A stretch of DNA of 37,109 nucleotides from Hyphomicrobiales bacterium (GTDB lineage: Bacteria > Pseudomonadota > Alphaproteobacteria > Rhizobiales > NORP267): the NCBI GenBank assembly GCA_021775875.1, contig JAJFHA010000021.1:1-37109 (forward strand), in the 5' to 3' direction. The notes beneath the pieces were generated by a model, which was not told the DNA's origin, made no database searches, and saw only the letters and a list, made by a program, of their open reading frames with translations. The position numbers and the translations under genes were made by a program. How positions within the stretch are numbered: the first letter of the stretch is position 1; every line of letters starts with the position of its first letter. Shown here one piece after another: positions 1 to 37,109 of the stretch.

Positions 1-141
1 GAGATGGTTATGCCCGGCGACAATTGCGCGGTTGAGGTTGAACTGATTGTACCGATCGCCATGGAGGAGAAGCTGCGCTTCGCCATCCGTGAAGGCGGCC
101 GCACAGTCGGCGCCGGCGTCGTTGCAGGCATTATTGAGTAA
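1..141 (+). CDS. tuf: Elongation factor Tu, C-terminal end
   Basis: The window opens inside this gene; only the last 46 residues and the TAA stop are present. EF-Tu carries aminoacyl-tRNA to the ribosome as a GTP complex. The visible part is the last strands of beta-barrel domain 3, with the family-typical acidic-hydrophobic stretch ([20 protein letters not shown]) followed by GRTVGAGVV, and it ends in GIIE. It lies directly upstream of rpsJ, the usual arrangement at the head of the S10 operon in proteobacteria. A terminator-like hairpin separates the two genes. The match to EF-Tu is close to certain even from this fragment. Confidence 0.97.
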
Positions 142-156
142 CTGAACCAGAAATTG

Positions 157-181
157 TGCGCCTTGGTAGGCGCATTTTTTT
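157..181 (+). terminator. Terminator-like hairpin between tuf and rpsJ
   Basis: A six-base stem TGCGCC (157-162) and GGCGCA (169-174) with loop TTGGTA is followed at once by seven T residues (175-181). This has the form of an intrinsic terminator for the tuf transcript. It lies only 15 bases before the rpsJ start, so it may be an attenuator that sets how much transcription passes from the str-type operon into the ribosomal cluster rather than a full stop. No convincing separate promoter for rpsJ can be seen between it and the gene. Confidence 0.7.
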
Positions 182-196
182 GCCAGAGGCAAACTT

Positions 197-505
197 ATGA
201 ACGCACAGAATATTCGAATTCGGCTCAAGGCTTTCGATCATCGAATTCTCGATGTCTCGACCCGCGAAATCGTCAGTACAGCGAAACGTACTGGTGCGCA
301 GGTGCGTGGTCCGATTCCTTTGCCGACACGGATCGAACGGTTTACAGTTAACCGCTCGCCCCATATCGACAAGAAAAGCCGCGAGCAATTCGAAATTCGC
401 ACGCACAAACGTTTGCTGGACATTATTGACCCCACACCTCAAACCGTGGACGCGCTGATGAAGCTCGACCTGGCCGCCGGTGTAGACGTCGAAATCAAGC
501 TTTAA
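197..505 (+). CDS. rpsJ: 30S ribosomal protein S10
   Basis: The protein has 102 residues, the usual length for S10. It sits in the head of the small subunit and, in other bacteria, also acts with NusB in antitermination. The sequence has the conserved N-terminal [14 protein letters not shown] strand-helix, the central basic loop region ([26 protein letters not shown]) and the typical C-terminal AGVDVEIKL. The ATG is preceded by AGAGG at 185-189. It is the first gene of the S10 operon here, with rplC following after 24 bases. Confidence 0.98.
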
Positions 506-529
506 TTCAATTCGGGAGAGGGCTGCGTC

Positions 530-1348
530 ATGCGCTCTGGAGTGATAACGCAAAAGGTCGGGATGACCAGGATATTTACGGATGCCGGTGAGCATATACC
601 GGTGACCGTCCTGAAACTCGACAATTGCCAGGTTGTTGGTCATATGACTGATGATAAAAATGGATATACGGCCCTGCAATTGGGAGTTGGTTCACGCAAA
701 GCCAAAAATGTTACGCGCGCTGTGCGCGGACATTTTGCGGCAGCGAAGGTTGAGCCAAAACGCAAACTTGCAGAGTTTCGTGTTAGCGCAGACAATTTGA
801 TTTCGGTTGGTGCCGAAATCACGGCTGATCATTATGTACCTGGTCAGTTTGTTGATGCGACAGGGATCACCCAGGGTAAGGGTTTTGCTGGTGCGATGAA
901 GCGGCACAACTTTGGCGGCTTGCGTGCTACTCATGGTATTTCGATCTCGCACAGAAGCCATGGTTCGACTGGGAACAGTCAGGATCCGGGTAAAGTTTTC
1001 AAAGGCAAGAAAATGGCTGGCCACATGGGCGATGTTCGTGTGACGACACAAAATCTTGTGATTGTGAAAACTGATATCGACCGTGGCCTGATCATGGTCA
1101 AGGGTGCAATCCCAGGCTCCAAGGGCGGTTGGGTATTTTTGAACGATGCTGTTAAAAAGGCTGTGCCGGATGAGGCGCCAACACCGGGCGCTTTCCGAAT
1201 GGCTGATGAAGAGAAAGCGGCTGAGGTTTCGGAAGATCAAGTAGAAGAAACGGTAGTTGAAACGGAAGCCGAAGCGCCGGTTGCTGAAGCTGCTCCGGAA
1301 GCATCTAAAGATGATGCTGGCGATGCGCCAGAAAAAGGAGACGCATAA
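530..1348 (+). CDS. rplC: 50S ribosomal protein L3 with long acidic tail
   Basis: L3 is an early-assembly protein of the large subunit whose central extension reaches towards the peptidyl transferase centre. The 272-residue product begins [16 protein letters not shown] and has the conserved [15 protein letters not shown] and [25 protein letters not shown] segments. Residues from about 222 to the end form an Ala/Glu-rich acidic extension absent from short L3 proteins such as that of E. coli (209 residues). Longer tails occur in alphaproteobacterial L3, but this one is long. The stop overlaps the rplD start by one base (TAATG), indicating translational coupling. GGGAGAGGG lies upstream of the start. 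Confidence 0.97.
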
Positions 1349-1968
1349 TGGAATTGCAGATCTCCACAATTGAAGGCAAAAAATCGGGTTCCGTGAAAGT
1401 GTCTGACGGCGTTTTCGGACTGGAGCCACGTGCTGATATTCTTCACCGCATGGTGCGGTACCAGTTGGCCAAGCGCCAGCAGGGTAGCCATGCCACGAAG
1501 GGGCGGTCCGAGATTTCCCTGACGGGTGCCAAATTCGGCAACCAGAAGGGTGGCGGGCGTGCCCGTCACGGGTCACGGCGTTCGAACATATTTGTTGGCG
1601 GTGGCAAGGCCCACGGCCCAGTTCAACATAGCCATGCGATTGCGTTGCCGAAAAAGGTTCGGGCACTTGCGTTGCGGCACGCGCTTTCGGCCAAAGCGAA
1701 ATCTGGTGATCTGGTTGTCCTCAAAGACGTCAAGATCAAGGAAGCAAAGACCAAGTCTCTTCAGGCTAATTTTGAGAAGCTTGGTCTTGGGTCCGCGCTG
1801 ATTATTGATGGTGCCGAGATTGAAAATAATTTTCGTCTCGCTGCCAAGAACATTCCGTTGGTCAATGTGCTTCCGGTGCAGGGTATCAACGTCTATGACA
1901 TTCTGCGCAGCGACAAACTGGTCCTCACCACGGCCGCAATCGAAGCCCTGGAGGAACGGTTCAAATGA
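1348..1968 (+). CDS. rplD: 50S ribosomal protein L4
   Basis: The 206-residue protein matches L4, which lines the peptide exit tunnel with its long internal loop and in gammaproteobacteria autoregulates the S10 operon. The loop is recognisable from [20 protein letters not shown] through [24 protein letters not shown]. The C-terminal Rossmann-like part includes [22 protein letters not shown]. It is coupled to rplC upstream (one-base overlap) and to rplW downstream (ATGA, four-base overlap). I saw no leader resembling the E. coli L4 feedback target upstream of rpsJ. Confidence 0.97.
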
Positions 1969-2258
1969 TGAATGTTTCGCATTACGACGTTATCGTCGCT
2001 CCGGTCATCACGGAGAAATCCACGATGGCCTCAGAGTCGAACCAGGTGGTTTTTCGGGTGGCAAAGACTGCCAGCAAGCCGCAGATCAAAGCAGCTGTCG
2101 AAGCGTTGTTCGATGTCAAAGTGAAGGCAGTGAACACCCTTGTTCGCAAGGGCAAAGTCAAGCGTTTTCGTGGGCATCGTGGTCGTCAAAGTGATTTCAA
2201 AAATGCAATCGTCACCCTCGAAGAGGGCCAATCGATTGACGTGGCAACCGGGCTTTAG
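1965..2258 (+). CDS. rplW: 50S ribosomal protein L23
   Basis: L23 sits at the tunnel exit, where trigger factor and SRP dock. The 97-residue protein shows the family pattern: [18 protein letters not shown] near the N-terminus, the helix that follows ([31 protein letters not shown]) and a basic loop [24 protein letters not shown]. Two consecutive ATG codons are possible starts (1965 and 1968). The first overlaps the rplD stop and is taken here. Confidence 0.97.
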
Positions 2259-2288
2259 GGCGCGGCACAGGTTAACAGGCAAAAGAGC

Positions 2289-3131
2289 ATGGCATTAAAA
2301 TCATATAAGCCGACGTCTCCGGGACAACGCAGCCTCGTGCTGGTTGACCGCTCTCACCTCTGGAAGGGTGGGCCGGTCAAGACGTTGACTGAAGGTCTTC
2401 AGGGAAGCGGCGGGCGTAACAACCATGGCCGGGTTACCGCGCGCAGGCGTGGTGGTGGGCACAAGCGCTCCTATCGGATCATCGATTTCAAACGTCGGAA
2501 ATTTGATATTCCTGGCACCGTTGAGCGCCTTGAATATGACCCGAACCGGACTGCATTCATTGCGCTGCTGCGTTACGAAGACGGCGAACTGGCATATATC
2601 CTGGCACCTCAGCGGATTCAGGTTGGTGATGTAGTGATTTCCGGCGAACAGGTTGACGTGAAGCCTGGTAACGCGATGCCGCTTTCAAGTATTCCGATCG
2701 GTACTGTGATCCACAATATCGAGATGAAGGCAGGCAAGGGCGGTCAGATTGCTCGCGCCGCCGGCACCTACGCCCAGTTGGTTGGCCGCGACTCCGGTTA
2801 CGCCATTCTGCGGCTCAATTCCGGAGAGCAGCGTCTTGTGCGCGCCGAATGTCTGGCGACCATTGGTGCTGTGTCTAATCCTGACAACTCAAACATCACA
2901 ATCGGTAAAGCTGGACGTAACCGTTGGCTCGGTCGCAGGCCGTCTGTTCGTGGTGTTGCCATGAACCCGGTTGACCATCCACATGGTGGTGGCGAAGGAC
3001 GTACATCTGGTGGCCGGCATCCGGTTACACCATGGGGCAAGCCAACCAAGGGCAAACGCACCCGTAGTAATAAATCAACAGACAAATTCATTGTTCGCAG
3101 TCGTCATCTGCGCAAGAAAAGAAGAAGGTAG
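2289..3131 (+). CDS. rplB: 50S ribosomal protein L2
   Basis: L2 is one of the largest 23S rRNA-binding proteins and is needed for subunit joining and peptidyl transfer. The 280 residues begin [17 protein letters not shown]. They contain the RNA-binding segment [20 protein letters not shown] and the C-terminal motif [21 protein letters not shown], which includes the conserved histidine of the HPHGGGEG signature. It ends in a very basic tail with RKKRRR. The spacing from rplW is 30 bases, and the Shine-Dalgarno match is weak (AAAAGAG). Confidence 0.98.
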
Positions 3132-3137
3132 TCAGCA

Positions 3138-3416
3138 GTGTCACGATCAACCTGGAAGGGCCCGTTCATCGATGGCTACCTTTTGAAAAAGGTAGACGCA
3201 GCGCGTGAATCAGGGCGTAAGGATGTCATCAAGATCTGGAGCCGTCGCTCTACGATCCTGCCTCAATTCGTGGGGCTTACTTTCGGTGTTTACAACGGAC
3301 GCAAGCACATTCCTGTGCTGGTTACTGAAGATATGATCGGTCACAAGTTTGGCGAATTTTCGCCAACCCGGACCTATTATGGTCATACCTCAGACAAGAA
3401 ATCGCGGAGGGTCTGA
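3138..3416 (+). CDS. rpsS: 30S ribosomal protein S19
   Basis: S19 is a small-subunit head protein contacting S13 and the A-site finger bridge. The 92 residues start from GTG ([15 protein letters not shown], the standard alphaproteobacterial N-terminus). They include [24 protein letters not shown] and the signature [15 protein letters not shown]. It follows rplB after six bases and is followed by rplV after two, so the three genes are tightly packed. Confidence 0.97.
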
Positions 3417-3418
3417 TC

Positions 3419-3799
3419 ATGGGTAAAGCTTCCCGGGAAAGGTCCCTGGCGGACAACGAGGCCAAGGCGGTCAATCGTATGTTGCGTGTTAGTCCTCAAA
3501 AATTGAATCTGGTCGCGCAGGCAATTCGCGGCAAGAAAGCTAGTCAGGCGCTTGCTGACCTTACTTTTCTGCGCAAGAGAATCGCGACTGACGTAAAGAA
3601 AACACTCGAATCCGCGATTGCAAACGCGGAAAACAACCATGATCTGGATGTTGATGATCTGGTGGTATCGGAAGCCTATGTGGGCAAAAACCTGGTGCTG
3701 AAACGTGGTCGGCCTCGTGCGCGCGGTCGCTACGGCAAGATTTTGAAGCCATTCGCGCAGATCACGATTGTGGTTCGCCAAGTTGAGGAGACTGCCTGA
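3419..3799 (+). CDS. rplV: 50S ribosomal protein L22
   Basis: L22 forms part of the exit tunnel with L4, and its beta-hairpin is a macrolide-resistance site. The 126-residue protein contains the family core [22 protein letters not shown], the helix [20 protein letters not shown], and the hairpin region [25 protein letters not shown]. The stop overlaps the rpsC start by one base (TGATG). Confidence 0.97.
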
Positions 3800-4503
3800 T
3801 GGGACAAAAGATTAATCCAGTCGGTTTCAGACTTGGGATCAACCGGACCTGGGATTCTCGCTGGTACGCTGATGGGGATTATCGGGAGCTGCTCGGTGAA
3901 GACATGAATATCCGCAAGTTTCTGCTCGAAGAGTTGAAGCAAGCTGGTGTTTCCAAGATTGTTATCGAACGGCCTCATCGCAAATGTCGGGTGACGGTCC
4001 ATTCGGCCCGCCCAGGTATTGTGATCGGCAAGAAGGGCGCGGATATCGAAAAATTGCGTCGCAGCATTGCCCGGCTAACTGAAAGCGAAGTGCATATCAA
4101 CATCGTTGAAGTGCGAAAGCCTGAGGTTGATGCCAAGCTTGTAGCTGACAATATCGCTCATCAGCTGGTACGTCGTATTGCATTCCGTCGGGCCATGAAG
4201 CGGGCGGTTCAATCCGCCATCCGGCTCGGGGCTCTGGGTATACGAATTAATTGTGGTGGACGTCTTGGCGGTGCCGAAATCGCTCGTACCGAATGGTACC
4301 ATGAAGGCCGGGTGCCGCTGCACACGCTTCGTGCCGATATCGATTACGGTGAAAGCACAGCCCACACAGCTTATGGTACGTGCGGCATTAAGGTTTGGAT
4401 TTTCAAGGGCGAAATCATGGAACATGATCCGATGGCCCATGAAAAGCGCGCGCTTGATGTAATGAATACTGGTGGTGGTCGGAAACAACGCCAAAATGCC
4501 TAA
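3799..4503 (+). CDS. rpsC: 30S ribosomal protein S3
   Basis: S3 lies at the mRNA entry tunnel, where it contributes to helicase activity. The 234 residues begin [14 protein letters not shown]. The KH domain has the signature [21 protein letters not shown]. The C-terminal domain has [23 protein letters not shown] and [15 protein letters not shown]. The end is a basic tail. Coupled to rplV upstream; rplP follows after a 50-base gap. Confidence 0.98.
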
Positions 4504-4553
4504 TCCAGGTATTGGTGCTTCGACAGATTTGATTGGAAGAAGAGATTTAGACA

Positions 4554-4973
4554 ATGCTGCAGCCAAAACGCACAAAATTCCGCAAGCAGCACAAAGGCCG
4601 CATTAAAGGTCTTGCCAAGGCGGGAACATCGCTCACGTTTGGTGCTTATGGCCTTAAAGCCGTGGAGCCGGAACGGATTACATCGCGCCAGATTGAAGCT
4701 GCGCGTCGTGCCATGACACGTCACATGAAGCGTGCCGGTCGGGTATGGATCAGAATTTTTCCGGATGTACCGGTTTCCAAGAAACCGATTGAAGTCCGGA
4801 TGGGTAAAGGTAAGGGGACGCCGGAATTTTGGGTTGCACGCGTGCGGCCTGGGCGGATCATGTTCGAGATAGATGGTGTAACGGCTGATGTTGCAAAAGA
4901 AGCTTTAATGCTTGCGGCTGCCAAACTACCGATTAAAACCCGCGTCGTTATGCGGTTGGGCGAAGGCCAATAG
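4554..4973 (+). CDS. rplP: 50S ribosomal protein L16
   Basis: L16 organises the A-site region of the large subunit. The 139-residue product begins [19 protein letters not shown] and includes the conserved [25 protein letters not shown] and the segment [23 protein letters not shown], which contains the arginine that is hydroxylated in some bacteria. It is preceded by a purine-rich GAAGAAGAGA. Length and sequence are ordinary for the family. Confidence 0.98.
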
Positions 4974-4999
4974 GTTCAGCGCCGGTACGGAGAGAATTG

Positions 5000-5218
5000 A
5001 TGAAAGCGCAAGATATCAGAGATTTGTCGGTCGATCAGCTTGATGACAAGCTGGTTGAATTGAAGAAGGAGCAATTCAACCTGCGCTTTCAGAAAGCAAC
5101 CGGTCAATTGGAAAACACCGCCCGCGTACGGCAGGTCCGCAAGGATATTGCCCGCGTGCGCACCATCGCCGTTGAAAAACAGGCGCAACAGAAATCGGCC
5201 GAACCGGCCAAGTCCTGA
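5000..5218 (+). CDS. rpmC: 50S ribosomal protein L29
   Basis: L29 is a two-helix protein beside the tunnel exit. With the start set at ATG 5000 the product has 72 residues, beginning [33 protein letters not shown] three bases earlier would add one methionine, but GGAGAG at 4989-4994 is spaced correctly for ATG 5000. The family hallmark [26 protein letters not shown] is present. The C-terminal ten or so residues ([13 protein letters not shown]) are a low-complexity extension. Confidence 0.96.
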
Positions 5219-5229
5219 GGAAGAACGAT

Positions 5230-5475
5230 ATGCCTAAGCGAATGCTCCAGGGCGTTGTAACGAGCGACAAACAAGACAAGACGGTGATCGTTCTTGTAGA
5301 GCGGCGGTTTACGCATCCGCTTCTCAAGAAGACTGTTCGCCGGAGGAAAAAATATCATGCCCATGATGCTGAAAACAGCCGCAAGGTTGGGGACCAGGTC
5401 TGGATTGAAGAAAGTGCACCCATCTCAAAGAACAAGAGATGGATTGTGGTGAATAATGAAAGTGCTGCCAGCTAG
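5230..5475 (+). CDS. rpsQ: 30S ribosomal protein S17
   Basis: S17 is an OB-fold primary binding protein of 16S rRNA. The 81 residues begin [21 protein letters not shown] and contain the family signature [26 protein letters not shown]. In E. coli this is the last gene of the S10 operon. A hairpin with a T-run follows in this window at the same boundary, although the genes continue in the same direction. Confidence 0.97.
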
Positions 5476-5485
5476 GCTTGCAGCG

Positions 5486-5511
5486 GGACCTTTTACAGGG
5501 TCCGATTTTTT
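5486..5511 (+). terminator. Weak hairpin plus T-run between rpsQ and rplN
   Basis: GGACC (5486-5490) can pair with GGTCC (5499-5503), leaving an eight-base loop. Then come GA and six T residues (5506-5511). The five-base stem is short, so termination would be partial at best. Its place is exactly the border between the S10 and spc operons of E. coli, which makes an attenuator or relic operon end plausible. The rplN start is 14 bases further on. Confidence 0.45.
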
Positions 5512-5524
5512 GGAGTGATCTGAC

Positions 5525-5893
5525 ATGATTCAGATGCAGACCAATCTGGATGTGGCCGATAATTCGGGCGCCAAACGTGTGCAGTGCATCAAGGTTCTTG
5601 GTGGCTCGAAGCGGAAATATGCCAGGGTTGGCGACTTGATTGTTGTATCGATCAAGGAAGCTGCCCCTCGTGGCCGGGTTAAAAAGGGTGAAGTTATGCG
5701 CGCCGTTGTTGTGCGTACAGCCAAAGACATCCGCCGCGCCGATGGCAGTGTTATCCGGTTTGACAGCAACGCCGCCGTTCTGGTCAACAACCAGGGCGAG
5801 CCAATTGGCACCCGTATTTTTGGCCCTGTGACGCGCGAATTGCGGTTCCGGAACCAGATGAAAATCGTATCGCTTGCGCCGGAGGTTCTGTAA
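5525..5893 (+). CDS. rplN: 50S ribosomal protein L14
   Basis: L14 is at the subunit interface and is the binding site of the silencing factor RsfS. The 122-residue protein is typical in length. It begins [27 protein letters not shown] and contains the family signature with [18 protein letters not shown] and the C-terminal [12 protein letters not shown]. It would be the first gene of the spc-type segment. The stop overlaps the rplX start by one base (TAATG). Confidence 0.98.
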
Positions 5894-6210
5894 TGGCGTC
5901 AAAGATTAAAAAGGGTGACAAGGTTGTTGTCCTCACCGGTCGCGACAAGGGCCGGTCGGGCGACGTGCTTAAGGTCATTCCCAGTGAGAACCGGGCCATT
6001 GTTCAGGGCATCAACATGGTGAAACGTCACCAGCGTCAGACCCCGAACGAAGAAGGTGGAATTATCAACAAGGAAGCCCCGTTGCATATGTCGAATCTTG
6101 CTATTGCCGATCCCAAAGACGGCAAGCCGACACGGGTTGGGTTTCAGACACTCAAAGATGGCCGCAAGGTAAGAGTTGCCAAGCGGTCAGGAGAAACGAT
6201 CGATGGCTGA
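5893..6210 (+). CDS. rplX: 50S ribosomal protein L24
   Basis: L24 initiates large-subunit assembly and lies near the tunnel exit. The 105 residues have the KOW motif at the N-terminus ([25 protein letters not shown]) followed by [13 protein letters not shown] and [17 protein letters not shown], all standard. It overlaps rplN by one base and rplE by eight. Confidence 0.97.
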
Positions 6211-6760
6211 TACAGAATTTGAGCCGCGTCTGAAGCTGCATTACAACGATGTTGTACGTGCCAAGATGCTTGAAGAATATAAATATACCAACCCGATGGA
6301 AGTGCCGCGGCTCGATAAGGTCGTGCTCAATATGGGGCTTGGTGAGGGGACGCAGGACCGTAAAGCAGTTGAGAAAGCTGCCGAGCAACTGACCCTGATT
6401 GCTGGCCAGAAGGCACAGGTCACAATCGCCAGAAAATCAATCGCGACGTTCAAGTTGCGCGACGGTATGGCGATCGGTGCCAAGGTCACACTCCGCAATA
6501 TGCGGATGTATGATTTCATCGACCGATTGGTAACAATCGCATTGCCGCGTGTTCGTGACTTTCGCGGGTTGAAGAATAACAGTTTTGACGGTCGCGGAAA
6601 TTATGCCCTTGGGATCAAGGAACATATCGTGTTTCCGGAAATCAACTACGACAATATAGACTCGATCATGGGTTTTGATGTTGTGATTTGTACGACCGCA
6701 AAATCAGATGATGAAGCACGTACGCTTTTGAAAGAATTGAATTTTCCGTTCCGCCAATAG
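6203..6760 (+). CDS. rplE: 50S ribosomal protein L5
   Basis: L5 binds 5S rRNA in the central protuberance and contacts P-site tRNA. The start is set at ATG 6203 (185 residues, [16 protein letters not shown]). A TTG at 6176 in the same frame would add nine residues inside rplX, but AGGAGA at 6189-6194 fits the ATG. Conserved parts include [42 protein letters not shown] and [18 protein letters not shown]. It overlaps rplX by eight bases. Confidence 0.97.
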
Positions 6761-6787
6761 GGGCAGATCGGGACAAGGAGACCGTTA

Positions 6788-7093
6788 ATGGCTAAGAAAA
6801 GTGCAGTTGAGCGAGATCTGAAACGGCGCAAGATGGAAACGCAATTTGCGTCTCGTCGTGCGCGCCTGAAGGCGATTTCGCGCAATAAGGGAGCCTCTAT
6901 GGAAGAGCGTTTCAAGGCACAATTGGATTTGGCAGCTTTGCCAAGAAATTCATCACCTTCACGCAAGAGAAATCGTTGCGTGCTGACCGGGCGACCGCGT
7001 GCCTATTACCGTAAAGTCGGTATGTCGCGCATCGCACTCCGGGATATGGCCTCCAAAGGTCTGATCCCGGGCATGGTCAAGGCGAGCTGGTAA
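6788..7093 (+). CDS. rpsN: 30S ribosomal protein S14, zinc-free form
   Basis: S14 is in the head of the small subunit near the A site. The 101-residue protein is the long form without CxxC zinc motifs; only one cysteine is present, in [23 protein letters not shown]. It begins [16 protein letters not shown]. This form is normal for proteobacteria. It is preceded by AAGGAG at about 6775-6780. Confidence 0.97.
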
Positions 7094-7104
7094 GGAGAAG
7101 CCGA

Positions 7105-7503
7105 ATGTCGATCAACGATCCACTTGGCGATATGCTGACCCGTATCCGCAACGGGCAAATGCGGAAAAAATCGAGTGTGCTGTCACCGGCATCAAAACTT
7201 CGGGTGATGGTCCTGGATGTGCTCAAGGACGAAGGCTATATCCGTGGCTATACCCGCACAGATTTTGATGGCGGCAAGGCAGAGCTGGATATCGAACTGA
7301 AATATTTTGATGGCGAGCCCGTCATTCAGGAAATACAGCGGGTCTCAAAACCAGGCCGTCGGGTTTATTCATCAGCCAGCAGTTTGCCCGTAGTGGCCAG
7401 CGGACTGGGTGTCTCGATCGTCTCAACGCCGCAAGGTGTTATGGCTGATCATCAGGCACGTGAAAATAATGTGGGCGGAGAGGTGCTTTGCCGGATCTTC
7501 TGA
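7105..7503 (+). CDS. rpsH: 30S ribosomal protein S8
   Basis: S8 binds the central domain of 16S rRNA and in E. coli represses the spc operon by binding the rplE leader. The 132 residues begin [19 protein letters not shown]. They contain the family C-terminal signature [25 protein letters not shown] looked for an S8-like feedback site around the rplX/rplE junction but could not identify one by eye. Confidence 0.97.
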
Positions 7504-7536
7504 TTTGGTAGCGCTTAAACAGACTGGATTGAAACA

Positions 7537-8070
7537 ATGTCGCGTATCGGCAAACTACCAATAGGAATTCCCTCAGGCGTGACCGCTGAAATTGACGGAC
7601 AGCAGGTTCGTGTCAAAGGTCCGCGCGGAGAGGCGTCTATCGTTCTTGTCAATGAAGTAGTTGGCAAGATGGTGGATGACGGTATCAAAGTGGAACCGAT
7701 TGATGAATCGCAACGTTCGCGGGCCATGTGGGGTCTGTCGCGGACGCTTGTTTCCAATATTGTCGTTGGTGTCAGTGAAGGTTTCACCAAGACGTTGCAA
7801 ATTAACGGGGTGGGTTATCGTGCCCAGCTACAGGGCAAGACACTGCAATTGCTTTTAGGCTTTAGCCATGATGTGAATTATGCGATCCCTGATGATGTGA
7901 AAATTGATTGTCCGAGTCCGACCGAAATTATCGTATCAGGCAACGACAAACAGCGGGTTGGCCAGATAGCTGCCGAAATCCGCAGATACCGGCCGCCGGA
8001 GCCTTTCAAAGGCAAGGGCGTAAAATACAAAGACGAATATATCTTCCGGAAGGAAGGCAAGAAGAAATAA
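7537..8070 (+). CDS. rplF: 50S ribosomal protein L6
   Basis: L6 lies near the sarcin-ricin loop and the GTPase factor site. The 177-residue product begins [15 protein letters not shown]. It shows two repeats of the L6 fold and ends with the signature [25 protein letters not shown] (shortened here in description to the [11 protein letters not shown] motif). Ordinary for the family. It is separated from rpsH by 33 bases and from rplR by 12. Confidence 0.97.
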
Positions 8071-8082
8071 CGGAGTGGCGGA

Positions 8083-8445
8083 ATGGCCAAGTATTTAAGT
8101 TCTTTCCAGAGACGCCAGCGTCGTATCAGACGTTCGGTGAAAATTGCGGGTGGCGGACGACCGAGGCTTACGGTCTTTCGTTCGAACGATCATATCTATG
8201 CTCAAGTGATTGATGACGGCGAGGGGAAAACCCTGGTTTCCGCTTCCAGTCTGGAAAAGGAATACCGGGAAAAATCCGGCGCGGGCAACAACAAAGATGC
8301 CGCTGCTGCGATTGGCAAACTGGTTGCTGAGCGTGCGAAGAAGGCAAAAATCAAGCAGGTTGTGTTTGACCGTAGTGGTTATCTCTATCATGGGCGCATC
8401 AAGGCGCTTGGGGATGCTGCACGCGAAGCGGGCCTGGAATTTTAG
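8083..8445 (+). CDS. rplR: 50S ribosomal protein L18
   Basis: L18 carries 5S rRNA into the large subunit together with L5. The 120 residues are usual for the family: [20 protein letters not shown], then [15 protein letters not shown], and the C-terminal [26 protein letters not shown]. It is followed after 41 bases by rpsE. Confidence 0.97.
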
Positions 8446-8486
8446 TAAACTGATATTTGAACAGATAGAGAAACGGCGAAAAGTTT

Positions 8487-9059
8487 ATGGCTGAACGCAA
8501 TCCACAGAGAGGCCGGCCCCAAAGAGACCGGCAGGAACGTGACAGCGAGTTTGTTGACAAGCTCGTTCACATAAATCGCGTCGCCAAGGTGGTGAAGGGC
8601 GGTCGTCGTTTTGGTTTTGCAGCACTTGTTGTTGTGGGTGATCAAAAGGGGCGTGTCGGCTTTGGTCATGGCAAGGCGCGGGAAGTGCCGGAAGCTATCC
8701 GCAAGGCGACCGAAGCTGCGAAACGCACGTTTATTCACGTTCCGTTGCGCGAAGGCCGGACTTTGCATCATGATGTGGAAGGTCGTCACGGTGCTGGTAA
8801 AGTATTGTTGCGGGCAGCGCCTGCCGGTACCGGCATTATTGCCGGTGGTCCGATGCGTGCTGTCTTTGAGACCATGGGCATCCAGGATGTTGTTGCCAAA
8901 TCAATCGGCTCATCGAACCCTTACAACATGGTGCGGGCGACATTTGATGCGCTTACCCATGGGGACAGCCCGAAGGGTGTTGCAGCACGCCGGGGACTGA
9001 AAATCAGTTCGTTGCAAGCGCGTCGCCAGGCGGCTGGTGTTACGCAGAATGAGGCTTAA
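8487..9059 (+). CDS. rpsE: 30S ribosomal protein S5
   Basis: S5 lies at the mRNA channel and affects decoding accuracy. The 190-residue protein begins with a basic, low-complexity extension ([19 protein letters not shown]) before the core. It has the double-stranded RNA-binding domain with [24 protein letters not shown] and the C-terminal domain with [18 protein letters not shown] and [16 protein letters not shown]. The length matches other alphaproteobacterial S5 proteins. Confidence 0.97.
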
Positions 9060-9083
9060 ACAGCCACTTAATTGGAGAATGAC

Positions 9084-9284
9084 ATGGCGACGAATAAATC
9101 CGCCAAGACAGTGATAGTTGAACAGATTGGCAGCCCGATACGGCGCCGGTCAGATCAACGCGCGACCCTGATCGGGCTTGGTCTTAACAAGATGCATCGC
9201 AAGCGTGAGCTTGAGGACACACCTGCCGTTCGCGGCATGATCAATAAAATTCATCACCTCGTTCGCGTTGTCGACGAGAGCTAG
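9084..9284 (+). CDS. rpmD: 50S ribosomal protein L30
   Basis: L30 is a small large-subunit protein. The 66 residues begin [19 protein letters not shown] and show the family pattern [20 protein letters not shown] and the C-terminal [16 protein letters not shown] 9084 is chosen over a TTG at 9072 because GGAG (9074-9077), correctly spaced for the ATG, lies inside the longer reading. Confidence 0.96.
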
Positions 9285-9301
9285 GTTGAAGGGAAAAGAA
9301 C

Positions 9302-9832
9302 ATGAAGCTCAATGAGCTTAGAGACAATGAAGGTGCTACTCACCCACGCAAGCGTGTGGGTCGCGGCATCGGGTCTGGTCTCGGTAAAACGTCTGGCAGA
9401 GGCCACAAAGGTCAGAAGTCACGCTCCGGTGTGGCGATCAAGGGCTTTGAAGGTGGCCAGATGCCAATCCATCGGCGTCTTCCAAAACGCGGCTTTGTGA
9501 ATTACACGCGCAAGAATTTTAATGCCGTCAATCTGGGCAGGATTCAAACCGCGATTGATGCAAAGAAGCTTGACCCCAAAAAGACAGTTGATCTGGCTGC
9601 TTTGATCGAAGCCGGGATTGTTCGTCGTGCACTTGATGGCGTGCGATTGCTGGCCAAAGGCGAGTTGACCACGAAAGTCAATTTTGCGGTCAATGGTGCT
9701 TCCAAAACGGCTGCTGAAGCGGTTGAGAAGGCTGGCGGCAAGGTAGAAATTGTGGTTTCCAGTCCGGTGGCTGCTTCGAGTGCGGACGAGAAAAAGGCTG
9801 AGAAGCCAAAAAAGGCCAAAAAAGAAGACTAG
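9302..9832 (+). CDS. rplO: 50S ribosomal protein L15
   Basis: L15 is a late-assembly large-subunit protein. The 176 residues contain the glycine-rich basic region [25 protein letters not shown] and the signature [18 protein letters not shown]. The C-terminus, from about residue 160, is a lysine-rich extension ([14 protein letters not shown]). It is followed by an 85-base gap before secY that holds overlapping palindromes. Confidence 0.97.
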
Positions 9833-9856
9833 GACAGGATGATATTGGGGGTGTCT

Positions 9857-9885
9857 GGTACCATATGGTACACGTACCAATTGGT
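9857..9885 (+). repeat. Overlapping palindromes before secY
   Basis: Three inverted repeats overlap in under 30 bases. GTACCATATGGTAC (9858-9871) is a perfect 14-base palindrome. TGGTAC (9866-9871) and GTACCA (9874-9879) are arms around a two-base spacer. ACCAATTGGT (9876-9885) is a perfect 10-base palindrome. They lie in the only sizeable gap between rplO and secY and could form alternative hairpins in the mRNA or a protein-binding site. No T-run follows, so this is not an intrinsic terminator. Confidence 0.8.
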
Positions 9886-9917
9886 GCAGGACAACCGGAC
9901 CCGGAGCATATAGATAG

Positions 9918-11255
9918 ATGGCCTCAGCAGCTGAACAACTTGCAGCCAATCTGAATTTTTCTGCGATTGGCAAAGCGACCGAGCTGAAAAAGCGGATCTG
10001 GTTTACGCTAGCTGCGCTTCTTGTTTATCGTTTGGGCACCTATATCCCGCTCCCTGGCATCAATCTTGAGGCCGTGGCAGATCTATTCCGGCAAAATCAG
10101 TCCGGAATGCTCGGCCTTTTCAACATGTTTTCAGGTGGTGCTGTCGGGCGAATGGCGATTTTCGCCCTGAATATTATGCCTTATATATCGGCCTCGATCA
10201 TCATGCAGTTGATGACCGCCGTATCGCCACGCCTTGAAGAACTCAAGAAAGAAGGCGAGCAAGGCCGCAAAGTAATCAACCAATATACCCGTTACGGCAC
10301 CGTGATGCTGGCGGTTGTGCAGGCATATGGCATCTCGGTCGGGCTTGAGAGCGCTGGTAATATAGTTGCTGATCCGGGTTGGTTCTTCCGTATTTCAACG
10401 GTTGTAACGCTCACGGGCGGCACTGTATTTCTGATGTGGCTTGGTGAGCAGATCACAGCACGCGGTATCGGCAATGGTATTTCACTGATTATCTTTGCCG
10501 GCATCGTTGCTGAATTACCGTCAGCCATTGTTGGCATGCTGGAACTTGGGCGCCAAGGCGCACTTTCAACCAGCCTGATCCTTGCCGTTATCGCTATGGC
10601 TATCGGCGTGATTATGCTGATTGTATTTGTCGAGCGGGCGCAGCGGCGGCTTCTGGTTCAATATCCCAAACGCCAGGTCGGCAATCAGATGTTCCAGGGC
10701 GATAGCTCTCATCTACCTCTGAAATTGAATACAGCCGGTGTTATTCCTGCGATTTTTGCATCCTCCATCCTGCTGTTGCCAATTACTCTGGCAAATTTTT
10801 CAGGTGGTTCGGGTGGCGATTGGCTGACCACAATTACAACATTGCTTGGTCGCGGCCAGCCGCTGTTCCTTCTGCTTTATGGGGGTGGTATCGCGTTCTT
10901 CGCGTTTCTCTATACGGCGATTGTTTTCAGCCCCAAGGATACGGCCGACAATCTCAAGAAAAATGGCGGGTTTATTCCGGGCATTCGCCCTGGTGAGCGG
11001 ACCGCGGAATATATCGATTATGTGCTGACCCGCGTAACAGTTGTTGGTGCCATCTATCTTGTTTTTGTCTGTATCTTGCCAGAAATCCTGATTTCGCAGG
11101 CAGCGGTTCCATTCTATTTCGGCGGCACATCTTTGTTGATCGTGGTGAGCGTGACCATGGATACTGTATCTCAGGTGCAGGGTCATTTGCTGGCACATCA
11201 ATATGAAGGCATGGTCAAGCGCACACGACTTAAAGGGCGGGGGCGGCGCAGATGA
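9918..11255 (+). CDS. secY: Protein translocase subunit SecY
   Basis: SecY is the channel of the SecYEG translocon in the inner membrane. The 445-residue protein has about ten hydrophobic segments. The first (from about residue 28) begins [21 protein letters not shown], followed by the plug-region segment [30 protein letters not shown]. The second half has the cytosolic loop [25 protein letters not shown] and the C-terminal [14 protein letters not shown]. All are standard. It overlaps adk by four bases. The usual companion rpmJ (L36) of gammaproteobacterial clusters is absent here, as is normal in Alphaproteobacteria. Confidence 0.98.
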
Positions 11256-11908
11256 GGCTTATCCTTCTTGGTCCGCCTGGTGCCGGCAAGGGAACTCAGG
11301 CAGCTCGTCTGGAAAAAAAGTTTGGGATTCGCCAACTATCCACCGGCGACATGCTGCGGGCGGCGGTTGCTGCTGGTTCACCCATAGGGGTTAAAGCCAA
11401 AGCCGTCATGGAGCGTGGTGAACTGGTTTCCGATGATATCGTAATCGGTATCATTTCAGATCGTATTGACGAGCCTGACGTTGCAAATGGGTATATTCTA
11501 GACGGGTTTCCACGCACAGTAGCGCAGGCCCAAGCGCTTGATGCCTTGTTGGTTAAAAAGGGCAGTAAACTTGACCGCGTCATTGAAATTGCGGTCGATG
11601 ATGGTGCCCTGGTAGAGCGGATTGCGGGGCGGTATAGTTGTAAAAAATGCGGTGCTGGATACCATGATTTGCACCAGAAGCCCAAAGTAGAGGGTGTTTG
11701 TGATTCTTGCGGCAGCGAAGACTTTTTGCGCCGCGCAGACGATAATGCAGAGACAGTAAAAAGTCGTCTTGAAGCTTATCATGCCCAGACCGCGCCGCTT
11801 GTAGTTTATTATTCCGGGAAGGAATTGCTGCATAGCGTTGATGGAATGGCGGATATCGACAAAGTAACTGAAGAAATTGTTGGGGAATTGAAGGCAATCG
11901 GTGCCTGA
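11252..11908 (+). CDS. adk: Adenylate kinase, zinc-lid type
   Basis: Adenylate kinase interconverts ATP plus AMP and two ADP. The 218-residue enzyme has the P-loop GPPGAGKGT (residues 7-15), the AMP-binding TGDMLR and DGFPRT motifs, and the long LID. The LID carries four cysteines (130, 133, 150, 153) in the CxxC...CxxC arrangement that binds structural zinc. Such lids are common in Gram-positive and many other bacteria but not in E. coli. It is translationally coupled to secY by ATGA. The secY-adk pair between the spc and alpha segments is a typical bacterial arrangement. Confidence 0.98.
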
Positions 11909-11936
11909 AGGTTCTGATATTAAATAGAAAAGGTGG

Positions 11937-11964
11937 TTGACGAAGCAGGCAAAAATCCTATAAA
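11937..11964 (+). promoter_or_regulatory. Sigma70-type promoter before rpsM
   Basis: TTGACG (11937-11942) and TATAAA (11959-11964) are separated by 16 bases and lie in the 199-base gap between adk and rpsM. Both hexamers match the housekeeping consensus at five of six positions. It would give the rpsM-rpsK-rpoA-rplQ segment its own transcript start and a leader of about 135 bases. This is the clearest promoter-like sequence I saw in the ribosomal cluster. Confidence 0.65.
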
Positions 11965-12107
11965 AACCGGGAATCCAAAGATGTTTTTGGAACGTCGCCC
12001 CGGTTTCAGGTCAGGAACCGGTGTGGCGCTTGATGCGCTGGTAAAACGGTTCTTTGGCGCAGGATAGAGTTTAGCTTCGCTGAGCATCATCAAGGAGACT
12101 TACAAAC

Positions 12108-12476
12108 GTGGCTCGTATAGCAGGTGTCAACATTCCGACGGACAAGCGCGTAGAAATCGCGCTTCGCTACATTCATGGTATCGGCCCTAAGGCGGCGCGC
12201 GATATTTGCGCAGCCGTGGATATTCCACGGGAACGTCGTGTCAACCAATTGTCGGACGCGGACGTGATCCGGATCCGTGAAGCCATTGATGCAGATTTCA
12301 CCGTGGAAGGGGACCTTCGCCGACAGGTCGCCGTGAATGTCAAACGGTTGATGGATTTGGGCTGTTACCGGGGACTGCGCCACCGGCGCGGATTGCCGGT
12401 ACGTGGCCAGCGTACTCATACGAATGCTCGTACTCGCAAAGGCCCGGCAAAGGCCATTGCAGGTAAAAAGAAATAA
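12108..12476 (+). CDS. rpsM: 30S ribosomal protein S13
   Basis: S13 contacts P-site tRNA and forms intersubunit bridges in the head. The 122 residues start from GTG, with AAGGAG at 12092-12097. They read [20 protein letters not shown] and contain the helix-two-turn-helix region and the C-terminal signature [20 protein letters not shown]. First gene of the alpha-type segment, behind a promoter. Confidence 0.98.
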
Positions 12477-12506
12477 TCGCGTTTCGCGAAGCTCAGGGAA
12501 TTTTCA

Positions 12507-12896
12507 ATGGCTAAGGAACAAACACGCGTTAAGCGCCGCGTACGGAAAAATATTTCCGCTGGTGTTGCTCATGTGAACGCGACGTTCAACAATACGGTTA
12601 TCACCATCGCGGATGCTCAGGGCAATGTTATTGCTTGGTCGACTGCTGGTGCCATGGGGTTCAAGGGATCGCGCAAGTCGACCCCTTACGCGGCCCAGTT
12701 GGCGGCTGAAGATGCCGGCAAGAAGGCCATGGAACATGGAATGAAAACCCTTGAAGTGCAAATTCGTGGCCCAGGGTCGGGACGGGAATCAGCTTTACGG
12801 GCGTTGCAGGCGACCGGTTTCACAATCACGACAATTCGTGACGTGACCACGATCCCGCATAACGGATGCCGTGCCCGTAAGCGGCGGCGCGTTTAA
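12507..12896 (+). CDS. rpsK: 30S ribosomal protein S11
   Basis: S11 forms part of the platform and the mRNA exit channel. The 129-residue protein contains [20 protein letters not shown], the signature [17 protein letters not shown], the segment [17 protein letters not shown] and the C-terminal [12 protein letters not shown]. The last motif usually reads HNGCRPPKRRRV, so AR in place of PP is a small departure. A perfect hairpin (CGCCTG, 12911-12916, with CAGGCG, 12921-12926, loop CTGA) follows 14 bases after the stop without a downstream T-run. Confidence 0.98.
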
Positions 12897-12984
12897 GTAT
12901 TTTTTTATCCCGCCTGCTGACAGGCGTGGAACCTGAAAACACTGTTCGCTGAATTAGCGGATATGATTGGCAAAGGATAGCTTC

Positions 12985-14007
12985 GTGATCCAGAGTAACT
13001 GGCAGGAACTTATTAAACCGAACAAGTTGGAAATCGTTGGAGGCGACGATTCCTTACGTACAGCAACTGTTGTAGCCGAGCCGCTTGAACGTGGATTTGG
13101 CATGACACTCGGTAATTCTCTTCGTCGGGTTTTGCTGTCTTCGCTTCAGGGTGCGGCCGTAACATCGGTGCAAATTGATGGTGTGTTGCACGAATTTTCG
13201 TCGATCACCGGCGTGCGTGAAGATGTGACGGACATTATCCTGAACATCAAGGAAGTCGCTGTCCGGATGGAAGTCGAAGGTCCAAAGCGTCTTGTCCTTC
13301 ATAAGGAAGGCCCGGCCCAAGTCACCGCTGGTGATATTCAGGGCATTGCTGATGTTGAAATCCTCAATCCTGAGTTAGCGATTTGTACCCTTGATGAGGG
13401 CGCTGAAATCCGCATGGAACTGACCGTTGATCTCGGTAAGGGCTATATTGCTGCTGAAGCAAACCGCCCGGCTGATGCGCCGATTGGTCTTATTCCGGTG
13501 GACAGCCTGTTCAGCCCGGTCAAAAAGGTATCCTACAAGGTCGAGCATACCCGCGAGGGGCAAATCCTCGACTATGACAAACTGACCATGCAGGTTGAAA
13601 CTGACGGGTCGATTTCACCCGATGATGCGGTCGCTTTTTCTGCACGCATTTTGCAGGATCAACTGCGGGTATTCGTCAATTTTGAAGAGCCTGAAAAAGA
13701 GGTTGTCGAGGAAGTCGTTCCGGAATTGGCTTTCAACCCGGCTCTGCTCAAGAAGGTAGACGAGCTTGAACTTTCCGTTCGCTCGGCCAATTGTCTGAAG
13801 AACGACAACATCGTTTATATCGGTGACCTCATTCAGAAGAGCGAAGCTGAAATGCTGCGCACGCCGAATTTTGGTCGTAAATCGCTGAATGAAATCAAGG
13901 AAGTTTTGGCAGGAATGGGCCTTCATCTGGGGATGGAAGTTCCAAACTGGCCGCCGGAAGATATTGAAGCGCTTGCCAAACGGTACGGCGATCATCAGAA
14001 CTATTAA
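12985..14007 (+). CDS. rpoA: RNA polymerase alpha subunit
   Basis: Alpha dimerises to nucleate RNA polymerase assembly and its C-terminal domain binds UP elements and activators. The start is set at GTG 12985, giving 340 residues beginning (M)[16 protein letters not shown] as in other Alphaproteobacteria, with AAGGA at 12973-12977. A TTG at 12967 would add six residues and contain that Shine-Dalgarno sequence. The N-terminal domain (roughly 1-235) contains [22 protein letters not shown]. The C-terminal domain contains [19 protein letters not shown] and the helix-hairpin-helix [21 protein letters not shown]. Confidence 0.98.
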
Positions 14008-14063
14008 GCAGTACGGGATCAGGGCCTGAATCTGGTCCGGTCCCGATTTACAGGAGATCAGTT

Positions 14064-14495
14064 ATGCGTCATCGCATATCAGGGCGTAAGCTCAACAGGA
14101 CGGCAAGCCACCGCAAGGCATTATTTTGCAATATGGCGATTGCGTTGATCAAGCATGAGCAGATCACGACAACTTTGCCAAAGGCCAAGGAATTGCGCCC
14201 CGTTGTTGAAAAACTCATTACATTGGGCAAATCCGGTACGCTGCATGCGCGTCGTCAGGCTTTGAGCAAGCTCAATAACGACAATGCAATGGTGACCAAG
14301 CTGTTTGATGTGCTTGCTGAGCGCTACAAAGAGCGCAACGGCGGTTATATCCGGGTGATGAAAGCCGGGTTCCGTTTTGGCGATAATGCACCGGTTGCTG
14401 TTATTGAATTTGTCGATCGCGACGAGAGCGCCAAGGGACAGGATTCAGGCCCGTCCTTTGAAAATGAGGAAGACGGTGCTTCCGAAGCAGCGTAA
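14064..14495 (+). CDS. rplQ: 50S ribosomal protein L17
   Basis: L17 lies near the tunnel exit. The 143-residue protein begins [20 protein letters not shown] and has the family segments [23 protein letters not shown] and [28 protein letters not shown]. Residues from about 125 to the end are an acidic extension ([12 protein letters not shown]), beyond the E. coli length of 127. It ends the ribosomal cluster and is followed by a strong terminator. Confidence 0.98.
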
Positions 14496-14515
14496 CCTTT
14501 TCGGCATATTGAATT

Positions 14516-14545
14516 AAAGCGACCCTTTGTGGTCGCTTTTTTTTT
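14516..14545 (+). terminator. Strong intrinsic terminator after rplQ
   Basis: AAAGCGACC (14516-14524) pairs perfectly with GGTCGCTTT (14531-14539) around loop CTTTGT, and the T-run extends to 14545. It lies 20 bases after the rplQ stop and marks the end of the ribosomal protein transcript. Confidence 0.92.
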
Positions 14546-14614
14546 GCCGTTTTATTGCTGGAATCAAGCGGGTTCCTGCATATAGTGGGCGGGGCATGGC
14601 GTGATGTTTGATGG

Positions 14615-16057
14615 ATGGTCGGAATCATGTTTTTTCGAAAAAACCTGATGAGAATATTTTTATTGTTCCCAGCAGTATTTCTGTCTGTCTGTCTGGTTGG
14701 ATCTGGTCAGGCGCAAGAACGGGTATTGCCCGAGACAAAAACCGAAATACAACTTTCATTCGCGCCGTTGGTTCGCCAAGTTATTCCGGCGGTTGTAAAT
14801 GTCTATGCCAGCCATCGGGTGCAGCAGCAACGGCGCACATCACCTTTCAGGAACGATCCGTTCTTTCGTCGCTTCTTTGATGGTCCGGGATTTGGCGTTC
14901 CGCAATCGCGCGTGCAAAGCGCGCTAGGGTCTGGTGTTATCATTTCGCCTGCAGGTGTCATCGTTACAAATCATCACGTGGTTGAAGACGCTACGGATAT
15001 CAAAATTGTGCTTTCCGACAAGCGGGAATTTGAGGCCGAGATTATCCTCAAGGATGAATTGACCGACCTTGCCGTGCTTCGGGTCGTAGATGCGGATGAG
15101 GCTTTTCCGGCACTTGAGCTTGGTGATTCTGACGCGGTTGAAGTCGGCGACCTTGTATTGGCCGTAGGCAACCCCTTTGGCGTTGGGCAGACGGTTACGA
15201 GCGGCATCATTTCAGCCCTTGCACGCACTAGGGTCGGTGTTTCTGATCACCAGTTTTTCATCCAGACTGACGCTGCGATCAATCCGGGGAATTCCGGTGG
15301 GGCGTTGGTTGATATGTCCGGCAAGCTGGTTGGCATCAACACAGCGATTTTCAGCCGCTCCGGTGGCTCCAACGGGATCGGATTTGCGATCCCTGTCAAC
15401 ATGGCCCGGGTGGTGATCGATTCTGCCGAGGTGGGCGGCATCGTGTTGCGCCCATGGCTTGGCGCGGAAATGCAGGCGGTGAGTGCCGAGATTGCAGAAT
15501 CTCTCGGGATGTCGCGCCCGATAGGGGTCATGGTGACCGAACTAAGTGATCGGGGCCCGGCGCGCTCTGGCGGACTTGAAGTTGGCGATGTTGTTCTCTC
15601 TGTCGACGGGGTTGAGATTGAAGGTCCGCAAGCGCTGAATTATCGCCTGGCTACGCGAGGGGTCGGGGGTGCAACCGGATTTATCGTTTTGCGCCGGGGG
15701 CGCGAAGTGCCGGTATCTATTGCCTTGATCGCGCCGCCTGAAGAACCCTTGCGAAACCAGACAATGGTTGACGGGCGCAATCCATTTTCCGGGGCGACTG
15801 TAGCTAATCTCTCGCCAGCCTTGGCCAGTGAAATGCGACGTGGTTTCGATGAGACTGGGGTTATTGTGATTCAGATTGAACCGCGGACAAGGGCGCAGGA
15901 CCTTCGCTTGCAGCGCGGTGATATCATCCGTGAAGTGAACGGGTTTCAGATTGCCAGCGTTGCTGATTTGCTGGATGAATTGGATGTCTTTGCGCGCCGT
16001 TGGGCGCTCGCGGTTGAGCGCGAAGGGCGGCTCATCCGGGTGGTTGTGGGTCGGTAA
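14615..16057 (+). CDS. Periplasmic Do-type serine protease (DegP/DegQ-like)
   Basis: A trypsin-fold protease/chaperone that degrades misfolded envelope proteins. The 480-residue product starts with a signal peptide (basic n-region FFRKNLMR, hydrophobic core LFPAVFLSVCLVG, then AQ as likely cleavage site). The catalytic triad is visible as His121 in VTNHHVVED, Asp151 in LTDLAVL and Ser227 in GNSGGALV. Two PDZ-like regions follow (about 285-375 and 400-478). ATG 14627 is an alternative start that would trim four residues. The next gene, rarA, begins at the base after the stop. This protease after rplQ is familiar from Hyphomicrobiales. DegP and DegQ cannot be told apart here, so no symbol is given. 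Confidence 0.95.
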   Translation: MVGIMFFRKNLMRIFLLFPAVFLSVCLVGSGQAQERVLPETKTEIQLSFAPLVRQVIPAVVNVYASHRVQQQRRTSPFRNDPFFRRFFDGPGFGVPQSRVQSALGSGVIISPAGVIVTNHHVVEDATDIKIVLSDKREFEAEIILKDELTDLAVLRVVDADEAFPALELGDSDAVEVGDLVLAVGNPFGVGQTVTSGIISALARTRVGVSDHQFFIQTDAAINPGNSGGALVDMSGKLVGINTAIFSRSGGSNGIGFAIPVNMARVVIDSAEVGGIVLRPWLGAEMQAVSAEIAESLGMSRPIGVMVTELSDRGPARSGGLEVGDVVLSVDGVEIEGPQALNYRLATRGVGGATGFIVLRRGREVPVSIALIAPPEEPLRNQTMVDGRNPFSGATVANLSPALASEMRRGFDETGVIVIQIEPRTRAQDLRLQRGDIIREVNGFQIASVADLLDELDVFARRWALAVEREGRLIRVVVGR

Positions 16058-17383
16058 ATGGCGAAAGGCTCAACCGATCTGTTTGCCAGTGCCGCGCTGC
16101 CGGATTCTGTTTCGCGCCCACTGGCTGATCTCCTGCGCCCCGCAAAACTTGGTGATATTGTTGGGCAGGAACATCTGACCGGGCCGGATGGCGCGTTACG
16201 ACTTGCGGTTGAAGGCGAGAACCTTCGTTCGATGATTTTCTGGGGCCCGGCAGGCACCGGCAAAACCAGCGCCGCGCGCCTGTTGGCCGAGGATACCAGT
16301 CTCCATTTCGAACAGATATCTGCGATTTTTTCGGGCGTACAGGATTTACGCCGCATTTTTGATGCCGCCAAGGTGCGGCGCAACGATGGTCTTGGTACTT
16401 TGTTGTTTGTGGATGAGATCCATCGCTTCAACCGGGCACAACAGGACGGCTTTTTACCCCATATGGAAGACGGCACCATTGTGCTTGTGGGGGCGACAAC
16501 GGAAAATCCGTCATTCGAGTTAAACTCCGCCATTCTGTCCCGCGCCAAGGTGCTGACATTCAAGCGGCTTGATGAAGCAGCTCTGGACGCATTGCTGATG
16601 CGCGCTGAAGAACATACCGGTCGGGCATTGCCGCTGGATGAATTGGCGCGAGCCAGCCTGATTTCGATGGCGGATGGTGATGGCCGCGTAACCTTGGGTT
16701 TGGCCGAGGAAATTTTTGCGTCTGTGCCGGAGGGAGAGCCGGACATTGACACCAAGGCGCTTGGCCAATTGGTGCAGCGACGGGCGCCGGTTTTTGATAA
16801 AGCCCAGGATGGTCATTATAATCTGGTCAGCGCCTTGCATAAATCCATTCGTGGGTCGGACCCCGAAGCAACGCTTTATTGGCTGGCGCGTATGCTGGTG
16901 GCGGGCGAAGACCCGCTATTTGTTGCTCGTAGGTTGATCCGTATGGCGTCTGAAGATATCGGTCTTGCAGACCCGGCGGCGCTACAACAAACAATTTCTG
17001 CGCGTGATGCTTACCAGATGCTCGGTAGCCCGGAAGGGGAACTAGCTTTGGCGCAGGCCGCCGTATATCTGGCAGTCGCGCCTAAATCCAACGCACTTTA
17101 CGGGGCATACAAAAAGGCCATCAAAGCAGCAAAAGAAACCGGGTCGGTGGCGCCGCCAAAAATTATCCTGAATGCGCCAACAAGTCTGATGAAAGACGAA
17201 GGCTATGGGGACGGATATCAATATGACCATGATTTGCCGGAGGGATTTTCCGGCCAGAATTATTTCCCTGACGGCATGGATCGCCCGCGCTTTTATGCGC
17301 CCGTTGAGCGCGGATTTGAACGTGAAGTGCGCAAACGGCTGGATTATTGGTCGAAATTGCGGGATGAGCGTGCAAACAGATAG
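16058..17383 (+). CDS. rarA: Replication-associated AAA+ ATPase RarA (MgsA)
   Basis: RarA acts at stalled replication forks and belongs to the clamp-loader branch of AAA+ proteins. The 441-residue protein has the typical LADLLRPAKLGDIVGQEHLTG start, Walker A GPAGTGKT (about residue 65), Walker B LLFVDEIHRFN, and sensor 1 VGATTENPSFELN. The C-terminal half includes the tetramerisation region YNLVSALHKSIRGSDPEATLYWLARML and LMKDEGYGDGYQYDHD. The ATG abuts the stop of the preceding protease gene. Confidence 0.96.
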   Translation: MAKGSTDLFASAALPDSVSRPLADLLRPAKLGDIVGQEHLTGPDGALRLAVEGENLRSMIFWGPAGTGKTSAARLLAEDTSLHFEQISAIFSGVQDLRRIFDAAKVRRNDGLGTLLFVDEIHRFNRAQQDGFLPHMEDGTIVLVGATTENPSFELNSAILSRAKVLTFKRLDEAALDALLMRAEEHTGRALPLDELARASLISMADGDGRVTLGLAEEIFASVPEGEPDIDTKALGQLVQRRAPVFDKAQDGHYNLVSALHKSIRGSDPEATLYWLARMLVAGEDPLFVARRLIRMASEDIGLADPAALQQTISARDAYQMLGSPEGELALAQAAVYLAVAPKSNALYGAYKKAIKAAKETGSVAPPKIILNAPTSLMKDEGYGDGYQYDHDLPEGFSGQNYFPDGMDRPRFYAPVERGFEREVRKRLDYWSKLRDERANR

Positions 17384-17420
17384 TCATTATTGTATTTCAA
17401 ACAGGTGAAGTGGGCGGTAA

Positions 17421-17448
17421 TTTCATGAATTCGGGCATGTTTCATGAA
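17421..17448 (+). repeat. Paired TTTCATGAA sites in the crcB leader
   Basis: TTTCATGAA occurs at 17421-17429 and again at 17440-17448, ten bases apart. Each contains the palindrome TTCATGAA. They lie between the rarA stop and the crcB start chosen here. They could be two half-sites or two sites of a regulator, or could pair in RNA. If crcB starts at the upstream ATG 17425 they would be coding. Confidence 0.7.
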
Positions 17449-17472
17449 CATCGCGATAAGGGTTCCAGGCTT

Positions 17473-17853
17473 ATGCAATCGTTATTGATGGTCGCGATCG
17501 GAGGCGCAGCAGGGGCTGCTTCCCGTCATTTGGTGGGTATGTGGGCGTTGCGCTTTTTGGGCGCCGGGTTTCCTTGGGGAACGCTGGCGGTTAATGTCAT
17601 TGGATCGTTCGCCATGGGTGTATTTATTGAATTGCTGGCTTTGCGGTTTCAGGGCTGTTCGGCACTTCGCTTGTTGGTCGCCACCGGATTTCTTGGAGGC
17701 TTCACAACATTTTCTGCTTTCTCGCTCGATGCGGTTACGCTTTGGGAGCGAGGTGAAGCAGGTTTTGCAGCGATTTATATTCTGGTGTCGGTATTGGTTT
17801 CCATCGCCGCGCTGTTTTTTGGTCTTTATCTGGTGAAGAGTATTTTTGCATGA
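17473..17853 (+). CDS. crcB: Fluoride channel CrcB (Fluc)
   Basis: Fluc proteins are dual-topology dimeric channels that expel fluoride through the inner membrane. The product is 126 residues from ATG 17473, the normal family length. It has four hydrophobic segments and the family motifs GGAAGAASRHLVG near the N-terminus, WGTLAVNVIGSFAMG, and GFLGGFTTFSAFSLDA with the pore-lining phenylalanines. Upstream in-frame starts (GTG 17410, ATG 17425) would add a charged, non-membrane extension unlike the family. It overlaps the next gene by four bases (ATGA). I looked for the fluoride riboswitch pattern upstream and did not see it. Confidence 0.95.
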   Translation: MQSLLMVAIGGAAGAASRHLVGMWALRFLGAGFPWGTLAVNVIGSFAMGVFIELLALRFQGCSALRLLVATGFLGGFTTFSAFSLDAVTLWERGEAGFAAIYILVSVLVSIAALFFGLYLVKSIFA

Positions 17854-18839
17854 GTGGCGTACAGCATATTAAAGTGACTGTTGATGATGCCGGTATGCGG
17901 CTTGATCGCTGGATCAGGATGCGGTTTCCGCAATTGAAGCAGGGTCGGTTGCAGAAAATACTCCGTACCGGCCAGGTGCGGGTTGATGGTGGACGGGCCA
18001 AGGCTGCTCAACGGCTGGAAGCCGGACAGACGGTTCGCTTGCCGCCGCTTGACAGTATGCCTGAGCGAGAAAAATCTGTCGTCGCGCTTTCTGAAGCCGA
18101 CGAAGAATTCATTCACTCGTTGGTCCTGCATATGGACAAGGACGTGATTGTCTTAAATAAACCCGCCGGAATTCCGGTGCAGGGTGGCAGCAAAATTGAG
18201 CGCCACATTGACGGATTCCTTGATGCTTTGATGTTTGAGGCTAAAGAGCGTCCGCGGCTGGTGCACCGGCTTGACAGGGATACGTCCGGGGTTTTGCTTT
18301 TGGCGCGACGGCGCAAGATTGCGTCTGATTTGGGCAAGGTGTTTCGCACTCGCTCGGCGCGTAAAATATACTGGGCGCTGGTACACGGCGTACCGCGCCC
18401 GATGCAGGGAAAAATCGACGCGGCGCTTTTGAAATTTGCTGGAGGGCCGGAAGGCGACCGGATGCATGTGGTCCATGAGGATGAAGAAGGGGCGCAGCGG
18501 GCATCCACTTATTATTCAGTTACCGGACGAGCGGGCGAGACCCTTAGTTGGCTCAGCCTGAAACCGGTGACCGGGCGCACCCACCAGATCCGCGTGCATC
18601 TTGACCATATTGGCCACGGGGTTGTGGGGGATAGAAAATACAGAGATCCAGAGCTGGAGACCGGTGGTTATATTCCGGAAGGCATGCATCTCCATGCCCG
18701 CAGGCTCACCTTGCCACACCCCTCCGGCGGGACATTAGACATAACCGCGCCATTGCCGTCCCATATGGCCGCGGCGTGGAAATTTCTTGATTTCGATACG
18801 GGTGACGCGCCAGACGGCGAGGAATTTCCGAATGAATGA
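17850..18839 (+). CDS. rluC: 23S rRNA pseudouridine synthase, RluC-type
   Basis: Enzymes of the RluA family convert uridines of rRNA to pseudouridine. The 329-residue protein has an N-terminal S4 RNA-binding domain (about 8-70; GMRLDRWIRMRFPQLKQGRL). The catalytic domain has the signature HRLDRDTSGVLLLAR with nucleophile Asp142, and the later motif KPVTGRTHQIRVHL. In Alphaproteobacteria this gene regularly follows crcB and is annotated RluC. RluD is an alternative by sequence alone. The HAD hydrolase gene often found between it and the ATP12 gene is missing here; the two overlap by eight bases. Confidence 0.92.
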   Translation: MSGVQHIKVTVDDAGMRLDRWIRMRFPQLKQGRLQKILRTGQVRVDGGRAKAAQRLEAGQTVRLPPLDSMPEREKSVVALSEADEEFIHSLVLHMDKDVIVLNKPAGIPVQGGSKIERHIDGFLDALMFEAKERPRLVHRLDRDTSGVLLLARRRKIASDLGKVFRTRSARKIYWALVHGVPRPMQGKIDAALLKFAGGPEGDRMHVVHEDEEGAQRASTYYSVTGRAGETLSWLSLKPVTGRTHQIRVHLDHIGHGVVGDRKYRDPELETGGYIPEGMHLHARRLTLPHPSGGTLDITAPLPSHMAAAWKFLDFDTGDAPDGEEFPNE

Positions 18840-19614
18840 TGTTAATTCTGGCGGAGATATCGGCACGAACGCCATGGCGCAGGCGCGGGCTGCGATGGCA
18901 ATCGAGATGCCGAAGCGGTTCTACAAACTGGTAGAAACCAAAAAAGCCGGGGACGGGTTCCAGGTTTTGTTGGATGGACGGCCCGCCAAAACGCCCGCCA
19001 AATCACCCTATTTGTTGCCTCATGAAGGTATTGCGGTGGATATGGCGGTGGAGTGGAACGCCCAGAAAACTCATATTGTATCCGCTAAAATGCCCCTGAC
19101 GCGGCTCGTTAATAGCGCCATGGATAATGTCGGGCAAAATCGTGCCGGGGTGATTGATGAAATCGTCGGGTATGCCGAAACCGATATGCTGTTTTACCGG
19201 GTGGACTCGCCTGCTGAATTGGTGAATTTGCAAAAGGCGGCGTGGGACCCGGTGTTGGAACAGTTTGCTGGTGAAATGAGCGCTATATTCACACTCACAG
19301 ATGGTATTACACACGTAAAACAGCCAACTCAAAGCGTTAGTATTATTCGTCAAGATATTGAAAATGCCGATGAATTTACTCTAGCTGCGATGGCAACTTT
19401 GACCAACCTGACGGGCTCTGTGCTTTTACCAGCCGCGTTTCGCCTTGGCTGGATTGATCAGGCGGCGTTGCAGCATGCGGCCCATGTGGATGAAGATTGG
19501 CAGATCAGCCAATGGGGGCCGGATGATGAAGCGGAAGCACGCCGGGCCTTCCGGGAGCACGAAATGGCTGTCGCTTGTAGGCTAATTGAGCAATTGATTG
19601 AAAAGGCTGACTGA
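18832..19614 (+). CDS. ATP12-family F1-ATPase assembly chaperone
   Basis: ATP12 binds the F1 alpha subunit during ATP synthase assembly in mitochondria. Alphaproteobacteria carry the homologue. ATG 18832 gives 260 residues and is supported by AGGA at 18820-18823. Family features include RFYKLVETKKAGDGFQVLLDGR with PAKTPAKSPYLLP, the conserved VEWNAQ, MPLTRLVNSAMD, and IVGYAETDMLFYR, then WDPVLEQFA and LTNLTGSVLLPAAF. A TTG at 18787 in the same frame lies far inside rluC and is not needed. Part of the rarA-crcB-rluC-ATP12 run. Confidence 0.94.
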   Translation: MNDVNSGGDIGTNAMAQARAAMAIEMPKRFYKLVETKKAGDGFQVLLDGRPAKTPAKSPYLLPHEGIAVDMAVEWNAQKTHIVSAKMPLTRLVNSAMDNVGQNRAGVIDEIVGYAETDMLFYRVDSPAELVNLQKAAWDPVLEQFAGEMSAIFTLTDGITHVKQPTQSVSIIRQDIENADEFTLAAMATLTNLTGSVLLPAAFRLGWIDQAALQHAAHVDEDWQISQWGPDDEAEARRAFREHEMAVACRLIEQLIEKAD

Positions 19615-19674
19615 CGTTAGTTATCGAGGCAACATTGTTTTGCGCTAAGGTCGGCGCATGATAATTTGAAGTCT

Positions 19675-19693
19675 CCTGATTTTATCAGGTTTT
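19675..19693 (+). terminator. Short hairpin and T-run before pccB
   Basis: CCTGAT (19675-19680) and ATCAGG (19684-19689) pair around a three-base loop and are followed by four T residues. It lies 61 bases after the ATP12 stop and 32 bases before pccB, in a 110-base gap. The stem is AT-rich and the T-run short, so termination would be weak. Confidence 0.4.
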
Positions 19694-19724
19694 GCCGTCA
19701 ACGGTGCTTAAAGGGGCAGTTTGA

Positions 19725-21257
19725 ATGAAAGAAATTTTGCAACAGCTTGAGGAACGCCGGGACAAAGCCCGCAATGGGGGCGGTGCGAAGCGGATTGAAG
19801 CTCAGCATAAAAAGGGCAAGCTGACCGCCCGCGAGCGGATCGACTTGTTGCTTGATGAAGGATCGTTTGAAGAGTTCGATATGTTTGTCGAACATCGCTG
19901 CACCGATTTCGGCATGGAGAAATCGAAAATTCCGGGTGATGGGGTGGTCACTGGATGGGGCACGATAAACGGTCGTGTGGTTTATGTTTTTGCCAAAGAT
20001 TTTACCGTTTTCGGCGGCTCGCTTTCTGAAACCCATGCTCAAAAAATCATGAAAATCCAGGATATGGCGCTGCAAAATCGGGCGCCCGTCATCGGCTTGT
20101 TTGATGCCGGTGGTGCGCGAATCCAGGAAGGTGTCGCGGCGCTCGGCGGGTATGGCGAAGTTTTCTACCGCAACGTGATTGCATCCGGCGTTATTCCGCA
20201 AATTTCCCTGATCATGGGGCCATGCGCTGGGGGCGATGTTTATTCGCCCGCCATGACCGACTTTATTTTCATGGTCAAAGACACAAGCTATATGTTCGTC
20301 ACCGGGCCAGACGTTGTGAAGACCGTGACCAATGAAACGGTCACGGCCGAGGAACTTGGTGGTGCCAGCATCCATGCGACCAAATCCTCTATCGCTGATG
20401 GCGCTTACGAAAACGATGTCGAAGCCCTGTTGCAGATGCGCCGGTTTGTAGATTTTCTGCCTTCATCAAATCGCGAAGACGCGCCTGTATTGCCAAGTTT
20501 TGATAATTCCGAGCGGCTGGAATATTCGCTCGATACGATGATCCCCGACAATCCGAATATGCCCTACGACATGCACGAATTGATCCGCAAGATTGCCGAT
20601 GAGGGGGATTTCTTCGAAATCCAGGAAGATTTTGCCGGCAATATCATAACCGGGTTTATCCGCCTTGAAGGCCGCACAGTCGGGGTGGTTGCCAACCAGC
20701 CGATGGTGCTTGCCGGGGTTCTCGATTCTGATGCCAGCCGCAAGGGGGCGCGGTTCGTGCGCTTTTGCGATTGCTTCAATATCCCGCTCGTGACACTGGT
20801 TGATGTGCCCGGATTTTTACCCGGCACCGCGCAGGAATATGGCGGCCTGATCAAGCACGGTGCCAAGTTGTTATTTGCTTATGCCGAAGCCACTGTGCCG
20901 AAGGTAACCGTGATCACCCGCAAGGCCTATGGCGGAGCGTATGATGTGATGTCGTCAAAACATATTCGCGGCGACGTGAATTACGCCTGGCCGACCGCCG
21001 AGATTGCGGTGATGGGGGCCAAGGGCGCGGTTGAAATCATTTTCCGGGCTGAAATGGGAGATGACGACAAAATCGCCGACCGAACGGCTGAATATGAAAG
21101 CCGGTTTGCAACGCCGTTTGTAGCTGCCGAGCGAGGCTATATCGACGAAGTTATCATGCCCCACGCCACCCGCAAACGGGTCTGCCGCGCGCTCAACATG
21201 CTCCGCAACAAACAGGCGGAACTGCCCTGGAAGAAACACGCCAATATTCCGTTGTGA
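19725..21257 (+). CDS. pccB: Propionyl-CoA carboxylase beta subunit
   Basis: The carboxyltransferase subunit moves CO2 from biotin on PccA to propionyl-CoA, giving methylmalonyl-CoA. The 510-residue length is normal. The crotonase-type domains are recognisable from [42 protein letters not shown], and in the second half [47 protein letters not shown]. The end reads [10 protein letters not shown], as in relatives. The last eight codons, including the stop, recur in near-copy at 21792-21815 beyond the next gene. pccA lies 2.1 kb downstream. Acyl-CoA carboxylases of acetyl or methylcrotonyl type are less likely given this pairing and sequence. Confidence 0.95.
21234..21257 (+). repeat. Left copy of pccB-tail repeat
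   Basis: This is the actual 3' end of pccB, encoding KHANIPL and TGA. The first 14 bases, AAACACGCCAATAT, are identical to 21792-21805. Of the first 21 bases 18 are identical, and the three differences are all third-position or otherwise synonymous (ATT/ATC, TTG/CTT). Together with the right copy it brackets the hypothetical gene at 21260-21769. Confidence 0.85.
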
Positions 21258-21259
21258 GA

Positions 21260-21769
21260 ATGCTAGCTGTGTCTTGTGATTTAATTAGTTGGGAGGCGTT
21301 AGCGGCAATAGGAGCCATTGCAGCGGCTTGTGCAGCGGCTATTTCAGCTTGGCATAGTAAAAAGGCCGCTGAAAATGCGGAGCGGCTCGCCAAGGATCAA
21401 ATCTATCACGCGAAGGTCGAAAGGACGATTGCTCATAGCCCTGATCGAAATCGCGATTTGAAATGTGTTTTATCCAGTTTAGCTAAGAAGTATCCAATGC
21501 TGAAAAAAAGGGATGGCAGAGAAGTTGTAGTTGGTAAGATTGACAAAGAATTTGTGCCCGATTTGGAGACCGCTGCGAATTTGTGGGGGCAAATGGCTAC
21601 TCAATATTGCCTTGGTCTTTTGGATAAAGAAACCGCAAAATCTGTGCTGAAATGGCGATTTATTAAGTTTTGTGATGTTTTCGAAGATTGGCTTACGCGA
21701 GATGGGAGAGAAAATATCTACGTTGATACGTTGAAACTGCACAAGCTTTGGAAAGGCCCTCTGAAATGA
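21260..21769 (+). CDS. Hypothetical protein with N-terminal membrane segment
   Basis: Not recognised as a named family. The product has 169 residues from ATG 21260; a GTG at 21254 overlapping the pccB stop is an alternative. Residues about 10-32 (ISWEALAAIGAIAAACAAAISAW) form one transmembrane segment. A charged helix follows (KKAAENAERLAKDQIYH), so most of the protein is probably cytoplasmic and anchored. The C-terminal half is rich in Trp, Lys and Phe (KWRFIKFCDVFEDWL). It is visibly more AT-rich than the neighbouring pcc genes and is bracketed by a duplicated pccB tail, both suggesting recent arrival. Membrane-anchored accessory proteins of phage-defence or stress islands can look like this, but I claim no function. 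Confidence 0.6.
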   Translation: MLAVSCDLISWEALAAIGAIAAACAAAISAWHSKKAAENAERLAKDQIYHAKVERTIAHSPDRNRDLKCVLSSLAKKYPMLKKRDGREVVVGKIDKEFVPDLETAANLWGQMATQYCLGLLDKETAKSVLKWRFIKFCDVFEDWLTRDGRENIYVDTLKLHKLWKGPLK

Positions 21770-21791
21770 TGCGCCTGTCCGACTCGATTTC

Positions 21792-21815
21792 AAACACGCC
21801 AATATCCCGCTTTAG
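21792..21815 (+). repeat. Right copy of pccB-tail repeat
   Basis: AAA CAC GCC AAT ATC CCG CTT TAG here would encode KHANIPL and a stop, the same peptide that ends pccB, using different codons at Ile and Leu and a different stop. No start or longer open frame leads into it: an in-frame TGA lies at 21762-21764, and the bases between show no further similarity to pccB. It is best read as the displaced original, or the brought-in copy, of the pccB end. Confidence 0.85.
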
Positions 21816-21838
21816 ATTTTTATACCGAGGAGCAAATC

Positions 21839-22159
21839 ATGATTGTCACCACATCGGATAGCATTGAAGGTCAGGCGATTGGCGATTATTTGGGGATCGT
21901 TGCCGGTGAGGCGGTTCTGGGGGCGAATGTGTTTCGCGACTTTTTCGCCAATATTCGCGATATCGTTGGCGGGCGTTCCGGGAGCTATCAGAAAGTGCTG
22001 CGGGACGGGCGCGATCTAGCGCTTGAAGACATGATAGATGAAGCGACGCTGCTTGGGGCCGACGCCATTGTAGGTGTCGATCTGGATTATGAATCCGTTG
22101 GTCAATCAGGCGGCATGTTGATGGTATCAGTCAACGGCACGGCGGTGCGTTTCCGCTAA
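21839..22159 (+). CDS. YbjQ/UPF0145 family protein
   Basis: A small cytoplasmic protein of a widespread family sometimes called heavy-metal-binding; the true role is not established. The 106 residues begin [34 protein letters not shown]. They contain [42 protein letters not shown] and end in a beta strand with GTAVRFR, all typical. YbjQ proteins form pentameric rings in known structures. A good Shine-Dalgarno sequence (GAGGAG) precedes the ATG. It converges on the EamA transporter gene with only three bases between stops. Confidence 0.93.
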
Positions 22160-22162
22160 ACC

Positions 22163-23098
22163 TTATCTTGGGCGGGCTATTTCCGCGTGGGCTCTGCGGT
22201 TGGCAATTGATGCGCGGATTTGCTCGCGCCAGATCACGTATAGTCCGCTACCCGCAATTACGGCTGCCCCGATAATTGTATATTGATCGGGGACTTCACC
22301 AAATGCGAGGAAGCCGACAATGGCGGCGGTGACGATCATCAGGTAATTGAACGGCTGCAAGGTAGAGGCGGGGGCATATTCCAGTGCCTTGATCAGCAGA
22401 TAATGGCCAGTGATCCCGGTCACGCACAAAACCCCGATCCAGCCCCAGTCAGCTGGTGTTGGATTGGCCAGAAAGAACGGCCCGACCAATGTTGCGGCGA
22501 CGGAGCCGAACAAAGCGGTATATAAAAACGTGGTGCTGAATTGGTCGTGATGGCTGACCATCCGGGTCAGGATTGCGTAAAAAGCAAATCCAAGCGCGCC
22601 CAGAAGCGGGATGATCGCGACGGGATCAAACACCGCGATACCAGGTCGCAACACAATCAATACGCCGATAAACCCAACGCTAATCGCCGCCCAGCGTCGC
22701 CACCCGACTTTTTCGCCGAGCATAGGTACGGCCAGGGCTGTTGTCAGCACCGGATAAATAGCAAAAATAGCATGGGCGTCGGCTATTTTCATCCACGCGA
22801 GGGCGATTGCGAAAACCCCCATTTCGACAACCAGTATAAGCGCCCGGATGATTTGCAGGACCGGCACTTTTGAATGCATGGCTTTTTTGGCCGAGCCGGT
22901 TGATTTTTGCGCGTAAGCGACCGCGAACATCGTAAAGGCCCAATAGCGGATCATCAGGAAAAACGGCACTGGATAATTCTGTGCCAGATGCTTGGTGATC
23001 GCGTCCTGGGTGGTGAAGATCAGAATCGCGCATATCAGCAGCATGATCCCGAACAAGGCACGGGGATTCTCTGAACTGGTCGGTGTGGTCGCGGTCAT
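22163..23098 (-). CDS. EamA/DMT-family membrane transporter
   Basis: The 311-residue protein has about ten hydrophobic segments in two homologous EamA halves (roughly 15-150 and 165-300), as in the drug/metabolite transporter superfamily. The first helix region reads LFGIMLLICAILIFTTQDAITKHLAQ, and KIADAHAIFAIYPVLTTALAVPMLGEKVGWRRW closes the first half. The corresponding GHYLLIKALEYAPASTLQPFNYLMIVTAAIVGFLAFGE is in the second half. The substrate cannot be told; family members export amino acids, metabolites or take up solutes. It is transcribed against the pcc genes, and its 5' side faces pccA. Confidence 0.92.
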   Translation of the reverse strand: MTATTPTSSENPRALFGIMLLICAILIFTTQDAITKHLAQNYPVPFFLMIRYWAFTMFAVAYAQKSTGSAKKAMHSKVPVLQIIRALILVVEMGVFAIALAWMKIADAHAIFAIYPVLTTALAVPMLGEKVGWRRWAAISVGFIGVLIVLRPGIAVFDPVAIIPLLGALGFAFYAILTRMVSHHDQFSTTFLYTALFGSVAATLVGPFFLANPTPADWGWIGVLCVTGITGHYLLIKALEYAPASTLQPFNYLMIVTAAIVGFLAFGEVPDQYTIIGAAVIAGSGLYVIWREQIRASIANRRAHAEIARPR

Positions 23099-23289
23099 GG
23101 GGGAATTTGCTTTAGAAATGAACTTTCAGACTATCGCGTTATCCTGGTTTGTCCGCAATGGAATATTCTTGATGTTAGCTATTAAATTTTGTGATCTGTC
23201 GCCGAATTCCATTAACAATGGTCCCAAATAAATACCTTAGTTGAAGGGCCAATTCTGTTACGTTTGTGCTAACAGAGAAGGCAGCGCAT

Positions 23290-23314
23290 TTTGCGAGGTA
23301 TCTCGCTTTGCGAA
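23290..23314 (+). promoter_or_regulatory. Possible operator upstream of pccA
   Basis: TTTGCGA occurs at 23290-23296 and again at 23307-23313, 17 bases apart. Between them is the inverted repeat GCGAG (23293-23297) and CTCGC (23302-23306). The block lies 36-60 bases before the pccA start in the divergent gap with the transporter gene. Short-chain acyl-CoA regulators of the PccR type bind TTTGCAAA-like repeats in front of pcc genes in Rhodobacter. The likeness is only partial, so this is a suggestion. Confidence 0.3.
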
Positions 23315-23349
23315 ATATCACGCGGGGCAAGGCAGGGTCCGAAAACAGC

Positions 23350-25374
23350 ATGTTCAAGAAAATACTGATTGCAAACCGTGGCGAAATAGCCTGTCGGGTT
23401 ATTCGGTCCGCCCAATCCATGGGCATCAAGACTGTGGCGGTTTATTCAGACGCTGACAAAGACGCATTGCATGTGAGCATGGCGGATGAGGCGGTGAATA
23501 TCGGCCCGCCGGCGGCGACTGATTCTTATCTGCGGCCTGAAAAAATAATTGCCGCCTGCAAACAGACCAGCGCTGAAGCAGTGCATCCAGGTTACGGATT
23601 CTTGTCTGAGAATGCTGAATTCGCCAAGGATCTGGACGAAGCAGGGATCACTTTCATTGGCCCGAACATCCAAGCTATCAAGGTGATGGGCGACAAAATC
23701 GCCTCCAAGGCTTTTGCCGAAAAAGCCAATGTAAACACGGTGCCGGGTAGCCCAGAGGAAATAGAAACTCCTGAAGATGCGGTTCGCGTTGCTCTGGAAA
23801 TCGGTTTGCCGGTCATGATCAAGGCGTCAGCCGGGGGTGGCGGCAAGGGTATGCGGGTGGCGCATGCGGAAGACGAAGTAGCCGAAGGCTTTCAATTGGC
23901 GCGGTCCGAAGCCCGTGCGAGTTTCGGCGATGACCGGATATTCATCGAGAAATTTATCGTCCAGCCGCGCCATATTGAAATTCAGGTTTTAGGCGATAGC
24001 CACGGCAATGTGGTTCACCTGATGGAGCGGGAATGCTCTATCCAGCGTCGGAACCAGAAGGTTGTTGAAGAAGCGCCGTCTTCATTTCTTGATGATGAAA
24101 CCCGGAATTCCATGGGCGAACAGGCGGTAGCGCTTGCCAAAGCGGTTGATTATCGCAGCGCCGGCACTGTGGAATTCATCGTCGACAAAGACCAGAATTT
24201 CTATTTTCTGGAAATGAATACCCGCCTTCAGGTGGAGCATCCGGTGACCGAACTGATTACTGGAATAGATCTTGTCGAACAGATGATCAGGATCGCAGCT
24301 GGTGAAAAACTGAAACTCAACCAGAGTGATATCAAAATCAACGGCTGGGCGATTGAATCGCGTATTTACGCCGAAGACCCGTATCGCAGCTTCCTGCCGT
24401 CAACGGGCCGCTTGGTGCGCTATCAGCCGCCAGCGGAAAACACTCATAATGGTCTCACAGTTCGCAACGATACAGGCGTTTATGAAGGCGGCGAGATCAG
24501 TATTTATTATGACCCCATGATCGCCAAGCTGGTGACCCATGGTCCTGACCGCGAAAGCGCTACGAAACATATGTCCCGGGCACTGGATTCTTTTTGCATT
24601 GAAGGGATCGGGCATAATATTCCGTTCCTGTCGGCTGTGATGGACCATCCGCGCTGGTTGTCGGGAGATATCTCGACCGGGTTTATCGACGAGGAATATG
24701 CCGACGGTTTTCAGGGCGTTGAGGCTGACGAAGAAACTATTTGCCTGTTAAGCGCGGTAGCAGCTTCGATTGATCATCTGTACAATATTCGACGGCGAAC
24801 CATTTCCGGCCAGATGGGTGGCAAGGAAGTCAGTTTTACCCAGCAACGGGTTGTGGTGATTGGCGACAATAATACCTTTGTTACTGTCATCCAAAAGCCT
24901 GACATTCTATTGATCAATTTCCGGAAAGGCAGTTGCGCCGAAGAGACCGTAGAGGTGATTTCAGACTGGGTTCCAGGGAACCCGCTTTGGACGGGAACCG
25001 TTAATTCAAATCCGGTTGCGGTGCAGGTTAAGCCGGTTCTCAACGGTTTCCGGTTGCTGTATCGCGGCGTAGATATCGAAGCGCATACCTATACCGAGCG
25101 CGAAGCCGAGCTTCAGGCGCTGATGCCGGTGAAAATTCCGGCTGATACTTCTGGCCAGTTGCTGTGTCCGATGCCGGGCCTGGTGGTTTCCATTGCGGTT
25201 GAGACTGGTGAAGCGGTGAAGGCCGGGCAATCGCTTTGTGTGGTCGAAGCGATGAAAATGGAAAATGTTCTGAAGGCCGAGCGGGATTGTGTTGTCGCTG
25301 CCATTTTGGCGGAACCCGGCGACAAGCTTGCGGTTGATCAGGTCATTATTGAATTTGAAAAAGATACCGCCTGA
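23350..25374 (+). CDS. pccA: Propionyl-CoA carboxylase alpha subunit (biotin-carrying)
   Basis: The alpha subunit carboxylates its own biotin with ATP and bicarbonate and hands CO2 to PccB. ATG 23350 gives 674 residues, MFKKILIANRGEIACRVIRSA, the standard start. A longer in-frame reading from 23266 has no family support. The order is biotin carboxylase (1-450; glycine-rich ATP loop ASAGGGGKGMR and HPGYGFLSENAEFA), the BT linker region characteristic of PCC, and the biotinyl domain with Lys636 in VEAMKMENV, 38 residues from the end. The Shine-Dalgarno match is poor. Convergent with lipB, four bases apart. Confidence 0.95.
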   Translation: MFKKILIANRGEIACRVIRSAQSMGIKTVAVYSDADKDALHVSMADEAVNIGPPAATDSYLRPEKIIAACKQTSAEAVHPGYGFLSENAEFAKDLDEAGITFIGPNIQAIKVMGDKIASKAFAEKANVNTVPGSPEEIETPEDAVRVALEIGLPVMIKASAGGGGKGMRVAHAEDEVAEGFQLARSEARASFGDDRIFIEKFIVQPRHIEIQVLGDSHGNVVHLMERECSIQRRNQKVVEEAPSSFLDDETRNSMGEQAVALAKAVDYRSAGTVEFIVDKDQNFYFLEMNTRLQVEHPVTELITGIDLVEQMIRIAAGEKLKLNQSDIKINGWAIESRIYAEDPYRSFLPSTGRLVRYQPPAENTHNGLTVRNDTGVYEGGEISIYYDPMIAKLVTHGPDRESATKHMSRALDSFCIEGIGHNIPFLSAVMDHPRWLSGDISTGFIDEEYADGFQGVEADEETICLLSAVAASIDHLYNIRRRTISGQMGGKEVSFTQQRVVVIGDNNTFVTVIQKPDILLINFRKGSCAEETVEVISDWVPGNPLWTGTVNSNPVAVQVKPVLNGFRLLYRGVDIEAHTYTEREAELQALMPVKIPADTSGQLLCPMPGLVVSIAVETGEAVKAGQSLCVVEAMKMENVLKAERDCVVAAILAEPGDKLAVDQVIIEFEKDTA

Positions 25375-25378
25375 CGGA

Positions 25379-26080
25379 TCAATCGGTCTGGACAGTTGTG
25401 CCAAATATTTCTTCGAATTTTGTACGCAGGACAATATCAAGATCAGTCATGGTAGCTTCGTTGCCAAGGTCTTTGAAGCTCGTAACCCCATGCCCGTGAA
25501 TGCCGCAGGGGACAATGCCGTCAAAATGCTCCAGTTCAGGATCGCAATTGATGCTGATGCCGTGATAGGTGATGCCGCGCCTGACCCGGATTCCGAGTGC
25601 CGCGATTTTATCCTCTGATCCTGGATTTTTTTCCGGTCGCGATACCCAAACACCAACCCGGTCGTGCCGCCGCTCGCCTGAAATATCGAATTCGGCGAGC
25701 GTGGAAATAATCCATTCTTCAAGTGCGCCAACAAACGCGCGTACGTCTGACCCGCGCTTGGTTAAATCCAGCATCACATAGGCGACCCGTTGGCCCGGTC
25801 CATGATAGGTGTATTGTCCGCCGCGCCCAGTTTGGTGAACCGGAAACCGGTTTGGATCCACAAGATCGGTATCTTGCGCGCTTGTACCGGCGGTATAAAG
25901 CGGGGGGTGTTCCAATAGCCAAATTTGTTCAGGTAACTCCCCTGCACGAATTTTCGCGACTCGTGATTCCATATGACGTATGGCGTCTTCATAATCGATC
26001 AGACCAGAACTGACGCGCCATTCCACGTCCTGGCTGGCAAAAGACCGGGCAACTGGTTTTGTTAAGAGGCGGTTAACCAT
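25379..26080 (-). CDS. lipB: Octanoyl-ACP:protein transferase LipB
   Basis: LipB moves octanoyl groups from acyl carrier protein to lipoyl domains, the first step of lipoate synthesis. Starting at ATG 26080 gives 233 residues, a normal length. The same frame is open for another 363 bases upstream, but that stretch is antisense to fliN and has no family similarity. Conserved parts are [28 protein letters not shown], the Lys158 region [18 protein letters not shown], and Cys192 in [14 protein letters not shown]. Lys158 and Cys192 are the catalytic pair. The lipoylated dehydrogenase complexes it serves are not in the window. Confidence 0.95.
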
Positions 26081-26137
26081 CTGGTAACCGGTGCATGAAA
26101 AGGTCGTAAACGTCAATTGCTGAATTTGTGAGAAACC

Positions 26138-26389
26138 ATGCGCCTTATTGATGATGTTAAAGTTGATCTGTCCGTTGTGCTCGGCAGCAGCTATATGCCG
26201 GTCCATCAATTGCTTCGTATGGGGCGAGGGGCGGTGATCGAGCTTGATACCCAAGATAATGAAGAGGTTGTTATCCTGGCAAACGATGTGCCGGTTGCTC
26301 TTGGTGCGGTGGTTATTGAAGGCAATAAAATCGCGGTTGAAGTGACCCATACCCTGACCCATGCCGATATCGATGCGGGTCTGCTCTAA
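26138..26389 (+). CDS. fliN: FliN-like SpoA-domain protein
   Basis: The 83-residue protein is almost wholly one SpoA (surface presentation of antigens) domain as in the flagellar switch protein Fli[32 protein letters not shown], then [31 protein letters not shown]. FliN forms the C-ring base of the flagellar motor with FliM and FliG. The usual N-terminal extension of FliN is almost absent and the normally conserved GVRI motif near the end is replaced by IAVEV. It stands alone, divergent from lipB, without other flagellar genes in this window. A motor FliN or a repurposed SpoA protein are both possible. Confidence 0.85.
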
Positions 26390-26488
26390 TAACCGTAAAA
26401 ACGTTTCAAAAAGCATCATCTCCCTTGTGGGACCAAACCACATTTGCTAAGTCACGACCCGGCACAGGCTTTGGCTTGCGTCGACCTT

Positions 26489-26575
26489 GCGGACGTGGCG
26501 GAACTGGTAGACGCGCAGCGTTGAGGTCGCTGTGGGGTAAAACCCGTGGAAGTTCGAGTCTTCTCGTCCGCACCA
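26489..26575 (+). tRNA. tRNA-Leu (anticodon GAG)
   Basis: A class II tRNA of 87 bases with encoded CCA. The acceptor stem is GCGGACG (26489-26495) with CGTCCGC (26565-26571), discriminator A and CCA at 26573-26575. The anticodon stem CAGCG/CGCTG encloses loop TTGAGGT with anticodon GAG at 26523-26525, reading CUC and CUU leucine codons. The long variable arm (TGGGG...ACCC) is typical of leucine tRNA. The T arm GAAGTTCGAGTCTTC is intact. Confidence 0.96.
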
Positions 26576-26590
26576 TTTCAAAAGAAATGG

Positions 26591-26634
26591 GCGCCCGATT
26601 CAATTTTTGGTTCGAACTGTGTTCGAACGGGCGC
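26591..26634 (+). repeat. Nested hairpin resembling a shrunken tRNA
   Basis: GCGCCCG (26591-26597) pairs perfectly with CGGGCGC (26628-26634). Inside and directly against the 3' arm is a second perfect hairpin, TTCGAAC (26611-26617) with GTTCGAA (26621-26627), loop TGT. The 13 bases on the 5' side (ATTCAATTTTTGG) are unpaired. A seven-base outer stem with a TTCGAA hairpin joined to its 3' strand, followed by AACA, recalls an acceptor and T arm without D and anticodon arms. It starts 16 bases after the tRNA-Leu CCA. Its function is unknown. Confidence 0.7.
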
Positions 26635-26676
26635 AACAAAATTCAGTTACGCATTCAAGATGCGGGTACTGACCTC

Positions 26677-26714
26677 AAAAAGGCCCCGGGACAATTTGTT
26701 CCGGGGCCTTTTTT
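26677..26714 (+). terminator. Strong terminator after tRNA-Leu
   Basis: AAAAAGGCCCCGG (26677-26689) pairs with CCGGGGCCTTTTT (26701-26713), and ACAA/TTGT can extend the stem inside. A T-run ends at 26714. The flanking A- and T-runs mean it could work in both directions, but on the + strand it closes the tRNA-Leu transcript. Confidence 0.92.
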
Positions 26715-26827
26715 GATTTCTGATTTCCGCTTCAACGGCTCAGTTCAGATATCATGTCAGGATACGAATCGCTTAACTTTTCGATTGATTGATTTTTTTA
26801 AGCCCGGACTACAAAAGGGAATTTGCC

Positions 26828-29101
26828 ATGTCAGATGACTTTTATGAAATGTCGCTTGAATATCACCGGTTCCCGACGCCAGGGAAAATTTCCGTGGAGC
26901 CGACGAAGCGATTGCAAAATCAACGCGATCTTTCGCTCGCTTATTCGCCAGGTGTGGCGGCCGCATGTAATGCAATTGTTGCTGATCCGGGTGAAGCAGC
27001 AAATCTGACATCCCGCGCCAATATGGTTGCTGTGGTGACAAATGGCACCGCTGTTCTTGGCCTGGGGGCGATTGGACCATTGGCGGCAAAGCCAGTGATG
27101 GAAGGCAAAGCGGTTCTCTTCAAGAAATTTGCAGGCGTGGATGTTTTTGATATCGAACTGAACGAGCTCGATCCGGACAAGCTGATTGATATCATCACCG
27201 CGCTGGAGCCCACATTCGGGGCGATCAATCTTGAAGATATCAAAGCGCCCGAATGTTTTATCGTTGAAGAAAAATGCCGGGAGCGGATGAATATCCCGGT
27301 ATTCCACGATGACCAGCATGGAACGGCGATTACGGTTGCCGCGGCGATCACAAATGGCCTGCATCTGGTCGAGAAGAAAATTCAGGACGTGAAAATCGTT
27401 TGTTCGGGGGCCGGCGCAGCGGCGCTTGCCTGTTTGAACCTGCTGGTCACTTTGGGTGCGAACCGGGACAATATTTTTGTCTGCGATATTGAGGGGCTGG
27501 TTTATCAGGGGCGCAAGGAACTGATGGACCCGTATAAGAGCATTTACGCGCAGGAGACCGAAGCGCGGGTGCTTGGTGATGTGATTGGCGACGCCGATAT
27601 TTTCCTTGGCCTTTCAGCGCCGCGCGTCCTCACTGGTGATATGGTGAAAGAAATGGCGAGTGATCCGATTATCATGGCGCTTGCCAACCCCGAGCCGGAA
27701 ATCTTGCCGGAAATAGCGCTTGAAGCACGTAAAGATGCCATTATCGCAACCGGGCGCTCAGATTATCCCAATCAGGTCAACAATGTGCTCTGTTTTCCGT
27801 TTATCTTTCGTGGCGCCCTCGATGTAGGAGCCAGCAAGATCAATGACGCCATGAAAATGGCGTGTGTTGAGGCCATCGCAGCGTTGGCGCGTGCAGAACC
27901 ATCAGACGTGGTTCAACGGGCGTATGCAGGCGAATCCATGCGATTTGGACGCGAATATTTGCTGCCCAAACCGTTTGACCCTCGTTTGATCGCTGAAGTC
28001 GCGCCAGCGGTTGCCATGGCGGCGATGGATTCTGGGGTTGCCACTCGGCCGATTGATGATTTCGAAGAATATAAACGCGAATTGAACCGGTTTATTTTTC
28101 GGTCCGGCCAGACAATGGAACCGATTTTCGCCAAAGCTCAGCGGGACCCGAGACGGGTCGTCTTTGCTGAAGGTGAGGAAGAGCGGGTTCTTCAGGCGGT
28201 ACAGATTATCGCTGATGACGGACTGGCCGAGCCTATATTGGTGGGCCGCGCTGACCGAATAAGCGAAATGGCTGAAACATTGGGTTTGCGTGTTCGTCCA
28301 GGAGCCGGGTTTGAAGTGATAGATCCAACTGATATTGCGCGTCAGGAAGAGACGTGGCGGGATTATCACAAATTGATGATGCGGCGTGGCGTGACTGAAA
28401 GCTCAGCGCGAGTGGTCGTGCGCACACGGCAAACGGCGATTGCGGGACTTGCGGTGCACCGCGGTGAGGCTGATGCTATGATTTGCGGTGTTTATGGCTC
28501 TTATGAACGGCATTTGCGTCATGTGCGCGATATAATCCCGTTGCGTGAAGGGGTGCATGATTGTTCCGCTCTTAGATGTCTGATCACGAATGTGGGGACG
28601 GTATTTTTTGCTGATACCAATGTAACCTATGAACCCACTGCGGAAGAAATTGCTGAAATGGCGATTTTAGCAGCTGAAGAATTGCTCCGGTTTGGGGTGA
28701 AACCGAAAGTTGGGTTGATTTCTCATTCAAATTTCGGAGCGGTGGATACGCCGAGCGCGATCAAGATGCGGACAGCTTATAGTATCGCACGCGAGCGCGC
28801 GCCCGATCTTGAGATTGAAGGGGAGATGCATGCCGATGCGGCCATGTCGACGATTATCCGCAATATGCTGTTCCCGGATTCAGAATTGCGCGGTCCGGCC
28901 AACTTGCTGATCATGCCGAATGTTGATGCTGCCCATATTGCCTTCACGACAGCGAAGGTGTTGACGGATGGGCTTTCAATCGGGCCGATGTTGATCGGGT
29001 TGGAGAAACCTTGCCATATCGTGACGCCGTCAATTACTGTGCGTGGCATCGTCAACATGACGGCTGTTGCCGTAAATGACGCCCAGGACCTGATTGGTTG
29101 A
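26828..29101 (+). CDS. maeB: NADP-dependent malic enzyme, MaeB type
   Basis: MaeB decarboxylates malate to pyruvate with NADP reduction. ATG 26828 (757 residues, [20 protein letters not shown]) has AAGGGA just upstream; an earlier in-frame start at 26789 adds 13 unconserved residues. The N-terminal part (to about 430) is the malic enzyme: [50 protein letters not shown], and [16 protein letters not shown]. The C-terminal part (about 440-757) is a phosphotransacetylase-like domain ([27 protein letters not shown]). In known MaeB this domain is usually catalytically silent and regulatory, responding to acetyl-CoA. Confidence 0.96.
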
Positions 29102-29113
29102 ATTAGACAGCGT

Positions 29114-29935
29114 CTAGCGGCTGAACCCCTGATCAGCCGGGATTTGACCGGTTTCGTTGGCGAGGCGGAAACGCCCGTTGGTGGGCACAATATGAACCAC
29201 CCGAAAACCTTCATCCTTTAGCTGCCGCAATAGGGCAGGTAGCATGGAGGCAGTTTTGTTGTGAATATCGTGCAGCAATATGATGCCACGTCCGCGCTGG
29301 TTCAGGCGGCGCATGGTGCGGCGCAATATTTCGTTTGAAGAAATCCGGCGCCAGTCATCACCCATCACATCGGCGCTGAAAATTCCGATATTGCGGGTCG
29401 CGAGCCAATTGTTCATTGAGGTTGAATGGGCAAGTCCGGGATACCTGAAAAATGGTGCAGCCTGACCCAAAGAACCGAGGGCTGTATTGATGGATTCAAA
29501 CCCGGCATCGATTTCACGCTGGGCGCGGGCCTGTGACATGCGGTTCATGTTCATGGGGTGACGATTGGAATGGGCGGCAATGGTGTGCCCGGCGCGGTAC
29601 ATGGCGCGTAATTGTTCTGGGTGGGCTCTTGCCATATTGCCGACAACGAAAAAAGTTGCCCGCGTACATTCATCTGCCAGAGTATCCAGAACCCGCTGAG
29701 TGGCGTGGCCGATTGGGCCATCGTCGAAGGTCAGGACTACTTCATGATCGCGTAGTGCGAGGGTGTCCGCATATTGAACCAGACCAACCCGCAGGCCGCC
29801 ATTAGTATTCACGCGCATTGTGCGGGAAACGCCCAAGGAATTACTGTCACAATTTGCCATGGCGACCGTAATATCCGTTCCAGTAAAACCGATGATCAAG
29901 AAAACATAAGTAAAAATACGCAACAGGATAATCAT
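29114..29935 (-). CDS. Secreted polysaccharide deacetylase (NodB domain)
   Basis: Carbohydrate esterase family 4 enzymes remove acetyl groups from chitin-like, peptidoglycan or exopolysaccharide chains. The 273-residue protein has a signal peptide or N-terminal anchor (IILLRIFTYVFLIIGF). The NodB domain motifs are all present: TFDDGP with Asp71-Asp72, HSNRH with His122 and His126 for the metal, FFRYPG, and LLHDIH with His222. The substrate is unknown and no glycan cluster surrounds it. It is convergent with maeB, 12 bases between stops, and divergent from mgtE. Confidence 0.92.
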   Translation of the reverse strand: MIILLRIFTYVFLIIGFTGTDITVAMANCDSNSLGVSRTMRVNTNGGLRVGLVQYADTLALRDHEVVLTFDDGPIGHATQRVLDTLADECTRATFFVVGNMARAHPEQLRAMYRAGHTIAAHSNRHPMNMNRMSQARAQREIDAGFESINTALGSLGQAAPFFRYPGLAHSTSMNNWLATRNIGIFSADVMGDDWRRISSNEILRRTMRRLNQRGRGIILLHDIHNKTASMLPALLRQLKDEGFRVVHIVPTNGRFRLANETGQIPADQGFSR

Positions 29936-30171
29936 AAATCCAAACTTTCTTATATGAAATTGCCATAATCAATTTTTATTACGAATGGACAACCTGTTCG
30001 GAAAATTTACCTTAAGCGTTAGAGTTAATGACTTGCGATTTTTTTTACTGTTTTTGGCTGGAGTGCGAAAAGCCCAATCCCTTGCTTTCCACTTTCTCCG
30101 GTTTGGCTTACAACAAACCGAATCCGCTGCAACTATCCGCGGGGCCGGACGCTCGCAAATGAGGTGCCGTC
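29936..30171. promoter_or_regulatory. Divergent leader region before mgtE
   Basis: The 236-base divergent gap must hold the promoters for the deacetylase and for mgtE. The only clear structure is a perfect seven-base hairpin, CGGTTTG (30099-30105) with CAAACCG (30114-30120), loop GCTTACAA, which starts 73 bases before the mgtE ATG. It has no T-run. I could not match the region to either known magnesium riboswitch class and I see no coding sequence. Confidence 0.4.
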
Positions 30172-31566
30172 ATGGAAAATACAGCCGTTGAGGAGCCGGA
30201 AATTGCGGTCCGTGATGACGATGGCAGGATTTCCCAAGAATTTCTTGACCATGTAACGGAGGCTGTTGAAGCTAAAAATTCGGCCTTGTTGGTCGCGCTT
30301 ACCAGCGAATTGCACGAAGCTGACCTTGCCGACCTGATTGAAGCGTTCAAATCTGAAATTCGAGCTGCTTTTGTTGAACTTCAACAGTCAGACTTCAATC
30401 TGCTTGCGCTTACTGAAGTAGATGACCGTGTTCGCGATGAAATCCTGGACATTCTCCCCACCGATACGGTGGCGGAGGGGGTCAAGGAACTGGATGTCGA
30501 TGACGCGGTCGCCATTCTCGAAGACCTTGAAGCGGATGAGCAATCTGAAATTCTGAATCGTATGCCGGAGGTCGAGCGGGCAGCACTTCAACGCGGTCTC
30601 GATTATCCGGAAGATTCAGCCGGTCGCCGCATGCAGCACGATCTGGTAGCCGTGCCACCATTCTGGACCGTTGGTCAAACCATCGACTATATGCGCGATA
30701 CCGACGATCTGCCTGATGATTTCTACATGATCTATATTGTCGATCCGTCATTCCATCCCATCGGCAGTGTCGCTCTGAACCGCTTGCTGCGCGCAAAGCG
30801 TCCGGTAACGATGGAAGATATTACGGACCCGGATTTCTATACGGTGGACGCAAGTTCGGATCAGGAAGAAGTTGCCCGCCTGTTCGAGAGATACGATCTG
30901 GTCTCCTCCGCCGTGACTGATGAAGGCGGGCGGATGGTCGGGGTTATCACGGTCGACGATATTATCGATGTGATCGAAGAAGAGGCCGACGAAGACATTC
31001 GTCGATTGGCAGGGGTTGGCGACGAAGAAATTTCGGATTCGATTCTGGATGCCACAAAAAGCCGGATCACATGGCTTTTGATCAATATGCTGACGGCCAT
31101 TCTGGCATCTTCTGTGATCAGTCTGTTTGATGCGACGATTGAGCAAATGGTGGCGTTGGCCATTCTCATGCCGATAGTTGCATCCATGGGCGGCAATGCC
31201 GGGACCCAGACCATGACGGTGACCGTGCGTGCCCTGGCGACCGGCGATCTGGATAGTTTCAATGTTCGCCGGGTCATCACCCGCGAAACGACAGTTGGCC
31301 TGGTGAACGGGATGGTATTTGCTTTGATTACCGGAATTGTCGCTTGGCTCTGGTTTTCCAATATTCAATTAGCGGTAATTATGGGTCTCGCCATGATTGT
31401 GAATATGCTGGCGGCGGGGCTTTCCGGAATTTTTGTGCCGCTTGGATTGGCACGCATCAATGTTGACCCCGCAATTGCATCGGGAACATTTGTTACAACG
31501 GTGACGGATGTTGTCGGATTTTTGTCCTTTCTCAGCTTTGCCGGCTGGTGGTTCGGGCTTGCATGA
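30172..31566 (+). CDS. mgtE: Magnesium transporter MgtE
   Basis: MgtE is a Mg2+-gated magnesium channel in the inner membrane. The 464 residues show the N-terminal helical sensor domain (about 25-140), with LTSELHEADLADLIEAF, and two CBS domains (about 140-270, with DDFYMIYIVDPSFHPIGSVALNRLLR and GGRMVGVITVDDIIDVIEEEADED). Five transmembrane helices follow. The pore motif GGNAGTQTMTVTVRAL is present. Acidic residues in the sensor and CBS linker that bind regulatory Mg2+ are abundant. The gene stands alone; the next gene begins 146 bases after it. Confidence 0.95.
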   Translation: MENTAVEEPEIAVRDDDGRISQEFLDHVTEAVEAKNSALLVALTSELHEADLADLIEAFKSEIRAAFVELQQSDFNLLALTEVDDRVRDEILDILPTDTVAEGVKELDVDDAVAILEDLEADEQSEILNRMPEVERAALQRGLDYPEDSAGRRMQHDLVAVPPFWTVGQTIDYMRDTDDLPDDFYMIYIVDPSFHPIGSVALNRLLRAKRPVTMEDITDPDFYTVDASSDQEEVARLFERYDLVSSAVTDEGGRMVGVITVDDIIDVIEEEADEDIRRLAGVGDEEISDSILDATKSRITWLLINMLTAILASSVISLFDATIEQMVALAILMPIVASMGGNAGTQTMTVTVRALATGDLDSFNVRRVITRETTVGLVNGMVFALITGIVAWLWFSNIQLAVIMGLAMIVNMLAAGLSGIFVPLGLARINVDPAIASGTFVTTVTDVVGFLSFLSFAGWWFGLA

Positions 31567-31712
31567 ATAATCCAACAGATCGCGGATATTACCCGATTGT
31601 TTCGGCCAGAAATTTTTAACTAATCAGGTTTATCAATTTCCTAGGTCTTCAGCTCAAATACGAGTTTTTGGATAATTTACTTTGCTAAAGATGGTGCCTA
31701 CGGAGATTGGGA

Positions 31713-32039
31713 ATGTGGTTGAAAATTCGAATTCTGTTTTCCGCATTGGCGGTTTTGCTTCCAGCTCTGTTCAGCTTTTCAGCTAGCGCAGCGGACGTTT
31801 CCGCCGGTATGGCGGTGGTCGGAAATAATTGTTCGCGATGTCACGCTATTGGCCGCGAAGGAACCAGCCCGAGAGATGGCGCGCCCCGGTTTGTTGATCT
31901 GGTGACCCGATATCCACCGGCTCTGCTTGCTGAGGCTTTGGCGGAGGGGATCATGACTGGGCATTCCGATATGCCGGAATTCGTATTTACCCCCGAACAA
32001 ATTGACGATCTCATTCTCTATCTGGAATCTCTGGAATAG
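31713..32039 (+). CDS. Small periplasmic cytochrome c
   Basis: A c-type cytochrome carries electrons in the periplasm. ATG 31713 (108 residues) follows GGAG at 31702-31705; an in-frame TTG six bases earlier adds two residues. The signal peptide is clear: basic WLKIR, hydrophobic core ILFSALAVLLPALFSFS and cleavage after ASA. The haem motif CSRCH is at residues 40-44 and the likely axial methionine is Met87 in GHSDMPEF. The C-terminal helix is typical (FTPEQIDDLILYLESL). It has no visible partner oxidase or dehydrogenase nearby, so the redox partner is unknown. Confidence 0.93.
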   Translation: MWLKIRILFSALAVLLPALFSFSASAADVSAGMAVVGNNCSRCHAIGREGTSPRDGAPRFVDLVTRYPPALLAEALAEGIMTGHSDMPEFVFTPEQIDDLILYLESLE

Positions 32040-32186
32040 TTCCAGCTCAACTGTATGGCTGATCTTTATCGTAGTCCCGGTGCTGCATTTGGGATTTTGA
32101 TTGTCACGCTTTGGCGGCAGTGCGCTTGTAGCGATGGGGATCGCAACAGCCGAGTTCTGACGCGCTGACGCCTAGGCCTTCTCTGC

Positions 32187-32750
32187 TCAGCGCCTCTGCA
32201 TATATTTTCTGGTTTCATGCAGTAATGCCTTGGCATCTTCGTCAACTATGCCCAACGTTTCGTACTGGGCGTTGATATTTTCGAGATATTCCATGCTCGT
32301 CCCCATAAATCCGGTGCCCGTCGCAAAATAATGTATCTGTTCGTCGCGGGTCATGTTGGCGTCGATCAATATGGAAGCGTGATCAGCGACGAAGGTGAGA
32401 GCGGTAATGGGCTGATCTGCAACCACTGTTTCAACAAATGCGGGAATATAGGCGGGGCCTATTTGTTCACGCCGCCAAAGGACCTCTGTTTCCTCATCAA
32501 TATTTTCTTTTGTGATTCTGAACAAAAGCCCGTCACACCCCGTTCCTTTGTCCAAAGCTGCCATCACACCGGGGGCGTCCTCGGTGCCGCGTCCACCATA
32601 GATATCCTTGAGGATGAAGTGCCGTGCATAGCCGGGCAGGTGAGCCCGGCATACTTCAGCAAACTGTATGGCCGGGTCCCACATCAGCGAGCCATAACCG
32701 AATACCCAAAGGTCCTGGTTCATATGCCCTGCCAGGGCTTCAGCGCACAT
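32187..32750 (-). CDS. ChaC-type gamma-glutamylcyclotransferase, main domain
   Basis: ChaC-type enzymes split gamma-glutamyl peptides, chiefly glutathione, to 5-oxoproline and a dipeptide. The intact frame from ATG 32750 has 187 residues and covers the catalytic domain: VFGYGSLMWDP with the YGSL substrate loop, YGGRGTEDAPGVMAALD, and the presumed catalytic glutamate in LWRREQIGPAYIPAF. An internal ATG at 32723 sits just before QDLWVFGYGSL. No good Shine-Dalgarno sequence precedes either ATG. The real start is probably 32918, with a perfect ribosome-binding site, but that reading is broken by an amber codon (see next entry). Whether active protein is made is therefore uncertain. Confidence 0.8.
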   Translation of the reverse strand: MCAEALAGHMNQDLWVFGYGSLMWDPAIQFAEVCRAHLPGYARHFILKDIYGGRGTEDAPGVMAALDKGTGCDGLLFRITKENIDEETEVLWRREQIGPAYIPAFVETVVADQPITALTFVADHASILIDANMTRDEQIHYFATGTGFMGTSMEYLENINAQYETLGIVDEDAKALLHETRKYMQRR

Positions 32751-32918
32751 TGCCTCACGGTCATTGTCTGAATACCACCAATCGGGTGTTAAACCGAGCT
32801 CGCGTGTCTTTTCCGCCAGAAATGTCGTTGTGAGCGTCCGGGAAAATGACTAAAGTGGGTCGGCAATTTTCCCGCGCAATTCGGGATGGCGCGAGAATGG
32901 ATCTGAAATGGTGTTCAT
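32751..32918 (-). pseudogene. 5' part of the ChaC-like gene, with in-frame TAG
   Basis: On the minus strand AGGAGG (32925-32930) is followed after six bases by ATG 32918. The frame reads MNTISDPFSRHPELRGKIADPL, then TAG (32852-32850, codon 23), then SFSRTLTTTFLAEKTRELGL and onward into the catalytic domain without further stops. The N-terminal wording (DPFxxHPELR, WWYSD) resembles what I recall of alphaproteobacterial ChaC-like proteins. The gene would thus encode 242 residues plus one amber. CAG to TAG is the simplest change. Nonsense mutation, sequencing error or readthrough all remain open. Confidence 0.75.
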
Positions 32919-33057
32919 TGCTTGCCTCCTGATAGCCTCGAGATATTTTCCAATCAGGTTTGTCGCATAAGAGTGCGGCAAAGTTATTGGAAACCTAAAT
33001 CAATTCTCCGCATTTGTCGTGTCTACCGCGCACCTTCTTCCGATAACAAGGAGGTGC

Positions 33058-33168
33058 ATGACTGAAAATCGACACCAACGAAAGAATCCTGGATTCGGAC
33101 GGCATGGAATAATTTTGCGAAACAAAATGGTGGCATATTCTGTGTATGGCTTAAAAAAATGTCCTTAA
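33058..33168 (+). CDS. Candidate small protein, 36 residues
   Basis: The ORF has AAGGAGG (33048-33054) three bases before ATG 33058 and runs 36 codons to TAA. The start MTENRHQRKNPGFGRHGIIL is basic, and the middle (MVAYSVYGL) mildly hydrophobic. No family is recognised. The near-perfect Shine-Dalgarno sequence is the only support; the spacing to the ATG is a little short. It could be a leader peptide for the regulator gene 93 bases downstream, a standalone small protein, or chance. Confidence 0.35.
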   Translation: MTENRHQRKNPGFGRHGIILRNKMVAYSVYGLKKCP

Positions 33169-33200
33169 ATAGATGGAAAACAACGGAAAAATGAAAATGA

Positions 33201-33216
33201 TTGACTATTACGTAAA
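33201..33216 (+). promoter_or_regulatory. Possible MerR/LiuR-like operator
   Basis: TTGACTATTACGTAAA contains the palindrome TTACGTAA (33208-33215) and lies 46 bases before the regulator start. From memory it is close to the TTGAC...ACGTAAA type of site bound by LiuR-family MerR regulators in front of leucine-degradation genes. The TTGACT could also be a -35 hexamer, but no good -10 follows at 16-18 bases. Confidence 0.35.
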
Positions 33217-33261
33217 AGGAATGTTAGTGCCCTTAAACTAGATTTCTCGGGAGGGCAGGTC

Positions 33262-33645
33262 TTGAGACAATTTTATACAATCACTGAATTGACGCAGGAA
33301 TTTGATATCTCGACCCGCACGCTTCGTTATTACGAAGACGAGGACATGATAGCGCCTGTGCGGCGTGGGCGGCAGCGGCTTTACCGCGTTTCCGACCGGA
33401 CCCGGCTCAAACTGATCCTACGCGGCAAACGGCTGGGGTTTTCGTTAGCCGAGATACGCGAAATTGTTACCATGTATGACAGCGAGACCGGAGAAACCGG
33501 GCAATTGCGTCATTTCCTGAACAAGATCACAGAACGCCGCGCGGCATTGCAGCAGATGCGCACCGATATTGAAATCACCCTTGATGAACTGGCCGAGGTT
33601 GAAGCAGCTTGCCGTGAACAATTGTCGACGCTTGGGGGTGGGTGA
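33262..33645 (+). CDS. MerR-family regulator (LiuR-like)
   Basis: A 127-residue DNA-binding regulator starting from TTG, preceded by GGGAGGG (33249-33255). The winged helix-turn-helix covers residues 5-70: YTITELTQEFDISTRTLRYYEDEDMI, then GRQRLYRVSDRTRLKLILRGKRLGFSLAEIREIV. The C-terminal part is a dimerisation coiled coil (ITERRAALQQMRTDIEITLDELAEVEAACREQL). There is no metal-binding cysteine pair, so a metal sensor is unlikely. Its position before acyl-CoA thioesterase and isovaleryl-CoA dehydrogenase genes suggests a regulator of branched-chain amino acid breakdown, as LiuR is. The name is by inference. Confidence 0.9.
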   Translation: MRQFYTITELTQEFDISTRTLRYYEDEDMIAPVRRGRQRLYRVSDRTRLKLILRGKRLGFSLAEIREIVTMYDSETGETGQLRHFLNKITERRAALQQMRTDIEITLDELAEVEAACREQLSTLGGG

Positions 33646-34118
33646 TGGCCTTTGAGACCCGAAATACAGAATTCGCGGCGCGCACGTTTGACAGCTTCAA
33701 CCGCCAGACTTTCATGCATTCTATCGGCGCTCTGATCGAAGATATTGAACCGGGTAAAGTTACGGTCAGATTGTTAGCGCGTGACGATCTGCTTCAGCAA
33801 CACGGCTTTTTCCATGGTGGGCTGGTGGGCACGATTGCTGACAATGCCGGGGGCTATGCCGGGTTTACCCTGCTTCGCCCTGAGGATTCTATTCTCACGG
33901 TGGAATATAAACTCAACATCATGGCGCCTGCGGTTGGCGACGAGATTGTTGCGATTGGTGAAGTGATCCGTCCGGGGCGAACACTAAGTGTATGCCGGTC
34001 GGAAGTTTATGCTGTGATCGGGGGGGAAAGAAAATTATGCGCGGCGATGCTTGGCACCTTCATGGCGATGGCCAACTCGCCGGACCATCCTCACGACGCG
34101 GGCAGAATGGGAGACTGA
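33645..34118 (+). CDS. PaaI-type hotdog thioesterase
   Basis: A hotdog-fold acyl-CoA thioesterase of 157 residues from ATG 33645, overlapping the regulator stop by one base; GTG 33642 is an alternative. The PaaI-type signature is HGFFHGGLVGTIADNAGGYAGFTL (His-Gly-Gly loop and the acidic residue of the long helix), followed by TVEYKLNIMAPAVGDEIVAIGEVIRPGR. Such enzymes release free CoA from dead-end acyl-CoA. Between a MerR regulator and an acyl-CoA dehydrogenase it is likely to serve the same catabolic route. Confidence 0.92.
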   Translation: MAFETRNTEFAARTFDSFNRQTFMHSIGALIEDIEPGKVTVRLLARDDLLQQHGFFHGGLVGTIADNAGGYAGFTLLRPEDSILTVEYKLNIMAPAVGDEIVAIGEVIRPGRTLSVCRSEVYAVIGGERKLCAAMLGTFMAMANSPDHPHDAGRMGD

Positions 34119-34120
34119 AA

Positions 34121-34537
34121 TTGAGCAATTCTCCAATCACATATCAGGGCGTCGTTTATCCCTGGCATTGCGACCATATGGGGCACATGAATGTCATGTG
34201 GTACACTGGCAAATTTGATGAAGCGACCTGGCATTTTTTCACGATGTTTGGTTTGACCCGGAAATTTCTGGACGAAGAAAAGCGCGGCATGGCTGCGATT
34301 GAGCAGATAACCAAATATTTGAAAGAGGTGCTTCCCGGAGATACGATTGCTATCCGCACCCACATGCTGGAGGTTGGTAACAAGACGGTTAGGTTCGTGC
34401 ACGAAATGTTTGATACAGCGACCGGCAAACCGGTTGCCACCACGGAACTGGTGGGTGTCTTTATGGATACAAAATTGCGCAAAAGCGTCGCCTTTTCTGA
34501 AGAGATGCGCGAACAAGCTGAAAAATTGAAACACTGA
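34121..34537 (+). CDS. 4HBT-type acyl-CoA thioesterase
   Basis: A second hotdog protein, of the 4-hydroxybenzoyl-CoA thioesterase/YbgC branch. TTG 34121 gives 138 residues (family-typical) with GGGAG at 34109-34113. A longer frame from 33992 overlaps the previous gene out of frame and is not family-like before this point. The motif WHCDHMGHMNVMWYTGKFDEATW has the catalytic aspartate in CDHMGHMN. The end (EKLKH and stop) lies in a 14-base tandem duplication. Not closely similar to the preceding thioesterase, so not a recent duplicate. Confidence 0.88.
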   Translation: MSNSPITYQGVVYPWHCDHMGHMNVMWYTGKFDEATWHFFTMFGLTRKFLDEEKRGMAAIEQITKYLKEVLPGDTIAIRTHMLEVGNKTVRFVHEMFDTATGKPVATTELVGVFMDTKLRKSVAFSEEMREQAEKLKH

Positions 34538-34553
34538 ATTTGAAACACTGAAT
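34526..34553 (+). repeat. 14-base tandem duplication over a stop codon
   Basis: TTGAAACACTGAAT occurs twice in immediate succession (34526-34539 and 34540-34553). The first copy carries the last codons and TGA of the thioesterase gene. The second copy keeps the TGA in the intergenic gap. The duplication leaves the protein unchanged and moves the next gene's start 14 bases further away. Confidence 0.95.
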
Positions 34554-34571
34554 TTTTAGAACGGAAACCTG

Positions 34572-35744
34572 ATGCTCTCTAACGATTATCCTTCGCTGAA
34601 TTTCGGCCACGATGAAACCGTGGATATGTTGCGGGATTCCGTGCGGTCGATGACAGCAGACCACATTTTGCCGCGGGCTGCGGAAATTGATGAAACCAAC
34701 GAGTTTCCCCGCGACTTGTGGCCAATACTTGGTGATCTTGGATTGCACGGCATTACGGTGTCGGAAGAATATGGCGGCACCGGCATGGGCTATCTGGAAC
34801 ATGTAGTGGCGATTGAAGAGATCAGTCGGGGGTCGGCGTCTGTAGGCTTGTCTTACGGTGCCCATTCAAACCTTTGCATCAATCAGATTAATCGCAACGG
34901 TTCTGATGAACAAAAGCGCAAATATCTCCCCAAACTGATATCCGGCGAACATCTGGGTGCGCTTGCCATGTCGGAGCCGGGTGCCGGGTCAGACGTCGTG
35001 GGGATGCGCACCAAAGCCGTGAAAAAGGGCGATCATTATGTTCTCAACGGCAACAAGATGTGGATCACCAACGGCCCCGGTGCGGAGACGCTGGTGGTTT
35101 ACGCAAAGACCGATATGGATGCCGGGCCGCGCGGCATAACGGCCTTTCTGATCGAGAAAGGCATGAAAGGATTTTCGACAGCGCAAAAACTCGACAAGCT
35201 GGGTATGCGTGGATCGGATACCTGCGAACTGGTATTTGAAGATTGCGAAGTACCGGAAGAAAACGTGCTCGGCAGCGTTGGTGGCGGCGTCAATGTGCTC
35301 ATGAGCGGATTGGATTATGAACGCGCTGTGCTCGCCGGTGGTCCGCTTGGGATCATGCAAAATTGCATGGATATTGTTATCCCTTATGTGCATGAGCGTC
35401 ATCAATTCGGCAAGCCAATTGGCACTTTCCAGCTGATGCAGGGCAAGCTCGCCGATATGTATACGACCATGAATTCGTGCCGGGCGTATGTTTATACGGT
35501 CGCGCAGGCCTGCGACCGGGGCGAGACCAGCCGCAAGGATGCCGCTGGCGCCATTCTGCTGGCTGCTGAAAAGGCCACCTGGATGGCGCTCGAAGCGATA
35601 CAGGCCCTTGGCGGCATGGGTTATGTCAATGAAAGCGGTACGGGGCGGCTTTTGCGCGACGCCAAACTCTATGAAATCGGGGCCGGGACCAGCGAAATTC
35701 GCCGGATGCTGATTGGCCGTGAATTGTTCCAGGAAACCGCTTGA
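34572..35744 (+). CDS. ivd: Isovaleryl-CoA dehydrogenase
   Basis: A FAD acyl-CoA dehydrogenase that converts isovaleryl-CoA to 3-methylcrotonyl-CoA in leucine breakdown. The 390 residues have the N-terminal helical domain, the FAD/substrate motif [19 protein letters not shown] and WITNGPGA, and the C-terminal [11 protein letters not shown]. The key point is Glu250 in [17 protein letters not shown]: a catalytic glutamate here, instead of the more distal position used by most acyl-CoA dehydrogenases, is typical of isovaleryl-CoA dehydrogenase. The following liu genes (methylcrotonyl-CoA carboxylase and so on) are absent from the window. Called liuA in some species. Confidence 0.93.
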
Positions 35745-35781
35745 TTTCAGGAATTACGCACTGTTGATATTAATCCGAGAA

Positions 35782-35804
35782 CGCCCGAAACTGCGGGTCT
35801 TTCT
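35782..35804 (+). terminator. Weak hairpin after ivd
   Basis: CCCG (35784-35787) can pair with CGGG (35794-35797), with a G-T pair extending it, followed by the broken T-run TCTTTCT. It lies about 40 bases after the ivd stop in a 274-base gap to the next gene and might end the transcript. The stem is short. I see nothing else recognisable in that gap. Confidence 0.25.
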
Positions 35805-36018
35805 GCCGATTTTAAAATCTCCACCTTACTTCCACTAAGTGCCAGGAGCTGCCACATAGCTTGGGCTCAAGATCGTTAGCTAAGCGAACAAAACTGGCAT
35901 TGGCAAGCTTCCAACAAATGCAGAGATATCTACAGAATTTGGTTGAGTTGCGGAGAAATTAGTTCAGGTATACCTTTTCTGAGCAGATTACGATTGAAAC
36001 GAATGGAAAGTAGCTACA

Positions 36019-37029
36019 GTGGGTGCGCTCCCATTAAAACCGCCAGTGGTAGAAAGCCTCTCAATTCGGGTAGTTGTTGACTCTCGATATGAAAATTATC
36101 TCCCTAAAGAAACCCACGCTTTTGCCCGAGTCGAACACGTTGGTGATATCCCCGGCAAACTTATGCAAACATTCGCCGCCGAATGGGGCTTGTCCTTGCA
36201 TTTAATAGCGCGGTCAGAAAGAATTCAGTCCGAGTATCTGTTGGACTTCGGTTGGACGCCGGAGGTCATCAATCGCAATTTCGATCTTCTTGACATAGAT
36301 CCGACCAAACTGAACGGGCTGGTTCTAAGCCACGGTCATCTCGATCATTTCGGTGGCATGGACGGTTTCCTGCTGAGATATCGGGCTGAAATGAGCAATG
36401 ATCTACCGCTTTACATCGGTGGTGATGATGTATTTGCAGAAAGATGGGCCGAGGACCTGAAGAGACCCGAGGACACTGACCCTAATATAGCTTCCTGGGG
36501 TAAGCTCGACCGCGAGAAGGTGCTTATTCACAAGGTGATGCCGGTTTGTTGCCAGAGCCCAAATGTCATCGAGAATGCTTTTACTTCCGGCTATCTGGAA
36601 CGAACTTCCTTTGAGGTCAACTCAAGTCACACGTTGCTTCAGAGCGCGGATCATTTCACCGCAGAAGAACGCGAAGGAAAGCTTGTTACCGACAGTCACC
36701 CTGAGGAACACGCGCTTTGCTATCTTGTCCGGGACAGGGGCCTTGTCGTGATCTCATCTTGTGGCCACGCAGGAATCATAAACACTATAAAGGCTGCGAT
36801 GGCAGCCGCAGGTACAGACAAACTTCATGCAGTAATAGGCGGCTTTCACCTAGCTGCCGCCAAGCAAAGCTACATAGATTTCACGCTGGATAAACTTGAT
36901 GAGCTTGAGCCGGATATAGTGTTGCCTTTGCATTGCACAGGCCCGACTTTTATCGACAAAATGCGCATCCGGATGCCTGAAAAATTAATTACAGCTAATG
37001 TCGGGAGCCGATATACTTTTGGTGTCTGA
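36019..37029 (+). CDS. Metallo-beta-lactamase-fold hydrolase (COG1237-like)
   Basis: A 336-residue MBL-fold protein starting from GTG, with GGAAAG at 36005-36010. The metal-binding motif is SHGHLDHFGG (His105, His107, Asp109, His110). Later parts include LCYLVRDRGLVVISSCGHAGIINTI and VIGGFHLAAA, with a final histidine in PLHCTGP. This set (SSCGHAG, GGFHL, LHCTG) resembles the group containing the archaeal MJ0301-type proteins and beta-RFA-P-synthase-named enzymes, whose bacterial members lack a known substrate. No signal peptide. It lies next to a possible IS end and shows codon choices unlike the ribosomal region, so transfer is possible. Confidence 0.88.
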   Translation: MGALPLKPPVVESLSIRVVVDSRYENYLPKETHAFARVEHVGDIPGKLMQTFAAEWGLSLHLIARSERIQSEYLLDFGWTPEVINRNFDLLDIDPTKLNGLVLSHGHLDHFGGMDGFLLRYRAEMSNDLPLYIGGDDVFAERWAEDLKRPEDTDPNIASWGKLDREKVLIHKVMPVCCQSPNVIENAFTSGYLERTSFEVNSSHTLLQSADHFTAEEREGKLVTDSHPEEHALCYLVRDRGLVVISSCGHAGIINTIKAAMAAAGTDKLHAVIGGFHLAAAKQSYIDFTLDKLDELEPDIVLPLHCTGPTFIDKMRIRMPEKLITANVGSRYTFGV

Positions 37030-37050
37030 AGGGCAAAATACAGTGATGTT

Positions 37051-37109
37051 TGAATAGCCCCGCGTTTTCTAGACACCTTGCGGTTTCAGTTTTTGCTGCA
37101 ATTCGAAGT
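37051..37109 (-). mobile_element. Possible end of an IS3-type insertion sequence
   Basis: On the + strand TGAATAGCCCCGCGTTTTCT begins a stretch that looks like the terminal inverted repeat of IS3-family elements as I recall them. On the minus strand a frame enters from the window edge and ends FELQQKLKPQGV, then TAG at 37071-37069, inside that putative repeat. A transposase stop within the terminal repeat is common in IS3 elements. Only 59 bases are visible, so this is tentative. Confidence 0.4.

Follow-up and report, generated by a model that had tools for sequence, protein, structure and literature searches.

A foreign-looking gene behind pccB in a Hyphomicrobiales genome, and displaced pccB tails as probable marks of one-sided recombination

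Genomic islands that enter at the 3' ends of genes, at att sites of the tRNA type, leave a rebuilt gene end on one side and a displaced end on the other. In homology-facilitated illegitimate recombination (HFIR), one end is joined by homology and the other without it, and the available text of two reports describes the process for bacteria with natural competence and, as a rare event, for conjugation in E. coli (PMC3240628, PMC2884548); the available part of the second also ascribes variable segments to homology-assisted illegitimate recombination (PMC2884548). For Vibrio T6SS clusters, with displaced 3' ends and orphan immunity genes, and for orphan Rhs tips, the accessible portion of a further paper describes entry by upstream homology that pushes the old 3' end downstream, and HFIR was proposed (PMC5361080). 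Hotspots without mobile elements have been described as well, as far as the accessible text goes: genes turn over between conserved neighbours by recombination at flanking core genes, with no recognisable integrases (PMC5635113). Our literature search for pccB together with hotspot, insertion and Alphaproteobacteria found no report of pccB as such a spot, and a search for propionyl-CoA carboxylase together with integration site and integrase returned unrelated work only.

The tail pair behind pccB and the gene between its copies

The window, i.e. the whole stretch of 37,109 nucleotides analysed, belongs to the genome here called G000, and was compared with two congeners (G001 and G002) and with numbered loci (L) of other genomes. 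The features around the end of pccB are collected in Table 1. Direct reading confirmed what the preliminary description had noticed, namely that the pccB tail is present twice, with 14 identical bases followed by differences that are silent or lie in the stop codon. Both tails encode KHANIPL and a stop (seven residues plus stop, eight codons) at a spacing of 558 nt, and after the first 14 bases they differ by ATT/ATC, TTG/CTT and TGA/TAG, every change being silent. The pccB gene reads without a break into the working tail, and the displaced tail ends 23 nt before the ybjQ start. Similarity ends where the displaced tail starts, this side being joined without extended homology. The working-tail ending TTCCGTTG is also found in G002 and L037, and the displaced-tail ending CCCGCTT-TAG matches G001. 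The shared 14-mer occurs twice in the 3.1-Mb assembly, both times at the pccB tails. As a control, exact matches were sought between the last 33 nt of 173 pccB ends and the next 1.5 kb: the maximum on the reverse strand was 11 nt, and no more than five loci gave forward-strand matches of at least 12 nt, each of them carrying a displaced tail. The repeat thus exceeds what chance would give. The outer limits of the insert are uncertain, since the exchange could have taken place anywhere in the shared 14 bp or farther upstream in pccB.

Table 1. Features around the end of pccB, in window positions
Feature	Position	Strand	Remarks
pccB (propionyl-CoA carboxylase beta chain, as named in the preliminary description)	19725..21257	+	510 aa; target gene, intact; from the ORF list
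Working (upstream) pccB tail	21234..21257	+	AAACACGCCAATATTCCGTTGTGA; ends TTCCGTTG-TGA; taken as the incoming copy
14-bp identical stretch, copy 1	21234..21247	+	From the sequence
Inserted segment between the tails	21258..21791	+	Other sequence here in G001 and G002; ORF GC-poor
Cargo ORF, DUF4760-like (below the Pfam cut-off)	21260..21769	+	169 aa; from the ORF list, Pfam, a relative and a structure model
Displaced pccB tail	21792..21815	+	AAACACGCCAATATCCCGCTTTAG; ends CCCGCTT-TAG; taken as the old native end
14-bp identical stretch, copy 2	21792..21805	+	From the sequence
ybjQ-like gene (YbjQ_1, PF01906)	21839..22159	+	Former downstream neighbour of pccB within the genus

An exact 14-bp direct repeat flanking an insert could also be read as the target-site duplication of a transposon-like insertion. 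Such a duplication, however, would not recreate Ile-Pro-Leu-stop with different codons. No transposase was recognised in the insert, no inverted repeat of at least 14 nt was found flanking it, and the tail lengths vary between cases (see below); we regard this reading as extremely improbable.

The insert contains one ORF of any size. Its ATG at 21260 lies two bases past the pccB stop, which is overlapped by an in-frame GTG at 21254, and its GC content is 44.1% (GC3 40%) against 53.9% (GC3 62%) for pccB, bearing out the earlier statement that an ORF of unlike composition begins at the pccB stop. Among 366 overlapping windows of 510 bp along the contig, 4 have a lower GC content. The ORF scores 19.7 bits for DUF4760 (PF15956), under the Pfam cut-off of 25, and 35.5 bits were obtained for a relative in L037 that is 53% identical over 115 aa. 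L037 belongs to G777, a MAG labelled Hyphomicrobiales, and holds the one relative given by a genome-collection search that reaches close relatives only. The listed start of this relative is 8 nt past a pccB stop, i.e. directly behind pccB, and the L037 pccB is 76% identical to that of G000, lower than most matches of the pccB search. For the G000 ORF, PHROGs, NCBIfam and PADLOC gave nothing above a useful threshold, and no copies were found in plasmids, phages or viral contigs. Its structure model, built from two sequences, was of low confidence (mean pLDDT 64), too weak to serve as a structural query, and all-helical with a long N-terminal helix.

Both congeners lack the cargo ORF, and each keeps pccB and ybjQ with other genes between them: a sulfotransferase in G001 and, in G002, an ORF of 199 aa whose match is weakly HEPN-like. 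Each has one pccB tail, and no second tail was found in either. The empty site that had been expected in relatives was not found, as a gene fills the gap in all three genus genomes examined. Two cases that would have spoken against an insertion, namely relatives with both tails and no insert, and a gene always present and vertically inherited with pccB, were not seen; both congeners are single-tailed and without the gene. On these alignments the cargo gene appears foreign to the genus among the genomes compared. The window aligns to a G002 contig over 2948-22401 with two breaks, at the pccB gap and after 17401; at the latter place (window 17401-17430) G002 carries ~365 extra bases between a 441-aa AAA-type ORF and the next gene. 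Another variable gap lies at window 32029-33258, where 1229 bases stand against 291 in G001. Soon after the G002 ybjQ, which contains a few N, there is an apparent transposase fragment (L004:4200-4400), presumably IS110-like.

Displaced tails and shared cargo at other pccB ends

Relatives of pccB at E<=1e-100 were present in 90 of 101 genomes. The search for other genes flanked by pccB tails, proposed in the preliminary description, was rewarded with five more loci with a displaced tail and different cargo (in G005, G212, G283, G346 and G279). Over the six loci the displaced tails measured 24, 27, about 27, 30, 135 and 153 nt, the two longest being those of G005 and G283; the other four start 24-30 nt from the pccB stop. 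In G212 the displaced tail opens with 17 identical bases and differences appear only afterwards. The tail pattern was present in 279 of 397 genomes of the order and occurred twice in eight, four of which (G000, G005, G212 and G283) have the two copies within 1.4 kb. The double patterns of G146, G211, G268 and G347 lay on separate contigs or far apart and had nothing to do with a second pccB tail. Of 385 genomes drawn at class level, 133 had the pattern, and no double pattern was detected among the 129 pattern-bearing genomes outside the order. A partial second tail (at least 20/24 nt) was found at three of 149 pccB ends (G005, G346 and G279); these ends comprised 29 + 60 + 60 loci, the 29 having a flank of 1.5 kb only, and G212 and G283 were left out as preselected for a second tail. 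No second tail was found among 30 loci around G777, of which three had less than 200 nt of flank, one was G777 itself and several came from already-sampled genomes. Tails of 3-6 residues were seen once in 178 pccB ends and also once in the reverse control. The decayed tails of G346 and G279 are without a stop, and tails of this kind would be partly hard to separate from chance without a DNA match. Two further candidates, G211 (L044) and G077 (L092), were rejected for N-gaps and a frameshift respectively; the frameshift in L092, of one base, lies in pccB shortly before its conserved end and is either real or a sequencing error.

The cargo differs between these loci. DUF4160 with DUF2442 was identified in G005, DUF2971 in G283 (matching PADLOC PDC-S31 at 2e-49), an SH3-domain ORF plus an ORF without family match on the other strand in G212, a GST on the other strand in G346, and an ORF without family match in G279. 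We compared ten cargo proteins of six families with 177 kb of sequence from 121 pccB flanks and with 760 kb from 38 control stretches, leaving out L037, which had been found through its cargo. Three cargo families, with queries from G005, G002 and G001, recurred behind pccB. The DUF4160-DUF2442 pair stands directly behind pccB in L166 (G798) and L019 (G005), in two families and with 42-44% identity; the G002 cargo family appeared again in L104 and, broken, in L021 (26-27% identity); and the G001 sulfotransferase appeared again in L032 (57% identity), behind another gene. No cargo-family match was found in the 760 kb of control stretches, and the chance that all four matches fall in the flanks is ~0.001 if they are random by length and independent. 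A later set of 60 pccB flanks gave one partial sulfotransferase match (L198). For the G002 protein Pfam returned HEPN_RiboL-PSP only (E=0.013, below the cut-off), and the G006 protein had no match at E<=0.01; an MltR-like label was dropped, being without Pfam support.

The presence of the same cargo families behind pccB in distant lineages would fit old vertical inheritance, in which ancestral small genes behind pccB were kept in few lineages and the second tail goes back to an ancient event. Against this, the cargo ORF was found in 1 of 297 genomes of the order, the window's own, and the L037 relative in 1 of 248 genomes drawn around G777, a draw that overlaps the first; the genes in the gap of both congeners are unrelated, and the GC content is atypical. 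We consider inheritance of this kind quite improbable for the G000 locus; for the recurring cargo families, old vertical descent with many losses is a possible reading.

Among 519 control gene ends there was one partial-tail case (L121) plus one full-length paralog (L129, judged by long identity). The comparison of 3/149 pccB ends with the controls gave P=0.037, or 0.076 when the paralog was counted, at a threshold of 20/24 nt that would miss the G000 tail itself (18/24). A borderline enrichment at pccB is suggested, and the conserved pccB end also eases the recognition of old tails. A peptide-level check of 614 gene ends gave seven forward matches at >=6/7 residues, three with a stop after the match (the window's pccB, L121 and L129) and four without (L116, L127, L130 and L143); the reverse-strand control gave four matches, none with a stop. 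L121 is a stacked version of the pccB-type scar at another gene, and since a similar scar is thus present among the controls, the process need not be confined to pccB. At L121:14380-14660 (G175), a gene of 559 aa, which we take to be ETF-ubiquinone-oxidoreductase-like, has its end repeated twice more downstream: ...GGGGPTYPNM-stop is followed by a copy again with a stop and then by a changed third copy, each tail copy being preceded by a ~100-nt unit that holds an inverted repeat.

Origin of the displaced tails

A codon-wise comparison of working and displaced tails at the six loci showed 29 changed codons, of which 22 were synonymous, against 21% expected from random changes. The seven nonsynonymous codons were in G005 (2), G283 (1), G346 (2) and G279 (2), where the stranded copies are free to decay. 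These figures bear on a further alternative, namely that the pccB end was duplicated locally or that the repeat is an artefact of assembly. Two close copies in direct orientation, on one contig of a 28-contig draft assembly, would agree with it. A non-coding local copy, however, would not diverge silently, and we set local duplication aside on the strength of the silent differences, which are exclusive in G000 and predominate over the six loci; the earlier argument from silent codons against a simple tandem duplication is thereby borne out. A foreign-looking gene between the copies and like cases in other genomes also argue against this alternative, which we judge very improbable. The G000 tails appear to stem from two pccB lineages, foreign DNA with a pccB end having been inserted and the old end stranded. 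The central proposal of the preliminary description, a foreign gene at the pccB 3' end with a rebuilt end upstream and the old end downstream, is supported in this form, and the absence of the gene from the congeners agrees with it.

We consider that the locus was probably, though by no means securely, shaped by homology-facilitated illegitimate (one-sided) recombination at a recurrent docking spot. An incoming fragment, in which a small cargo gene stood behind the 3' end of a related pccB, would have undergone recombination with the resident gene. Homologous exchange inside pccB on the left would have kept the gene whole; on the right, illegitimate joining without homology would have taken place just inside the resident pccB end. 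The product would begin with pccB, now bearing the incoming end, and continue with the cargo gene, the old end left stranded and ybjQ; the native end before insertion would have been CCCGCTTTAG, running straight into ybjQ. As last donor, a congener would be enough to supply the tails, and the vehicle may have been transformation or a gene transfer agent. The spot may also offer an advantage: with its start at the pccB stop, the cargo may share the message of pccB and leave that gene unharmed.

Several observations bear on this one-sided exchange. The tail lengths of 24-153 nt indicate variable right junctions, as illegitimate joining predicts. The identity between the G000 and G002 pccB genes, taken per 90-nt step, was 0.84-0.94 throughout and 0.94 near the 3' end, with no foreign tract visible; thus the exchanged piece would be short or the donor close. 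A donor for the G000 insert was not found. Contrary to the native-like displaced tails that the model predicts, those of G005 and G283 are not closer to relatives than the working tails (identity to G003, 0.833 displaced against 0.871 working; identity to G035, 0.92 against 0.94), which decay could explain. Recombination tends to remove direct repeats that are long and exact, and tails of ~30 nt or less and diverged long ones should therefore be favoured, as seen. As to the vehicle, L250 (G000:C12:107597-108511) matched the gene-transfer-agent marker GTA_TIM (PF13547) at E=2.7e-149; PF13547 was present in six of nine genomes examined (G000, G001, G002, G279, G283 and G346) and absent from G005, G212 and G777. 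A gene transfer agent is a possible vehicle, though not a required one.

The preliminary description had likened the tail pair to the trace of an integrating element that targets a gene's 3' end. An element of the att type is not supported, as the tails range over 24-153 nt with no single crossover point apparent, no recombinase was recognised and no mobile copies were found; the accompanying remark that the insert is without a recombinase holds for all the inserts, in which none was recognised. Motif search and reading gave no credible integrase behind 178 pccB ends: the motif matches in L042, L083, L085, L200, L226 and L230 were judged false on reading, as in the wrong frame or other proteins, and the motif also matched one control stretch, L141. 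The four tails of 24-30 nt among the six nevertheless keep a site-specific route possible and, together with the scarcity of tails of 3-6 residues, hint at a preferred junction. Recombinase-less mini-cassettes with a pccB-tail attachment site might be integrated in trans by a site-specific recombinase of the host or a phage, with the crossover in the conserved AARCACGAYAAYAT. The identical bases that open the displaced tails of G000 (14) and G212 (17), with differences only after them, the predominance of the short tails, the cargo families common to the same spot across families and the five PF00589 matches of G000 (four above the cut-off) on other contigs would all suit such a route. However, it does not readily accommodate the 135- and 153-nt tails, the lack of a credible integrase behind the pccB ends, the viral contigs without a match to the tail pattern (one pattern variant searched), the failure to find copies of the ORF in plasmids, phages and viral contigs, or the cargo sides of the junctions, where no shared motif is visible. 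We consider integration in trans possible but rather unlikely. A fuller version makes the last 24-30 nt of pccB a true docking site for cassettes of one or two genes (among them DUF4760, DUF4160-DUF2442, DUF2971 and a family without a name that is weakly HEPN-like), which would bring a spare pccB tail but no recombinase. Mobilised in trans, they would pass from family to family within one alphaproteobacterial order; this seems to us unlikely. If the junctions do cluster at one site, a hidden integration system would be indicated instead of one-sided recombination.

Comparison with described systems

Events of this kind are already known, and the new part is a recurrent housekeeping-gene docking spot with shared cargo. 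Displaced gene tails offer a readable scar of single foreign genes entering chromosomes without mobile-element machinery, and the pccB end, which collects the same cargo families in distant lineages, offers natural cases in which one-sided recombination can be tested by counting. Small genes that have yet to be studied may be sought there too, and one of them at least has a match to a candidate defence family.

Like genomic islands, the pccB insert shows direct repeats of the gene end and a rebuilt upstream end; unlike them, it has no recognised integrase and the tail length varies. The resemblance to HFIR lies in one homologous side, one side without extended homology and copies that differ like orthologs, the mechanism here being proposed from sequence. 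HFIR is known from experiments and from inferred variable segments, whereas the present cases are scars left in nature at a single housekeeping gene and marked by the stranded tail. In the Vibrio T6SS and Rhs systems, as the accessible portion of the source presents them, it is a variable effector gene that is hit, and the former module is retained to provide immunity; at pccB, by contrast, the target is a conserved metabolic gene, the protein is unchanged and only a scrap of the old end is left. Compared with hotspots without mobile elements, the pccB spot mostly holds one or two genes, is found across families of an order, and displays displaced tails rather than clean double crossovers.
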